From contig NZ_AP024412.1 in the NCBI RefSeq assembly GCF_016865445.1, positions 744,001-808,000 on the forward strand: a stretch of 64,000 nt of DNA. Direction: 5' to 3'. Shown piece after piece: positions 1 through 64,000 of this stretch. The notes below the pieces were generated by a model. It was not told the origin of the DNA, ran no database searches, and worked only from the letters and a program-made list of their open reading frames with translations. The stretch comes from Mariniplasma anaerobium. Lineage in GTDB: Bacteria > Bacillota_I > Bacilli_A > Acholeplasmatales > Acholeplasmataceae. The first letter of the stretch is position 1. Every line of letters begins with the position of its first letter. A program made the position numbers and the translations under genes.

Positions 1-729
1 GATTTTATTAAGAAAAATATTGTTAGAGCAACGACGACTAAACGTGCTCAAAGTAGACGTAAGATGTTAGCTAAAATAGAAAGAATAAAAGCACCAGAAC
101 AATCGAGAAATTATCATTTTCATTTTCCATTGTCTAGAACGACTGGTAAAGATGTCTTTATATCAAATGACTTAGAAATTGGATATAGTGATTCTTTATT
201 GGAACCACTTAATATTGCGATATTAAAACAAGAAAAAGTCGCAATCACAGGTAAAAATGGTGTTGGTAAATCAACATTCATTAAAACTGTTTTAGATATT
301 ATTCCTAAACTTGCAGGTGAGTATCATTGGATAGATACAGCTCATATTGCATATTTTGAACAAGAGTCTAAATTTGAAGATGGGATAACACCATTTCAAG
401 TTGTTCATCATAGATATCAGCATTTCACAAAAAAGGATGTCATGAGTTTACTTGGTAATCACGGTATTGATTATGAGATGGCAACTAGAGATATTAATAC
501 ATTGTCAGGTGGAGAACAAACAAAAGTAAGACTAGCATTATTAAGACATCAAAAAGGAAATGTATTAATTCTAGATGAGCCTACGAATCATTTAGATTTT
601 GCGGCTAAAGAAGCATTGAAAGATGCATTAATAAATTATGAAGGAACTTTAATACTAGTTTCTCATGAAAAAGAATTTTATCAAGACATTTGCGATTATG
701 AAATTTCATTATACGAACCTGAAGAGTGA
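1..729 (+). CDS. ABC-F family ATPase, C-terminal part (5' end outside window)
   Basis: The reading frame is open from base 1, so the gene starts upstream. The visible part opens with the charged linker typical of ABC-F proteins (KRAQSRRKMLAKIERI). The second nucleotide-binding domain follows, with Walker A GKNGVGKST, signature LSGGEQ and Walker B VLILDEPTNHLD with its catalytic Glu. There is no membrane segment. ABC-F proteins act on ribosomes (translation factors or antibiotic-resistance proteins); which subfamily this is cannot be decided without the N-terminal half. An in-frame ATG at 64 is not the likely start because the linker precedes it. A terminator hairpin overlaps the stop codon. 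Confidence 0.9.
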   Translation, partial: DFIKKNIVRATTTKRAQSRRKMLAKIERIKAPEQSRNYHFHFPLSRTTGKDVFISNDLEIGYSDSLLEPLNIAILKQEKVAITGKNGVGKSTFIKTVLDIIPKLAGEYHWIDTAHIAYFEQESKFEDGITPFQVVHHRYQHFTKKDVMSLLGNHGIDYEMATRDINTLSGGEQTKVRLALLRHQKGNVLILDEPTNHLDFAAKEALKDALINYEGTLILVSHEKEFYQDICDYEISLYEPEE

Positions 730-762
730 AGATAAAGATTTATATTATCTTCACTTTTCTTT
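726..762 (+). terminator. Intrinsic terminator after the ABC-F gene
   Basis: Perfect 10-bp inverted repeat GTGAAGATAA (726-735) / TTATCTTCAC (745-754) followed by a T-rich tract. The left arm includes the stop codon. Confidence 0.75.
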
Positions 763-813
763 ACTCTTAAAGATTAATTTGTTATAATAAATATACCCCC
801 CCTATAGAGGGTA
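760..813 (+). promoter_or_regulatory. copZAcsoR promoter with CsoR-type operator
   Basis: A -35 like TTTACT (760-765) is 17 bp from an exact -10 TATAAT (783-788). Just downstream, over the expected transcription start, lies TACCC (794-798) N10 GGGTA (809-813) inside a C-run/G-run palindrome. GC-rich TACCC...GGGTA dyads are the known operators of CsoR copper sensors, and a csoR gene is the third gene of this operon. Copper-relieved autorepression is the inferred logic. Confidence 0.75.
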
Positions 814-830
814 GAAAGAAGGATGTATTT

Positions 831-1046
831 ATGATAACAAAAGAATATAATGTAACAGGAATGACTTGTCAAGGTTGTGCAAGTAGTGTCACTAGAGTTA
901 TTTCGAGAAATAAAGGTGTAGAAGACTGTGTAGTAAGACATATGGAAGGTGAAGTTGTTGTTACTTATGATGAAAGTCTAATTAACGATGAAAAAATCAT
1001 GTCACAAATCACTAGACTAGGATTTAAAGCTGAAGTCAAAGCATGA
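831..1046 (+). CDS. copZ: Copper chaperone CopZ-like HMA protein
   Basis: A 71-residue single heavy-metal-associated domain. The metal motif MTCQGC (MxCxxC) sits near residues 11-16. CopZ proteins bind Cu(I) in the cytosol and pass it to CopA or the sensor. It is the first gene of the copper operon, behind the CsoR-type operator, with SD AAAGAAGGA upstream. Its stop codon overlaps the start of copA by 4 bases (ATGA), so the two are probably translationally coupled. Confidence 0.9.
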   Translation: MITKEYNVTGMTCQGCASSVTRVISRNKGVEDCVVRHMEGEVVVTYDESLINDEKIMSQITRLGFKAEVKA

Positions 1047-3499
1047 AAACAGAAAAATTTGACATCATAGGCATGACTTGTGCTACATGTGCAAATTCCA
1101 TTGACCATGTATTAAAAGATCAAAAAGGTATCATTAAAGGTAATGTAAATTTAGCTAACGATACTGCAATTATAGAATTTGATGAGAGTGTTATATCGAT
1201 TCAAGGTGTCATTGAAACCATTGAAAGTGCAGGTTTTGATGCATCTTTAAAAAAAGAAAATATAAGAAAACTAACATTAACTATACAAGGTATGACTTGT
1301 GCAACGTGCGCAGGTAATGTTGACCATGCTGTTAAAAATTTAGAAGGTGTTAAAAGCGTTAATGTTAATATAGCAAATGATAAGATGACAGTAGAGTTTG
1401 ATGCTGATGTTTTAAAGTTAAGTCAAATCAAAAAAACAATTCAAGATATTGGCTATGATGCTTTATTAGATGAAGAGATTGATAAAACTGTTGATCCTGA
1501 TGTTATAAAAATGCAAAAAGCAAAGAAAAAGATGTTAACATCTGCATCTTTAACTGCAGTTATTATGACATTAATGATTATTCATATGTTTATTGTTCCT
1601 ATCCCTGGATATACAATTATAACAGCTACACTAGCTTTCCCTGTAGTCTTTATTTTAGGAGCTCATGTTCATAAGACTAGTTTTAAATCTTTAAAATCAG
1701 GGAGACCTAATATGGATGTTTTAGTTTCTCTAGGTTCTCTACCTCCATATTTAATAGGTTTATTAGGATTGTTTTTACCTATTACTACATTTATCGAAAT
1801 GGCATCTACAATTATGACATTTCATTTAATTGGTAAGTTTTTAGAAACAAGAGCAAAAGGCAAAGCATCAGAAGCAATTAAAAAGTTAATTGAACTTGGT
1901 GCAAAAACAGCATCGATTATTGTAGATGGACAAGAAATAGAAGTTTTAACAAGTGAGCTTTCTGTTAAAGATATTATGGTTATTAGACCTGGAGCCAAAA
2001 TACCAACTGATGGTATTATAGTCCAAGGACAATCTTTAATTGATGAATCACTTGCTACCGGAGAATCAATGCCAGTTAAAAGAGGTGTTGGCGATCCAGT
2101 TATTGGTGCAACCATTAATAAACAAGGTTTGTTAAAAGTTGAAGTTACTAAAACAGGTAATGATACATTCTTAGCTCAAATCATTGATCTTGTAGAAGCG
2201 TGTCAGGGATCTAAAGTTCCCATTCAAGCTTTTGCTGACAAAATAACAGGATATTTCGTTCCTGCAATTATGGTTATCACAGTATTAACATTTATATCAT
2301 TTAATGTTTTTCCTGAGTTTCATTTAAGTATTTTAAGAACTTTTGAAGGCATTCTTCCTTGGATTAATACCGATCAATCAACATTGACCTTATCCTTTGT
2401 GACTGCAACAGCCGTATTGGTTATTGCTTGTTCATGTGCGCTTGGTTTAGGCACGCCAACAGCATTAATGGTTGGTAGTGGAATAGGCGCTCAAAAAGGC
2501 ATTTTAATCCGTAATGGAGAGTCAGTACAAACCTTAAAAGATATTAAAGTCATTGCATTTGATAAAACAGGAACATTGACTTATGGTAAACCAGTTGTTA
2601 CGGATATAAAAAGTGATGATGATTTAAATCTATTAAGTATAGCTGCTTCATTAGAAGTTGGATCTGAACATGTTTTAGCTTCAGCAATCGTTGAAGAAGC
2701 TAAAACTAGAGATATTAAACTAAAAGATGTTAAACATTTTGAAGCTTTAACATCTAAAGGTATTAAAGGTAGTATTAATGATACGATGTATTATATTGGT
2801 AATAGAAGATTATCAGATGAACTTAACCTAGATTACAAAGCATATGAAGAAGATATGGTTAAACTTGAAGAACAAGCAAAAACTGTAATGATAGTTTCAT
2901 CAGATAAATCAGTTTTAGGAATCATTGCCGTGGCAGATGCTTTAAAAGATGAAGTAGCAGCTGTCATTAAAGCAATTGAATCAATGGGTATTAAAACAGC
3001 AATGATTACAGGTGATAACGAAAGAACAGCAAAAGCAATAGCAAAAAAAGCAGGAATCACACATGTTATTTCTAACGTGCTTCCTACTGGTAAAGTAGAT
3101 GAGATAAAAAAACTACAAGAAACTTATGGACTAGTCGCAATGGTCGGAGATGGTATTAATGATGCTCCTGCGTTAAAACAAGCAAACGTTGGTATTGCAA
3201 TAGGCACAGGGACTGATGTAGCTATAGAAGCTGCTGATGTAACTTTAGTTAGAGGACAATTAGCATCTATATTACAAGCAGTAGAATTATCTAAAGCGAT
3301 ATTTAGAAAGATAAAACAAAATTATTTCTGGGCATGGTTTTATAATGCAGTAGCTATTCCATTTGCAGTATTTGGATTACTACATCCAATGATTGGAGCA
3401 GCAGCAATGTCTATGAGTAGTTTAAATGTCATTTATAATTCATTAAGATTAAAAAAAGTAGATCTTAATAAACATTTGGAGGTTAGTTATGAAGCATGA
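1043..3499 (+). CDS. copA: P1B-type copper-transporting ATPase CopA, with altered CPC motif
   Basis: An 818-residue Cu+-exporting ATPase. Two N-terminal HMA domains each carry MTCATC. Membrane segments follow from about residue 165, then the actuator TGES, the phosphorylation motif DKTGTLT (D507), GDGINDAPAL in the P-domain, and C-terminal YN and MSMSS motifs expected in copper pumps. Two normally invariant prolines are changed. The transmembrane CPC motif reads C463-S464-C465 (TGT TCA TGT at 2429-2437), and the nucleotide-domain HP motif reads H543-V544. Both copper-ligand cysteines remain. Overlap with copZ (4 bases) and csoR (11 bases) indicates one operon. It is full length, so probably expressed, but its transport competence is uncertain. 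Confidence 0.92.
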   Translation: MKTEKFDIIGMTCATCANSIDHVLKDQKGIIKGNVNLANDTAIIEFDESVISIQGVIETIESAGFDASLKKENIRKLTLTIQGMTCATCAGNVDHAVKNLEGVKSVNVNIANDKMTVEFDADVLKLSQIKKTIQDIGYDALLDEEIDKTVDPDVIKMQKAKKKMLTSASLTAVIMTLMIIHMFIVPIPGYTIITATLAFPVVFILGAHVHKTSFKSLKSGRPNMDVLVSLGSLPPYLIGLLGLFLPITTFIEMASTIMTFHLIGKFLETRAKGKASEAIKKLIELGAKTASIIVDGQEIEVLTSELSVKDIMVIRPGAKIPTDGIIVQGQSLIDESLATGESMPVKRGVGDPVIGATINKQGLLKVEVTKTGNDTFLAQIIDLVEACQGSKVPIQAFADKITGYFVPAIMVITVLTFISFNVFPEFHLSILRTFEGILPWINTDQSTLTLSFVTATAVLVIACSCALGLGTPTALMVGSGIGAQKGILIRNGESVQTLKDIKVIAFDKTGTLTYGKPVVTDIKSDDDLNLLSIAASLEVGSEHVLASAIVEEAKTRDIKLKDVKHFEALTSKGIKGSINDTMYYIGNRRLSDELNLDYKAYEEDMVKLEEQAKTVMIVSSDKSVLGIIAVADALKDEVAAVIKAIESMGIKTAMITGDNERTAKAIAKKAGITHVISNVLPTGKVDEIKKLQETYGLVAMVGDGINDAPALKQANVGIAIGTGTDVAIEAADVTLVRGQLASILQAVELSKAIFRKIKQNYFWAWFYNAVAIPFAVFGLLHPMIGAAAMSMSSLNVIYNSLRLKKVDLNKHLEVSYEA

Positions 3500-3752
3500 T
3501 CACACTAAATCATTAAATGTGTTAAAAACTGCGAAAGGTCAAATTGAAGCAGTTATTAGAATGACTGAAGAAAATAGATATTGTGTTGATATTGCAAATC
3601 AAATTATGGCAGTTGAAGCATTATTAAAAAAAGCAAATCTACAAATCTTACAACAACATATAGAAACATGTGTTAAAGAATCTTTTGTAGATGGAACACA
3701 TGAAGAAAAAATAGAAGAAGTTATACAAATATTAAAAAAATATGTTAAATAA
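3489..3752 (+). CDS. csoR: Copper-sensing repressor CsoR
   Basis: An 87-residue all-helical DUF156/CsoR protein. The copper ligands C32, H57 and C61 are present with the classical spacing (25, then 4). CsoR tetramers bind a GC-rich dyad and release it when Cu(I) binds. It starts inside the end of copA with SD GGAGG at 3478-3482. It most likely autoregulates the operon through the dyad at 794-813. A terminator follows directly. Confidence 0.93.
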   Translation: MKHDHTKSLNVLKTAKGQIEAVIRMTEENRYCVDIANQIMAVEALLKKANLQILQQHIETCVKESFVDGTHEEKIEEVIQILKKYVK

Positions 3753-3764
3753 TTAAAGATAAAG

Positions 3765-3797
3765 AGCAAGACAATTCTATTTGTCTTGCTTTTTTGT
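3765..3797 (+). terminator. Intrinsic terminator of the copper operon
   Basis: AGCAAGACAA (3765-3774), 6-nt loop, TTGTCTTGCT (3781-3790), then a T-tract. Confidence 0.85.
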
Positions 3798-3885
3798 TTA
3801 GTTTGACTTAACTTTGAAACATTTTAAATTTATAATAATGATAAAATAAAATATAAAGTTAATTACCAGTTAAGTACAAACAACC

Positions 3886-3916
3886 TTGTTTTTTTGCGAA
3901 ACTTAATTATAATTAA
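3886..3916 (+). promoter_or_regulatory. Promoter and palindrome upstream of the XRE-type gene
   Basis: TTGTTT (3886-3891), 16 bp, TATAAT (3908-3913). The -10 lies inside a perfect 14-bp palindrome TTAATTATAATTAA (3903-3916), a possible site for the downstream HTH protein. SD AAGGAGG follows. The rest of 3798-3933 is AT-rich with no other clear feature. Confidence 0.45.
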
Positions 3917-3933
3917 ACTAAGGAGGCGATAAA

Positions 3934-5238
3934 ATGCCTGATGTAATAGATAATGTAAAAGTTGGGGAGTATATAAAAACACTACTAAAGAAAAATCATA
4001 TGACTCAAGATGATTTGGCACAAAAGTTAAATATATCTAAATCAGCTGTATCACAAAACTTAAGAGGTAAATCTACATTTGATATTCAAAACATGATTCG
4101 AATTGCAGAGATATTCAATATTACTCTAGATGATTTGTTAAGCCTTAAAACTAAACATGAAGAAGGTGTAATCTCGGAATATCAAAAGGTTGTCAATCAA
4201 GGACTTGTAGCCTTTAAATCTACAAAGGCCGACAATCTAAGAATTGATCAACCCGATATGTATGGAAAAGTTTTAGTCGATTACATAATAGAATCAAAGC
4301 ATTTAGAGATGTTTAATTACTTGAAAGATAATAATGTAAGTCTTGTAGAAGAACATTATCATCGTAGTCTTGATATTTATTTAGACGTTATAGTTTTTAT
4401 GCTTGAGCAAGATATTTCTGGTGTATTTAAATATATAGAAAAATACAAACAACTTAACAATACGTTCTTAATACATGATGAATTGTATAAGTTAAAAATA
4501 TGGGGATTGTTAAATCAAGTAAAATTTCAAGATATTGTTGAAAAAATATTTAAAGAAAATATAAAGGATAATCAAGTTAAATCATTTTTTAATAAAATTC
4601 AAGATCCTGGGTATTTGTCAAAAACTGACATGATTGATATTATCGCAAATTACAAGTTAAATAATACATTAGAAACTTATCTGAATATAATATATAAGGA
4701 TAGTCAGTTCTCATATCTTGTTAAAGAGTTTGTAAGATATGGGTATGAAGAGGGTATTGAATTATTGATTGATAAGGCTTTTAAAAAACCATTAGTATGG
4801 ATAAAAAAAGTAAGCATGGAAGTACAAGCTAGCATACTTGAAGTAATAAAATTAGAAAATGAAAAATTAATTTTAGAGTTTATAGATAAAAAGTTATATA
4901 CTGATTTAACTCAAGTTACTTTATTAGCCATAAAGAAAAATCTTAATAAAGTTACATCACATGTGATAAAAAACTACCATATGGATTTAAATTTTAGAAA
5001 AGTTGGGGAATCATGCATAGATGCAAACAATAAAGTTCTTCTAGAGGATATAAATCAATACTTTAATCAAAACGATTATGATTATTTTCTAAGTTATGTA
5101 AATGAAGAGGATATCTCGATGATGATATATCTGATAAAACATGGAGCAAAAATTGATGAAAAATATTACAATCTAAAAACGTTCAAAAAAATGAATTTGC
5201 TCATTAAATATCTATTAGATGAAGGAGATGAGAAATAA
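3934..5238 (+). CDS. XRE-family HTH protein with long helical C-terminal region
   Basis: A 434-residue protein. Residues about 8-68 form a helix-turn-helix of the Cro/C1 type (MTQDDLAQKLNISKSAVSQNLRGKS...IAEIFNITLDDLLSL). The remaining ~365 residues are mostly helical with spaced Leu/Ile pairs. The last ~60 (MIYLIKHGAKIDE...LLIKYLLDEGD) look ankyrin-like, as do some middle stretches, so a repeat-based interaction or sensing domain is likely. It shares one base (TAATG) with the next gene, a membrane protein, so the two are translationally coupled. Its target and ligand are unknown. Confidence 0.8.
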   Translation: MPDVIDNVKVGEYIKTLLKKNHMTQDDLAQKLNISKSAVSQNLRGKSTFDIQNMIRIAEIFNITLDDLLSLKTKHEEGVISEYQKVVNQGLVAFKSTKADNLRIDQPDMYGKVLVDYIIESKHLEMFNYLKDNNVSLVEEHYHRSLDIYLDVIVFMLEQDISGVFKYIEKYKQLNNTFLIHDELYKLKIWGLLNQVKFQDIVEKIFKENIKDNQVKSFFNKIQDPGYLSKTDMIDIIANYKLNNTLETYLNIIYKDSQFSYLVKEFVRYGYEEGIELLIDKAFKKPLVWIKKVSMEVQASILEVIKLENEKLILEFIDKKLYTDLTQVTLLAIKKNLNKVTSHVIKNYHMDLNFRKVGESCIDANNKVLLEDINQYFNQNDYDYFLSYVNEEDISMMIYLIKHGAKIDEKYYNLKTFKKMNLLIKYLLDEGDEK

Positions 5239-5918
5239 TGGAATTTATAAAAGAAAATTTTGAGATAATTGTTATTTTATTATTCATACTATTAATTGTA
5301 TTATCAGTCATTGTTTTAAGTTTTAATAAATATTTTGCAATGTATTTTTCAAATAAGAAATTCCACATTGCATCTCATTTTGAAATAGATGCAAAAGATG
5401 AGAATAAAATGTTTACAATAGATATATATAATAGAAATATAAATGATGTGAGACTTTCTGGATTTGGTTTTGTTTATAAAGATAGAAACATCGATTTTTA
5501 TAAATCGTATTTAGAACATAAGCAATTACCTGTTGATCACAAAGTCGTTATATCATCTAGAGATTATTTATCTACAAAAATTGAAATTAATACTTTAAAA
5601 AACATCATCTCAGATATTAATCACGGAAGTTTATATATGGATTCTCTACAAGCATATGTAACTGATTCACTAGGGTTAACAAGTAGAACTAATGCTAAAC
5701 AAATTAAAAGTCAAATAGAAGAAATCTTAAGATATGAAAAAAAGATGAAACATTTAGAAATTAAAAAACAAAAACAAAAACTTAAAAACGAAGCTAAGTT
5801 ATTTAAACAAAGAGCAATTATAGAAAGAAGAATAAAAAGAAAAGAACGACAAGCAAAAATCATTTTGGGATTTAAGAAAATGGTTTCAAAGGTCAAAGGA
5901 AATAAAAACAAGTCTTAA
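5238..5918 (+). CDS. Membrane-anchored protein of unknown function
   Basis: 226 residues. One strong N-terminal hydrophobic helix lies at about residues 8-30. A soluble middle part alternates short hydrophobic stretches (about 45-130). The C-terminal ~60 residues are very Lys/Arg-rich and probably a coiled coil (KKMKHLEIKKQKQKLK...). I do not recognise the family. SD AAGGAG lies inside the end of the upstream HTH gene and the genes overlap by one base. It may anchor or signal to that regulator. A shared bidirectional terminator separates it from ispG. Confidence 0.75.
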   Translation: MEFIKENFEIIVILLFILLIVLSVIVLSFNKYFAMYFSNKKFHIASHFEIDAKDENKMFTIDIYNRNINDVRLSGFGFVYKDRNIDFYKSYLEHKQLPVDHKVVISSRDYLSTKIEINTLKNIISDINHGSLYMDSLQAYVTDSLGLTSRTNAKQIKSQIEEILRYEKKMKHLEIKKQKQKLKNEAKLFKQRAIIERRIKRKERQAKIILGFKKMVSKVKGNKNKS

Positions 5919-5936
5919 AGTAGTCATGCTTGAAAT

Positions 5937-5973
5937 AAAAAGAACAAAAATGAATTCATCTTTGTTCTTTTTT
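5937..5973. terminator. Bidirectional terminator between the membrane gene and ispG
   Basis: AAAAGAACAAA and TTTGTTCTTTTTT flank a short spacer. A-runs and T-runs on both sides make it usable from both converging genes. Confidence 0.75.
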
Positions 5974-5977
5974 ATTA

Positions 5978-7036
5978 TTATTTATCATATATAGAATCAT
6001 CAAACTGATCAATTTCTTTAATCAATTCATCATATACTTCTGATTCTTTAATCTTTTTAATAATTTTACCTTTTCTAAATAAAATAGCTTCACCTTTACC
6101 ACCAGCAACACCTATATCAGCGTGTTTTGCTTCTCCGGGTCCATTAACTGCACACCCCATAATCGCAACATTAATAGTCTTATTGATTTGAAGCAAATAC
6201 TTTTCTATCTTTTTAGCAATATCAATCATATCATATTGAATTCTACCACAAGTAGGACAACTAATTAGATTAGGAACTTTATCCTTTAATCCTAAATTCT
6301 TTAAGATTTCTTTTGCTGCTTGAATCTCTAAAATAGGATTATCAGTTAGAGAAACTCTAATTGTGTTACCTATACCTTCATGAAGAAGTATACCTATGCC
6401 CATAGCGCTCTTAATTCCGCCGCTAAAAGCTGTTCCAGCTTCAGTTACACCTAAGTGAAGGGGATAGTTAAAAGTCTTTGCAGCCAGTCTATAAGTCTCA
6501 ATCATTAAATTCATATCAGTAGCTTTTAAAGATAGCGCAATATCATGAAAATCCATAGATTCTAAAATATCAACATGGGATTTAGCAACTTCGACCATAA
6601 GTTCTGGTGTTGGTTCAGCTCTTCCAGGAAGAGATCCACTATTGACTCCGATTCGAATTGGAATATGTTTTTCTTTGCATGCATTAACAACAAGTTCTAC
6701 ATGCTCTCTTTTGAGTATATTTCCCGGATTTAATCTGATTTTATCTGCACCATTTTCAATGGAAGCAAGTGCTAGTCTATAATCAAAATGGATGTCTGCA
6801 ACTAAAGGAATAGAAATTTGTTTTTTTATTTCCTTAATAGCTTTAGCATCTACTAAATCTAAGACAGCAACCCTTATGATTTCACAGCCAGCTTTTTCTA
6901 GCATCTTTATTTGCTTAACGGTTGCCTCTACATCTTTTGTATATGTGTTAGTCATGGACTGGATATAAACCTTATTATTTCCGCCCATTGTATAAGATCC
7001 TATCTTTATAGGATGAGTTTGTTCTCTTTGTAACAT
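5978..7036 (-). CDS. ispG: 4-hydroxy-3-methylbut-2-enyl diphosphate synthase IspG (GcpE)
   Basis: 352 residues from ATG at 7036. It catalyses the penultimate step of the MEP isoprenoid pathway, reducing MEcPP to HMBPP with a [4Fe-4S] cluster. N-terminal TIM-barrel motifs include YIQSMTNT and PLVADIHFDYRLA. The C-terminal cluster ligands are in SCPTCGR and MGCAVNGPGEA. The length fits the short bacterial form. A GTG at 7045 is in frame, but SD AGGTGA is placed for ATG 7036. A -10 TATAAT lies at 7059-7054. It stands alone here; other MEP genes are not in the window. Confidence 0.95.
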   Translation of the reverse strand: MLQREQTHPIKIGSYTMGGNNKVYIQSMTNTYTKDVEATVKQIKMLEKAGCEIIRVAVLDLVDAKAIKEIKKQISIPLVADIHFDYRLALASIENGADKIRLNPGNILKREHVELVVNACKEKHIPIRIGVNSGSLPGRAEPTPELMVEVAKSHVDILESMDFHDIALSLKATDMNLMIETYRLAAKTFNYPLHLGVTEAGTAFSGGIKSAMGIGILLHEGIGNTIRVSLTDNPILEIQAAKEILKNLGLKDKVPNLISCPTCGRIQYDMIDIAKKIEKYLLQINKTINVAIMGCAVNGPGEAKHADIGVAGGKGEAILFRKGKIIKKIKESEVYDELIKEIDQFDDSIYDK

Positions 7037-7138
7037 ATTTATCACCTAAAACTATTATAGAATAAACAACTAAAAAATGATAGTTTTTTACATAATCAAA
7101 AGAAAAAGAGCTAAAAAAAAATAAAAAGCATAAAATGA

Positions 7139-7167
7139 TTGAAATAAATGGGTGCATTTGATATAAT
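7139..7167 (+). promoter_or_regulatory. Promoter of rpmG
   Basis: TTGAAA (7139-7144), 17 bp, TATAAT (7162-7167), followed by SD GGAGGG at 7182-7187. Confidence 0.75.
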
Positions 7168-7193
7168 ATCTTCGTATGTTTGGAGGGATTGAC

Positions 7194-7343
7194 ATGAGAG
7201 ATCTTGTAAAACTGGTTTGTACTTCATGTGGCGATGAAAATTATCATACTGATAAAAATAAAAAAACTAAACCTGAACGTTTAGAATTTAAGAAATATTG
7301 CCCACGTGAAAGAAAATATACAATCCATAAAGAGAAGAAATAA
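7194..7343 (+). CDS. rpmG: Ribosomal protein L33
   Basis: A 49-residue protein of the large ribosomal subunit. It starts [13 protein letters not shown], continues through the family motif [25 protein letters not shown] and ends Lys-rich. The first CxxC is present and the second pair is reduced to CPRE, as in many Firmicutes L33 forms. It has its own promoter, a strong SD and a terminator just after the stop, so it is probably a single-gene transcript. Confidence 0.95.
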
Positions 7344-7344
7344 G

Positions 7345-7367
7345 CTATTCTATGAATAGTTTTTTTT
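7345..7367 (+). terminator. Terminator after rpmG
   Basis: CTATTC (7345-7350), TAT loop, GAATAG (7354-7359), then eight T. Confidence 0.75.
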
Positions 7368-7374
7368 CTATCAT

Positions 7375-7989
7375 ATGAAAACATTTAAAGAAAATAAAAT
7401 ATTTGCACATAGTTTTTTACTATGTCGCTTTGATGTATGCTATTTAATTGATCCCTCACATGATTTAGAAAGCATAATCGAAGCATTAGAAGGCAGAAAA
7501 TTGGAAGGCATTTTATTGACACATGCACATATGGATCACGTTGAGTTAATCCATATGTTTGATTGTCCAATCTATATGCATTTAGATGATGCGCATTTGC
7601 TGTTTGAAGATCAATATAATGGATACCATCCTAATAAACACCCTTATATGAGAAAAGCTTTAAAACTTAAATATGTAGCTGATGGCACAAAGCTAGCTAT
7701 GGGTGATGGTTTTATAGAAGTTATTCATACACCAGGGCATACTAAAGGTAGTGTATGCTATTTATATGATTCTAAGTTATTTGCAGGAGATACTTTGTTT
7801 AGAGAAAGTGTTGGAAGACATGATTTGTATTCGGGTTCATTAGTTGAATTGAGGAAAAGTATCATTAAATTAATGAAATTGCCTGGTCAGACTAAGGTTT
7901 ATCCAGGACATGATGAAAATACAACGATAAGGTATGAACAAAAGCATAATCCCTATTATATAAAATGGGCAAAACAACAAAAAAAATGA
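7375..7989 (+). CDS. Metallo-beta-lactamase fold hydrolase (glyoxalase II-like)
   Basis: 204 residues. Metal-binding motifs are in order: THAHMDH (HxHxDH) near residue 50, HTPGHTKGS near 120, GDTLF near 140 and YPGHDENTT near 175. Such small MBL proteins hydrolyse thioesters (hydroxyacylglutathione-like) or related substrates; the substrate here is unknown. The ATG lies only 7 bases after the T-tract of the rpmG terminator and has no convincing Shine-Dalgarno, so the start is less certain than usual or translation is leaderless. A terminator follows. Confidence 0.85.
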   Translation: MKTFKENKIFAHSFLLCRFDVCYLIDPSHDLESIIEALEGRKLEGILLTHAHMDHVELIHMFDCPIYMHLDDAHLLFEDQYNGYHPNKHPYMRKALKLKYVADGTKLAMGDGFIEVIHTPGHTKGSVCYLYDSKLFAGDTLFRESVGRHDLYSGSLVELRKSIIKLMKLPGQTKVYPGHDENTTIRYEQKHNPYYIKWAKQQKK

Positions 7990-7990
7990 A

Positions 7991-8018
7991 AGCAAAATCA
8001 CATATTTTGCTTTTTTTT
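7991..8018 (+). terminator. Terminator after the MBL gene
   Basis: AGCAAAAT (7991-7998), 5-nt loop, ATTTTGCT (8004-8011), T-tract. Confidence 0.8.
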
Positions 8019-8024
8019 AATTAA

Positions 8025-8098
8025 ATAGCACATAACCCTTGACAGTGCCAAACAAATATTATACAATGATACTGGCACAAACCAAAATAGAGTGCTAA
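8025..8098 (+). promoter_or_regulatory. Heat-shock promoter with two CIRCE-like elements
   Basis: The promoter is TTGACA (8039-8044), 17 bp, TACAAT (8062-8067). Element 1 (8025-8051) is ATAGCACAT N9 CAGTGCCAA, matching 13 of 18 positions of the CIRCE consensus and covering the -35. Element 2 (8072-8098) is CTGGCACAA N9 GAGTGCTAA, matching 14 of 18, and covers the start site. Both keep the exact 9-base spacer. HrcA, encoded next, is the expected ligand. Confidence 0.8.
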
Positions 8099-8110
8099 AG
8101 AGGTGAATTG

Positions 8111-9124
8111 ATGATTACAAGTAGACAAAAATTAATCTTGAAAGCCATCATTGAGTTGTATGTAAAAGACGCTCAACCAGTTGGTTCTAAGTCGTTAACT
8201 CATTTACCTTACTTAAGTTTTTCTAGTGCAACTATTAGATATGATATGGCGCAATTAGAATTGCTGGGGTATCTTGAAAAAACACACACATCAAGTGGAC
8301 GTGTACCTTCAGAAAAAGGGTATAGATATTATGTAGAACATCTAGTGACAAGAGATCAAGATGTTTTAAAATCTTTTCCTTTAATTGATGAAATATTTTT
8401 GAAAAATAAACTTGCTAGAGAACAAGCTATAGAAGACGCAATGAATTTATTATCAGAATTAACAAATTATACTGCTTTAGCTATAGGTCCGAGTGGAGCG
8501 AGTGCAAAAATTAAAAAAATTGATTTTGTACCCTTAACACCATCTCAAGCAGTTATATTGATTGTTACAGATCAAGGTCATGTGCAACATCAATCTATTA
8601 ATGTTCCTAAAGAAGGACATATCAATGATGTTAAAGAAGTTATAAAGACTTTAGATGACTTATTAAGAGATAGAAGTATTGTTGATGCAAATAAAATATT
8701 AGAAAATGTTTTTGCTAAACAACAAATTGAATCTTTTATGACATATCAAACGCAAATCTTAGAATCATTTATTAATGCTTTTTCTAAATTTGCAGAAGAT
8801 AATTTCTATTTATCTGGTGTTACAAATGTATTTGATCAACCAGAGTTTCATAATGCAAGGCACATGAAAAGCTTTGTTGATATGTTTGATAGAAGAGACC
8901 TTTTAAAACTTATTGGTGAACAAGATGGATTATCGATAAGATTTGGCAGTGACTTAAGATTAATTCCAATGGAAAATTGTACTGTCATATCAGTGCCTTA
9001 CCAAATTAATGATGACGAGCATGGTACCATCGCTGTATTGGGCCCGACACGTATGGAATATAGTAAGGTTATTCCTTTAGTAGAATACATTGCGAGTAAC
9101 TTAGGAAAATTATATAAAAAATAA
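8111..9124 (+). CDS. hrcA: Heat-inducible repressor HrcA
   Basis: 337 residues from ATG 8111, with SD AGGTG at 8101-8105. A TTG at 8108 is also in frame but too close to the SD. An N-terminal winged helix (RQKLILKAIIELYVKDAQPVGSKSL...SSATIRYDMAQLELLGYLEKTHTSSGRVPS) is followed by the GAF-like dimer domain and the C-terminal SVPYQINDDEHGTIAVLGPTRMEYSKVI block. HrcA represses chaperone operons by binding CIRCE and is kept active by GroE. It is the first gene of hrcA-grpE-dnaK-dnaJ. Confidence 0.96.
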   Translation: MITSRQKLILKAIIELYVKDAQPVGSKSLTHLPYLSFSSATIRYDMAQLELLGYLEKTHTSSGRVPSEKGYRYYVEHLVTRDQDVLKSFPLIDEIFLKNKLAREQAIEDAMNLLSELTNYTALAIGPSGASAKIKKIDFVPLTPSQAVILIVTDQGHVQHQSINVPKEGHINDVKEVIKTLDDLLRDRSIVDANKILENVFAKQQIESFMTYQTQILESFINAFSKFAEDNFYLSGVTNVFDQPEFHNARHMKSFVDMFDRRDLLKLIGEQDGLSIRFGSDLRLIPMENCTVISVPYQINDDEHGTIAVLGPTRMEYSKVIPLVEYIASNLGKLYKK

Positions 9125-9136
9125 AGGATGATAATT

Positions 9137-11531
<2,395 letters not shown>

Positions 11532-11532
11532 A

Positions 11533-11555
11533 CTAAAGGGGCATTGCCCCTTTAG
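11533..11555 (+). other. Perfect hairpin between dnaK and dnaJ, without T-tract
   Basis: CTAAAGGGGC (11533-11542), loop ATT, GCCCCTTTAG (11546-11555): a perfect 10-bp stem unusually GC-rich for this genome. No U-run follows, so it is not a standard terminator. It could be an RNA processing or stability element setting the dnaK:dnaJ ratio. Confidence 0.6.
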
Positions 11556-11575
11556 CACTATGGAGTTGATGACTT

Positions 11576-12700
11576 ATGGCAAATAAGAGAGATTTTTATG
11601 ATGTATTAGGATTAAAAAAAGGCGCTAGTGAAGATGAGATAAAAAAAGCTTATCGAACGCTAGCAAAAAAATATCATCCTGATATATCCAAAGAAGCAAA
11701 TGCAGAAAGCAAATTTAAAGAAGTTCAAGAAGCTTATGATACACTAAATGATGCTCAAAAAAAGGCAGCTTATGATCAATATGGTCATGATGGCAGTCCT
11801 TTTGGCGGACAAGGATTTGGTGGTGGACAAGGCTTTGGTGATTTTGGTGGATTTGGAGATATTTTTTCACAATTTTTTGGTGGAGGAAATAGATCACAAA
11901 AACAACAAAACTATAATGGACCACAGCGAGGCGAAGATTTAGAAAAAATGATGACAGTAGACTTTATGGATGCTGTTTTAGGAACTAAAAAAACGATTAG
12001 CGTGCAAGTTGAAGAAGAATGTCACACATGTCATGGATTGGGTGCTGAATCTAGTAAAGATGTTGAAGTATGCGATAGATGTCATGGAGATGGATTTGTT
12101 AATGTAGAGCAACGGACGATGTTTGGTGCAATGCGAACACAACAAGTTTGTCCAAAATGTGGTGGTCAAGGAAAAGTAATCAATAAGCGTTGTCATACAT
12201 GTAATGGATCAGGCATCGAAAAAGTTACAAAGACTGTAGATGTTAATATTCCTGCTGGTGTAGATACAAATATGAGTTTAAAAGTTGCTGGTTATGGTAA
12301 TGGAGGCACAAAAGGTGGATCTAAAGGTGATCTATACTTAAACTTTAGAGTTAAACCTCATAAAGTCTTTAAGCGTCATCACGACGATATTATCTTAGAA
12401 GTTCCAATTACTGTAACACAGGCTGTTTTAGGAGCTAAAATTGAAATCCCTACAATTTATGGAGATGTTGATTTAAAGATTCCTGCTGGTATTGAACACG
12501 GAACGATTTTAAGAATGAGAGAAAAAGGGGTCGCAAATGTTAGAAGTAAGAAAAAAGGCGATCAACAAGTCATTGTTCAGATTAAAGTTCCAAAGACTCT
12601 TTCAGCACAAGAGAAAAAACTTTATGAGGAATTAGATTCATTAGAATCCAAAGAAAAAGACAGTGCATGGCATAAATTTAAAAATTTATTCAAAAACTAA
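11576..12700 (+). CDS. dnaJ: Chaperone DnaJ (Hsp40, type A)
   Basis: 374 residues. J-domain with the HPD motif (KKYHPDIS) in the first 70 residues, a Gly/Phe-rich region (about 77-110), four CxxCxGxG zinc repeats ([32 protein letters not shown]), then the substrate-binding C-terminal domain. It delivers clients to DnaK and stimulates its ATPase. GGAG at 11562-11565 is about 10 bases from the start, a rather long spacing. It is the last gene of the heat-shock operon. Confidence 0.96.
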
Positions 12701-12706
12701 AATAAA

Positions 12707-12735
12707 AGCATCTTCCCAAGGGAGATGCTTTTTTA
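12707..12735 (+). terminator. Terminator of the heat-shock operon
   Basis: AGCATCTTCCC and GGGAGATGCT pair with one bulged base, followed by T6. Confidence 0.85.
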
Positions 12736-12738
12736 CTT

Positions 12739-13248
12739 TTATTTTTGTTTTTTATAGATAACATATAAATTATCCGAAAATTTTTCATGTGAGATTAATT
12801 TCCAATTATTTAATTGATTGTGTTCATAAAACAAAGGAATACCATCTCCAATGGTTTTAGGAACTATATATAATTGTAATTCATCAACTAAATTGTTTTT
12901 CATAAAACTTTGAATTACACTTGCGCCTCCAAAAAGCCAAATATTTCCTGATAATTCATCTGTTAGCCCCTTTATGGGCATTTCAGTAAAAATTATGTTT
13001 TCATTGGTGCTTTCATAAGTTCGTTTAGTTAAAACATATATATTTTTATCTTTAAAAGGAATATCACCAAATTTTAACATCACATCATATGTTTTAGAAC
13101 CCATAATAATGAAATCAATAGAATCGATAAAAGAGGTGAAATGATTTTGAAAACTAGGATCTATAGTCTCTAAAAAATCTACGGAATGATCTTTTCTTGA
13201 GATATAACCATCTAGCGAGACAGCGACCTGTAATATAACATATCCCAT
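12739..13248 (-). CDS. Dihydrofolate reductase-like (RibD C-terminal family) protein
   Basis: 169 residues of the RibD_C/DHFR fold, similar in shape to Bacillus YwjB/YyaP. Visible motifs are VSLDGYISRKD at the N-terminus, IIMGSKTYDVM, and IWLFGGASVIQSFMKNNLVDELQLYIVP with the NADPH-binding GG. These stand-alone proteins are NADPH-dependent reductases of mostly unknown substrate; true dihydrofolate reduction is not implied. SD AAGGAG fits ATG 13248. It is last in a minus-strand group with the DAK2-DegV and DUF2177 genes. Confidence 0.82.
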   Translation of the reverse strand: MGYVILQVAVSLDGYISRKDHSVDFLETIDPSFQNHFTSFIDSIDFIIMGSKTYDVMLKFGDIPFKDKNIYVLTKRTYESTNENIIFTEMPIKGLTDELSGNIWLFGGASVIQSFMKNNLVDELQLYIVPKTIGDGIPLFYEHNQLNNWKLISHEKFSDNLYVIYKKQK

Positions 13249-13285
13249 GATGTATATCTCCTTAATATATTTTTAAAAAGTAAAA

Positions 13286-15091
13286 TTAATGGATTGATTG
13301 ATCAACTAGCTTACTCTTACCTTTGATATAGGCAATTGCAACAGTACCAATTCCTGCGTTCATTGCAACAATAGGTGATATATTCATGATGTAAGTTGGA
13401 GGTTTTCCAATTAAATCAGTATAGATTTTTTCATATGAGGTTACCCTATCACCAGCATTTGCATGAACAATTGCATAATCATCAATCTCGTTAAATTCTA
13501 GAATACCTTTTATATGTTTAAAAATCTTTTTATTACTTGTTTTAATACTTAAGCCTTTATCAAAAATAATGCCTTCACCTTGGTCATCAATTGAGATAAC
13601 AGGTTTTAAATTGACTATTTTACCAATGATGCCTGTTGTTTTTCCAACACGACCACTTCGAACCATATATTTTAAAGTCTTAACACTAACTAAAATTTTA
13701 GTTTCTTTTTTAAGTTTTTCAATATAAGTAACAATATCATCAAATTCCATACCTGCTTTGATTGCTTGAGCTGCTTTTAAAACTAATAAACCTTGGGCTC
13801 CTGAGTTTTGTATCGTATCAATAACAGCAATTTTTTTATCTTTAGATTTAAATTTATTTGCAGAATCAACAAATGCTTGATACGTACCACTCATCTTTGA
13901 TGAAACTGATAGAACAATGACTTTATCATAGTATGTTGTTAGTTGAGAGAAGAAATTTTCTAAAGTTCTTTGATTTGGTTGAGAAGATGTAGGATAAACA
14001 TCAAGTGTGTCCATTAAGCCATAAAAAGATTCGGCAGTAATCGTTAATTTATCATAATAAGTTGTACCATTAATCATCAATCCTAATGCAAATTGATGGA
14101 TTTGATATTGATCAACTAATGATTGAGGTAGATCTGCAATGGAATCAGTTACAAGTGCTATTTTATATTTTTGATGGTTCACCATTTCAAATTGTCGAAT
14201 CATATCATCAACTTTTTGTTCAAGTATCGATCCATGTGAAGCTAGATAAGTAAAAACTTGATCGGGTTTATCTGTATGTATATGAACTCTTAAGCGTCTT
14301 TTATTACCTGCAACAACCAAAGAGTCACCTAAAGTTTCTAAATGCGCCTTGATGGCTTTATGGTCTAAATCAATAGATGATAATAAAGCTTCAGTACAGT
14401 ATCTGTATTGTGATTCATCTAAATGATCTATATGCAAATGTTCAGTGATTTCTGGAACATCTTGAAAATCCATACTCACTTTTTCACCTTTTAAAGATTT
14501 GATAAAACCTTCTATAAAGTGCACAAAACCTTTAGCTCCTGCATCTACAACCTTATTTTGTTTTAAGACTGCTAGCATTTCAGTTGTTTTTTTAAGTTCA
14601 ACTTGTAAAACATCAAAAGCTTTTGAAAACATTTCAAGAACACTGTGACCAGCATCTTTTAAGCTATTTAATGCTGTAGCCCAAGCTCTCATTAAAGTAA
14701 TCATAGTGCCTTCTACAGGTTTATTAATAGAAAGATAGGCTTGATCAGCTGCATTGGTAACCATTTCAATGTATTCATCAATTGTTAAGTCATCATTTTT
14801 TAAAGCTTCATAAAACCCATTGATATATGATGCGAAAATAATGCCTGAGTTTCCTCTTGCACCTTCAATTGCAGCATCTACAATAGTTTCCATAGTTTCA
14901 AGTGAAGTGTCTTTAAGCATAGATTTTTCAATAATTGAATTCATGAGTGAAGCTAGATTTGTTCCTGTGTCACCATCTGGGACTGGGAAAACATTTATTT
15001 TATTTAAACTGTTTTTCTCTGATATAACGTTTCTTGCTCCGATAATAAAAGCATTATACAAAAATGCATTGTCTAGTGTTGTAGTTGTCAT
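13286..15091 (-). CDS. DAK2-DegV fusion protein (FakA-FakB-like fatty acid kinase)
   Basis: 601 residues. The first ~200 form a DhaL/DAK2 nucleotide-binding domain (FPVPDGDTGTNL, EGARGNSGIIF). Residues about 225-310 match the FakA middle domain (GDSLVVAGNKRRLRVHIHTDKP). From about 318 it is a DegV fatty-acid-binding domain (ALVTDSIADLP, TSSQPNQ, VSSKMSGTYQ, RSGRVGK, LKPVISI). In most Firmicutes, FakA (kinase) and FakB (fatty-acid carrier) are separate and make acyl phosphate from exogenous fatty acids. Here both are in one chain. SD AAAGGAGG fits ATG 15091. It is probably co-transcribed with the DUF2177 gene 11 bases upstream. The acyl-kinase activity is inferred. Confidence 0.85.
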   Translation of the reverse strand: MTTTTLDNAFLYNAFIIGARNVISEKNSLNKINVFPVPDGDTGTNLASLMNSIIEKSMLKDTSLETMETIVDAAIEGARGNSGIIFASYINGFYEALKNDDLTIDEYIEMVTNAADQAYLSINKPVEGTMITLMRAWATALNSLKDAGHSVLEMFSKAFDVLQVELKKTTEMLAVLKQNKVVDAGAKGFVHFIEGFIKSLKGEKVSMDFQDVPEITEHLHIDHLDESQYRYCTEALLSSIDLDHKAIKAHLETLGDSLVVAGNKRRLRVHIHTDKPDQVFTYLASHGSILEQKVDDMIRQFEMVNHQKYKIALVTDSIADLPQSLVDQYQIHQFALGLMINGTTYYDKLTITAESFYGLMDTLDVYPTSSQPNQRTLENFFSQLTTYYDKVIVLSVSSKMSGTYQAFVDSANKFKSKDKKIAVIDTIQNSGAQGLLVLKAAQAIKAGMEFDDIVTYIEKLKKETKILVSVKTLKYMVRSGRVGKTTGIIGKIVNLKPVISIDDQGEGIIFDKGLSIKTSNKKIFKHIKGILEFNEIDDYAIVHANAGDRVTSYEKIYTDLIGKPPTYIMNISPIVAMNAGIGTVAIAYIKGKSKLVDQSIH

Positions 15092-15102
15092 AATATCCTC
15101 CT

Positions 15103-15504
15103 TTAAAAAATTAGATTAAATAATAAGTATGATAAAGTTGATACAGAGAAACCTAAGAAAGTTCCCCAGAATAAATCAATGACAGTGATTTGAATAGGCC
15201 AATCTTTAAGTGTTGCTAAATTTGTTAAATCATAAGTTGCATAAGTTATAAATCCAAAGAGTGCTCCATACAACATAGTGTATGATAGACTTTGTTTGTC
15301 AACTCCTGGAAGTAAAACAAATATGACTAAAGCCGCTATAAATAAAACATAAAATGCAATAGCTGCTTTCCAATTAGGATTAGGACTTAAAAAGTCACCA
15401 AGATATTTTCTATACAAATCCTTCGCAATAAATCCTAGCCAAATTAAATCAACGACGATAAACATAACAAACGAAATAATAAATAATTCTATAAAAGTTA
15501 ACAT
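15103..15504 (-). CDS. DUF2177 family membrane protein
   Basis: 133 residues from ATG 15504, with SD GGAGG six bases upstream; GTG 15510 is in frame but overlaps the SD. Four hydrophobic segments are visible. Family hallmarks are DLIWLGFIAKDLYRKYLG near the N-terminus and YGALFGFITYATYDLTNLATLKDWP in the middle. The function of DUF2177 proteins is unknown. It is first in the minus-strand group. Confidence 0.85.
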   Translation of the reverse strand: MLTFIELFIISFVMFIVVDLIWLGFIAKDLYRKYLGDFLSPNPNWKAAIAFYVLFIAALVIFVLLPGVDKQSLSYTMLYGALFGFITYATYDLTNLATLKDWPIQITVIDLFWGTFLGFSVSTLSYLLFNLIF

Positions 15505-15669
15505 AAACACCCTCCTCTTTATTTCAATTATATTATATCATGTTAAAAAGACTTTTTATATAAAAATGCGTTTCACATAATTAGAGCATAAAACCATATA
15601 CATATCATTTTTTAATACTTCATATTAATGATATAATTTATAATATAAAAGTAATGGAGGATTAAAGAT

Positions 15670-16662
15670 ATGATTTTAGTAAGACATCACAATGAAGGAC
15701 AATTAAAACCGTATTTTTATTTTGCACTAGAAGAATATTTGCTTACTGAAGTCCTAGAAGAAGGACAAACTTATTTTTTTACATGGGAAATCAATGGAGT
15801 CGTCATTGGGAAGAATCAAGTCATTGAAAATGAAGTTAATTTAGAGTATTTAAAAGAAAATAATATTGATGTTTATAGAAGACCAACAGGTGGTGGATGT
15901 GTCTATGCAGATCATAGAAACACAATGTTTTCTATTATCACAAAAAAACAAACTAACAATTTTAGCTTTAAAACTTATCTTTCAAAGATTATTGAATCAA
16001 TGAAATTATTAGATGTAAACATTGAGTTTAGTGGAAGAAACGATCTTTTATTTGAAGGAAAGAAAATTTCAGGCAATGCGTTTTTACAAAATAAATATGG
16101 CATGCTTATGCATGGAACTTTTTTATATGATTGTGACTTAGAAACTATGGTAAGAGCAATCACACCATCAGATGAGAAATTAGTTAGTAAAGGTGTAGAT
16201 AGTGTAAGATCTAGAGTTACAAATTTAAAACCATATTTAAATGGAATGACTCAAGAACAACTTATCAAACATTTTGAAAATACAATGACTTATCAAACAT
16301 ATGAACTAAGTGATCAAGAAGTTACAAAAATACAAAAAATGGCTGAAAAATACGAATCAAAATCATGGATATATAAAAAACAACCACCACATACTAAGAC
16401 ACTTAAAAAAAGAATTACAGGCGGACTAATCGAAGTTATGATTGATTTGCATGATGGAACTATAGAAAACTTTAAGATTTTAGGCGATTTTTTTGATACA
16501 AAACCATTAGAAAGTTTTGAAAAATTGTTTATTGGTCAAGAGTATACTAAAAAAACTATTGCAAAAATATTCGAGTTAGACAATATTGATGATTATATTC
16601 TAGATATCAAAAAAGATGAATTTATGGCTTTATTGAACGATGGAGTTCTAATAGATGAGTAA
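15670..16662 (+). CDS. lplA: Lipoate-protein ligase LplA
   Basis: 330 residues. It attaches lipoate to E2/H proteins using ATP. Motifs: VYRRPTGGGCVYADHRNTMFSI (lipoate/AMP binding), RNDLLFEGKKISGNAF with the catalytic Lys, and MHGTFLYDCDL. The C-terminal accessory domain (about 250-330) is present, as in full-length LplA. SD GGAGG at 15656-15660. It stands alone here; lipoylated dehydrogenase genes are not in the window. Confidence 0.93.
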   Translation: MILVRHHNEGQLKPYFYFALEEYLLTEVLEEGQTYFFTWEINGVVIGKNQVIENEVNLEYLKENNIDVYRRPTGGGCVYADHRNTMFSIITKKQTNNFSFKTYLSKIIESMKLLDVNIEFSGRNDLLFEGKKISGNAFLQNKYGMLMHGTFLYDCDLETMVRAITPSDEKLVSKGVDSVRSRVTNLKPYLNGMTQEQLIKHFENTMTYQTYELSDQEVTKIQKMAEKYESKSWIYKKQPPHTKTLKKRITGGLIEVMIDLHDGTIENFKILGDFFDTKPLESFEKLFIGQEYTKKTIAKIFELDNIDDYILDIKKDEFMALLNDGVLIDE

Positions 16663-16754
16663 AAAGTGGATTAAATTGATTAAAAACACATAAAAGTTTG
16701 ACTAGTTCTTCATTTATTTGTTAAAATAGATATAAGGTGAAAGGTGGTATTCAT

Positions 16755-17708
16755 ATGAAAAAAAACAAAGAATTAAGCCAAAAAGAAACAATCGAGGAAA
16801 CCAAAGATACTGATAAATTGGAAACTTCAAAAAATAACGAAACCGAAATTAAAGAAGATTCTAAAAAAGAATCAAAAAAAGATAAGAAAAAAAAGAAGGC
16901 TGAAGAAAAAGCTAAAGCTAAAGAGGATTTGAAGAAACAAGAGGCTGAAGCTAAAGCAAAATCGAAGGAAAAAAAGGTTAAGCTTACTCCAGAAGAAAAA
17001 GCTAAAGCCAAAGAAGATGCGAAAAAACAAAAGGCTGAAGATAAAGTTAAAGCTAAAGAAGATAAAAAAAGACTTAAAGCTGAAAAAAAAGCAAGCGCCA
17101 AAGAAGCAAAAAGACTAAAAGATAGACCAAAATGGACTAAGAAATACTTTAGCAAGTTTTCTGGTAAAGAAAAAGGTGTATTTCAAAAATATGTAGATCA
17201 AGATTATAAAAATGCAATTTTGAGAGCTGAAAAATTATCAAGTATTGATAAAAAAGCATATAAAAAGCCAATACTTATTATGATTCCTGACGCTTTTAAT
17301 AAATCCAGCAAAGTTCAATATCGCCTTGATAAAAAAGAAGATGGCACTGTAACTCAAATATATGATCAATCTTTATTAACAGCTTTATTCTTTGGGGAAT
17401 CAACACTTTTCTATTATCAAGCAAATATAGATCATAGAAGTGGACAAATCGCATGTGATATTGCTGGGGAGTTTAATTATTTTGATGTTGTTCATATGGA
17501 AACTAAATTGAAATATGATAATCCTGATAAACCTAAATATTTAGCTTTAGAATTAGAAGTAGGGCTATCAGATGGCAGAATGATTCCTTTTCACTTAAGA
17601 AATCATCGCCTACATACTGACTATAAGCTTCCAGAAATGTTAACAAAAACAGAGCAACAAATTCTTGATTTATTCAAAACTAGAGTTAGACAAGAGAAAT
17701 CCATGTAA
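16755..17708 (+). CDS. Lys/Glu/Ala-rich coiled-coil protein with conserved-looking C-terminal domain
   Basis: 317 residues from ATG 16755, with SD GGTGG; GTG 16737 in frame is less likely. About residues 1-125 are extremely charged, with degenerate repeats such as EEKAKAKED(A/L)KKQ(K/E)AE, giving a purine-rich coding stretch near 16850-17120. A globular part follows (about 150-317) with KPILIMIPDAF, ALFFGESTLFYYQANIDHRSGQI and GRMIPFHLRNHRL, which might be a PH-like fold. There is no signal peptide or membrane helix. I do not recognise the family. Confidence 0.75.
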   Translation: MKKNKELSQKETIEETKDTDKLETSKNNETEIKEDSKKESKKDKKKKKAEEKAKAKEDLKKQEAEAKAKSKEKKVKLTPEEKAKAKEDAKKQKAEDKVKAKEDKKRLKAEKKASAKEAKRLKDRPKWTKKYFSKFSGKEKGVFQKYVDQDYKNAILRAEKLSSIDKKAYKKPILIMIPDAFNKSSKVQYRLDKKEDGTVTQIYDQSLLTALFFGESTLFYYQANIDHRSGQIACDIAGEFNYFDVVHMETKLKYDNPDKPKYLALELEVGLSDGRMIPFHLRNHRLHTDYKLPEMLTKTEQQILDLFKTRVRQEKSM

Positions 17709-17743
17709 ATCGCTTTAATCAGGACATAAATTCTCTTAATTCA

Positions 17744-17772
17744 TTGACAATTGTGTATTTATTTTGTATAAT
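17744..17772 (+). promoter_or_regulatory. Perfect sigma-A promoter of the DUF177-rpmF operon
   Basis: TTGACA (17744-17749), exactly 17 bp, TATAAT (17767-17772): full consensus, as expected for a ribosomal protein transcript. Confidence 0.85.
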
Positions 17773-17792
17773 ACCTTCGTTGAGGTGATATA

Positions 17793-18224
17793 ATGAAAAT
17801 TTTACTTAAAGAATTAAAAGAAAAAACCTCATTAGATTTTACTTATGACTTTCAAAATGAGATTAAAGAAATTGATGACATTCTTTCAATTAAACCAGCA
17901 TCGATTCAAATCGATGTAAATATAATTGAAGAAGAAGTTGTTCTTGATTTCAATGTTGAAGTTGATATGGAATTAGCTTGCGCTAAAACCTTAAAACCTG
18001 TTTCTTACCACATGGATATTAGAGAAGAAGTTATCTTTGGTAAAGATGAAGATGCAGATTTTATGTTAACGGATTATATTGAGTTGAGTGATATCATATT
18101 TGGATACATTATAAGTGAAAAACCTTATACCATCTATCATCCAGATGCAAAAAAGATCTCTTTTGAAGAAGAAAAGAGTCCACATCCTGCATTTGCTGAA
18201 TTAGATACGCTCTTGAAAAAATAG
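17793..18224 (+). CDS. DUF177 (YceD) family protein
   Basis: 143 residues, acidic. The central block [26 protein letters not shown] is the YceD hallmark, with the conserved Cys in [25 protein letters not shown] follows. Family members sit next to rpmF almost everywhere and are linked to large-subunit rRNA maturation; molecular activity is unsettled. SD GAGGTGA fits. rpmF follows after 11 bases. Confidence 0.88.
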
Positions 18225-18235
18225 GAGGTGAACAG

Positions 18236-18427
18236 ATGGCTGTTCCATTTAGAAGAACGGGTAAAACTGCGAAGAGAAAACGTCGTACACATTACAAATT
18301 GACTGCTCCTGCGTTAGTTGTTTGCCCACAAACTGGTGAATTCACGTTACCACACCGTGTTACACCAAACAGTGGTTATTACAAAGGTCAACAAGTATTA
18401 ACCAAAAAAGAATCCAAAGAGGATTAA
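18236..18427 (+). CDS. rpmF: Ribosomal protein L32, form without the zinc ribbon
   Basis: 63 residues. The N-terminus ([22 protein letters not shown]) is typical. The usual two Cys pairs are mostly lost: CPxCG is CPQTG and the second CPxCG is TPNSG, leaving one cysteine. The flanking LPHRV and YYKG are kept. This is the zinc-independent form of L32. SD GGAGGTGA. It ends in a terminator. Confidence 0.95.
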
Positions 18428-18430
18428 AGA

Positions 18431-18453
18431 AGGGTGCCGAAGGCACCTTTTTC
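18431..18453 (+). terminator. Terminator after rpmF
   Basis: GGTGCC (18433-18438), GAA, GGCACC (18442-18447), flanked by AA and T5. Confidence 0.88.
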
Positions 18454-18465
18454 TTTTTTTGAAAA

Positions 18466-18494
18466 TTGACAAAATGATGAATTTCATATATAGT
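18466..18494 (+). promoter_or_regulatory. Promoter of rsmH-mgsA
   Basis: TTGACA (18466-18471), 17 bp, TATAGT (18489-18494). Confidence 0.65.
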
Positions 18495-18532
18495 TTAACT
18501 AATATGTAAAATAAATGAAATGATGTGAACAA

Positions 18533-19429
18533 ATGAAACATATAACAGTCTTATTAGATGAGGCAATCAAGCAATTAAATATCAAAGATAACGGCATTTA
18601 TGTAGATGGTACATTAGGAGGGGCAGGACACTCTAAAAAGATCTTAGAACAGCTAAAAACTGGTTATTTATATGCATTTGATCAAGATGAATTTGCAATT
18701 GAATACGCAAGAGATGTATTAAAAGATTTTAATAATTTCAAAATTATTAAAAGTAATTTTAGACATCTAAAAAATAAGCTTAATGAAGAAGGAATCCAAA
18801 AAATTGATGGGTTACTACTTGATTTAGGTATGTCTAGTTTTCAAATTGATGATGATACTAGAGGATTTACATATTTAAAAGATGCTAAACTAGATATGAG
18901 AATGGATCAGTCTCAAAGTTTAACTGCAGAAGTCATAGTGAATACATACTCCAAAGATGAATTGGCTAAGTTATTTTTCATATATGGAGAAGAAAAAAAC
19001 GGATTTAAAATAGCACAAAAAATTATAAATCAAAGACCATTATATACGACTATGGAACTTGTAAAAATAACAGATCAAGTTAACTATAAGGATAAGGGAC
19101 ATAGTGCTAAAAGAGTTTTTCAAGCACTAAGAATTGCAGTCAATCATGAACTAGGTGTACTTGAAGAAGTTTTAGAACAAGCACTTGATATGCTTAATCC
19201 TGGTGGAAGAATTGTAGTGATTACGTTCCACTCCTTAGAAGATAGAATTGTTAAACATTATTTTAAGGATAAATCTACATCACAGCTACCTAAAAACTTA
19301 CCAGTTATGATTGATAAAAACATTAAACTTAAAGTGATTACTAAAAAACCAATTTATCCAACTGATGAAGAGCTAGAAAATAACTCAAGATCTCGATCAG
19401 CAAAAATGAGAGTAGCAGAAAGGATATAA
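18533..19429 (+). CDS. rsmH: 16S rRNA m4C1402 methyltransferase RsmH (MraW)
   Basis: 298 residues. SAM-binding motif [16 protein letters not shown] near residue 22; [42 protein letters not shown] and [17 protein letters not shown] are all present. It methylates N4 of C1402 in the decoding centre. In walled bacteria it heads the dcw cluster. Here it is followed only by mgsA, in line with a wall-less cell. The SD is weak (GATGTGA). Confidence 0.95.
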
Positions 19430-19797
19430 TGATGAAAATTGCATTAATTGCCCACGATAAAAAAAAGCCTGAAATGATCAGCTTTGTTAAAGAACATTTA
19501 AATATATTTAAAACTCATGAATTATATGCAACTGGTACAACAGGAGCATTACTTGTTGAACATACGGGATTAAATATCCATTTAAAAAAATCAGGACCTC
19601 TTGGAGGAGATCAAGAAATTGGATCTATGGTTGCTAATCAACTTATTGATATGATTATATTTTTTAGAGATCCACTTACAGCACAGCCTCATGAACCAGA
19701 TGTTTCTGCTTTACTAAGACTAAGTGATCATTATGAAATCCCACTTGCAACTAACATTTCAACAGCTAAATTATTTATAGCTGCATTAGAGATATAA
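19429..19797 (+). CDS. mgsA: Methylglyoxal synthase MgsA
   Basis: 122 residues. It converts dihydroxyacetone phosphate to methylglyoxal and phosphate, a bypass of lower glycolysis. Motifs: [15 protein letters not shown] (phosphate binding), [11 protein letters not shown] with the catalytic Asp, and [21 protein letters not shown] 19429 overlaps the rsmH stop by one base; ATG 19432 is an alternative. SD AAAGGA. Downstream glyoxalase partners are not adjacent. Confidence 0.93.
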
Positions 19798-19798
19798 A

Positions 19799-19822
19799 AA
19801 AAAGGCAATTATGCCTTTTTTT
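19799..19822. terminator. Bidirectional terminator between mgsA and the Fur-like gene
   Basis: Six A + GGCA, loop ATTA, TGCC + T7. Confidence 0.75.
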
Positions 19823-19827
19823 ATGCT

Positions 19828-20247
19828 TTATTTCTTCTTGTTTGCGGATACAATAATTCTAATATATTCTAAGTCTAGATCCTTAAATGCTTCATGTTCC
19901 ATTAAGTAATCAAATATATCTGGACTATTAATCTCAGTGATTTCATTTGTTTGCTTATTCATTACATGAATATGACTATCTGCACTGTGCATTGGATTGT
20001 CCATTGCTAGATCATAATATTTTACATTATTGATATAAATTTCAACAACCATCTTGTGTTCCATAAGAAATTCAAGATTATTATATATTGTTGATACATT
20101 ATAAAATCCGCGATTAGCTAATGCTTTTTGAATTTCTTTGAAGGTTAAATGCTTGTCTTCTAGAATTTCAATCATAGCTTTTCTTGAATTAGTAAGTCTT
20201 AAGCGTTCAGATCGTATTTTATTAAAATATCTTTCTTTTAAATCCAT
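19828..20247 (-). CDS. Fur/PerR-family regulator lacking the CxxC zinc motifs
   Basis: 139 residues. The N-terminal winged helix is of the Fur type (RLRLTNSRKAMIEILEDKHLTFKEIQKALANRGFYNVSTIYNNLEFLMEHKMV). The dimer domain has HSADSHIHV, a remnant of the usual HxHxxCxxCG sensing/zinc segment, but no cysteine at all. It is probably still metal- or oxidant-responsive through His/Asp ligands, but the cofactor is uncertain. SD GGAGAG. A minus-strand -10 (TATAAT, 20299-20294) lies upstream, flanked by CGTTTCA (20270-20276) and TGAAACG (20324-20330). Confidence 0.85.
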   Translation of the reverse strand: MDLKERYFNKIRSERLRLTNSRKAMIEILEDKHLTFKEIQKALANRGFYNVSTIYNNLEFLMEHKMVVEIYINNVKYYDLAMDNPMHSADSHIHVMNKQTNEITEINSPDIFDYLMEHEAFKDLDLEYIRIIVSANKKK

Positions 20248-20437
20248 ATCTATCGCTCTCCTTTAATCACGTTTCATATTTTTCTACATTTTTATTATAT
20301 CAAGTAAGTATTTTATTTAAAAGTGAAACGCTCTTTATAAAGTTTTTATAAAAGAATGTTAATTATTTTTGATATATATGTGCATAGATAGAAGTATTTG
20401 AGACATTAAATATGGTATAATAATAAGGGTGAAATAT

Positions 20438-21007
20438 ATGAATATTATTTACGGTGGGTCTTTTAATCCACCAACTATTGCACATTTGCATATAATAATA
20501 ACACTTCTAAAGACTTTTGAAAATTCAAAGGTTATTGTTTTGCCAGTGGGTAATGATTATAAAAAACCAGATTTAATAGATTTTAATCACCGATTTTTGA
20601 TGTTAAAATTATTAATAGAGACTGAAAAAAAAGATATTGTTATTTCAGATCTAGAAAACCATAGTGGATATAGTGGTACATTAAAAGCTTTAGAAGATTT
20701 AAGCAAAACATATGAACAACTACATTTTGTTATTGGATCTGATCATCTTGAATCTTTAAAAACATGGATTTCATATCAAGACTTATTAGATAAATATCCT
20801 TTCATTGTGATGAATAGAAATCATTTTATGACTAAAGAACAAGCAGAAATGATGTTTAAAGATGTCAATCATAAGTTTATATTCATAGATTTTGATATGG
20901 ACGTGTCTTCTTCAAAAATAAGAGAAGATATAGATAAAAATAAAAAATATTTAACAAATGAGGTTTATCAATATATAAAAAACCATAAATTATATGAGGT
21001 GTTATAA
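20438..21007 (+). CDS. nadD: Nicotinate-nucleotide adenylyltransferase NadD
   Basis: 189 residues from ATG 20438, with SD AAGGGTGA; the in-frame GTG 20429 is inside the SD. Nucleotidyltransferase motifs are YGGSFNPPTIAH (HxGH-like), VIGSDHLESLKTW and the C-terminal SSSKIRE. It makes deamido-NAD from nicotinate mononucleotide and ATP. It shares one base with nadE, which performs the next step. A TATAAT at 20416-20421 lies just upstream. Confidence 0.93.
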   Translation: MNIIYGGSFNPPTIAHLHIIITLLKTFENSKVIVLPVGNDYKKPDLIDFNHRFLMLKLLIETEKKDIVISDLENHSGYSGTLKALEDLSKTYEQLHFVIGSDHLESLKTWISYQDLLDKYPFIVMNRNHFMTKEQAEMMFKDVNHKFIFIDFDMDVSSSKIREDIDKNKKYLTNEVYQYIKNHKLYEVL

Positions 21008-22863
21008 TGTATAAACATGGATATATAAAAGTAGCCGCTGTAACTCCAAAGATTTCAGTAGGCGATATAGAATTCAATAAAAAACAAATTATTAAAGTTC
21101 TAGACAAGTCTAAAGCTAGTTTAACAGTATTTCCTGAACTTACTGTAACAGGTTATAGTTCAAGTGACCTTTTTTATCAAGGTTCATTTATTGAAGAAGC
21201 ACTTGAAGCAATCAAATATATTAAAGAACATACTACATATAAAGGTATTTATATGCTAGGAGCACCACTTGATATTTATGGAGTTTTATATAATTGCGCA
21301 ATTGTCATTCAAAATGATGAAGTTTTAGGTGTTGTACCTAAACATTACTTACCAAATCATCATGAGTTTTATGAAAAAAGATGGTTTCATTCAGGTAAAG
21401 ATTCTGTGTTAACAAAAATCGATCTTTTTAATCAAAAAGTACCATTTGGTTACTTAATATTTGAAGATGTAGATAAACATATTAGATTTGGAATTGAAAT
21501 TTGTCAAGATTTATGGGCAACTTACTCACCAAGTGATGATATGAGTCTTGCTGGAGCAAATATCATATTCAATTTATCAGCATCTAGTGAATACGTAGGC
21601 AAACAATCTTTAAGAAGACATGCAGTACTTGATCATTCTAGAAAACAAATGGCTGCCTACATTTATACAACATCAGGACATTATGAATCAAGTAGTGAAA
21701 TTGTATACTCAAGTCATAAAGTGATTGCATCATTAGGTGAATTAGTTGCTGAAAGTCATGCTTTTACTGATGAAGAGACACATCTTTATGCAGATATTGA
21801 TGTGATGGGCATCAATTATCAAAAGCGTCAAGATAGCACATATCGTGATATGCATTTGAAAAACGAAAATAAATATGAATATATTAAAATAGAAATTAAT
21901 GAGTCAAAAAACTATACTTTTGAACAAGCTTTAAATCAAACGCCGTTTATATCTCCTTATAATTTAGATGAAGATATAAAAGTTGCAAATCATTTACAAA
22001 TATTTGCATTGATCAAAAGATTAGAGTCTATTCCTAAATCAGCAAACAAAATTATATTAGGTATATCAGGCGGATTAGATTCAGCACTTGCTTTGTTAGT
22101 AAGTCATCAGGCAATGAAATATTTAAAGAGAGATCCAAAAGATATCATTGCTGTAACGATGCCTGCTTTTGTGACATCAAGTAAGTCGAAATCTTATGCA
22201 TTAGAACTTATGGATAAACTTGGAGTAACTTCCATTGAAATTCCAATAAGCGAAGCAGTAGACTTGCATTTAAAATCTATAAATCATGAAGACAAAGATG
22301 TCACATATGAAAACACACAAGCAAGAATGAGAACGATGATTTTAATGAACCTAGCTAATAAGCATGGTGGATTCGTTTTAGGTACGGGTGACCTATCTGA
22401 AATTGCTTTAGGTTGGATGACTTATAATGGCGATCAAATGAGCATGTATGCAATCAATGCAGGCTTACCTAAAACATGGGTTAAGGTACTTATTGATTAT
22501 CATGCAAAAAATGATTATAAGAATATATCTAAAGTTCTTAATCATATTTTAGAAGCACCTATTACACCAGAATTAAAAGAAGATCAAGATACTGAAATAA
22601 CAATTGGAAGATATGATATCAACGACTTTATGCTATTTCATCATTTAATCAATGGAGCAAGCGAAGATAAAATTAAATGGTTGGTTAAAAAAGCATTCGA
22701 ATTAGATAATGATTCACTAGAAACATATGTAAATCGCTTTTTTAAGCGTTTTTACACACAACAGTTTAAGAGACAAACACTTCCAGAAGGACCAAAAATA
22801 TTAGGAATTAGTCTTTCGCCTCGTGGAGAATATAGAATGCCTAGTGATGTAAAAAGAAAGTGA
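21007..22863 (+). CDS. nadE: Glutamine-dependent NAD+ synthetase NadE
   Basis: 618 residues. The N-terminal nitrilase-type glutaminase domain (FPELTVTGYSSSDLF with Glu, PKHYLPNHHEFYEKRWF with Lys, GIEICQDLWA with Cys) supplies ammonia. The C-terminal synthetase has the P-loop ISGGLDSALAL and GTGDLSEIALGWMTYNGDQMSMYAIN. It converts deamido-NAD to NAD. It is translationally coupled to nadD, giving the final two NAD steps in one transcript. Confidence 0.96.
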   Translation: MYKHGYIKVAAVTPKISVGDIEFNKKQIIKVLDKSKASLTVFPELTVTGYSSSDLFYQGSFIEEALEAIKYIKEHTTYKGIYMLGAPLDIYGVLYNCAIVIQNDEVLGVVPKHYLPNHHEFYEKRWFHSGKDSVLTKIDLFNQKVPFGYLIFEDVDKHIRFGIEICQDLWATYSPSDDMSLAGANIIFNLSASSEYVGKQSLRRHAVLDHSRKQMAAYIYTTSGHYESSSEIVYSSHKVIASLGELVAESHAFTDEETHLYADIDVMGINYQKRQDSTYRDMHLKNENKYEYIKIEINESKNYTFEQALNQTPFISPYNLDEDIKVANHLQIFALIKRLESIPKSANKIILGISGGLDSALALLVSHQAMKYLKRDPKDIIAVTMPAFVTSSKSKSYALELMDKLGVTSIEIPISEAVDLHLKSINHEDKDVTYENTQARMRTMILMNLANKHGGFVLGTGDLSEIALGWMTYNGDQMSMYAINAGLPKTWVKVLIDYHAKNDYKNISKVLNHILEAPITPELKEDQDTEITIGRYDINDFMLFHHLINGASEDKIKWLVKKAFELDNDSLETYVNRFFKRFYTQQFKRQTLPEGPKILGISLSPRGEYRMPSDVKRK

Positions 22864-22867
22864 TGTT

Positions 22868-24001
22868 ATGAATAAAAATAAGAAAGTTATAATTGGATTA
22901 AGCGGAGGCGTAGATAGCAGTGTAGCTGCATATTTACTCTTAAAAGACGGCTATGATGTAGAAGCCGTTTTTATGCGTAATTGGGACAGTGCAACCAATA
23001 GTGATTTAAAAGGAAATCCAACAAGATATGATGAAGTTTGTGAACAAGAAAAAGATTATCAAGATGCATTAGAAGTTGCTAATAAATTAGGTATTAAATT
23101 GCATAAAGTTGATTTCATTGATGATTATTGGGATAGAGTATTCACGTATTTTTTAGATGAATATAAAAAAAATAGAACACCAAATCCAGATGTTTTATGT
23201 AATAATGAAATTAAGTTTAAGGCATTTGTTGATTACGTTAAAAAATTTGATGCAGATTATATTGCAATGGGTCATTATGCACAAGTAGATCTTAGTGGTG
23301 ATTATCCTAAACTGATAAGAGCTTATGATGATAACAAAGATCAAACATATTTCTTATCACAATTAAGAGAAGATCAATTAAAAAATGTTATATTTCCTAT
23401 AGGTGATATTGATAAAAAAGAAGTTAGAAGAATTGCACTTGAGCAAAATCTAGCAACTGCTAAGAAAAAAGATTCTACAGGTATCTGTTTTATTGGAGAA
23501 AGACATTTTAATGAATTTTTAAGTAATTATTTGCCAGCAATGCCTGGTGAAATGAAAAAACTTGATGGTACATATATGAAAAATCATCAAGGTCTTATGA
23601 ATTATACGATTGGTCAAAGAAAGGGATTAGGCATTGGTGGAACTAAAGAAGATAGTGGAGCTTGGTATGTTGTAGGTAAAGACTTAACAACAAACACATT
23701 ATATGTCGAACCTGATTTCAATCATCCACATTTATTTAGTGATGAAGCAATCATTACAGATGTCATTTGGCGTGGTCCCAAAATAAGTGGTAAGATGACT
23801 GCTAAATTTAGATATCGTCAAAAAGATCACGATGTAGAAGTCACTTGGATTGATGAACATACGATTAATGTTAAATATCCTCAAAAAGTTCGAGCAGTCA
23901 CACCAGGTCAAGTGTGTGCGTTTTATCAAAAAGAAGTATGTGTAGGCTCTGGTTTTATATCAGAAGTCTTTATGGATAAAAAGAAAAGATTATACAGTTA
24001 A
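22868..24001 (+). CDS. mnmA: tRNA-specific 2-thiouridylase MnmA
   Basis: 377 residues. PP-loop GLSGGVDSSVAAYLL at the N-terminus, NPDVLCNNEIKF with the first catalytic Cys, STGICFIGERHF with the second Cys, and the C-terminal beta-barrel. It forms 2-thiouridine at wobble U34 of Lys, Glu and Gln tRNAs. It is four bases after nadE, so in the same operon. A terminator follows. Confidence 0.96.
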   Translation: MNKNKKVIIGLSGGVDSSVAAYLLLKDGYDVEAVFMRNWDSATNSDLKGNPTRYDEVCEQEKDYQDALEVANKLGIKLHKVDFIDDYWDRVFTYFLDEYKKNRTPNPDVLCNNEIKFKAFVDYVKKFDADYIAMGHYAQVDLSGDYPKLIRAYDDNKDQTYFLSQLREDQLKNVIFPIGDIDKKEVRRIALEQNLATAKKKDSTGICFIGERHFNEFLSNYLPAMPGEMKKLDGTYMKNHQGLMNYTIGQRKGLGIGGTKEDSGAWYVVGKDLTTNTLYVEPDFNHPHLFSDEAIITDVIWRGPKISGKMTAKFRYRQKDHDVEVTWIDEHTINVKYPQKVRAVTPGQVCAFYQKEVCVGSGFISEVFMDKKKRLYS

Positions 24002-24023
24002 AAGGAACTATGTTCCTTTTTTA
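23999..24023 (+). terminator. Terminator after mnmA
   Basis: AAAGGAAC, TAT, GTTCCTTT then T-tract. Confidence 0.8.
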
Positions 24024-24076
24024 ATAGGTAAAAAGATGGTATAATTTTAAAAGTAGATAGCATTTATGGAGGTCAC

Positions 24077-26287
24077 ATGGACAAAGTCATTGGTAAGATC
24101 AAAAATTATGTTTTTCATAATGAAGAAAATAGTTATTCAATAGCTCGTTTAATTACTTTAGATGATCAATTAGTTACAATCGTTGGATATTTTCCTAAAA
24201 TTAGTGAAGATGTCATCTATGAGTTCATGGGAACTTGGGTTAAACATCAAACTTATGGAGAACAATTAAAAGTTGAATCATTTAAAAAAACTGAAAAGCA
24301 ATCAGCAAACGGCTTGATTAGTTATTTATCAAGTTCTTTTTTTACGGGTATTGGACCAAAGACAGCAGAAAAAATGGTTGAGACTTTTGGCTTAGACGTT
24401 ATTCAAAAAGTGCAAGACAATCCAGCTATATTAAAAGAAATAGGTCTTAAAAAAATAAGAATCGTTAAATTTCATCAACAACTTATAGAAAATCAAACCA
24501 ATGAACATATTTTAGTTCGTCTATATAGTTATAATTTATCTGGAAGACTCGCAATGAAATTATTAAATAAATATCAATCACTGACAATTGATAAATTAGA
24601 AGAAAATCCTTATCGTTTAATTGATGATATTGATGGAATTGGATTTATTAAAGCAGATGAGATTGCGCATAAATTAGGAATTGAAGCACACGATATCAGA
24701 AGAATTAAAGCGGCAATTCTTTATGCATTAGAGCATATTGCATATCAGAATGGTGATTTATATTTAACATTAGAACAATTAACAAAAGAAACTATTGGTG
24801 TTTTACAAACTGATATTGATCTTGATGAAGGTATAAAAACTTTATTAGAAGAAAATAGAATCATCATAGAAGAAAATCGCTATTATTTGACCATGTCTTA
24901 TTTTACTGAGACTAAACTAGCAGAAAAAATAACAAAATTAAATGACAAATCAGAATTTAATGTTGATTTAAATTATGTTAAAACACTTATCGATAGAATT
25001 GAAATGACAAAAGATATCGATTATACAGATATTCAAAAAGAAGCTATATCCACTGCCTTAACACATAAGCTATCTATTATTACAGGTGGTCCTGGTACAG
25101 GAAAAACTACGATCATTGACGGCCTATTAGAGGTATACAAAATATATAATAAATTAAATTTCGATCATCCTGATATTTATGAAAAAATTGCTTGTCTTGC
25201 ACCTACAGGAAGAGCTGCAAAACGCATGAGTGAGCTACTTCACGTTAAAACATCAACCATCCATAGACACCTAGGTTATAATTATGATGGCATGTTTTCA
25301 TATGATGAATCTCATTTGTTACCTCAAGATTTAATTATAGTAGATGAGTCATCAATGATTGATATTTTTCTTGCTAGCAGATTATTTGAAGCGATAAAAG
25401 ATCAAGCACAAATCATTATTGTTGGTGATGTTGATCAATTACCTTCAGTTGGTCCTGGTCAAGTATTATCAGATCTAATTGAGTCCAATCAAATAAAAGT
25501 TGTTAAATTAGATCAAATCCATAGACAAGCTAAAGATTCTCATATTATTTCTTTGGCAAGTTCAGTCAATCATCAAAATCTATCATATGATGATCTTCAA
25601 AGTGGTAATGATGTTTATTTATATCATGCAGATCAACAAAAAATACAAAATACAATTATCAATCAAGTTCAAGGAGCTCTTGACAAAGGATATTCAATGA
25701 TTGATGATATTCAAATATTAGTTCCAATGTATAAAGGTGAACTTGGTATAGATCGATTTAATCAAATTTTGCAAGATAAATTTAATGTACATAAAACTAA
25801 AAGCATTACATTTAAAGATAAAACATATTATGAAGGCGATAAAGTCATTCAACTAGTCAATGATCCTAAGAGATTTATTATGAACGGTGATATCGGGATT
25901 ATTAAATCCATTGAAGTAAATAGTGACAACGAAAAATTCTTAGTTGTTACATTTGATGATAATGAAGTGCTTTATGAACGTGCAGATTTAGATGAACTGA
26001 ATCTAGCATATGCTATTTCAATTCATAAGTCTCAAGGTAGTGAATATAAGATAGTTATGATTCCTATGGTTAGAAATTATATTCATATGTTAAAAAAAGA
26101 ATTAATATATACAGCAATCACAAGAGCTAAACAATATTTAATTTTATTAGGTGATATGAAATTGTTAATTTATGCGGCAAATCATTTATCTAATAAGCGA
26201 CAAACTACATTAGCACTTAGACTAAATAGTGATACTCAAGTAGAAGAAATTGACAAAGACAATATATCTCCTTACGATTTCATGTAA
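24077..26287 (+). CDS. recD2: RecD2-type SF1B DNA helicase
   Basis: 736 residues, the usual size of RecD2. An N-terminal OB/HhH part (GIGPKTAEKMVETFG, EENPYRLIDDIDGIGFIKADEIAHKLG) precedes helicase motifs I (ITGGPGTGKTT), II (IIVDESSMID), III (IVGDVDQLPSVGPG) and VI (AISIHKSQGSEYK...YTAITRAKQ). RecD2 is a 5'-3' helicase for repair and replication stress in bacteria without RecBC. SD GGAGG at 24067-24071. A weak promoter (TATAAT at 24040-24045) suggests its own transcription. Confidence 0.93.
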   Translation: MDKVIGKIKNYVFHNEENSYSIARLITLDDQLVTIVGYFPKISEDVIYEFMGTWVKHQTYGEQLKVESFKKTEKQSANGLISYLSSSFFTGIGPKTAEKMVETFGLDVIQKVQDNPAILKEIGLKKIRIVKFHQQLIENQTNEHILVRLYSYNLSGRLAMKLLNKYQSLTIDKLEENPYRLIDDIDGIGFIKADEIAHKLGIEAHDIRRIKAAILYALEHIAYQNGDLYLTLEQLTKETIGVLQTDIDLDEGIKTLLEENRIIIEENRYYLTMSYFTETKLAEKITKLNDKSEFNVDLNYVKTLIDRIEMTKDIDYTDIQKEAISTALTHKLSIITGGPGTGKTTIIDGLLEVYKIYNKLNFDHPDIYEKIACLAPTGRAAKRMSELLHVKTSTIHRHLGYNYDGMFSYDESHLLPQDLIIVDESSMIDIFLASRLFEAIKDQAQIIIVGDVDQLPSVGPGQVLSDLIESNQIKVVKLDQIHRQAKDSHIISLASSVNHQNLSYDDLQSGNDVYLYHADQQKIQNTIINQVQGALDKGYSMIDDIQILVPMYKGELGIDRFNQILQDKFNVHKTKSITFKDKTYYEGDKVIQLVNDPKRFIMNGDIGIIKSIEVNSDNEKFLVVTFDDNEVLYERADLDELNLAYAISIHKSQGSEYKIVMIPMVRNYIHMLKKELIYTAITRAKQYLILLGDMKLLIYAANHLSNKRQTTLALRLNSDTQVEEIDKDNISPYDFM

Positions 26288-26298
26288 CAATTTTTCAA

Positions 26299-26327
26299 TT
26301 GAAAAAAAGAAAAATACGTGTTATTAT
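26299..26327 (+). promoter_or_regulatory. Promoter of the YwaF-like gene
   Basis: TTGAAA (26299-26304), 17 bp, TATTAT (26322-26327). Confidence 0.6.
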
Positions 26328-26363
26328 ATTTGTGTATTATAAAATATATAAACTGGTGACATG

Positions 26364-27188
26364 ATGAGCATACTTGAATTATTATCAAAAACAATGAAAG
26401 AACCCATCCCATTTGGGTCATTATCAGATGGATGGTTTCACTATCTTTCTTTAATATTTGTGATTTTTTGCACGTATATATTCACAAGATATTTAAAGCA
26501 TAAAAATCAAAAACAAATACAAAAATACCTTTTAATTTTTGCAATCATATTAATAACATTTGAAATCTATAAGCAAGTGATATATTCATATAGTAATGCG
26601 TGGCATTACAGATGGTATGCTTTTCCATTTCAATTTTGTTCTATTCCTATGTATGTAGCTTTAATAACGGGTTTAACTAAAAAGAAAGCAGTATATGAAG
26701 CAGGAATATCATTTCTTGCAACATATGGCCTATTTGCAGGATTAGCAGTTATGCTCCACCCAGGTGATGTGTTTGTAGATACAATAGGTATAAACATACA
26801 AACCATGATACATCATGGAGGTATTGCTATAGTTGGATTTAGTTTGCTTTTTTCTAAACAAGTCTCTTATAAGATAAATACTTTAATAAAAGCATCCGTT
26901 GTGTTTTCTATTGTAGTTTTAATCGCAATTCTTTTAAACGCAATATTTAATACATGGATAAATGATGGCACCTTTAATATGTTTTTTATTAATCCTAAAT
27001 TTACCAGTAACATTCCGATACTTTTTGATATTCAGCCACATGTAAATGCAGTTGTATTTAATTTGATCTATTATTTTGGATTTACTCTAGTAGCTTTAAT
27101 TGTATTCAAAATAAATACGAGTTTCATATATATCTATGAAAAGAAAAAACCATTAAAAGAGCAACAACTTCAAAAATCAAAAGCATAA
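26364..27188 (+). CDS. Multi-pass membrane protein, YwaF-like (TIGR02206 type)
   Basis: 274 residues from ATG 26364 (ATG 26361 directly before is also possible), SD GGTGA. About seven hydrophobic segments. The segment HYRWYAFPFQFCSIPMYVALITGL and the later IQTMIHHGGIAIVG and DIQPHVNAVVFNLIYYFGF resemble the YwaF family of integral membrane proteins, whose function is unknown. It ends with a short Lys-rich tail. Confidence 0.65.
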   Translation: MSILELLSKTMKEPIPFGSLSDGWFHYLSLIFVIFCTYIFTRYLKHKNQKQIQKYLLIFAIILITFEIYKQVIYSYSNAWHYRWYAFPFQFCSIPMYVALITGLTKKKAVYEAGISFLATYGLFAGLAVMLHPGDVFVDTIGINIQTMIHHGGIAIVGFSLLFSKQVSYKINTLIKASVVFSIVVLIAILLNAIFNTWINDGTFNMFFINPKFTSNIPILFDIQPHVNAVVFNLIYYFGFTLVALIVFKINTSFIYIYEKKKPLKEQQLQKSKA

Positions 27189-27224
27189 AAAAACATCATA
27201 TCAAATCGATATGATGTTTTTTTT
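27187..27224. terminator. Bidirectional terminator between the YwaF-like gene and glgC
   Basis: ACATCATATC (27193-27202), 5-nt loop, GATATGATGT (27208-27217), with A-run before and T-run after. Confidence 0.88.
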
Positions 27225-27225
27225 A

Positions 27226-28452
27226 CTATCTAAGTGTTTCACCACTTTTAATTTTTTTATTCTCAAATACATGAGATTTAAAAACTCTACAATTTCTACC
27301 AATGGTAGTTTCTTCAGGTATAATCGTTCTTTTTTCAATAACTGTAATACCAGAAGATAATAAATCTGGTTTTTCAATATTAGCTGTAAAATCATCTCCA
27401 TAGCCTATATAAGAATCTCTTCCTATAACGACTCTTTTATCAATGATACTCTTTTGAATGGTTACATTGTTTCCAATGATTACATTATTTAAGATTATGC
27501 TGTCTTTCACAACGCTACCTTTTCCAACTCTAACACCAGGACTAATAACTGAATTAATAACTGTACCTTCAATAACAGAACCATTAGAAACCAGTGATGT
27601 TTCAATTTTAGCATCACTACCCACTTTTACTGGAGGTAAATCTTCACTTTTTGTAAAGACTTTCCAGGTTGGATCATATAAATCAAGTGCAGTAAAATCT
27701 TTAGTCATTTGGAGATTTGTTTCCCAATAAGAATCGTATGTGCCTACATCCATCCAATAATCTTTAAATTGATAAGCATATACTTCATGTTTAGTGGTTT
27801 CTATAAGATAAGGGATGATGTGTTTTCCAAAGTCTAAATCATCACGTTTAATATTTAGTAAAACTCTTTCTAAAAGTTCGTAATCGAATAAATAAATACC
27901 CATTGATGCTAAATTAGAATCAGAAGTTTTAGGTTTTTCTTCAAATTTAATTATTTCATCAGTTTCATCAATTGACATAATTCCAAAACGCTTAACTTCA
28001 CTTGGGTCTACAGGTTGAGTTGCAATGGTTAAGCTTGCATTGTTTTCCTTATGGAAAGCTATCATTTTTCTATAATCCATCTTATAGATGTGATCACCTG
28101 AAAGAATAAGTACATACTTTGGAGTTCTTCTTTGTATAAACTCTAAATTTTTTAAAACAGCATCAGCAGTACCTAAATACCAGTAATTATGAGGTTGTAA
28201 TAAAGTAACTGAAGAATCTCTTCTATCTAAATCCCAAGCTTTTCCACCACCAATATGTTCATTTAGTGAAAGTGGTAAGTATTGAGTCAAGATGCCTATA
28301 TCATATAAATTTGATTGAGTACAATTTGATAGAGCAAAGTCAATAATTCTAAATTTACCAGCAAAAGGCATCGCTGGTTTTGATCGTCTTTCTGATAAAA
28401 TATCTAGTCTAGATCCTTTGCCGCCTGCAAGTATTAAAGTTAAAGTTTCCAT
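27226..28452 (-). CDS. glgC: Glucose-1-phosphate adenylyltransferase GlgC
   Basis: 408 residues. It makes ADP-glucose from glucose-1-phosphate and ATP. LILAGGKGSRLDILSERRSKPAMPFAGKFRIIDFALSNC is the nucleotide/activator region; LSGDHIYKMDY follows, then FEEKPK, and a C-terminal left-handed beta-helix of I/V-rich hexapeptides. SD AGGAGTG lies inside the end of glgA (gap 3 bases), so glgA-glgC form an operon with glgA first. No branching enzyme, phosphorylase or glgD is adjacent. Confidence 0.95.
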   Translation of the reverse strand: METLTLILAGGKGSRLDILSERRSKPAMPFAGKFRIIDFALSNCTQSNLYDIGILTQYLPLSLNEHIGGGKAWDLDRRDSSVTLLQPHNYWYLGTADAVLKNLEFIQRRTPKYVLILSGDHIYKMDYRKMIAFHKENNASLTIATQPVDPSEVKRFGIMSIDETDEIIKFEEKPKTSDSNLASMGIYLFDYELLERVLLNIKRDDLDFGKHIIPYLIETTKHEVYAYQFKDYWMDVGTYDSYWETNLQMTKDFTALDLYDPTWKVFTKSEDLPPVKVGSDAKIETSLVSNGSVIEGTVINSVISPGVRVGKGSVVKDSIILNNVIIGNNVTIQKSIIDKRVVIGRDSYIGYGDDFTANIEKPDLLSSGITVIEKRTIIPEETTIGRNCRVFKSHVFENKKIKSGETLR

Positions 28453-28455
28453 AAA

Positions 28456-29883
28456 TTACACTCCTAGTATGATTTGATATAAATTTTCATATGATAAAGC
28501 CATTTGTTTTAGGCTATAGTCTTTGTCCATTGCTTGTTTCATTAGTTTTTTAAAAATAGGTAAGTTGTCTTTGTATAATTGAATACTCTCAAATAGTTTT
28601 TCTTTTAATTCATAACCGTCATAATTTCTAAATGTGAATCCAGTGCCTGTATCTGTATATTTATTATAAGGCTCTACGGTATCTTTTAGTCCACCAGTTT
28701 CTCTTACGATAGGTAGCGCACCATAGCGCATTGCAATCAATTGACCTAAGCCACAAGGTTCAAATCTACTTGGCATCATAAATAAATCGCTAGAAGCGTA
28801 TAATTTATGAGCAAGTTCTTCATTAAAGCCTATAAAGTTTGAGACACGTTTAGGAAATTTAAAAGATAGGTATTTAAAGAAACTTTCATAAGAATCATTT
28901 CCTGAACCCATTAAGATAAATCTTGCATCTGTATATGCAATAACTTCCTCTAAAACTTCAGTGAATAGATTAATTCCTTTTTGAGTTGCAAGTCTACCAA
29001 CATAAGTTACCAAAGGTTTATTGATATCAACATCTAAATTAAAATGATTTAATATATGTTCTTTATTTTTTTGTTTCATAGAAAAGAAATTGCGCTTATC
29101 ATAATTGTACTCAATTAAATGATCTGTTTTTGGATTAAAAACTTCATTATCTATTCCATTTAGAATTCCAACTAAATCATCTTTTCTAAAATTAAGTGCA
29201 CCATCTAAAGTGAACCCGAATTCCTGTGACAAGATTTCATTTCTATATGTTGGAGATACTGTGTTGATTTTAGTAGCTCTTTCTATCCCTGCTTTTAAAA
29301 AGTTAACACGATCAAAGTGAATATATGTATAGTTAAAATCAGTATTAAAAAATCTTGCTACATATGGATCAAAAGAACCTTGATATTCTAAATTGTGAAT
29401 TGTAAGCAAAGTATGTATTGAAAAATAGCCATCATTAATTTGTCTATAGTGTTCATCTAATAAATAGGGAACCATACCTGTTTGCCAATCATTTAAGTGT
29501 AGAAGATTAGGATAGAAGTCTAATAATTCAATAGCTTCTAGTATAGAGTAACTAAAACAAGAGAAGCGTTCAGCATCATCATTATATCCATATAGATGAT
29601 CACGTTCAAAATAATGCATGTTCTGAACAAAAATAAAACTCATTTCTTGATAAATAAGTTCATAAAAATGAACAATGGTTTCAATACCACCCATTGTAAT
29701 AGTTTTTGTACCTTTATAAGTCATATCTTTGTGATGTTTTGAGATATTTTTATAATAAGGCGTTATGACAGTCACTTCATGACCAATTTTTTTAAGTGAT
29801 TTAGGTAAAAATAAAGCCATATCAGCTAAACCACCAGTTTTGCTGAATGGGAATACTTCTGAACTGGCGAATAAAATCTTCAT
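28456..29883 (-). CDS. glgA: Glycogen (starch) synthase GlgA
   Basis: 475 residues from ATG 29883, with SD TTGGAGG; an in-frame ATG at 29907 lies before the SD. GT5 family: the KTGGLAD motif that binds ADP-glucose (SKTGGLADMALFLP), HLNDWQTGMVPYLL, LLTIHNLEYQG, and SRFEPCGLGQLIAMRYG with the catalytic Glu, then the second GGL. It elongates alpha-1,4-glucan from ADP-glucose made by the next gene product. Confidence 0.95.
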   Translation of the reverse strand: MKILFASSEVFPFSKTGGLADMALFLPKSLKKIGHEVTVITPYYKNISKHHKDMTYKGTKTITMGGIETIVHFYELIYQEMSFIFVQNMHYFERDHLYGYNDDAERFSCFSYSILEAIELLDFYPNLLHLNDWQTGMVPYLLDEHYRQINDGYFSIHTLLTIHNLEYQGSFDPYVARFFNTDFNYTYIHFDRVNFLKAGIERATKINTVSPTYRNEILSQEFGFTLDGALNFRKDDLVGILNGIDNEVFNPKTDHLIEYNYDKRNFFSMKQKNKEHILNHFNLDVDINKPLVTYVGRLATQKGINLFTEVLEEVIAYTDARFILMGSGNDSYESFFKYLSFKFPKRVSNFIGFNEELAHKLYASSDLFMMPSRFEPCGLGQLIAMRYGALPIVRETGGLKDTVEPYNKYTDTGTGFTFRNYDGYELKEKLFESIQLYKDNLPIFKKLMKQAMDKDYSLKQMALSYENLYQIILGV

Positions 29884-30017
29884 TAAGATTGCCTCCAATC
29901 GCTTCATATAATATTATTATACATGATGATAGCGTTTTTATCAACAAATAATAACCTTAATTTAGGTTAAAATTGAAGTTGTTATAAATAATATGATATA
30001 CTTTATTTTAGGAGCTG

Positions 30018-31085
30018 ATGTTTGTGAAAAAAGAAAAATCATGCGGTTGTATTATATATAAATATAGCCAAAATAAGAGGTTGTTTTTATTGATTCATCA
30101 AAAACATGGCGATTATATTGGTTTTCCAAAAGGTCATGTAGAATTAAATGAAAACGAAATAGAAACAGCATTAAGAGAAGTTAAAGAAGAAACTAATCTT
30201 GACGTTTTTATTTTTGATGATATTAATGCTACTGATAAGTATATGATTGATGGAAAAATAGATAAAGAAGTTGTTTATTTTTTAGCAACTCCTACTTCAT
30301 CTATATTAAGTAAACAAGACAAAGAAATAGCTAAATTATTATGGGTTGAAGAAAATCAAATTATAAATCATCTTTCGTATCAACATGGTAAGGATGTATT
30401 TTTAAATATAATTAAACAATTTCAAACTCATGTAGAATATCAACTTGATATTAATTTAGTTAGTTACTTATATGAGACAATTCTTCCAATATATAAGCAA
30501 TTTGATAAAGCTCATCAAAACGACCATGTTCACCAAGTTTTAAAAACATCATTAGAAATTGCTTCAACTATTATGAACATAAGACTAGATTTAGTTTATG
30601 TTATCGCTTTTTATCACGATATAGGAAATTTGTATGGTAGAGATTTTCATCATATAACAGGTGGTAAATATTTAGAAGAAGATGACATGATAAATAAATA
30701 CTTTGCTAAATCAGATATAAAAATCATGAAAGAAGCTATAGAAGATCACCGTGCTTCACATGAACAGGAACCTAGATCAATTTACGGTAAAATCATTGCT
30801 GAAGCTGACAGAGATATTATTCCAGAAATTATTATTTCAAGAACTGTTTTATTTGGTTTATCTCATTATCCAAACATTTCAAAAGAAGAACATATAAAAA
30901 GATCATATGATCATCTACAAGAAAAATATGGAAGAAATGGTTATCTAAAACTATGGCTTGATTCAAAGAAAAATGTTGAAGGATTAAAGAGATTAAGAGA
31001 TTTATTGGATGATGAAATAAGAATCAAGCAAATAATCATAAAAGATTATGAAAAATATACAAAAAATACAAAAAAAGCATGCTAA
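30018..31085 (+). CDS. Nudix hydrolase fused to an HD-domain phosphohydrolase
   Basis: 355 residues. Residues 5-135 are a Nudix domain of the diadenosine tetraphosphate hydrolase type, with box G39...E45...R53-E54...E57-E58 (GHVELNENEIETALREVKEET). From about 150 it is an HD domain (NDHVHQVLK, AFYHDIGN, EAIEDHR, AEADRD). Nudix Ap4A hydrolases and YqeK-type HD Ap4A hydrolases are two separate solutions to the same substrate; having both in one chain suggests dinucleotide or nucleotide clean-up, but this is inference. ATG 30018 is three bases from SD AGGAG; GTG 30024 is an equally good start. Confidence 0.8.
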   Translation: MFVKKEKSCGCIIYKYSQNKRLFLLIHQKHGDYIGFPKGHVELNENEIETALREVKEETNLDVFIFDDINATDKYMIDGKIDKEVVYFLATPTSSILSKQDKEIAKLLWVEENQIINHLSYQHGKDVFLNIIKQFQTHVEYQLDINLVSYLYETILPIYKQFDKAHQNDHVHQVLKTSLEIASTIMNIRLDLVYVIAFYHDIGNLYGRDFHHITGGKYLEEDDMINKYFAKSDIKIMKEAIEDHRASHEQEPRSIYGKIIAEADRDIIPEIIISRTVLFGLSHYPNISKEEHIKRSYDHLQEKYGRNGYLKLWLDSKKNVEGLKRLRDLLDDEIRIKQIIIKDYEKYTKNTKKAC

Positions 31086-31150
31086 TGTAAGCGCTTTTGT
31101 GTTATCATGATATTGTAGAAATAATCAAAAACCAATAAAGGGAGAAAATC

Positions 31151-32248
31151 ATGATAATTGGGACTGTCAAAGAGATTAAAAACTTAGAGTTTAGAGTTGG
31201 ATTAACACCAGGTAGTGTTAAAGAGTATGTTTCACATGGACATGAAGTTTATGTTGAAAAAGGTGCAGGTATAAATTCTGGATTCCCGGATCAAGAATAT
31301 GTGGACGCAGGAGCAACTATTTTAAAAACTGCTGATGAAGTTTGGAAAAAAGTTGAAATGCTTATTAAAGTTAAAGAACCCCTTGAACCAGAATTTAAGT
31401 TCTTACGTGAAGGATTAATTTTATATACATATCTACATCTTGCGGCAAATGAAGATCTAACATATGCACTTTTAAAAGCGAAAACACAATCCATTGCATA
31501 TGAAACGATTGAAGAAGATGGCACACTTCCTTGTTTGAAACCAATGAGTGAAGTTGCTGGTAGACTTAGTGCAATTCAAGGCGCTAAATTCTTAGAAAAA
31601 CCATTTGGTGGTAGTGGAATCTTAATCTCTGGTGTACCAGGTGTTGAAAGAGCAAAAGCTACTATCGTAGGTGCTGGTGTTGTAGGTGAAAATGCACTTA
31701 AAATGTTAGTTGGTATGGGTGCTGATGTAACCATACTAGATATCAATTTAAGAAAACTTACATACTTAGATGATATTTATTCAAATACAATTCAAACACT
31801 TTACAGTTCAAAAGAAAATTTAGAACTTGCAATTAAAAGAGCTGATTTAGTCATCGGAGCAGTATTACTTCCAGGGGCTAAAGCACCTAAATTAATTAAA
31901 CGTGCTTATTATAAAGATATGAAACCAGGTAGTGTGATTGTCGATGTCGCTATTGACCAAGGTGGATCAACAGAAGTAAGTAAACCAACATATCATGATA
32001 ATCCAATATATGAAGTTGATGGCATTATTCATTATACAGTGGCTAATATGCCAGGTGCAGTACCAATGACATCTACAAAGGCATTAACTAACGCAACGCT
32101 TCCATACGGGCTAATGATTGCAGATCTTGGACTTGATATGGCACTGAATCGTTCAAGAGCTTTAAAGTTAGGTATAAACGTCTATAATGGTGAAATTACG
32201 TGTCCTGGAGTAGCAGAAGCATTTAATTTACCTTATCTAAAATTATAA
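31151..32248 (+). CDS. ald: Alanine dehydrogenase
   Basis: 365 residues. It interconverts L-alanine and pyruvate with NAD. IGTVKEIKNLEFRVGLTPGSV at the N-terminus, the catalytic Lys in LIKVKEP and His in YTYLHLAANEDL, the Rossmann motif IVGAGVVGENALKMLVGMGADVTILD, and VVDVAIDQGGSTEVSKPTYHDNPIY are all present. SD AGGGAG. Upstream, 31085-31100 resembles a CcpA cre site but may be part of a terminator of the preceding gene. Confidence 0.96.
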   Translation: MIIGTVKEIKNLEFRVGLTPGSVKEYVSHGHEVYVEKGAGINSGFPDQEYVDAGATILKTADEVWKKVEMLIKVKEPLEPEFKFLREGLILYTYLHLAANEDLTYALLKAKTQSIAYETIEEDGTLPCLKPMSEVAGRLSAIQGAKFLEKPFGGSGILISGVPGVERAKATIVGAGVVGENALKMLVGMGADVTILDINLRKLTYLDDIYSNTIQTLYSSKENLELAIKRADLVIGAVLLPGAKAPKLIKRAYYKDMKPGSVIVDVAIDQGGSTEVSKPTYHDNPIYEVDGIIHYTVANMPGAVPMTSTKALTNATLPYGLMIADLGLDMALNRSRALKLGINVYNGEITCPGVAEAFNLPYLKL

Positions 32249-32274
32249 AAATTATATTTAAAATTATAAAATAT

Positions 32275-32305
32275 AAAGGGGGATAATACATCTCCCTTTT
32301 TCTTT
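32275..32305 (+). terminator. Terminator after ald
   Basis: AAAGGGGGAT (32275-32284) pairs with ATCTCCCTTT (32290-32299) through one G-U, then T-tract. Confidence 0.75.
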
Positions 32306-32317
32306 AAAATTTAATAT

Positions 32318-32346
32318 TTGGAATTTCAAATCAAATAGCGTATAAT
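32318..32346 (+). promoter_or_regulatory. Promoter of the acyltransferase-GltS operon
   Basis: TTGGAA (32318-32323), 17 bp, TATAAT (32341-32346). This rules out the ATG at 32347 as start, since it abuts the -10. Confidence 0.7.
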
Positions 32347-32367
32347 ATGACACATAAGGAGAAATTT

Positions 32368-33501
32368 ATGAGCATAAAAGTAGAGGTTGCAAGACTAGGA
32401 GTGAAAATACTTTTTCACTTACAATACAAATTAAAATTCACATATACAGACTTTGATAAACGCAGAAAAGAACCATTTTTTTTAATTTCAAACCATGCAT
32501 CACTTCATGATCCCTTATATGTTGCTATGAATATTAAAAAATATCCATATCCAGTAACTAGTAACATTTTATACACAAATAAGCTCATGAAATTTGGTTT
32601 AAATAAAATCATTAAATCTATTCCTAAAAGAAAAGGTCAATCAGATATTCAAACCATTCGACTTATTTTAAATGCATTTAACAAAGATAAGAACAGTATT
32701 ATGATTTTCCCTGAAGGCAACTCATCGTTTTTTGGTGAACAAACGCCTACAGATTACATGAGTACAGCTAAGATTGTTAAAAAAATAAGCCATGACTTGG
32801 TAGTTGCTAAAATAGATGGTGGTTATTTTGCAAAACCAAGATGGGGCAAAAGAAGAGGAAGACCAGAGTTTCATGTGCACTACTATACTTTATTAACAAA
32901 AGCTCAAATTGATCAAATGGAACTAAACGAACTTTCAGAAACCATAAAAGATGCACTTCAGTATAATGATTATGAGTGGAATAAAAAAATGCAGATAAAG
33001 TATCGTTTTCCTAAAAAAGCCATTGGATTAGAACAATATATTTATGTTTGTCCTAAATGTGAAAGTATTCAAACATTACACACACATAAAAACGATATAT
33101 ATTGTGATAAATGCGGGCATTTGGCACACATTAATGAATATCATTTATTAGAAGGATTAAGTTTTGATAATTTGATTGAATGGGATCATATTCAAAAGAG
33201 AGTTTTAAAGTCTCAAGAGAAGAATAGGGTATATGAATCAAGTGGAAAGTTTTATCAAATAGAGTTATCTAAGGGTGGCAGAAAGAAAATTGGCCAAGTA
33301 AAAGCTTTTTTAGATGATAAACAATTAATTTTATCAAACAAATACATACAAAAACCATTTGATGTTGAAAAAATTAATGGATTAGTATTAACTCAAAAAA
33401 ATATATTATCATTTGATTATGAAGATAATACATATATGATCAAAATGAAAGATCCAATGTTGTTTTTGGACACTATAAATTTACATAAAGGAGACATTTA
33501 A
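32368..33501 (+). CDS. PlsC-like acyltransferase with C-terminal zinc ribbon
   Basis: 377 residues from ATG 32368, with SD AAGGAG. Residues about 25-210 are a lysophosphatidate acyltransferase domain: motif I NHASLHD (NHxxxxD) and motif III FPEGNSS. A four-Cys zinc ribbon follows (CPKC...CDKCG, about 233-255), then a beta-rich tail of ~110 residues that may be a PH-like domain. The acyltransferase would add a second acyl chain in phospholipid or glycolipid synthesis; the extra ribbon is unusual for plain PlsC. It is one base from the next gene, so probably co-transcribed. Confidence 0.8.
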   Translation: MSIKVEVARLGVKILFHLQYKLKFTYTDFDKRRKEPFFLISNHASLHDPLYVAMNIKKYPYPVTSNILYTNKLMKFGLNKIIKSIPKRKGQSDIQTIRLILNAFNKDKNSIMIFPEGNSSFFGEQTPTDYMSTAKIVKKISHDLVVAKIDGGYFAKPRWGKRRGRPEFHVHYYTLLTKAQIDQMELNELSETIKDALQYNDYEWNKKMQIKYRFPKKAIGLEQYIYVCPKCESIQTLHTHKNDIYCDKCGHLAHINEYHLLEGLSFDNLIEWDHIQKRVLKSQEKNRVYESSGKFYQIELSKGGRKKIGQVKAFLDDKQLILSNKYIQKPFDVEKINGLVLTQKNILSFDYEDNTYMIKMKDPMLFLDTINLHKGDI

Positions 33502-33502
33502 A

Positions 33503-34870
33503 ATGCAAGAGTGGCCGATAATTATTTATTTTTTACTAATAGGGGTATTAATGTTTTTTGCGAAAATCTTAAAAACATGGGTGCCAGGTTTAAATAAAGT
33601 TGTTATTCCAACATCTTTATTAGGAGGGTTGATTGGACTTATTATTTCTTTAGTATTTGCACCAATCATCATCGGTGAAAATACATTTATTGATGTTGAA
33701 TATATGGGATATATCGTATATCATGCTTTAGCTATTGGATTTATTTCACTAGCTTTAAAGAGAAGCGACAGCAAAATAAAGAAAAAAATATGGTCTACTG
33801 GTATGTTAATTACTTCAACATATGCGATGCAAGCTGCTATTGGTATTATATTAGTACTAACATTATTTAGTGATAAATTTGTAGGTAGTGGTATGTTAGT
33901 CGCGTTAGGTTTTGGTCAAGGACCAGGACTTGCATTATCTATAGGTAATATGTGGAATGATATGCTTTTAGGTAATGGGGCAACATTAGGTGTTTCATAT
34001 GCATTCTTAGGATTTGTTTTTGGTGGAACCATTGGTGTTTTAATCATCAATGTGATGAGTAGAAAAAAGGGTTTCGCAAAACCAAAGAATTATAATGAAG
34101 TTGCTGTTGGTAAAGAAACTATTGAAATAGATACTGTAAAAGAAATCAGTTTGCTTGATGGCTTAACTACCCAAGCAATCATTATTGCAATCATTTATGG
34201 ACTAGTATATTTGACACTTGTTTTAGCAAATTTAGCTTTAGCTAATTTGGGGAACATTGGTGAAACAATATTTGGTTTATTAAAAGGATTTAATTTTATC
34301 ATAGGTATAATGTATGCACTACTTTACAAACAATTATTAAAAGCAATAGAGAAAAAGGGTAAAAACATTAAATTTATGACAAATAACTATATGTTGTCTA
34401 ATATTACATCGATTGCATTTAATATCATGATTGCAGGAGCTGTATTAACAATTACATTGGATTTCTTATCATCATATGGTATTCAATTAATTACAACTGC
34501 TATATTAGCAGGAGTAGCTACTATGTTATATTTGAGATTCATGACAAAAAGAGTATATCCTGAATATCAAGACCAATATTTTATTGGATTATTTGGTATG
34601 TTAACTGGAGTTGCATCCACAGGTCTTGCACTTTTAAAGGGTGTTGATCCAGAATTAGAAACACCAGTTGCTGAAGAGATGGTACTTGGTTCAGGAACCG
34701 CAATTTCTATGGCGCTTCCATTATTTGCTATTCTATTTATTCCTTCTCTGACATATGGTACAGCTAATGAAGGATTATGGACGATTGTTGCACTTGTTGG
34801 GTGTTTGTTATATACATTAATATTTGCTATTATTCTTCTTATAAGAGGAAAAAGAGGCGTAAACATTTAA
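33503..34870 (+). CDS. GltS-like sodium:glutamate symporter family protein
   Basis: 455 residues, about 12 hydrophobic segments in two halves. The pattern GLNKVVIPTSLLGGLIGL, the Gly-rich GFGQGPGLALSIGNMW...GVSYAFLGFVFGGTIG and the second-half FGMLTGVASTGLALLKGVDPELETPVAEEMVLGSG resemble the ESS/GltS carriers. The substrate could be glutamate or another organic acid. It may be a divergent member of the wider family. SD GGAG inside the end of the acyltransferase gene. Confidence 0.65.
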   Translation: MQEWPIIIYFLLIGVLMFFAKILKTWVPGLNKVVIPTSLLGGLIGLIISLVFAPIIIGENTFIDVEYMGYIVYHALAIGFISLALKRSDSKIKKKIWSTGMLITSTYAMQAAIGIILVLTLFSDKFVGSGMLVALGFGQGPGLALSIGNMWNDMLLGNGATLGVSYAFLGFVFGGTIGVLIINVMSRKKGFAKPKNYNEVAVGKETIEIDTVKEISLLDGLTTQAIIIAIIYGLVYLTLVLANLALANLGNIGETIFGLLKGFNFIIGIMYALLYKQLLKAIEKKGKNIKFMTNNYMLSNITSIAFNIMIAGAVLTITLDFLSSYGIQLITTAILAGVATMLYLRFMTKRVYPEYQDQYFIGLFGMLTGVASTGLALLKGVDPELETPVAEEMVLGSGTAISMALPLFAILFIPSLTYGTANEGLWTIVALVGCLLYTLIFAIILLIRGKRGVNI

Positions 34871-34874
34871 TCAT

Positions 34875-34909
34875 AAAAAAAAGCATTTTATAAAAGAAAT
34901 GCTTTTTTT
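34875..34909 (+). terminator. Terminator after the GltS-like gene
   Basis: AAAAAGCATTT and AAATGCTTTTTT around a short loop. Confidence 0.85.
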
Positions 34910-34966
34910 GCATTTTGAGTGCATTTAATTTAAGTAGTGGTATAATGATATTAGAAGGTGATATAT

Positions 34967-35173
34967 ATGTTAACCTACAGAAAAAAGTTTGATGCAATCA
35001 ATGATAATTGGGATAATACTCAGTCTAGATTAGTGATTGAAGATGAGAATTTGATAGATTCTTTAAAGCAAGAAGAAGTTAGTCGTCAATTCATGTCAGA
35101 AAACACTTCTTTATTAGATTCAATCATGTTGTTTATTGTGATTGGGATTGCTATCATAGCTATAATTTTATAG
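34967..35173 (+). CDS. Small C-tail-anchored membrane protein
   Basis: 68 residues from ATG 34967, SD AAGGTGA; TATAAT at 34941-34946 is a likely -10. A charged soluble N-terminal part (about 1-45) is followed by one C-terminal transmembrane helix (SIMLFIVIGIAIIAIIL). It is unrecognised. It has its own promoter and terminator, so it is probably a real monocistronic gene. Confidence 0.65.
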   Translation: MLTYRKKFDAINDNWDNTQSRLVIEDENLIDSLKQEEVSRQFMSENTSLLDSIMLFIVIGIAIIAIIL

Positions 35174-35183
35174 AAGTTAAAAT

Positions 35184-35210
35184 AAAAAACACCTTTAGTA
35201 GGTGTTTTTT
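35184..35210. terminator. Bidirectional terminator
   Basis: AAAAACACCT, TTAGT loop, AGGTGTTTTT. It serves the small membrane gene on the plus strand and contains the stop codon of the SRAP gene on the minus strand. Confidence 0.8.
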
Positions 35211-35875
35211 ATTGGATTGATGCATGATTGATCTTTATGTGTTGCATGATTAACATGTAAGGATACTTCATAGGATTTCATGAATTCTGATGGATATGGT
35301 TTTAAATATAAAGTGTGGTCTAGAGTTGTTGAATCAAGCCAAGCTTTAATTTCGTGTTGTTTTAAAATCACTGGCATACGATCATGAATATTTGCCATAA
35401 AATCATTAGCTTTCGTTGTAATGATTGTTGCTGTATAGACAGTCTTTTCTTTATCTTTATAAGGACTCCATAAACCAGCAAATGCGAACACTTCCTGATC
35501 TTTCAACTGGATACGTACGGGTACTTTTTTTCCATTAATCTTTTTCCATTCGTAAAAACTATCAGCAAAAATGACACATCTATTAGATTTAAATGCATCT
35601 TTAAAAGCTTTTTTTTCTAATAAAGTTTCTGATCTTGCGTTAATCATATTAAATCCGACTTTCATATCTTTAGCATAAGATGGGATGAATCCCCATATTA
35701 TAGGACCTACTCTATATTGCTTATTATGATATATCATAGCTATAATGTTCTCACTAGGTGCAACATTATAATTAGGCATGTTAAAATCATCAAGATTTAT
35801 GCTGATATCCTCATATTTTGACAAGTAATTTATAAAATCTTCTTTAGTTAAAGTGATTGTAAACCTACCGCACAT
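35195..35875 (-). CDS. SRAP (SOS response-associated peptidase, YedK/HMCES type)
   Basis: 226 residues from ATG 35875, SD GAGG. It begins MCGRFT, so Cys2 becomes the N-terminal nucleophile after Met removal. The catalytic Glu lies in ADSFYEWKK, the His in NIHDRMPVIL, and the conserved NARSET is present. SRAP proteins crosslink covalently to abasic sites in single-stranded DNA and protect them. The in-frame codon 12 bases upstream is TTG and unlikely to be the start. It is a single gene. Confidence 0.93.
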   Translation of the reverse strand: MCGRFTITLTKEDFINYLSKYEDISINLDDFNMPNYNVAPSENIIAMIYHNKQYRVGPIIWGFIPSYAKDMKVGFNMINARSETLLEKKAFKDAFKSNRCVIFADSFYEWKKINGKKVPVRIQLKDQEVFAFAGLWSPYKDKEKTVYTATIITTKANDFMANIHDRMPVILKQHEIKAWLDSTTLDHTLYLKPYPSEFMKSYEVSLHVNHATHKDQSCINPIKNTY

Positions 35876-35957
35876 TATATACCTCAATTAATTATGTTTT
35901 ACTATATTTTAACATATTTATTTTTCATTGTGTTGTAATGTTTTAAATTCATATTTT

Positions 35958-35967
35958 GTGCTATAAT
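35958..35967 (+). promoter_or_regulatory. Extended -10 promoter of the CBS-domain gene
   Basis: TGCTATAAT at 35959-35967 is an extended -10 (TGnTATAAT); no good -35. Transcription would begin near 35974, leaving a leader of about 119 nt. Confidence 0.6.
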
Positions 35968-35982
35968 GAAAGTATAAAAGCC

Positions 35983-36070
35983 ATCCTGATGTTATGCATA
36001 AGTAAGAAGTGAATAAATGTATCTTTTAGATGCTTATTTTCACTGCGCTACTTATAAAAATATCAAGGAT
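35983..36070 (+). ncRNA. Long structured 5' leader RNA (candidate regulatory element)
   Basis: Nested pairing from the outside in: ATCCTGAT (35983-35990) with ATCAAGGAT (36062-36070, one bulge); ATAAGTA (35998-36004) with TACTTAT (36049-36055); AGTGAA (36008-36013) with TTCACT (36039-36044); GTATCT (36019-36024) with AGATGC (36028-36033, one G-U), loop TTT. Internal loops separate each helix. It lies between a promoter and SD AAGGAG of the CBS gene. It does not match any riboswitch class I can recall. Structure is seen in the sequence; function is inferred. Confidence 0.55.
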
Positions 36071-36092
36071 AATCATATACTAAGGAGTCTTT

Positions 36093-36521
36093 ATGAACAT
36101 ACTATTTTGTTTAACACCTAAAGAAAAAGTTGCGTACATCTTTAGTGACTCAACTATAAGACAAGCATTAGAAAAAATGCAAATTTACCGTTATAGTGCA
36201 ATTCCAGTTCTAAATAGAAATGGAGATTATGTAGGTACTTTAAGCGAAGGAGATCTTTTATGGTATATAAAAGATCACGAGATTGATTTTGATAAAACTG
36301 AACATATATCAATATCAGAAGTTCCAAGAAACAAGAATAATGTATCTGTTAAGATTCAAACAAATATGGAAGACATCATTGATATCTCAACAAAACAAAA
36401 TTTTGTTCCTGTTTTAGATGATTATGGTGCATTTATAGGTATTATTACAAGAAAAGATATATTCAATTACATGATCGATAAAATGAATATAAAAACACAA
36501 ATAACACGTGAAGAAAGCTGA
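36093..36521 (+). CDS. CBS-domain pair protein
   Basis: 142 residues made of two CBS motifs (about 8-65: AYIFSDSTIRQALEKMQIYRYSAIPVLNRNGDYVGTLSEGDLL; and 78-135: DIIDISTKQNFVPVLDDYGAFIGIITRKDI). Stand-alone CBS pairs bind adenosine nucleotides (AMP, ATP, SAM, c-di-AMP) and regulate partners. The ligand here is unknown. SD AAGGAG. The long structured leader in front is unusual for a small gene. A terminator follows. Confidence 0.88.
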   Translation: MNILFCLTPKEKVAYIFSDSTIRQALEKMQIYRYSAIPVLNRNGDYVGTLSEGDLLWYIKDHEIDFDKTEHISISEVPRNKNNVSVKIQTNMEDIIDISTKQNFVPVLDDYGAFIGIITRKDIFNYMIDKMNIKTQITREES

Positions 36522-36540
36522 TTATATATCAGTTTTTTTT
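36518..36540 (+). terminator. Terminator after the CBS gene
   Basis: CTGAT, 5-nt loop, ATCAG, then eight T. Confidence 0.75.
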
Positions 36541-36544
36541 ATGT

Positions 36545-36578
36545 AAAAAAAAGACGATCAAATATGGAATCGTCTTTT
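36545..36578 (-). terminator. Minus-strand terminator of the acyltransferase/DUF6320 operon
   Basis: Read on the minus strand, AAAGACGAT...ATCGTCTTT followed by a T-run. It overlaps the 3' end of the DUF6320-like gene. Confidence 0.75.
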
Positions 36579-37223
36579 AAATTCTTCACGAGAACTTTTA
36601 GAAGGTAAAAATATTAAGCCTAAAAGTGTTAATATTGCATAAATGAAAGTCACAAGTGATGGCCAAGTAATGGTAAGAACATTAAATAATATTAATAAAC
36701 CAGGTACTAAACCAATAATTGTAATAATGAATAGTGACGCAAAGTAATCAAACCATTTCTTTCGATTTGAAAAGATTAAAATGGTTAAAATAAGCATTGT
36801 AGTTGAAACTGCTAAGGGAAATACAATATCTACTGCCCAGGTATGATCTCTGATGGCAAGTCCTAATAAAACGACCATAGAAATTGTAAAAACAATCGTT
36901 TTTGTGAATTTAGAAACCCAAAATGTTGGATTACCTAAAGTCAATAACATAATGATTGAATATATATTGGTAACTAATACAATCAATGACCATGATAGGT
37001 TTTGTCCACTCATATAATCAAGTGTAATTGTTGTTAATATACTCATTATATTTAAGAAGATAAATAATCTATAGTAAAAGTTTGATCGTGGTTTTTTAGT
37101 TATATCCTTAAATTTGTATACAGACTGATCATCTGCGGGTATTTCAAGTTCACCATCACAAAGTAAACAATGATCTAAGTCAGTATCATAATGAATATGA
37201 CATGTTTTACAATATCTCATCAT
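36558..37223 (-). CDS. DUF6320-like membrane protein with N-terminal zinc ribbon
   Basis: 221 residues. A short N-terminal zinc ribbon (YCKTCHIHYDTDLDHCLLC, CxxC...CxxC) is followed by six or so hydrophobic segments. It matches the layout of DUF6320 proteins that I recall being encoded beside condensation-type acyltransferases. SD AAGGAGG fits ATG 37223 or 37220. It overlaps the end of the upstream acyltransferase gene by 17 bases, so the two are one transcript. Role unknown. Confidence 0.7.
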   Translation of the reverse strand: MMRYCKTCHIHYDTDLDHCLLCDGELEIPADDQSVYKFKDITKKPRSNFYYRLFIFLNIMSILTTITLDYMSGQNLSWSLIVLVTNIYSIIMLLTLGNPTFWVSKFTKTIVFTISMVVLLGLAIRDHTWAVDIVFPLAVSTTMLILTILIFSNRKKWFDYFASLFIITIIGLVPGLLILFNVLTITWPSLVTFIYAILTLLGLIFLPSKSSREEFKRRFHI

Positions 37224-38487
37224 ATGCCTCCTTATAATTGGTATCGACAGTAATATCTAGACCATCTTTTATAAGCATTTGAGTGATATAATTGATAATG
37301 CTTAGATCTTTAAGAGGTGTCGTTAAGATTATATTCGTTTCATTTTTTAATGATATTAAAGTCATTGCGAGTCCATAGCCAGCATTGATAAAATCAGCAT
37401 CTAAAATCTTATCTTCCATATCTTTTGGAAGGCTACAGATACCTAAATTTGATATTGAACAACTATTAATACGTTCTCCTAATATATTGTATCCAATTTT
37501 AAATGCAATTTGTTTTAATAGTAGAGGTAAAACTCTTATTAAAAAGTTTTTTTCAAAACCAACAAGTGCATTAATTCTTCCATGAAGTTTCGTTTTATCA
37601 AGTTGATCTGCAAATTGTGTTTTTACAAGGTCAAGCATTTCTTCAAAAGTCCAATCATTTTTCTTGCTATCAAAAGTTGATTTGATAAAAAGCGAAAAAT
37701 TTCTTAAAGTAATTGAATCAAAATAAGGTCTTAAATTTACAGGAATAAATATTTTTAAAGGTTTTTTGTGACCAACAAAATCAACAGATTCTTTAAATAT
37801 ACTATAAGCTAATAAAGCTGTTACATATTGAGTGATTGTAGCATGATATTTATTTTTTACAAGATCAATAAGTGCTTTAGTATCAACCTTAATTTTATAA
37901 AGTAGAACCCAATGATGATGGAAGTGTTCACCGGTTATATGATAAGCACTTTCCTCTTTGAGATTTAGTTTGTTATCTTTGTCATAATTAGATACGAAAT
38001 TATCCTCACTCTCTTTTTTAGAATAAGGTAATTCACTTAAGATTAAATGTTCATGGTCCATTTTAAAGCCACGCAATTTAAAATACTGAAAAACAATGGA
38101 TTTTAGGAAATGTAGTGCCCCTGTACCATCTGATATCGCATGGAAAGTTTCTAAAGTTATTTTATTTTTCAAATAGTAAACCTTAAACATGTATCCACTA
38201 TTTCTAATTGCTTTAAAATACTTACATATTTGAGCAGGTTCTTCCTCAACTTTAAAATATCTTTGATTTTCCGCAAAGTAGTTCCAAAATAACCCGTTTT
38301 TCATTTGAACTGCAAAAGTTTCGAATCTAGGTAAGATTTTATTGACGGCTTGTTCTAATATATCTGTATCGATTATTTCATCTAGATAAAAAGATAAGCG
38401 AAAAACATTGCTTCTATCATCTTTTGAGACTGCTGGAAAAATTTTTCCCGCATTATCAAGTTTATACCAATATTTTCTTTTTTTCAA
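37207..38487 (-). CDS. CoA-dependent acyltransferase superfamily protein (alcohol acetyltransferase/condensation-like)
   Basis: 426 residues. The catalytic HxxxD motif is in ETFHAISDGTGALHFL (about 116-131), and the fold signatures near IPVNLRPYFDSITLRNFSLF and SISNLGICSLP fit the condensation/BAHD-like superfamily. Such proteins esterify or amidate hydroxyl or amino acceptors from acyl-CoA. The start is TTG (38487); the first ATG in frame is about 60 residues later, after conserved-looking sequence, and AGGATG lies 11 bases before the TTG. The acceptor may be a membrane lipid or glycolipid; this is inference. Confidence 0.75.
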   Translation of the reverse strand: MKKRKYWYKLDNAGKIFPAVSKDDRSNVFRLSFYLDEIIDTDILEQAVNKILPRFETFAVQMKNGLFWNYFAENQRYFKVEEEPAQICKYFKAIRNSGYMFKVYYLKNKITLETFHAISDGTGALHFLKSIVFQYFKLRGFKMDHEHLILSELPYSKKESEDNFVSNYDKDNKLNLKEESAYHITGEHFHHHWVLLYKIKVDTKALIDLVKNKYHATITQYVTALLAYSIFKESVDFVGHKKPLKIFIPVNLRPYFDSITLRNFSLFIKSTFDSKKNDWTFEEMLDLVKTQFADQLDKTKLHGRINALVGFEKNFLIRVLPLLLKQIAFKIGYNILGERINSCSISNLGICSLPKDMEDKILDADFINAGYGLAMTLISLKNETNIILTTPLKDLSIINYITQMLIKDGLDITVDTNYKEAYDEIL

Positions 38488-38730
38488 TCTATATCACATC
38501 CTGGTTTATAATGTTATATGTCTATATTTATTATACACTTATTTCAAATTTATTTCATTCAAAAGCAACAATTAAGCATTGATATAAAGGGTTGTATGTA
38601 TATTTTTATAGATTTCAAAAAAAAATTATATTTTTTACATTATAATGGTAAAATACAGTTAATAGTAGACATCTTAAGAACATCACATATGATTTTATAG
38701 TATAACTTTAAATCACGATGGAGGTAAGAT

Positions 38731-39345
38731 ATGGTACATATTTTTAAAAAAGGACAAAATGATCATACATTATTGTTGTTGCATGGTACAGGTGGTAATG
38801 AACACGATTTACTATCTATAGGTAATTTAATTGATCCTCAAGCTAACATCTTAAGTATAAGAGGTGCTGTGTTAGAATATGGAATGCCTCGATTTTACAA
38901 AAGAAAATCGATGACAGTTTTTGATTATGAAAGTTTAGTAGAAGAAACCCATAATTTAAGAGATTTTATTGATGATTGTTCAAGAAAGTATAAATTTAAT
39001 CGATCTAAAGTTGTTGTAGTAGGATATTCAAATGGTGCAAATATAGCTGCCTCTATTTTATTTCACTATGAAAAAGCATTTAAAAAGGCAATATTATTTC
39101 ATCCGATGGTTCCTATTAGAGATTTAGAATTAGCAGATTTACATCAAACAGAAATATTTATTGGTGCAGGACATTACGATCAAATGATGCCACAACATGA
39201 AGTTCAAGAACTTACACAGATGTTTCAAAGTGCAAATGCTATCGTAGAAGTTTTTTGGACTGACTATGGACACCAATTAAGTAAAGAAGAAGTTTTAGCA
39301 GCAAAATCATGGTACGAAGGGAATGTTATGTATGATGAAGTTTGA
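38731..39345 (+). CDS. Alpha/beta hydrolase, phospholipase/carboxylesterase family
   Basis: 204 residues. LLLLHGTGGNEHDLL (oxyanion loop), nucleophile motif GYSNGAN (GxSxG), Asp in GAGHYDQMMP and His in DYGHQLS complete the triad. It is similar to the MhqD/YodD type of small cytosolic esterase. SD GGAGG. It is divergent from the acyltransferase/DUF6320 pair, which may make it the matching deacylase. The DUF2087 gene overlaps its end. The 240-base gap before it is AT-rich with no other gene I can support. Confidence 0.85.
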   Translation: MVHIFKKGQNDHTLLLLHGTGGNEHDLLSIGNLIDPQANILSIRGAVLEYGMPRFYKRKSMTVFDYESLVEETHNLRDFIDDCSRKYKFNRSKVVVVGYSNGANIAASILFHYEKAFKKAILFHPMVPIRDLELADLHQTEIFIGAGHYDQMMPQHEVQELTQMFQSANAIVEVFWTDYGHQLSKEEVLAAKSWYEGNVMYDEV

Positions 39346-39634
39346 TATATCAGAAATTGATAAAGAAGAAGCTGTAAAAAGATATGTCGAATCTATATCT
39401 CCTTTAAAATTAAAAGTTTTTCCAAAAAAAGAAAAACAAAAAGTTATTTTACTTCAATTGATTATTCAACTTTTCGATCAAAAGATGAAGTATAATGAAA
39501 GCGAAATTAATGATATTTTAAAACCAGTTTATAACGATTATGTTATTATAAGAAGATATTTAGTGGATTATAAATTTTTAGGTCGATTAGATAATGGTAA
39601 ATTATATTGGGTAGAAGATAGAAAAGAGATTTAA
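39332..39634 (+). CDS. DUF2087 domain protein
   Basis: 100 residues from ATG 39332. SD GAAGGGA at 39316-39322 suits this or ATG 39335; ATG 39323 abuts the SD. Family pattern: LKVFPKKEKQKVILLQLIIQLF...YNESEINDILKPVYNDYVIIRRYLVDYKFLGRLDNGKLYWV, a small winged-helix-like module found alone or attached to regulators. It overlaps the hydrolase gene, so is co-transcribed. Possible DNA-binding role is inferred from the fold. Confidence 0.8.
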   Translation: MMKFDISEIDKEEAVKRYVESISPLKLKVFPKKEKQKVILLQLIIQLFDQKMKYNESEINDILKPVYNDYVIIRRYLVDYKFLGRLDNGKLYWVEDRKEI

Positions 39635-39647
39635 TTTAATAAAAATA

Positions 39648-39676
39648 AAAAAGGTTGAGAAATTCTCAACCTTTTA
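39648..39676. terminator. Bidirectional terminator
   Basis: AAAAGGTTGAGAA and TTCTCAACCTTTT in a near-perfect palindrome. It contains the stop codon of the amidase gene on the minus strand. Confidence 0.85.
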
Positions 39677-41063
39677 ATTTTGGTGGTATTCGATAATGTG
39701 TGTGTTTCTCATATTGATGTGTTATAGTTATTAAAGTTTCATCATCATATTTCTTTCCAAAGAAGACCAATGATATAGGATTTAAGTCATTTAAAGCTTT
39801 TGCTGGAACAGAGATTGTAGGATTGCCATAAATAGGCGCATATGAGTTTCTCATTGTAGAAACAGCGGCATCTATTTGATGAGCTATTAACATATTCTCT
39901 AACTTTTTAGCTTTCTTCATTTGTTCTGCTTTAATGGCTTTATAATATGAATCATTTAAATCACCACTTGTTTTTTGAGCAGCTTCAAATATAGACTGAC
40001 CATGAACTAAACAACGTTTGGCATGTTTATTATTAAAACTTATTAAGTCTTCTAAAGAGTTTATAGAACAAGATTCTTTTAATGAACTAAAATAATTATT
40101 GATATCATGTTTAAATTCTATGAGTAAGGTTTCTTCATTATTTAAATCGTCAAGCTCAAAATCTAGTTCAATGACTTTTGCTCCTAGAGATGTTAATAAT
40201 GCTTTGGCTTCATTTAGAATATCTTGTTCCTCTTTTGAATATGTGAAATCTTTATAGATATAATTTAGGACAGCAATTTTTTTATCTTTTATAGATTTTT
40301 TTGTTGCTTCATAAAATGATGGTTTATATGATTTACAAATTTCAGTTGCTTGATCTTGTGAATCATAACCATAGATAACATCAAGTAAAAGTGCACAGTC
40401 TTCAACAGTCTTTGCCATGGGTCCTGGTGTATCTTGAAATTGAGAGATAGGAATGATACCATATCTTGATACAAAGCCAAGAGAAGGTTTGATAGAAGTA
40501 ATACTGTTTTTATATGCGGGTGCCATTAAAGAACCATTTGTTTCTGTTCCAATTGATATTGGTATAAGATCAGCTGCAACACTTACAGCAGAACCTGTAG
40601 ATGACCCAAGGGGATTGATTTTTTCATCATAAGGGTGTTTGACTTGACCATGCAATGAACCATATCCACTAGGCATATCATCATTACTCATAAAATATGC
40701 GAATTCTGATAGATTTGTTTTTCCAAGTAAGAGCATACCAGCATCTCTTAGTTTTTTTACTATAGTTGCATCAAATGGGGCAAGAAAATCTTTTAATGCA
40801 TAACTATTTGCAGTTGTATGCATATGATCTTTTGTTTGGATATTATCTTTAATTACAATAGGAATGCCATGTAGTTTGCTTTTTTGCTTTTTTTGTTCTA
40901 ATTCATCAATTATTTGATTTATATCTGGATTAATCTCAGATATGGAATTAAGATAACCATCATAAATCTTAATACGATTTAAATAGTAATTAGATATCTC
41001 ATGAATTGATAGTTCTTTTGCATTGATTTTTTCAATTAATGTTTTAACAGTGTAATCTTTCAT
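39666..41063 (-). CDS. Amidase signature family protein
   Basis: 465 residues. The Ser-cisSer-Lys triad is visible: Lys in IVIKDNIQTKDHMHTTA, and the Gly/Ser-rich GSSTGSAVSVAADLIPISIGTETNGSL. The size fits stand-alone amidases rather than GatA, and no gatB or gatC is adjacent. Substrate unknown. It overlaps the end of pcp by 4 bases, so both may act in peptide or amide scavenging. Confidence 0.88.
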   Translation of the reverse strand: MKDYTVKTLIEKINAKELSIHEISNYYLNRIKIYDGYLNSISEINPDINQIIDELEQKKQKSKLHGIPIVIKDNIQTKDHMHTTANSYALKDFLAPFDATIVKKLRDAGMLLLGKTNLSEFAYFMSNDDMPSGYGSLHGQVKHPYDEKINPLGSSTGSAVSVAADLIPISIGTETNGSLMAPAYKNSITSIKPSLGFVSRYGIIPISQFQDTPGPMAKTVEDCALLLDVIYGYDSQDQATEICKSYKPSFYEATKKSIKDKKIAVLNYIYKDFTYSKEEQDILNEAKALLTSLGAKVIELDFELDDLNNEETLLIEFKHDINNYFSSLKESCSINSLEDLISFNNKHAKRCLVHGQSIFEAAQKTSGDLNDSYYKAIKAEQMKKAKKLENMLIAHQIDAAVSTMRNSYAPIYGNPTISVPAKALNDLNPISLVFFGKKYDDETLITITHQYEKHTHYRIPPKLKG

Positions 41064-41674
41064 AAGGACTCCTTAATGACTGTTTTTATGATAATTTGAA
41101 TAGCTTTTGTAAGAGAATCAAGATCAGTCGCATACATATCTGGTTTATCAGTTACTTGTGAAAACACATAGGGAACGTGTATAAAGCCAACAGGTATATG
41201 TATTTCTTTTTGAGATATGTAATGTAGCAAATTGAATAAAAGGTGATTACAAACAAATGTACCAGCACAATATGATAAAACAGTAGGTATGCCAGCATCC
41301 ATTAAATTATCAACTATTTTTCGTATTGGAAGACTAGAAAAATATGCTGTAGGTGCAGATTCTATGATTGGATGATCTATAGGCATATTTCCAAGATTAT
41401 CTTCAATGCTAGCATCTTGGATATTAATTGCAATCCTTTCGATTCTTATGGCTTTTGCTCCGCCTGCTTGACCAACTAAAATAACTGCATCAGGTTTATA
41501 TTGATCTAAATAGGATAATAATTGCTGATGTGAATTTAAAAAAGAAGTCTCAATTTCTTTTTTTATGATTCGATATCCTAGGATGTTGTCTTCAATATTC
41601 TTTAGACATTCATATGAAGGATTCATAGATTCACCACCGAAAGGAGTAAACCCAGTTAATAATATAGTTTTCAT
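41060..41674 (-). CDS. pcp: Pyroglutamyl peptidase I (pyrrolidone-carboxylate peptidase)
   Basis: 204 residues, C15 family. LLTGFTPFGGESMNPSYE at the N-terminus, catalytic Glu in GGAKAIRIERIAIN, Cys in LSYCAGTFVCNHLLF and His in GFIHVPYVF. It removes N-terminal pyroglutamate from peptides. It is the first gene of the pcp-amidase pair. Confidence 0.94.
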   Translation of the reverse strand: MKTILLTGFTPFGGESMNPSYECLKNIEDNILGYRIIKKEIETSFLNSHQQLLSYLDQYKPDAVILVGQAGGAKAIRIERIAINIQDASIEDNLGNMPIDHPIIESAPTAYFSSLPIRKIVDNLMDAGIPTVLSYCAGTFVCNHLLFNLLHYISQKEIHIPVGFIHVPYVFSQVTDKPDMYATDLDSLTKAIQIIIKTVIKESL

Positions 41675-41834
41675 ATATATTTACCTCTAACTTTAGTTTA
41701 TCATAATTTTAAAAATATGGTTGATTTATTTATAATAAATAGCTGATTTTATAGCCTGAATTTCGTTAAGAATTAACTCAATTTATAGAAAAAATAAAGA
41801 ATATAAAAAAATGTTGAAATTATTAGTATATTTA

Positions 41835-41863
41835 TTGACTTTTGGGACCAATAAGCGTAATAT
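41835..41863 (+). promoter_or_regulatory. Probable promoter of the sulfur-relay oxidoreductase
   Basis: TTGACT (41835-41840), 17 bp, TAATAT (41858-41863). SD GGAGG at 41874-41878. The rest of 41675-41886 is AT-rich with nothing else clear. Confidence 0.55.
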
Positions 41864-41886
41864 ACAAAAGGTCGGAGGTATGACAT

Positions 41887-44370
41887 ATGAACAAAAAAAT
41901 AATTATTATTGGTGGCGTTGCAGGTGGCGCTACGACTGCAGCACGCTTAAGAAGATTAGATGAATCCGCAGAGATCATTTTATTCGAACGTGGTGAGTTT
42001 ATATCATTTGCAAACTGTGGACTTCCATATCATATTGGTAATGTAATCACATCAAGAGATAGTTTAATTGTACAAACAATAGAAGATATGCACAATAAAT
42101 TTAATATAGATATAAGAAATTTTACAGAAGTTATTGATATAGATAAGAAAAATAAGAAAGTCGTTGTTAAAAACATTAATGATGGCAAATCATATGAAGA
42201 AACATATGATAAATTGGTTATTTCAACTGGTAGTCAACCAATTAAGCCACCTGTTCCTGGAATCAATGATGCAAAAAATTTATTCACATTAAGAAATATT
42301 CCAGATATGGACACGATTATAGAGTTTATTAAAGAAAATAAACCTAAAAAAGCAGTTGTTATTGGTGGTGGATTTATTGGTGTAGAAATGATGGAAAATT
42401 TACATCATTTAGGACTCAATGTTACACTAATTGAAATGGCTCCTCAAGTGATGGGGATGTTCGATTACGAAATGGCTCAAATCATTCATCAAAAGATTGT
42501 AGAAAACGGTGTTGGTTTAGTTTTAAATGATGGTGTTAAATCATTTGAACAAGAAGGTAAGAAAGTTGTATTATCAACTGGATTAACGATCATGACAGAT
42601 ATGATTATTTTTGCAATCGGTGTTAGACCAGATAATTTCTTAGCTAAAAAAGCTGATTTAGAATTAACAAAACGTGGATCAATTAAAGTTGATAAAAATT
42701 TATTAACTTCAGATAAAAACATTTATGCAATTGGTGATGTTATTGAGATAGAAAACATGGTGACACATGAATCAATGTCAGCTGCATTGGCTGGTCCTGC
42801 TAATAAGCAAGGTAGATTTGTTGCAAATCATATATCAGGCATGACTGAAGCATATCAAGGAACAATTGCAACATCAGCAGCAAAAATATTTGATATTACT
42901 GTTGCATCTACAGGTGTAAATGAAAGAACATTAAAACATTTAAATATGCCATATAAGGCAATACATATTCATCCAACAAATCATGCAAGTTATTATCCTG
43001 GATCATCTGTTATTTCGATGAAGGTTTTATTTAATCCTGAAACACAAGAAATCTATGGAGCACAAGCTATTGGTGGAGATGATGGTGTTGATAAACGTAT
43101 TGATATTTTATCAACTGCAATATATGCAAAAATGAAGGTTACTGATTTAAAGAATCTTGATCTTGCTTATGCCCCACCATTCTCATCTGCTAAAGATCCA
43201 ATTAATATGGTAGGCTTTGTTGCTGAAAATATATTAAATGGTTTAGTAGAAGTTATCACATGGCAAGATATTCAAGAACTTGCTTCTAAAGGAAGTTATA
43301 TTCTTGATGTTCGTGAAGAACCAGAATATATTTTAGAATATCTTCCAGGTTCAGTAAATATCCCATTAACTCAATTAAGAGATAGATTAGATGAAATTCC
43401 TAAAGATAGACAAATATATGTATATTGTGCTGTTGGTACAAGAGGATATACTGCTACTAGAATTTTAACTCAAAAAGGATTTAACGCTAAGAACTTAGAT
43501 GGTGGTTTTAAATCTTATAGTTGTGTCTTTGATCATGAAGGATCAGAAATTTGTTTCATGTTAACAGATGACCTTGGTATTCCAGTTGTTGATAAAGTTA
43601 AACAAGAAGAAGCAATACCAGTTGTCAATGATGCTAAAGTAACATTATCTATTGACGCATGTGGCTTACAATGTCCAGGTCCAATTGTCCAAGTTTATAA
43701 AGCAATGCAAGAAGTAGAAGATGGCAATATTTTAGAAGTTAAAGCAACTGATCCAGGATTTATGAGAGATATTAAATCATGGTCAGATAAAACAGGAAAT
43801 ACATTATTAAATGTACAAAAAGAAGATAAGATCATTACTGCACATATCCAAAAAGGAACACTTAAAAATGTTCAAAAGGGTATTGAAGTAAAAGAAACAA
43901 AAAATGGCTCAACAATCGTTGTATTCTCTCAAGATTTAGATAAAGCAATTGCAGCATTTATTATTGCAAATGGTGCTAAATCAATGGGCAAAGACGTTTC
44001 ATTATTCTTTACATTCTGGGGACTTAATATTTTAAGAAAACCTAAGAGAGTTAAAGTTAAAAAATCATTCATTGAAAAAATGTTTGGAAAAATGATGCCT
44101 AGAGGAACAGAAAAACTTCCTATTTCTAATATGAATATGGGTGGCATGGGAGCAAAAATGATTAAAAGTATTATGAAGAAGAAAAATGTTGATTCTCTTC
44201 AAATTCTTATGAAAACTGCAATGGACATGGGTGTAAAAGTTACAGCATGTGCAATGAGTATGGATATCATGGGTATTAAAGAAGAAGAGTTAATTGAAGG
44301 TATTGAAATTGCTGGTGTAGCTACTTATTTAGGAGATACTGCTGATTCAAACCACAACTTATTTATATAA
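41887..44370 (+). CDS. CoA-disulfide reductase-rhodanese-TusA-DsrE fusion
   Basis: 827 residues with four domains in order. Residues 1-450 are an FAD/NAD(P)H disulfide reductase of the CoADR/NPSR type (IIGGVAGGATTAARLRR, active Cys44 in FANCGLPYH). About 460-555 is a rhodanese with C514 in YCAVGTRGY. About 585-655 is TusA/SirA with the CPGP motif (C596). About 665-827 is DsrE/DsrF-like with C788 in ACAMSMDIMG. All expected cysteines are present, so it could reduce persulfides or polysulfide and pass sulfur along one chain. Single gene with its own promoter and terminator. Confidence 0.9.
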   Translation: MNKKIIIIGGVAGGATTAARLRRLDESAEIILFERGEFISFANCGLPYHIGNVITSRDSLIVQTIEDMHNKFNIDIRNFTEVIDIDKKNKKVVVKNINDGKSYEETYDKLVISTGSQPIKPPVPGINDAKNLFTLRNIPDMDTIIEFIKENKPKKAVVIGGGFIGVEMMENLHHLGLNVTLIEMAPQVMGMFDYEMAQIIHQKIVENGVGLVLNDGVKSFEQEGKKVVLSTGLTIMTDMIIFAIGVRPDNFLAKKADLELTKRGSIKVDKNLLTSDKNIYAIGDVIEIENMVTHESMSAALAGPANKQGRFVANHISGMTEAYQGTIATSAAKIFDITVASTGVNERTLKHLNMPYKAIHIHPTNHASYYPGSSVISMKVLFNPETQEIYGAQAIGGDDGVDKRIDILSTAIYAKMKVTDLKNLDLAYAPPFSSAKDPINMVGFVAENILNGLVEVITWQDIQELASKGSYILDVREEPEYILEYLPGSVNIPLTQLRDRLDEIPKDRQIYVYCAVGTRGYTATRILTQKGFNAKNLDGGFKSYSCVFDHEGSEICFMLTDDLGIPVVDKVKQEEAIPVVNDAKVTLSIDACGLQCPGPIVQVYKAMQEVEDGNILEVKATDPGFMRDIKSWSDKTGNTLLNVQKEDKIITAHIQKGTLKNVQKGIEVKETKNGSTIVVFSQDLDKAIAAFIIANGAKSMGKDVSLFFTFWGLNILRKPKRVKVKKSFIEKMFGKMMPRGTEKLPISNMNMGGMGAKMIKSIMKKKNVDSLQILMKTAMDMGVKVTACAMSMDIMGIKEEELIEGIEIAGVATYLGDTADSNHNLFI

Positions 44371-44372
44371 TA

Positions 44373-44402
44373 AAAAGCGCTCAATAGAGCGCTTTTCTTT
44401 TT
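44373..44402 (+). terminator. Terminator after the sulfur-relay gene
   Basis: AAGCGCTC (44375-44382), AATA, GAGCGCTT (44387-44394), then T-rich tract. Confidence 0.88.
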
Positions 44403-44409
44403 TATTAAT

Positions 44410-46452
44410 TTAATTTTTCTGCTTTATTTTTTTATGTTTGAAATATAGAAACTTATCTAACAAAATTAATAAAACAGGTAAGAATAATAAGATATAAATG
44501 AATGAAATAAGTGTTCCTTTACCTAGTAAAAACCCTATTTCTTGGACTGAAGATATGTTTGAAAATCCACCTTCTATAAATCCTGCAGCAGCTAAAACAG
44601 ATGCTGAAATCATAATGGTTATAAAACTTTTTTGATATGATTTGTCAATAGCCTCAAATGGTTCAAATGACTTCCTGTAATTCACATATCGATTGGTCAT
44701 AAGAACTGCGTAATCAATAGTTGCTCCAAGCTGGATAGCCATTACAACTAAATATCCAATATAGATTGTACTTACACCCTGTAAGTATAAAACAGAGAGA
44801 TTCATCCAAATTGCAGATTGTATTAATAATACTAAAATAATTGGAATGACAAACGATCTAAAAGTAATGAGTAATATGATGAATATTGCTATCATAGATG
44901 CAAATGTAATCATTAGTGTATCTGATGTAATTAAATCTTTGATATTAGCTGTCGCTTGATGCATACCAACCATATAGTAATCATCATATTGTGATGAGAC
45001 TATATCTACTAATTCATCTTGAAATTGATACAAGAGTTCACTTTCTTCTCTAACAGTTGTATAAATAATAAATCGAGTGTAATTTTGCCCTATAAATTGA
45101 GCTTTAACATCATCTGGAATAAAATCTCTAGGAATACTTGGATCTACGGTTGTTACTAATGTTTGAACACTTGTAATGTTTGTATTATTTGCTAATTGGG
45201 TCGCAAGTGCAACCTCTTTTAAAACATCTCCATTTGGTATAAGTATAACGATTTGTTGGTAAGATCCAAAAGTATCAGTTATCATATTCTCATCTAGGGT
45301 TATTTGTCTATCTGGTCCAAATGATGTATTATTGCCGTAAATATAATCAGTCTTATTTGATAATACAACAGATCCAACTGTTAATACAATAAAGAGTATA
45401 AATAGTGGATATTTAAGTTTCATTAAAAAAGGAATATATTTTTTAGATGAATGAATTAAAGGTTTATGTTTTGTTTTATCAATTAGTTTATACATTAATA
45501 AGATTAATATAGGTGTTACTATAAGTGTTGTTAAATAACTTAGTAAAATACCTTTTGATAGGACAATACCAATATCAAAACCAATTGTATATTTCATAAA
45601 TAGAATTGAGAGGAATCCAGCTATCGTTGTCAATGCTGAAGCTGTTATTGCAGGAAATGATCGCTTAAAAGCATTTTTAACAGCTACTGAAGGTGATTCT
45701 GTAGTTTCCCTTTCTTCATAGTACCTATGGACTAAAAATAAACCATAATCTAATGATAAGGCTAGTTGTAAAGCAAGGGCCATTGTTTTAGTTATATAGG
45801 AAACATCGGGTAAAAATATATTTGTTCCAAGATTTAAAACAACTGCGATACCTAAGCTTATGAGTAATATAACAGGTTCAATCCAAGATTTTGAAGCTAT
45901 CAATAGAATCAAAATAACAATTGGAATTATTAATAATAGTATTTTTAAAACTTCTTGGTCTGCAATGACTCTATTTTCTATATTTTTAATTGCTTCGCCT
46001 CTAAATGCATATTCATAATCAGAAGCTACACTTCGTATATGATCGATAACATCTTCTATAACAACATCATAATTATTGAGATCTATAGAAATTTGCAGAA
46101 GAGCACTATTATCTACATAAAAATTTGATAGAACAGCGTCATCTATAAAAGCTATAGGAACTAATGTTAAGTCTACATAGTCATCAAGCCAAATAACTTT
46201 TTCAACATGCTCTATATTTAGTATTTGTGATTTAATGATAAGAACTTGATCAACACTTATATCATTAACTTGCATTTCAACATAGCTATGAATACCAAAT
46301 TCATCTTCTAAAACATTTAGTCCTTGAATTGTAGATGAGTCTTTAGGAAGGTACTTTGTTAAATCATAATTTGTCTTAACCTGTGGTATAAGAAAAGCAC
46401 TAACAAGTGAAATAACACCTATAAAAATTAATATATATATTCTTTTTTTCAT
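44410..46452 (-). CDS. MMPL/RND-family transporter
   Basis: 680 residues from ATG 46452, with SD GGGAGG; the frame is open much further upstream but has no SD and would cross the divergent TetR gene. Twelve hydrophobic segments in two repeats, each preceded by a large extracytoplasmic loop. Typical MMPL motifs are MALALQLALSLDYGLFLVHRYYEE (GxxxDYxxxxxxR-like) and QLGATIDYAVLMTNRYV in the second half. Such pumps export lipids, drugs or peptides by proton motive force. It is divergent from a TetR gene that probably controls it. Confidence 0.88.
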   Translation of the reverse strand: MKKRIYILIFIGVISLVSAFLIPQVKTNYDLTKYLPKDSSTIQGLNVLEDEFGIHSYVEMQVNDISVDQVLIIKSQILNIEHVEKVIWLDDYVDLTLVPIAFIDDAVLSNFYVDNSALLQISIDLNNYDVVIEDVIDHIRSVASDYEYAFRGEAIKNIENRVIADQEVLKILLLIIPIVILILLIASKSWIEPVILLISLGIAVVLNLGTNIFLPDVSYITKTMALALQLALSLDYGLFLVHRYYEERETTESPSVAVKNAFKRSFPAITASALTTIAGFLSILFMKYTIGFDIGIVLSKGILLSYLTTLIVTPILILLMYKLIDKTKHKPLIHSSKKYIPFLMKLKYPLFILFIVLTVGSVVLSNKTDYIYGNNTSFGPDRQITLDENMITDTFGSYQQIVILIPNGDVLKEVALATQLANNTNITSVQTLVTTVDPSIPRDFIPDDVKAQFIGQNYTRFIIYTTVREESELLYQFQDELVDIVSSQYDDYYMVGMHQATANIKDLITSDTLMITFASMIAIFIILLITFRSFVIPIILVLLIQSAIWMNLSVLYLQGVSTIYIGYLVVMAIQLGATIDYAVLMTNRYVNYRKSFEPFEAIDKSYQKSFITIMISASVLAAAGFIEGGFSNISSVQEIGFLLGKGTLISFIYILLFLPVLLILLDKFLYFKHKKIKQKN

Positions 46453-46486
46453 TACTTTTAAGCCTCCCAATAGCAATTTTAAATGA

Positions 46487-46568
46487 ATATTTGAAATACC
46501 TATTTTAATTATACCTATTTTATGGTATAAATAAGATATGAAACTATGTTTAAAATCATATTTGAAAT
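46487..46568. promoter_or_regulatory. Operator region between MMPL and TetR genes
   Basis: A perfect inverted repeat TTATACC (46509-46515) N8 GGTATAA (46524-46530) overlaps a direct repeat ATACCTATTTTA (46496-46507 and 46511-46522). ATATTTGAAAT occurs twice at the flanks (46487-46497 and 46558-46568). It is a likely binding site for the TetR protein. Confidence 0.65.
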
Positions 46569-46590
46569 CTAATTTAAAGAGGTAATAATA

Positions 46591-47190
46591 ATGAAAAATC
46601 AAGATATTAAAAGAAAAATTATAGATCATACTAAGATACTTATGCAAACAAACACACATATTACGATAAAAGATATAGCAGAAGCTTGTTACATGAATAT
46701 TGCAGCTGTTAATTATCATTTTGGGAGTAAAGAAAAATTACTATTAACTGTAATGGATGAAGTGGTTGAGACTTTAAAAGTAGATATTATTAAACTTATT
46801 AATGAGAACGACATGGAAATAGAACCATTTTTAGAAAAAATAGTTACTTATGTTTATAACTTTGCGATTGAAAATATAGGTGTGCTAAATTACTTGTTTT
46901 TAACAAAGGAACTTCAATCAGAATCTTCTAATGCACTTGTTAAGACATTCTTTACAGAAAATGAGTTTACTCAAATGGTTTATAAAAATTTAAAATCATC
47001 ATTTACGACAGAAAACACAAAAGAATTAACTGCACGTTATATGATATTATTTTCTTCATTTAGTATTCCATTATTTATACAAATTTCTGAGATAAATAAC
47101 AAAGATCATTCACCAATTGAAACTTTTAAAGACCCAGAATTTAGAAGATTTTATGTAAAACAATTAGTTAAGATGGTTGAGCATACATGA
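46591..47190 (+). CDS. TetR-family transcriptional regulator
   Basis: 199 residues. The N-terminal HTH has the TetR pattern (HITIKDIAEACYMNIAAVNYHFGSKEKLLLTVMDEV); the ligand domain is variable and not assignable. It faces the MMPL transporter gene across a palindrome-containing intergenic region, the usual arrangement for a local efflux repressor. SD AAAGAGG. It overlaps the GNAT gene by 4 bases. Confidence 0.9.
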   Translation: MKNQDIKRKIIDHTKILMQTNTHITIKDIAEACYMNIAAVNYHFGSKEKLLLTVMDEVVETLKVDIIKLINENDMEIEPFLEKIVTYVYNFAIENIGVLNYLFLTKELQSESSNALVKTFFTENEFTQMVYKNLKSSFTTENTKELTARYMILFSSFSIPLFIQISEINNKDHSPIETFKDPEFRRFYVKQLVKMVEHT

Positions 47191-47714
47191 AAATAGTTGA
47201 ACTTCAAAAAGAAACCTACAAAGGCTATGAAATTGAGGTTTCATATATGACAAAAGCATATCATCAGATTAAAATCAAAAAATCAAAAAATATTAATTTA
47301 ACGATAAAACGAAAAAAAACATTTAAAAAACAACAAAAATCCTTTACAATGAATTTATTTGAAGATCATATTGAACAACCCAGAGTTTTTGGAGTTTTTG
47401 AGAGAAGAAAATTAATCGCAGTTATTGAAGGCTCAATTGAATCATGGCATAATGTTTATCGTGTCTGGAATCTCTATGTTTCAAAAAGACATCGTAAAGA
47501 AGGCTTTGGCACAGCACTATTTGAGCATATAGAGCATATTGCACGTTCAATGGATGCAAGAGCACTAATTTTAGAAGTCCAATCCTGTAATGATCCAGCA
47601 ATTATGTTTTATGAAAAACAAGGATTGCATTTTGTAGGTTTAAATACACTAGCTTATACAAATGAGGATATACAAAGAAAAGAAGTAAGATTAGAATATG
47701 GTAAAAGATTATAA
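47187..47714 (+). CDS. GNAT-family N-acetyltransferase
   Basis: 175 residues. The acetyl-CoA motif is VWNLYVSKRHRKEGFGTALFEHIEHIARSM (R/QxxGxG/A-like, RKEGFG), followed by ALILEVQSCNDPAIMFYEKQGLHFVG. The substrate is unknown; resistance-type acetylation is possible given its coupling to a TetR regulator and a nearby pump, but this is a guess. Start ATG overlaps the tetR stop (ATGA). Confidence 0.87.
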   Translation: MKIVELQKETYKGYEIEVSYMTKAYHQIKIKKSKNINLTIKRKKTFKKQQKSFTMNLFEDHIEQPRVFGVFERRKLIAVIEGSIESWHNVYRVWNLYVSKRHRKEGFGTALFEHIEHIARSMDARALILEVQSCNDPAIMFYEKQGLHFVGLNTLAYTNEDIQRKEVRLEYGKRL

Positions 47715-47718
47715 AAAA

Positions 47719-47748
47719 AAATAGAAAATCTTTAAGATTTTCTATTTT
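47719..47748. terminator. Bidirectional terminator between the GNAT gene and the methyltransferase gene
   Basis: AAATAGAAAATCTT and AAGATTTTCTATTTT form a long A/T-rich stem. Confidence 0.75.
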
Positions 47749-48917
47749 ACTTTTAATGTGACACATTTAAGATACAATGATTCATCGGATCCTAATAAAG
47801 CTGGATGGTCCTTTGATTGAATTCTAAAATCAATCATTTGAGTAATTCTTTTTGCATCATGTGATGCATCAGCAAGCATTTCAATAAACAATGTTTGATC
47901 CATATAATGTGAACATGAACATGAAACTAAATATCCCTCAGGTTCAATAATTTTTAAAGCTTGTAAATTGATATCTTTATATCCTTTATAGGCTTTTTTA
48001 ATATCATTGCGTTTTTTTGCAAAAGCAGGTGGATCAAGAATAACGACATCAAATGTTTTGTTTTCTTCATGATAAGCTCTTAATTGGTCAAATACATTTG
48101 CTTTATAGGCTTTAACTTGTGATAAATTATTTAATTTAGCGTTTTTTTCTATTTGACTTACAGCATGTTCAGAGATATCAAGACAAGTAACTTCCTTTGC
48201 ATGGTGATATGCAGCATGTAAACCAAATCCACCGATATGAGAAAAACAATCTAGGACGGTTTTACCAGAAACATATGGTTTTAAAGCATTGTGATTTTCT
48301 TGTTGATCTAAAAATGTACCAGTTTTTTGCCCATTAATGATATCAATTTCCATTAACAATTCATTTTCTTTAATGATAATTTGTTCTGGAACTTCACCGT
48401 ATACAACACCTTTAAATAGTTCAAGACCTTCTTTTTTTCTAACAGATACATCACTACGTTCAAATATCCCTTTTGGATTAAATAATTCAACTAAAATATT
48501 AATAAACATATCTTTTCTTAAATCTATACCTAGTGATAAGATTTGAATGGATAAATATGCATCATATTTATCTACAATGAATCCAGGTATACCATCGGAT
48601 TCACCAAATAAAACACGATAACTATTTTTAAATCCTAAATCTAATCTAGATTGATTTGAAAGTTTTATTTTTTGTTTAAAAAATTCTTCATCAATAACTT
48701 CATCAATATCACGTGATAATATACGAACAAATATTTTAGAAGTAGTATTTAAAAAGCCTTTACCTATAAACTCGTTATTATAAGCATAAACATAAGCGAT
48801 TTCGCCACTTTTGATAATACCTTCTATATGGTCAATTTCATTACCATATACCCAAGGATGACCTTGCCTAATTCTTATATCTTCTTTTGGTTGTAAAAAT
48901 ATTTTACAAAAATCCAT
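47742..48917 (-). CDS. RlmI-like class I SAM-dependent rRNA methyltransferase with PUA domain
   Basis: 391 residues. N-terminal PUA domain (IRQGHPWVYGNEIDHIEG), central RlmI-type insert, then the Rossmann fold: LDCFSHIGGFGLHAAYHHAKEVTCLDIS (SAM motif I), VVILDPPAFAKKR (motif IV) and SCSCSHYM. It would make m5C in 23S rRNA (RlmI-like); the exact position is unknown. It shares one base (TAATG) with the upstream RRNPP-like regulator, so is translationally coupled. Confidence 0.9.
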   Translation of the reverse strand: MDFCKIFLQPKEDIRIRQGHPWVYGNEIDHIEGIIKSGEIAYVYAYNNEFIGKGFLNTTSKIFVRILSRDIDEVIDEEFFKQKIKLSNQSRLDLGFKNSYRVLFGESDGIPGFIVDKYDAYLSIQILSLGIDLRKDMFINILVELFNPKGIFERSDVSVRKKEGLELFKGVVYGEVPEQIIIKENELLMEIDIINGQKTGTFLDQQENHNALKPYVSGKTVLDCFSHIGGFGLHAAYHHAKEVTCLDISEHAVSQIEKNAKLNNLSQVKAYKANVFDQLRAYHEENKTFDVVILDPPAFAKKRNDIKKAYKGYKDINLQALKIIEPEGYLVSCSCSHYMDQTLFIEMLADASHDAKRITQMIDFRIQSKDHPALLGSDESLYLKCVTLKVK

Positions 48918-49849
48918 TATTTTTTTCCTTCAATTCTTCTTTTGGCATATAAATCTAAAATATAGTTTTGGAAATCAATATTATAATCATCATTTATTAA
49001 ATTAATAAATTTCTTAGTTTTAGTTTCGTTGCCTTCAAACTCGAGTATATTAAAACATTTAGTTAAAGATTCTTCAAACTTTTTTTGATCTCCTAATTTA
49101 TAATAGGCTAAGGATTTATAGTAATAAAGATAATCCATGATATAAAAAGAAATTAGAGATTTATTTCTGTTTATCGCTAAATTACAAAATTTAATAACTT
49201 GATCATAAGATTCTAGAATACCTGAATTTTTTGCAAGTCGTGCAAGAATTAAGGTTAAAACTTTTTCATTCCCACCACTAACGATGACTCTGGAATCATT
49301 TAAATATTCAGTTATTTTTTCAATGATTTTAGTTTGATCTTCGGTAGGAAGTACATCAATTAAGAATGTAAGAATTAGTAGCTCCATTGTGTTTAAGACA
49401 CCTTGCTCTAAAACAAAAGGATAATTAACTAGTTCTTTACTCATTTGTCTCATTTGTTCTACAGAAATTTTTCGACTGTAATAGTTATTAAGCATGATAC
49501 TATGTTTATAAAGTAAAACGTTAGTTGGTTCAATAATGTGATCAATGGATATTGTTTTAGCTAATTCTGAAAATTTTTTATGATCATAATTTACAGCTAA
49601 ATTGTAAAGATTATTCATTTTACTTGTTTCTTCAATTTTAGCGACTTCAAATTCTCTTAAAATAGTATCAGTTTTCATACCTAATCTTGTCGTAAGCTGA
49701 GAGATAACACTAAAAGGAATATCGGATTCACCTTTCAGGTATCTTCGATATTGCCTAATTGAAACAATTTCATGTAAAAATGTTTCTTGAGAAATATGGC
49801 GAGCAATTCTTAATCGCTCAATGTAGATGCAAAGTGTGTTAGATTTCAT
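48917..49849 (-). CDS. RRNPP-like regulator (HTH plus TPR-type helical domain)
   Basis: 310 residues from ATG 49849, with SD AAGGTGA; the upstream in-frame GTG lies inside the SD. Residues about 10-70 form an XRE-type HTH (IERLRIARHISQETFLHEIVSIRQYRRYLKGESDIPFSVISQLTTRLG), the pattern seen in Rgg/PlcR-type proteins. The remaining ~240 residues are helical hairpins with TPR spacing (e.g. MDYLYYYKSLAYYKLGDQKKFEESLTKCFNIL). RRNPP proteins sense re-imported signal peptides. A small secreted peptide gene lies divergently 91 bases away, matching that arrangement. Ligand binding is inferred. Confidence 0.75.
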   Translation of the reverse strand: MKSNTLCIYIERLRIARHISQETFLHEIVSIRQYRRYLKGESDIPFSVISQLTTRLGMKTDTILREFEVAKIEETSKMNNLYNLAVNYDHKKFSELAKTISIDHIIEPTNVLLYKHSIMLNNYYSRKISVEQMRQMSKELVNYPFVLEQGVLNTMELLILTFLIDVLPTEDQTKIIEKITEYLNDSRVIVSGGNEKVLTLILARLAKNSGILESYDQVIKFCNLAINRNKSLISFYIMDYLYYYKSLAYYKLGDQKKFEESLTKCFNILEFEGNETKTKKFINLINDDYNIDFQNYILDLYAKRRIEGKK

Positions 49850-49876
49850 AAAAAAAGTCACCTTTTTTCCAAATCG

Positions 49877-49918
49877 GACATATACGCCCTGTTCAATGTG
49901 TCATTTTTAGCATAAAAT
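49877..49918. promoter_or_regulatory. Candidate operator and promoter between regulator and peptide genes
   Basis: An imperfect inverted repeat GACATAT (49877-49883) N12 ATGTGTC (49896-49902), 6 of 7 paired, lies in the 91-base divergent gap. A -10-like TAAAAT (49913-49918) for the peptide gene follows. Binding by the regulator is inference. Confidence 0.45.
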
Positions 49919-49940
49919 AAAAGAAAACGGAGGTTTCACT

Positions 49941-50174
49941 ATGAAAAAATTAGTAAAAGTTACATTAATTATTGTTGTTTTGGTTATGGGTTTAGCATTT
50001 GGTCTTTCTATGAGTAATAATTCACAAAAAGATATTTCACTTGATTTTGAAAATTCTGGACAACCTGAATGGTACGAAGTTGTAGAACTTAGAGCAAGCA
50101 AAAGAAATTTTGATTCAGTTCAAGGATTTAAAAACTCTGGTTTACCAGAAACAATAGAAGTTCAAAGTCTTTAA
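49941..50174 (+). CDS. Small secreted peptide with internal 12-residue repeat (candidate signal-peptide precursor)
   Basis: 77 residues. Positively charged start (MKKLVK), hydrophobic core about 7-22, then a short polar secreted part. This part contains a tandem-type repeat: F36ENSGQPEWYEV47 and F63KNSGLPETIEV74, 8 of 12 identical, separated by 15 residues containing basic residues (RASKR). The second copy is three residues from the C-terminus. Signal sequence, repeat and position opposite an RRNPP-like regulator suit a pheromone precursor. It could instead be a small membrane-anchored protein. SD CGGAGG is strong, 8 bases before the start, so it is probably well translated. Confidence 0.65.
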   Translation: MKKLVKVTLIIVVLVMGLAFGLSMSNNSQKDISLDFENSGQPEWYEVVELRASKRNFDSVQGFKNSGLPETIEVQSL

Positions 50175-50280
50175 TATAATCTCTCTCTAGTATTATATCA
50201 TAATTTTAACTAAAAAATAGGCTTCATTGTGCTATATTTACAAACAATGTAATGCAAAAAGACGACAAGGAGCGTAAAAG

Positions 50281-50724
50281 ATGATATTTGGAGTTATCAT
50301 GATATCTATAACAATTATACTAACCTTCTATATCTTTTTTAGTGCTGCCAAATGTAGAATTCAGTTAATACACCATCAATACAGTGAAAGTGAAGATTTA
50401 CATAAGACCGTAACATTGTTTCTATCTAAAACAACTATTGTTCTAGCTTTGTCATGGTGGATTAGTTTAATTTTAAACTCATTTATGAAAACTCAATTAA
50501 CTTTATTTGAGCCTAATCCTTTTGTTAGAGAAACTTTATTTGTCATCATTGGGATTATATGTATCTTAGTTTTATTATTGTTTAGAAATACAATCTACAA
50601 GAAATATTTAGATGATAATATAGAAAAAGTTATATATATAGAATATTCATTGAGCTTTATTTCTGGAATTCTTTATGCAATTATGTTTACTTATACCATT
50701 GAAACTATTTTATACATACTTTAA
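50281..50724 (+). CDS. Small multi-pass membrane protein
   Basis: 147 residues with four predicted membrane segments (about 2-22, 46-66, 79-98, 121-146) and short charged loops. It is unrecognised. SD AAGGAG. It lies 106 bases after the secreted-peptide gene and 16 bases before another small membrane protein, so the pair is likely co-transcribed. Relation to the peptide (export, processing or reception) is speculation. Confidence 0.65.
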   Translation: MIFGVIMISITIILTFYIFFSAAKCRIQLIHHQYSESEDLHKTVTLFLSKTTIVLALSWWISLILNSFMKTQLTLFEPNPFVRETLFVIIGIICILVLLLFRNTIYKKYLDDNIEKVIYIEYSLSFISGILYAIMFTYTIETILYIL

Positions 50725-50740
50725 TTACACAGAGGTGCTT

Positions 50741-51160
50741 ATGAAAAACATAGAAATTATAAAAGATATAAATATATTTATAGCAAATATAGGCATGGAT
50801 ATAAAAAATTGGATTCAAGTCTTATTTGAAAATCATTTATTAAAAGTTGAATACATAAAGTTGCTAGAAATGGGAGCTTTTATTGGATGTCTATTATTTA
50901 TCAGTCTTATTTTTATTATTGAGTCTAATAAAATTAAGAGAACTGAGTTTCTCGGGAAAAACACTTCATCTTATTTAGAAATTGGACTTATACTAGGAAC
51001 TTTAACTACATTGATTTTAATGTTTATTAATTCGAGTACTTTTAATGTATCAATCATATTTATTATATATTTATTCTTTGCATACACAATAAACAAAATT
51101 AGGATTCACTTTTTTGAAAAAACTGGACCAAAAACCAAATACCAAAAACAAATTATATAA
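50741..51160 (+). CDS. Small multi-pass membrane protein
   Basis: 139 residues from ATG 50741, SD AGAGGTG. Three membrane segments (about 42-62, 84-102 and 105-123) follow an amphipathic N-terminal part; the C-terminus is basic. It is unrecognised. It directly follows the four-segment membrane protein, and a terminator closes the group. Confidence 0.62.
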   Translation: MKNIEIIKDINIFIANIGMDIKNWIQVLFENHLLKVEYIKLLEMGAFIGCLLFISLIFIIESNKIKRTEFLGKNTSSYLEIGLILGTLTTLILMFINSSTFNVSIIFIIYLFFAYTINKIRIHFFEKTGPKTKYQKQII

Positions 51161-51168
51161 AATATACT

Positions 51169-51196
51169 AAAGATGGAATTGTTATTTCATCTTTTT
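51169..51196 (+). terminator. Terminator after the small membrane protein pair
   Basis: AAAGATGGAAT (51169-51179) pairs with ATTTCATCTTT (51184-51194) through one G-U; T-tract after. Confidence 0.75.
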
Positions 51197-51205
51197 GCTT
51201 ATTCA

Positions 51206-51234
51206 TTGAGATTTTGTCTGTTTAGTTGTATCAT
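51206..51234 (+). promoter_or_regulatory. Promoter of the nitroreductase gene
   Basis: TTGAGA (51206-51211), 17 bp, TATCAT (51229-51234); SD AAGGAG follows at 51241. Confidence 0.6.
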
Positions 51235-51254
51235 GAAATCAAGGAGATGATATC

Positions 51255-51797
51255 ATGACACTAACAAATCTTATTAAAACGAGAGTCAGTCAAAAAACTT
51301 ATTTAGATCAAGAAGTTCAAAGATCATTAATAGAAGAATTATTAGATACAAGTCTTTATGTGCCAAATCATAAAATGAGAGAACCGTGGAGATTTATTAT
51401 CATTGATGGTAAACAAAAAGAAGTATTAAAAACAAGATATTTAGAGCAACTACCTAAAGATCATGTAGAAGATATTGAGAAGCAAATAGATAAAATATTT
51501 AAAGCTCCAACAATAATTGCATTTTTAATGCCTTTATCTCTAGATTATGATGATGAGATTGAAGACTTACAAGCCAATGCAATGCTTATTCAAAACTTTT
51601 TATTGCTTGCAAATGAAAAAGGATTATCAACGCACTTAAAAACACCACTTTTTATTAAAACAGATTTATTTAAATCTATATTAGGTGTTAATCCAAGAGA
51701 AATTGTTTCTGCACTTGTAATGGTAGGATATGCAGATAAAAATAGTGCAGCTAAGAGAAGAACACCAGCTGCAGAATTATTAAGTTATTATAAATAA
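51255..51797 (+). CDS. Nitroreductase family protein
   Basis: 180 residues, FMN-dependent fold. IKTRVSQKTYLDQEV at the N-terminus (phosphate-binding Arg), PNHKMREPWRFIII (the P-N-H...PW-F block), and a C-terminal ALVMVGYADKNSAAKRRTPAAELLSYY. It reduces nitro, quinone or flavin-type substrates with NAD(P)H; natural substrate unknown. Own promoter and terminator. Confidence 0.9.
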   Translation: MTLTNLIKTRVSQKTYLDQEVQRSLIEELLDTSLYVPNHKMREPWRFIIIDGKQKEVLKTRYLEQLPKDHVEDIEKQIDKIFKAPTIIAFLMPLSLDYDDEIEDLQANAMLIQNFLLLANEKGLSTHLKTPLFIKTDLFKSILGVNPREIVSALVMVGYADKNSAAKRRTPAAELLSYYK

Positions 51798-51820
51798 TTA
51801 AAAAAGAAATAATCTATAAA

Positions 51821-51854
51821 AAAACTGATGTCTTATTGAGCATCAGTTTTTTTT
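51821..51854. terminator. Terminator between nitroreductase and glpK
   Basis: AAAACTGATG (51821-51830), 10-nt loop, CATCAGTTTT (51841-51850), T-run; usable from both sides. Confidence 0.82.
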
Positions 51855-51857
51855 ATT

Positions 51858-53711
<1,854 letters not shown>

Positions 53712-53712
<1 letters not shown>

Positions 53713-54974
53713 TATGACATCTCCTTTACATGAATATATAAATCATCTTTAGATATAAAATCTGAAGGTGAAAGTTTTATTTTTTGCATCTCAGCAGGAA
53801 CAATATATTTTGCTTTTACTTCTTTAATAATTTTTCCGTTTTGTTCAACTACAAAAGTAGCCTTTTCAATTTTTTTAGAAGTTCTAAAAGATAGATCAAC
53901 GTCTTGACTTAAGTTATTAAAATCAATACTTTGAGGAACTATGTATCTTATAAGTTGATCAAAATCAACTACTTTCTTACATGCTTTATCTTTTTTAGCA
54001 TCAAGGATATACTTTTTAGCAGAACGTCCTGCTTTTTGACTTTCAATGGTTACATCATCAACTAAATCATGTACATGAAGAGCATTACCACATACAAAGA
54101 GTCCTTCAATGGATGTCTCTAATGCTTGATTGACATAAGCACTTTTTGTTAAAGGATCAATATCAATAGCAATTGATTCAAATAACTTAACATCAGGGAT
54201 TAGACCGACTGAGAGAAGTAGCGTATCTACTTTAAATGTTTTTTGTGTTCCTTCTATAAAATTGTAGTCTTTATCAACTTCTTGGATAGTAATAGCTTCA
54301 AGACTTTCTTTTCCAACGACATCAGTCACAGTATGAGAAAGATATAGAGGAATATCAAAGTCATTTAAGCACTGTACAACATTACGTGTTAATCCATTTG
54401 AAAAAGGCATTAATTCAGCAACTCCTAAAACATGAGCACCTTCTAAGGTCATACGTCTTGCCATTATCAATCCAATATCTCCGCTGCCTAGAATAAAAAT
54501 TTCTTTTCCAACTAAGTAACCATCCATATTTAAATAGCGCTGAGCTGAACCTGCTGTCATGATTCCCTTAGGTCTATCTCCTGGAATTGATATTTGACCA
54601 CGAGATCTTTCATAACAACCACTTGTTAGAATAATTGTTTTTGATTTAATTTCAAACTCACCATGTTCTATGTTAGATACAGTTAAAGTGAATATGTCCT
54701 CTTTTTTGATATCAACAACTGTTGTATCTAAAATATATTCGATGTTCTTTTTGATGACACTGTCGATAAGTTTTTGAGCATATTCAGGACCTGTTAATTC
54801 TTCTTTGAACACATGAAGTCCAAAACCATTGTGAATACATTGATTGAGAATGCCACCAAATATTTGATCTCTCTCGATAATTAAAAGTTTTATATTTGGA
54901 TCATAAGCTTCTAAAGCAGCAGATAGACCAGCAGCTCCACCACCAACAATTGTTATATCATAGATATCTTTCAT
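53712..54974 (-). CDS. FAD/NAD(P)-dependent oxidoreductase, GlpB-position subunit
   Basis: 420 residues. DITIVGGGAAGLSAALEAY (FAD), GCYERSRGQISIPGDRPKGIMTAG, EIFILGSGDIGLIMARRMTLEGAHVLGV (NAD), and VCGNALHVHDLVDDVTIESQKAGRSAKKYI. It is the class paired with GlpA-type dehydrogenases and DUF1667, likely moving electrons from glycerol-3-phosphate oxidation to NAD(P). It overlaps the upstream gene by 4 bases and shares one base with DUF1667, so the three are stoichiometrically coupled. Confidence 0.88.
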
Positions 54975-56410
54975 GATGACACCTTCGTTTCTTTATATAA
55001 GATTGGCGTATTTTTTTGGTCATAATCTACTTGAGTTAAATCTTTATTGGTTTCTCTAGCAATAATTTTAACAATTAATGACTCACAATATCCACCTTGA
55101 CAAATACCACTACCTGCACGTGCTCTTTTCTTAATGCCCTTTATGGTATCACTACCAAGCGGTCCATGGATTGCATCTATAATTTCTTGTTCAGTAATAT
55201 GTTCACATTTACAAATAATTCTTCCATACAATGGATTTTCTTTTTGTTTTTTAATTTTTTCTTCTTTTGTTAGATGATTAAAAACTATCTTTTTCGCTAT
55301 AGTAGGTGTAAATGAATCTTTAATAGGTAATTTTATTTTAATAATTTCATCGACTAGATATTTAGCAATTGCAGGAGCTGCAGTGATCCCCGGAGAATCA
55401 ATACCTGCAACATGATAAAAGCCTTTGTGAGAAGTAGATTCTTTAATATAAAAATCTTTATAAGTAGAAGTTGCTCTAACTCCAGCAAAGGATCTAATAA
55501 TCAATTCAAAAGGAATGTTTTTAGCAAGAGCTGTGACATGTTGCTTGATATAGGTTAATCCAGTTTTTGATGTTGATATTGAACCCTTGTCATCAACTAA
55601 TTCACTTGTTGGCCCTAAAAGTATATTGCCATGTACTTGAGGTGTGACTAATACACCTTTCCCTTTTTTAGAAGGTAAAGGATATAGGACATGGTTGATA
55701 AACCCTCTAACACTTTTATCTAAAACAAAGTATTCACCTTTTCTTGGTGTGATTTTAAAAGGTGCATCGTCTTCAATCATATCTTTGATATCATCAGAAT
55801 AAACACCAGCAGCATTAATGATAGCTTTAGATTCATAGATTTGATCGTTTTGATCTTTAAGAATATATATGTCATTTTTATGATCTATAGATATAATTTC
55901 ACTATTTCGAATAAGTTCAACGCCATTGTTAATCGCATTTTCTAATGCAAAAAATGCAACTTCCCAAGGAAAACAAACTTTTGTTGTAGGCAAAGATAAG
56001 ACTTTAGTGATATCATCGCTTAAATTAGGTTCACTTAGCTGTGCTTGACTTAGATTAAGAAATTCCATGTCATTAACTTTATTTAATTTTGCATTTTCAT
56101 ATAAATCATTTAATATATCTTCTTCATCCTTATCATGTGCGCACACGTATGCGCCTGTTTTTAATAAAGAAATGTGAAGATCTTTTTCTAAATCATCATA
56201 AAGTTTGTTGCCAAGAACTGATAATTTAGCTTTTAAAGTTCCATATTGTGGATCATGTCCTGAGTGGACAATTGCGCTATTAGCTCTAGTTTGAACATTA
56301 GCAACATCATTTTCTTTTTCAAGCACTAGAACATTTAAGTCATATTTGCTTAATTCTCTAGCAATTAATGAACCAATGATACCGGCACCTATTATTGTGT
56401 AATCATACAT
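54971..56410 (-). CDS. GlpA-type glycerol-3-phosphate dehydrogenase with BFD-like [2Fe-2S] domain
   Basis: 479 residues. IIGAGIIGSLIARELSKYDLNVLVLEKE (FAD) and the DAO fold with NSAIVHSGHDP, YHVAGIDSPGITAAPAIAKYL. The C-terminal BFD-like domain has CKCEHITEQEI and SGICQGGYCE, four cysteines for a [2Fe-2S] cluster. It oxidises glycerol-3-phosphate to DHAP. It is distinct from the H2O2-producing GlpO of many mollicutes. SD TAGGAGG lies after a candidate antitermination leader. Confidence 0.88.
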   Translation of the reverse strand: MYDYTIIGAGIIGSLIARELSKYDLNVLVLEKENDVANVQTRANSAIVHSGHDPQYGTLKAKLSVLGNKLYDDLEKDLHISLLKTGAYVCAHDKDEEDILNDLYENAKLNKVNDMEFLNLSQAQLSEPNLSDDITKVLSLPTTKVCFPWEVAFFALENAINNGVELIRNSEIISIDHKNDIYILKDQNDQIYESKAIINAAGVYSDDIKDMIEDDAPFKITPRKGEYFVLDKSVRGFINHVLYPLPSKKGKGVLVTPQVHGNILLGPTSELVDDKGSISTSKTGLTYIKQHVTALAKNIPFELIIRSFAGVRATSTYKDFYIKESTSHKGFYHVAGIDSPGITAAPAIAKYLVDEIIKIKLPIKDSFTPTIAKKIVFNHLTKEEKIKKQKENPLYGRIICKCEHITEQEIIDAIHGPLGSDTIKGIKKRARAGSGICQGGYCESLIVKIIARETNKDLTQVDYDQKNTPILYKETKVSS

Positions 56411-56432
56411 ATGTAAAGCCTCCTATTAAATC

Positions 56433-56504
56433 AAAAAAGAGCAAAAAAACGATTTAAAATCAATTTTTTACTCTCTCTTAGTCTCTTTTTTTATATTAAC
56501 TTGT
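56433..56504 (-). promoter_or_regulatory. GlpP-type leader between glpP and the glpA-type gene (motif plus terminator)
   Basis: On the minus strand the RNA starts ACAAGTTAA at 56504, then an A-run, GAGA and GAGAG (to 56471). Downstream a small hairpin GATT-TTA-AATC followed by T7, and an alternative pairing AGAG...CTCTTTTTT (ending at 56433), can form. The same motif order precedes glpP. This looks like an antitermination site controlled by GlpP. Confidence 0.6.
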
Positions 56505-57046
56505 TAAATCCATAAATCAGGATTCGAGGTTGTTACTGATATTGCACCTGATTTGATGCAATGATTGATTTCTGCTTTTGATCCAATTAAACCACCCATA
56601 AGAATTTGAGCAGAAGTTTCTTGAGTTACATATTCTATAACATTTGTGCAAGAAGATGGAAGTATTTCAATATACTGAGGTTCTATCTTTCTAGCAAGGG
56701 ATATAGATTGTCCCAAAGCAGTTGAATCTTTAATGAAAAATCTAAATATACCAATGACTTTTCTTTTCTTGCAAACTTCAATGACTTTAGGTTTGCTCGA
56801 AATGATACCATCAACATTAAGATTTTGTATAAGAAATATTGCACCATACTCATCACTACTCAACCCTTTAATAAGTTCAGAGTGTATAAGCACTTTTTTA
56901 TGACTATCTTTCATAACTTGAATAAGTTCTGGTAATTGAGCCAATTGAAAGTTCATCAATATACCATATTCATAATCTGAAGCTATGAATTTTTTAAGTG
57001 CCTGATGGTTACTAATTGCAGGTAGAATTTTTTGATTTATACTCAT
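56504..57046 (-). CDS. glpP: Glycerol-3-phosphate-responsive antiterminator GlpP
   Basis: 180 residues, the usual GlpP size. TIM-barrel-like protein: ILPAISNHQALKKFIASDYEYGILMNFQLAQL, KKVLIHSELIKGLSSDEYG, IQNLNVDGIISSKPKVIEVCKK, and QILMGGLIGSKAEINHCIKSGAISVTTSNPDLW. In Bacillus, GlpP with glycerol-3-phosphate prevents termination in the leaders of glp operons. Here it heads its own target operon. SD AAGGAGAGG. Confidence 0.93.
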   Translation of the reverse strand: MSINQKILPAISNHQALKKFIASDYEYGILMNFQLAQLPELIQVMKDSHKKVLIHSELIKGLSSDEYGAIFLIQNLNVDGIISSKPKVIEVCKKRKVIGIFRFFIKDSTALGQSISLARKIEPQYIEILPSSCTNVIEYVTQETSAQILMGGLIGSKAEINHCIKSGAISVTTSNPDLWI

Positions 57047-57060
57047 AAATGCCTCTCCTT

Positions 57061-57136
57061 AAAAAAATAACGCAAAGTCAAAAAAATAGATATCTATTTA
57101 TAACTTTGCTCTCATCTCTTTTTTCTCTTAACTTGT
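57061..57136 (-). promoter_or_regulatory. Leader of glpP: GlpP-type motif followed by intrinsic terminator
   Basis: The RNA (minus strand, from 57136) opens ACAAGTTAAGAG, A-run, GAGATGAGAG (to 57109). Directly after it a terminator forms: GCAAAGT (57109-57103) pairs with ACTTTGC (57078-57072), with an internal AAATAGATATCTATTT hairpin, ending in T7. The motif start coincides with the expected +1. Confidence 0.7.
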
Positions 57137-57142
57137 AATTTA

Positions 57143-57171
57143 ATTATAGACTTATTTATTAAAATAGTCAA
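57143..57171 (-). promoter_or_regulatory. Promoter of the glp operon
   Basis: TTGACT (57171-57166), 17 bp, TATAAT (57148-57143) on the minus strand. It is flanked by an inverted repeat TCTTAACTTG (57126-57135) / CAAGTTAAGA (57169-57178). Confidence 0.8.
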
Positions 57172-57197
57172 GTTAAGAAAATAAATAAAAAAATACT

Positions 57198-57233
57198 TTT
57201 TTGTTGACAAATCAACAAAAATGGTGATAATAT
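57198..57233 (+). promoter_or_regulatory. Promoter of the ABC exporter-MarR operon with palindromic operator
   Basis: TTTTTGTTGA (57198-57207) CAAA TCAACAAAAA (57212-57221), a perfect 10-bp inverted repeat with 4-bp spacer, embeds the -35 TTGACA (57204-57209). -10 is TAATAT (57228-57233). It is a likely site for the MarR protein encoded at the end of the operon. Confidence 0.75.
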
Positions 57234-57262
57234 AAAGTATGCACACATAGAAGAGGTGAATT

Positions 57263-59029
57263 ATGTTAAAAATATTTAGATTTTTTAGATGGTATCATTG
57301 GGTCTTTACACTACTAATTTTTGTATTTATTTACTTACAAGTACAATTTGATTTAAAATTAATAGACTACATGGGGAATATCATAAGAATCATAGGTAAT
57401 GCTAGTTCGACTGGTACAAGTCAGACACCCGCTATCATAGATGAAGGGTTAATGATGTTATTAGTCACATTTGGAAGTATTACTATGACGATCATCGCAA
57501 GTTTTTTTGCAGCTAGAGTTGGTACTAAAGTAGCAAACATTATGAGAAAGAGTCTATTTTCTCATGTTCAAGGATTTTCATTAGAAGAAGTTAACAAATT
57601 TTCAACTGCTTCATTGATAACTAGAACAACAAATGATGTTCAGCAAGTTCAAATGGCATTAATTATCATGCTTAGAATGCTTGTTAGAGCACCTATTATG
57701 GCAGTAGCAGCAATTTTAAAAGTTACTGATTTAAATTTGACAATGTCTTTGGTAGTCGTTTTTGGAATAGTAGCAATTATTGTAATGATTGGTACAATAT
57801 TTTATTTTGTAGGACCTAAATTCAGTTTATTACAAAAGCGTACTGATGATTTAAATGAAGTCACAAGAGAAACACTAACAGGGATTAGAGTCATTCGTTC
57901 TCACCATGCAGAAACCATTCAAGAAAATAAATTTGAAGGTGTAAATGAAAAATTAACTAAAACTCATATCTTTGTAAACACCGCAATGAGCTTTTTAAAT
58001 CCAGGGATGACAATTGTCTTTAATGGACTTAATTTATCACTTATTGTTGTTGGAGCTGTCTTAATAAGCACAAACAGTTTAGGAGCAACACCAATTGAAG
58101 GACTTGCAATTCAATTACAATTTATATCTTATGGCATGATGATTATGATGAGTTTCATGATGTTAATTATGATGTTTATATTCCTTCCAAGAGCTTGGGT
58201 ATCAGCTAATCGTATTATGGAAGTTATCAATACACCATTTAAGATCAATGATGCTAAGGCAAATAATATTGATCCACGAGGAGTTAGCGTGGAATTTAAA
58301 AATGTTTGTTTTAAATATCCTGATGCTGATGAATGTGTGATAAGAAATATTAGTTTTAAAGGTACAAAAGGCCAAACCCTAGCATTCATTGGATCTACTG
58401 GTTCTGGTAAATCAACAATCATCCAATTGCTTTTACGTTTTTATGATGTAACTGAGGGTGAAATACTAGTCAATTCTAAAAACATTCAAGAATATCCTTT
58501 AGAAGAATTGTACAAACTCATGGGATATGTACCTCAAAAAGGTATATTATTTAGTGGGGATATTTTATCAAATATGCGCATTGCTAATCCAGATGCAACT
58601 GAAGAAGAAATACTAAAGGCTTTAGAAATTGCTCAAATCAAAGATTATGCATTATCATCTGATGAAGGATTAGCTAAAGAAATAGATCAAGGTGGAAAAA
58701 ATGTTTCTGGTGGGCAAAAACAAAGATTATCAATTGCTAGAGCATTAGTTAAAAATGCACCTATTTATATATTTGATGATTCATTTAGTGCGCTTGACTA
58801 TAGAACAGATAAAACACTACGTAAGGCACTTAAAACAGAAGTTAAAGATGCACTTAATATTATTGTGGGACAACGCATAGGAACGATTATGGATGCAGAT
58901 CAAATCATTGTTTTAGATAAAGGTGATATGGTTTGTAAAGGTACACATAAGGACTTATTAGAAACATGTCCAACATATCAAGAAACTGCATATGCACAAC
59001 TTTCAAAGGAGGAACTTGCTAATGGCTAA
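57263..59029 (+). CDS. ABC exporter half-transporter with degenerate ATPase site
   Basis: 588 residues: six-helix membrane domain (about 1-320), then the ATPase domain with Walker A GSTGSGKST and intact signature NVSGGQKQR. Its Walker B reads YIFDDSFS, with Asp in place of the catalytic Glu, and the H-loop reads VGQRIGT, with Gln in place of His. This is the non-catalytic partner pattern of heterodimeric exporters such as LmrCD, BmrCD and TM287/288. It overlaps the next gene by 8 bases, so the two form the heterodimer. Confidence 0.92.
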   Translation: MLKIFRFFRWYHWVFTLLIFVFIYLQVQFDLKLIDYMGNIIRIIGNASSTGTSQTPAIIDEGLMMLLVTFGSITMTIIASFFAARVGTKVANIMRKSLFSHVQGFSLEEVNKFSTASLITRTTNDVQQVQMALIIMLRMLVRAPIMAVAAILKVTDLNLTMSLVVVFGIVAIIVMIGTIFYFVGPKFSLLQKRTDDLNEVTRETLTGIRVIRSHHAETIQENKFEGVNEKLTKTHIFVNTAMSFLNPGMTIVFNGLNLSLIVVGAVLISTNSLGATPIEGLAIQLQFISYGMMIMMSFMMLIMMFIFLPRAWVSANRIMEVINTPFKINDAKANNIDPRGVSVEFKNVCFKYPDADECVIRNISFKGTKGQTLAFIGSTGSGKSTIIQLLLRFYDVTEGEILVNSKNIQEYPLEELYKLMGYVPQKGILFSGDILSNMRIANPDATEEEILKALEIAQIKDYALSSDEGLAKEIDQGGKNVSGGQKQRLSIARALVKNAPIYIFDDSFSALDYRTDKTLRKALKTEVKDALNIIVGQRIGTIMDADQIIVLDKGDMVCKGTHKDLLETCPTYQETAYAQLSKEELANG

Positions 59030-60833
59030 AGAAAAATCACAACCACGACCAATGCATGGACCTGGTTCACAAAGAGTCGTGCAAAAACCAAAATCAATGA
59101 AAAAAGCTTTTAAAACATTGATGAGATATTTAAGTCCACATAAATATGTATTTTTAGTAGTTATTGTATTTGCATCACTTTCTGCAGTATTTAACATATT
59201 AGGACCTAGATATTTAGGGAAAATAACCAATGAAGTTCAAATTGGTATATTTACAAATTCACCAATTAATTTTGATAGAATTTATCAAATTATGTGGTTG
59301 CTAATTGCACTATATATAATTAGTTATATATTTAATGTTTTACAAGGTATTATTATTACAAGATTGACTCAAAAACTTACTAAACAAATGAGAACAGATT
59401 TATTTAGAAAAATGGAACGCATTCCTTTGAAGTATTTTGATAAGAATGCACATGGAGACACTTTAAGTAGAATGACTAATGATATCGACTTAATTGGTCA
59501 AGCGCTAAATTCTTCTGTGACTCAATTTTTCACATCAATCACACTTTTAATTGGTGTATTGGTTATGATGTTTATCATCAGCTGGCAATTAGCATTAATC
59601 GCTATAGTTTCACTACCGTTATCAGGTGTGATCTTACGTTTCATTATGAAAAAGTCACAGAAATTTTTTGTGAAACAACAAAAAACACTGGGTGCTTTAA
59701 ATGGTCATATAGAAGAAGCTTATACTGGACAACAAATTTTAAAGGCTTATCAAGCTGAAGCTAAATTTTTAAATGTATTTGAACAACACAATGATGACTT
59801 ATATGAAACTTCTTGGAAGAGTCAGTTTATTTCAGGATTGATGTTTCCAATTATGAATTTTGTTGGGAATTTAAGTTATTTATTTGTTGCTGTAATTGGT
59901 GGTATTCTTGCTGTTGGTGGCGGTTTATTAATTGGGGATATACAAAGTATGCTTCAATATGTAAGACAGTTTAATCAACCTTTAGGCACGATTGCTCAAA
60001 GTTTAACACAAGTACAATCTGCACTAGCTGCAACTGAACGTGTTTTTGAATTTTTAAATGAAGAAGAAATGGAAGTAGAAGAAGAAACTAAATTTATCGA
60101 ATCTGTTAAGGGCTCTGTTGAATTCAAACACGTTAAATTCGGATATGATGAAGACAAAGAAATTATTCATGATTTCAGTTTAGTTGTAAAACCTGGACAA
60201 AAGGTCGCTATTGTAGGGCCAACAGGAGCAGGTAAAACGACTTTAGTTAATCTATTGATGAGATTTTATGAAATTAATTCAGGTGATATATTAGTTGATG
60301 GTATTTCCACTAGAAGAATGTCAAGAAACGAGGTTCATAAATTATTTGGAATGGTTTTACAAGATACTTGGCTATTCCATGGAACCATTAAAGAGAATTT
60401 AAAATATGGTCACTTAGAAGCTACAGATGAAGAAATTATAAAAGCAGCAAAAACTGCGAATGTTCACCATTTTATTAAATCATTGTCTCATGGATATGAT
60501 CATGAACTGGGTGAAAATAGTTCAATTTCACAAGGTCAACAACAATTGCTTACCATTGCTAGAGCTATGGTAACAGATGCTCCAATGCTTATTTTAGATG
60601 AAGCGACTTCAAGTGTGGATGTGCGTACAGAAATGCTCATACAAGAAGCTATGGATTCATTGATGAAAGATAGAACCACATTTGTTATTGCGCATCGATT
60701 ATCTACGATTAAGAATGCAGATATTATCCTTGTATTAAATGAAGGTAATGTCGTTGAAACAGGAACACATCAAGCACTTCTAGATCAAAAAGGATTCTAT
60801 GCTGATTTATACAATAGTCAGTTTGAACTATAG
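59022..60833 (+). CDS. ABC exporter half-transporter, catalytic partner
   Basis: 603 residues from ATG 59022, SD AAAGGAGG. Extra N-terminal basic stretch, six helices (about 35-330), Walker A GPTGAGKTT, Walker B LILDEATSSVD with catalytic Glu, H-loop IAHRLSTI. The signature is degenerate, SISQGQQQ instead of LSGGQ, the complement to the other subunit, so only one of the two composite sites is fully catalytic. It is a multidrug or lipid exporter by family; substrate unknown. Followed by a MarR gene. Confidence 0.92.
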   Translation: MAKEKSQPRPMHGPGSQRVVQKPKSMKKAFKTLMRYLSPHKYVFLVVIVFASLSAVFNILGPRYLGKITNEVQIGIFTNSPINFDRIYQIMWLLIALYIISYIFNVLQGIIITRLTQKLTKQMRTDLFRKMERIPLKYFDKNAHGDTLSRMTNDIDLIGQALNSSVTQFFTSITLLIGVLVMMFIISWQLALIAIVSLPLSGVILRFIMKKSQKFFVKQQKTLGALNGHIEEAYTGQQILKAYQAEAKFLNVFEQHNDDLYETSWKSQFISGLMFPIMNFVGNLSYLFVAVIGGILAVGGGLLIGDIQSMLQYVRQFNQPLGTIAQSLTQVQSALAATERVFEFLNEEEMEVEEETKFIESVKGSVEFKHVKFGYDEDKEIIHDFSLVVKPGQKVAIVGPTGAGKTTLVNLLMRFYEINSGDILVDGISTRRMSRNEVHKLFGMVLQDTWLFHGTIKENLKYGHLEATDEEIIKAAKTANVHHFIKSLSHGYDHELGENSSISQGQQQLLTIARAMVTDAPMLILDEATSSVDVRTEMLIQEAMDSLMKDRTTFVIAHRLSTIKNADIILVLNEGNVVETGTHQALLDQKGFYADLYNSQFEL

Positions 60834-60838
60834 GTGAT

Positions 60839-61267
60839 ATGATGGACAATTCAATTTCAATGTTACCAAATTTACTTCATACGTTGCGTAAAAAAATGAT
60901 GGAAGATTATACTAAATTACTTGATTCTTATGGACTTACACAAGCACATGTACCCTATCTTATGGTTTTATGCCATCATAAAGATGGACTTGCACAAAAA
61001 GATATGATAGATATCATTCATTTAGATAAAGCACATGCATCTAGAGCACTTAAAGAATTAGTGATAAAAGAAATTGTGATTAAGGAAGATAAAAATACGT
61101 ATAAGAATAAATATTTTTTATCTGATAAAGGTCTTGAATTAACAAAAAAAATGAAACTGCTTAATCAAAGTAGTCATGAAGAAGTCTTTTCAATTTTAAC
61201 TGATGAAGAAAGAAAACAATTGGAAAATATCGTTAAAAAATTGACAGATCATCTCATGGAAAAATAG
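60839..61267 (+). CDS. MarR-family transcriptional regulator
   Basis: 142 residues. Winged helix in YGLTQAHVPYLMVLCHHKDGLAQKDMIDIIHLDKAHASRALKELVIKEIVIKEDKNTYKNKYFLSDKGLEL, with flanking dimer helices. It is five bases after the exporter genes and most likely represses the operon through the palindrome over the -35, with a ligand exported by the pump. ATG 60839 or 60842; SD AGGTGA. Confidence 0.92.
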   Translation: MMDNSISMLPNLLHTLRKKMMEDYTKLLDSYGLTQAHVPYLMVLCHHKDGLAQKDMIDIIHLDKAHASRALKELVIKEIVIKEDKNTYKNKYFLSDKGLELTKKMKLLNQSSHEEVFSILTDEERKQLENIVKKLTDHLMEK

Positions 61268-61275
61268 AAGAATTG

Positions 61276-61307
61276 TAGGAACACAAATTGTGTTCCTATT
61301 TTTTTTA
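61276..61307 (+). terminator. Terminator after marR
   Basis: AGGAACACAA (61277-61286) and TTGTGTTCCT (61288-61297), then T-run. Confidence 0.85.
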
Positions 61308-61312
61308 TCCTA

Positions 61313-61333
61313 TTAAGGTTAGTTTAAGGTTAG
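61313..61333 (+). promoter_or_regulatory. Direct repeat upstream of the CotH-like gene
   Basis: TTAAGGTTAG occurs at 61313-61322 and 61324-61333, an 11-base period. Direct repeats one helical turn apart, here TTAAG N6 TTAAG, are typical of OmpR/PhoB-type response regulators (CiaR sites have TTTAAG N5 TTTAAG). A -10-like TATATA lies near 61344. Confidence 0.5.
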
Positions 61334-61406
61334 CGAGGTAAACTATATATATGATTTACATGGTTTAAAATAAATACTTATAAAAATGAAATGAGGAACT
61401 TAAAAT

Positions 61407-62780
61407 ATGAAAAAAATATTTTTTATAATGCTTTTAGCTACACTTGTTTTTATGTTGGTTAGTTGCACTTCAAATGACGATTTAGAATTAGATGATTTGC
61501 CTTCTGATAATGATTCATCAGTAAGTGTTATCGGACAAGAAGATCAAATGGTCAGTGAAGTTATTTATCCACATGATGAGGTTGTAGAAGTTAATATTGA
61601 TATTGATGAATCAGTATATTCTCAATTGGTTTTATCTGCTATGGAGGAAACATATTATGTTTGTAATATTACGTATAATGGATATACTTTAAATGATGTA
61701 GCAATAAGAACTAAAGGAAATTCAAGTTTAAGAGATGTCATACAAGCAGGTGGAGACCGATTTAGTTATAATATTGACTTGAATTATTATCAAGATCAAG
61801 ATTTATTTGGAATTGATAAAATCATACTTAATAACCTTTATAGTGATCCAACCATGATGGTAGAATATTTGACATATGAAGCATTAGCTTCTTTAGATAC
61901 TGTTTCTTCTAGAACTACATTTGTAGCACTAAGTATCAATAATGAATACTATGGCCTATATTTATCAGTAGAACAAGTAGGTAATGAATTTTTAGATCAA
62001 AATTTTGGTAATAGTGATGATGCTCTTTATAAACCAGATAGTGGATTAGGAGTTAATCTAAATTATGTTAGCGATACAACAGCTTATACAGGACTAATCG
62101 ATAAAAATAATGAAGATTCAGATAATGAAGATATCATTAATTTAATGAAAACTATAGCCTCTGGTGAGCCATTAGATGATGTATTTGATGTTTCTAGCTA
62201 TCTTAAATATTTAGCAGTATCAACATATACAGTTAATCTAGATTCATATCAAGGTGGTATATATCATAATTACTATCTATACTTAAATCAAGGTGTTTTT
62301 GAATGGGTTGCATGGGATTTAAATATGGCTTTTAATGGATTTCTAATGATGCCATTAACAGATAGTCAAGCTGTATCATTTTTAATTGATGAACCTGTTG
62401 TTGGAGCGCTAAGCAATAGCGCATTAAATGATGCTATTTTGTCTCAAGAAAGCTATTTAGAAGAATATCACACATATATGCAAACGTTACTTGATACATA
62501 CTTTAAAGCTGATTCATTTGAAGAAAGAGTTCTTGAAGTCAAAGATATGATTGATAGTTATGTCGAAACAGATTTAAATAGTTTTTACACATATGAAGCA
62601 TTTGAAAATGCTTGTTCAACTTCTACAGAAAATGCATATAGTATTATAGAATTTGTTGAAAAGAGAAGCCAAAACGTTCAAGCTCAATTGTTAGGAACTA
62701 TTCCAAGTACAAATAATGGCCAAGGCAATATCATTGATGGAGGAAATACACGTCCACCATTTGTCCCTGGAAGACCTTAA
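61407..62780 (+). CDS. CotH-kinase-like surface lipoprotein
   Basis: 457 residues. Lipoprotein signal with lipobox LVSC at about residues 17-20, then an acidic linker. The CotH-like region runs about 55-430: IRTKGNSSLRD, DKIILNNLYSDPTMMVEYLTYEAL, NEYYGLYLSVEQV, ALYKPDSG, HNYYLYLNQGVFEWVAWDLNMAF. The tail is Gly/Pro-rich (NTRPPFVPGRP). CotH proteins are atypical protein kinases of spore coats; in a wall-less non-sporulating cell an outer-surface role is likely. SD GAGGAA. Confidence 0.82.
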   Translation: MKKIFFIMLLATLVFMLVSCTSNDDLELDDLPSDNDSSVSVIGQEDQMVSEVIYPHDEVVEVNIDIDESVYSQLVLSAMEETYYVCNITYNGYTLNDVAIRTKGNSSLRDVIQAGGDRFSYNIDLNYYQDQDLFGIDKIILNNLYSDPTMMVEYLTYEALASLDTVSSRTTFVALSINNEYYGLYLSVEQVGNEFLDQNFGNSDDALYKPDSGLGVNLNYVSDTTAYTGLIDKNNEDSDNEDIINLMKTIASGEPLDDVFDVSSYLKYLAVSTYTVNLDSYQGGIYHNYYLYLNQGVFEWVAWDLNMAFNGFLMMPLTDSQAVSFLIDEPVVGALSNSALNDAILSQESYLEEYHTYMQTLLDTYFKADSFEERVLEVKDMIDSYVETDLNSFYTYEAFENACSTSTENAYSIIEFVEKRSQNVQAQLLGTIPSTNNGQGNIIDGGNTRPPFVPGRP

Positions 62781-62800
62781 GATATATTAAATATTTATAA

Positions 62801-62843
62801 AAAAAGCGTGCATTCAATATAAAAATTGAGTGCATGCTTTTTA
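62801..62843. terminator. Long terminator after the CotH-like gene
   Basis: AAAGCGTGCATTCAAT pairs with ATTGAGTGCATGCTTT through one mismatch; A-run before, T-run after, so possibly bidirectional. Confidence 0.85.
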
Positions 62844-62851
62844 TGTGAAGA

Positions 62852-63178
62852 CTATGAATAAGTTAAATCTAAAATAGAAGTACTATCAATTTTTTCATAG
62901 GTAGATAAAATAATTTGTTTATGAATAAAATCAAGTCTTTTAATTTTCCCATAACTGGTTTTCGTATAGCCATCATGATAGTATTCAACGATGATTTCTA
63001 TTTGATGGTGATAAACAAAATTTAATGTACGGTTAAGTTCTTCAAATTGATCTTCGCTTAAAAGGGGTTTATCCTTTTTACCGAGTTTATAGCGTAGTTC
63101 ACTTAAAAGTCCTTGATATCCTACTAAAGCATCAAATGGTGCCCATTTGATAATGCCACGATCAACATAGTTATGCAT
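62852..63178 (-). CDS. YolD-like protein
   Basis: 108 residues from ATG 63178, SD TGGAGG; an in-frame TTG upstream lies before the SD. The family pattern is DRGIIKWAPFDALVGYQGLLSEL near the start and YYHDGYTKTSYGKIKRLDFIHKQIIL. YolD-like proteins are encoded after UvrX/YqjW Y-family polymerases, as here, with an 8-base overlap. Role unknown, presumed regulation or assistance of the polymerase. Confidence 0.88.
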   Translation of the reverse strand: MHNYVDRGIIKWAPFDALVGYQGLLSELRYKLGKKDKPLLSEDQFEELNRTLNFVYHHQIEIIVEYYHDGYTKTSYGKIKRLDFIHKQIILSTYEKIDSTSILDLTYS

Positions 63179-64000
63179 GGTGACCTCCAATCATTTTGTT
63201 TCTAGCTTTTGTTGTAGAAGCTTTAAGTTCACTAGAAGCACGATTGATTTTGTTTCTTCCATATTTATATTTCATTTCATCCATTGCTTGAAATAGATTT
63301 TGTTCTTTGATGATCAAATCGGGGTTTTCAAATAGCGAAAATTGATAAACATGAGATTCTTTTAAATTGGTTAGACTTACATGAACACGTCTAATGGGTT
63401 CATCTTGGTAATATTTATTAAAAATAGATAGACAAGTCTCATAGATGATGTGTGTGGAAGAAGTCGGCTGTTCTAAAGACATCTGTCTTGAAAAACCGCC
63501 ACCGACATCTTTACTATAAGAAATGCCTAGATGAATCGTTTTAGCAACTTTTTTTGATAATCTAAGTCGTCTTGAAACATCATCAATCATTTCTAAGATG
63601 ATTTGAAAGATATCAGGGACATAATAATCAGAGAAAAGTGTTTGTCCAACACCATAACTTTTATGTTTTGATCGGATGTTATGTTTATGTTGGATCATAC
63701 TCATATCAATGCCATGTGTGTGATAATATAACTCTTCACCTAAAATACCGAACTGTCTTTTTAATTCTTTTGGGTTATATTGAGCAATGTCACCTATTTT
63801 GATCAAACCAAGGCGATTTAGATTTTTTTCCATGCGATAGCCAATACCCCACATTTCGCTTAATGGTTCAACTGGCCATAATTTTTCTTCAATACTCTCA
63901 TAGGTCCATTTTGCAATAAAATCAGGTGCCTTTTTGGATTCAATATCTAGTGCTAACTTAGAAATTAACATGTTTGGACCAATGCCAACAGTAGCAAATA
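63171..64000 (-). CDS. Y-family DNA polymerase (UvrX/YqjW type), C-terminal part
   Basis: The frame is open to the window edge, so the N-terminal catalytic palm is missing. Visible from the edge: FATVGIGPNMLISKLALDIESKK (end of the palm), then the thumb HhH (EMWGIGYRMEKNLNRLGLIKIGDIAQYN) and the little-finger domain, with VHVSLTNLKE and a polar tail. UvrX/UmuC-like translesion polymerases bypass DNA lesions. It is translationally coupled to the YolD-like gene. No LexA site is visible because the 5' end is outside. Confidence 0.9.
   Translation of the reverse strand, partial: FATVGIGPNMLISKLALDIESKKAPDFIAKWTYESIEEKLWPVEPLSEMWGIGYRMEKNLNRLGLIKIGDIAQYNPKELKRQFGILGEELYYHTHGIDMSMIQHKHNIRSKHKSYGVGQTLFSDYYVPDIFQIILEMIDDVSRRLRLSKKVAKTIHLGISYSKDVGGGFSRQMSLEQPTSSTHIIYETCLSIFNKYYQDEPIRRVHVSLTNLKESHVYQFSLFENPDLIIKEQNLFQAMDEMKYKYGRNKINRASSELKASTTKARNKMIGGHHA

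Follow-up and report, generated by a model that had tools for sequence, protein, structure and literature searches.

Peptide-responsive regulators and their precursors

PlcR-PapR of the Bacillus cereus group, an RRNPP-type peptide quorum-sensing system, pairs an HTH+TPR receptor, a DNA-binding activator, with an adjoining gene for a small exported precursor that carries its signal at the C-terminus; the PlcR box reads TATGNAN4TNCATA. In Rgg/SHP and ComR/XIP of Streptococcus the pheromone gene also adjoins an HTH-TPR regulator, the operator lies beside the pheromone promoter, and the SHP and ComS precursors are very short and single-copy. PrgX/Rgg3-like proteins can act as repressors until their peptide relieves the repression. 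Mollicutes, for their part, are often seen as stripped-down, signal-poor cells.

Several pheromone copies, identical or different, may be carried by one precursor in the RRNPPA families of Bacillota (Phr/AimP/NprX/PapR; PMC9765709, PMC11343458), so the multi-copy principle is not new. The maximum is six copies (PMC9765709), with up to eight cited in PMC11343458, and multi-copy forms make up 6.7% of atypically large RRNPPA precursors, with none for Rgg/ComR (PMC9765709, PMC11343458).

Here, we describe a locus in the window (the whole stretch of 64,000 nucleotides analysed, from a genome of 1.9 Mb) which very probably encodes an RRNPP-type circuit, whereby an exported precursor is cleaved and its re-imported units bind the regulator, which then activates the precursor's own gene and a small regulon (Table 1). 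A sequence-only reading had proposed an HTH-TPR gene diverging from a 77-residue peptide with two membrane ORFs, all of which are present, and its interpretation largely holds. It had also assigned the DNA to a mollicute, correctly, given that the relatives of the source genome are Acholeplasmatales, and had known of no such system in mollicutes. The open literature likewise yielded, in main texts, no description of RRNPP, Rgg or peptide pheromones in Acholeplasma, Acholeplasmatales, Tenericutes or Mollicutes, nor any account of the present receptor clade, of its operator or of the connection to RHS proteins; clade, lineage, operator and regulon all appear to be new.

Table 1. Features of the receptor-peptide locus, in window coordinates.
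Feature	Position	Strand	Remarks
Receptor/regulator gene, 310 aa, N-terminal XRE-type HTH and C-terminal TPR domain	48917..49849	-	ATG 49849; stop codon 48917-48919
Operator, pseudo-palindrome AATCGGACATATACGCCCTGTT, core GGACATATACGCCC at 49876-49889	49872..49893	+	Common to both divergent genes
Peptide promoter, -10 element TAAAAT, without -35 consensus	49913..49918	+	22 nt after operator
Pheromone precursor gene (predicted), 77 aa	49941..50174	+	Divergent small ORF kept beside receptor
N-terminal signal/export sequence MKKLVKVTLIIVVLVMGLAFGLSM (predicted)	49941..50012	+	From sequence; K-rich start and hydrophobic core kept in relatives
Internal unit FENSGQPEWYEV, residues 36-47	50046..50081	+	Species-specific class
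Basic linker RASKR, residues 51-55	50091..50105	+	Between units
Terminal unit FKNSGLPETIEV, residues 63-74	50127..50162	+	Core FKNSGLPETIE; pS 0.71, pN 0
First small membrane protein, 147 aa, adjoining precursor	50281..50724	+	Accessory; full-length matches only beside receptor/peptide pair
Second small membrane protein, 139 aa	50741..51160	+	Accessory; ATG start 50741; kept after first in genus

The putative receptor

The regulator ATG and the precursor ORF lie 91 nt apart in divergent orientation. Although the longest regulator ORF (48917-49861, minus strand) opens at a GTG at 49861, the ATG at 49849 is probably the start, since homologs align from it and it is preceded by GGTGA.

Searched alone against PDB sequences or curated families, the regulator was uninformative, giving a weak HTH_3 match (E 0.013). 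HTH_3 was found in 13 of 25 homologs, and a profile search weakly reached an NrpR regulator, Rgg2 and PlcR among PDB sequences (E 0.001-0.014). None of the pheromone-receptor models in Pfam/NCBIfam matches the regulator or its homologs.

An AlphaFold2 model built on an alignment of the 25 homologs (mean pLDDT 88.6) has an N-terminal HTH (helices 3-55 of the model), after which comes a domain made up entirely of helices; the model superposes full-length on PlcR. All 42 PDB chains retrieved by Foldseek at E<=0.001 are RRNPP-type HTH-TPR regulators, including PlcR, ComR, PrgX and Rgg2/Rgg3, with PlcR-PapR best (5e-7). PlcR-PapR was also the best match in VIA-align (Z 17.8 over 273 residues, rmsd 8.4) at about 15% identity. 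The TPR part alone superposes on apo-PlcR at 3.5 A over 215 residues, so a difference in how the two domains are oriented is the probable cause of the large overall rmsd. Lower in the VIA-align ranking, mixed with other TPR proteins, are Rap, NprR and AimR. The modelled fold is thus that of the RRNPP regulators, as had been proposed together with a TPR domain, and with no curated receptor model matching, the protein belongs to a clade that curated libraries leave unnamed.

Homologs of the regulator occur in 52 of the 160 genomes of the order and in 54 of 296 sampled genomes of the class, with none among the listed genomes of a small-genome genus (g8). The pattern search used the narrower alignment (A2), alignment A1 being too diverse. 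Searches of viral contigs, phages and plasmids yielded no relatives, and a mobile-element origin was rejected on this ground. Arbitrium (AimR-AimP) differs in being phage-borne and concerned with lysis-lysogeny, whereas the present locus is chromosomal.

Operator and promoter geometry

The imperfect dyad noticed in the gap proves to be a conserved candidate operator at a fixed distance from the -10 element. Close relatives carry it between regulator and precursor as AATrGGACATATACGCCCTrTT, and in more distant clades the gap holds other, clade-specific palindromes (GGGCGTATACGCCC, CGACATATATGTCG). The core in close relatives, GGACATATACGCCC, is unrelated to the PlcR box. Allowing at most one mismatch, the 15-mer AGGGCGTATATGTCC has 27 matches in ten genomes and none in the reversed control, and it occurs exactly twice in each of the five genomes of the window's genus. 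One genome (G003) has GGCC in place of GTCC at both of its sites.

In 41 of 49 sites by weight (up to 45 with ties), the top-scoring -10 hexamer begins exactly 22 nt downstream of the operator. At this offset the mean -10 score is 4.86 of 6 matches; across 1,000 shuffles, no offset had a mean above 2.76. The composite site (operator, 22 nt, TANNNT) was found 26 times in ten genomes and never in the reversed control. A sigma-70 scan around the gap gave promoter-like matches not above shuffles and none at the gap itself, consistent with the missing -35 element. The fixed spacing places the operator centre near -42, a geometry which suggests that the regulator is an activator replacing the -35 box.

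The same parts could operate with the opposite sign, whereby the regulator would repress the precursor and its targets until the peptide frees them. A repressor, too, could act from an operator near -42, since such a site overlaps the -35 region; however, a rigid 22-nt spacing at very different promoters, together with the lack of a -35 consensus, is what an activator rather than a repressor would need, and we consider repression unlikely.

Putative regulon

The window genome contains three composite sites: the precursor promoter, C1:856567 (about 63 kb away) and C1:475014. The site at C1:856567 heads a short transcript with a terminator that is kept in all five genomes of the genus, and the operator is flanked on its opposite side by the divergent tmRNA gene. 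The predicted RNA fold is kept: of its 34 pairs, 7 have changed on both sides, and 92% of cells are paired, values reached by 0 of 500 shuffles. No Rfam family matched the RNA, which was found only in the window's genus. A small ORF behind this operator was rejected, as its frame is broken in G003 and a conserved structured RNA fits better.

The site at C1:475014 heads a 2,072-aa secreted protein with RHS/YD repeats (RHS_repeat) and an Rhs-associated core domain. In these domains it resembles the WapA/Rhs YD-repeat proteins, from which it differs in being headed by a predicted pheromone-receptor operator. A 211-aa ORF lies downstream of it. In another genus (g3) the same operator precedes RHS-repeat proteins, one of which is homologous to that of the window genome (1,256 alignment positions, 32% identity); two genera thus share the link between candidate operator and RHS protein. 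Other sites in g3 precede an operon called SPFH-like on the basis of its sequence, and a trypsin-like protein.

Precursors and repeat units

The precursor begins with a lysine-rich, hydrophobic N-terminus. The two 12-residue copies first noticed, identical at 8 positions and separated by RASKR, were confirmed; when the sequence after the signal was shuffled 20,000 times, that identity was reached only twice. A chance repeat was rejected by this test and by the comparative data. Persistence of the peptide gene beside the regulator, on which the proposal of a signalling pair depended, was borne out: a divergent signal-bearing small ORF lies beside 51 of the 65 receptors (homologs with at least 300 nt of upstream DNA), starting 55-140 nt away, and 13 class-level loci read outside the order have the same divergent pair and unit motif. 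Judged by sequence comparison, dozens of genomes have the motif, the repeats and the operator, far beyond chance.

The 59 distinct units from 63 precursors share the consensus L/I-[DG]-[FY]-[DE]-[DN]-S-G-x-P-[ED]-phi-[VI]. Their length of 11-13 residues exceeds that of most known RRNPP pheromones. The locus resembles PlcR-PapR in having a neighbouring gene for a small, predicted exported precursor with a C-terminal signal unit, and in its putative DNA-binding activator. Compared with that system, the precursor gene is divergently placed, and the units are longer, often multi-copy and of another consensus; compared with Rgg/SHP and ComR/XIP, with which the receptor fold is shared, sequence, operator and targets differ. 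The closest parallel in architecture is with the multi-copy RRNPPA precursors, in which identical or near-identical copies, sometimes with one deviating as here, share a precursor. Here, however, 34 of 63 precursors are multi-copy (2-9 units) against 6.7% there, and the receptor clade goes unmentioned in those two papers (PMC9765709, PMC11343458).

Tandem copies within a precursor are near-identical in protein: compared pairwise, they show 336 synonymous differences and 4 non-synonymous ones, the latter count being kept low partly by the search pattern. Recombination can also homogenise repeats and is an alternative cause of few non-synonymous differences among tandem copies. One array (L075) has zero DNA differences among its copies, so recent duplication happens too. 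A cleaner test is the comparison of pN and pS by unit position. For the terminal unit FKNSGLPETIE, pairwise comparison among the genus's five species gave 50 synonymous differences and no non-synonymous ones (pS 0.71, pN 0), as against a pN of 0.149 for the first internal unit and 0.225 for the signal sequence. These values indicate that the repeat units are under purifying selection.

The contrast between terminal and internal pN also separates two unit classes, as defined on sequence: the terminal unit is invariant across the genus and the internal one is species-specific. The two copies are therefore related, as first described, but of different kinds. Internal units read FENSG followed by QPEWYE, SPEWFE, QPEWSE or SFEWCD according to species, with one copy in the window genome and three in three congeners. 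The unit thus changes between species while copies within a species remain alike, which answers the earlier suggestion to check how the repeat varies. In zrk7 (L011), a three-copy gene of the NSGLPETIE class directly follows a six-copy gene of the other class. The basic linker singled out in the sequence-only reading is present in the window, and linkers are basic in congeners; as a general feature it fails. A role as general cleavage signal was rejected, since units abut directly, with no linker, in most multi-copy relatives.

The small protein might instead remain membrane-bound and serve as a sensor or an anti-regulator partner, its repeats being interaction motifs and not released signals. 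In the window's genus the N-terminal segment has no clear signal-peptidase I site, and in some relatives motif-bearing ORFs have no signal sequence at all, which a simple export model does not explain. Against this, up to nine near-identical head-to-tail units and the AxA-type sites recognisable in several relatives' precursors (e.g., L012, L022, L030) fit precursors of multiple ligands, and we regard membrane retention as very improbable.

Membrane proteins

Full-length matches to the first membrane protein occur in 5/5 genomes of the genus, two g3 genomes and zrk7, always beside the receptor/peptide pair, and are absent from most other such loci. The second matched no Pfam family. Both had been counted as part of the module; they are present and kept in the genus, but their occurrence in only some relatives marks them as accessory. 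The least probable explanation, and a highly improbable one, is a bacteriocin-like antimicrobial peptide with the regulator as its control protein and the membrane proteins as immunity, for although the peptide is small and predicted to be secreted, small membrane genes adjoin it in the genus and a C39-peptidase-like ABC transporter adjoins the locus in one relative (L018), the units are short, acidic, highly constrained head-to-tail repeats, most loci have no membrane genes, the regulator's closest folds are pheromone receptors, and unrelated distant genes carry the same operator.

Proposed circuit and its implications

In the proposed quorum-sensing circuit, the hydrophobic N-terminus of the 77-aa precursor would direct its export, and extracellular cleavage would yield short acidic peptides built around FENSGQPEW(YE) and FKNSGLPE(TIE). 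An oligopeptide permease would probably carry these back into the cell, where they would bind in the regulator's TPR groove. Genes for two OppA-like binding proteins (SBP_bac_5, PF00496) and for two M50 proteases resembling Eep/RseP are present in the genome and make import and processing possible. The liganded regulator would then bind the operator near -42 and activate the precursor gene in a positive loop, together with the structured RNA beside tmRNA and the giant secreted RHS/YD-repeat protein.

More tentatively, and with less than even confidence, one precursor may send two messages to one receptor, a species-private one through the internal units and a genus-wide one through FKNSGLPETIE. 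If so, cells would weigh the density of kin against that of relatives before making the RHS-type secreted protein and the regulatory RNA. The circuit would tie peptide signalling to RHS-type, probably interbacterial, proteins, and this large RRNPP clade, which has no name yet and in which most precursors are multi-copy, the operator can be read and the regulon is small, would offer a ready system for studying the evolution of repeated and divergent signal units with one receptor.

Structured RNA and RHS protein

The structured RNA lies under the operator, adjoins tmRNA and is restricted to the genus; it matched no Rfam family. After the RHS/YD-repeat gene lies a 211-aa ORF, which could encode its immunity partner.

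Coordinates of the two features
Feature	Size	Locus	G000:C1 (genome of the window)	Remark
Structured RNA with terminator	~115 nt	L047 1575-1685	~856640-856754	conserved
RHS/YD-repeat secreted protein	2,072 aa	L192 166-7022	~475115-481971	promoter headed by operator

Receptor homologs and paralogs

The receptor paralogs at L098, L099, L100, L101, L088 and L116 each have a small divergent ORF that lacks a signal sequence but bears a motif resembling the unit (e.g., KFSDMGMPDII, GFYWIGDPEF); in the first four it lies ~88 nt upstream of the receptor. Such ORFs may encode an intracellular ligand, use another export route or belong to an eavesdropper. In the region upstream of L017 (genome G050), two 52-aa ORFs, MKKIIISLF...IEDVGLPDG and MGQNEKQF...LNDVGLPEG, alternate in a tandem DNA array next to a receptor homolog; each has the motif RGY[IL].DVGLP[DE]G at its end. 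At L018 (G029:C83), a receptor homolog adjoins an ABC transporter with a C39-peptidase-like N-terminal sequence, which suggests a tie to peptide export at that locus.

Several receptor paralogs occur in each of G015, G018, G028, G050, G066 and other genomes, some with internal stop codons, which suggests that signalling systems have been duplicated and are decaying.
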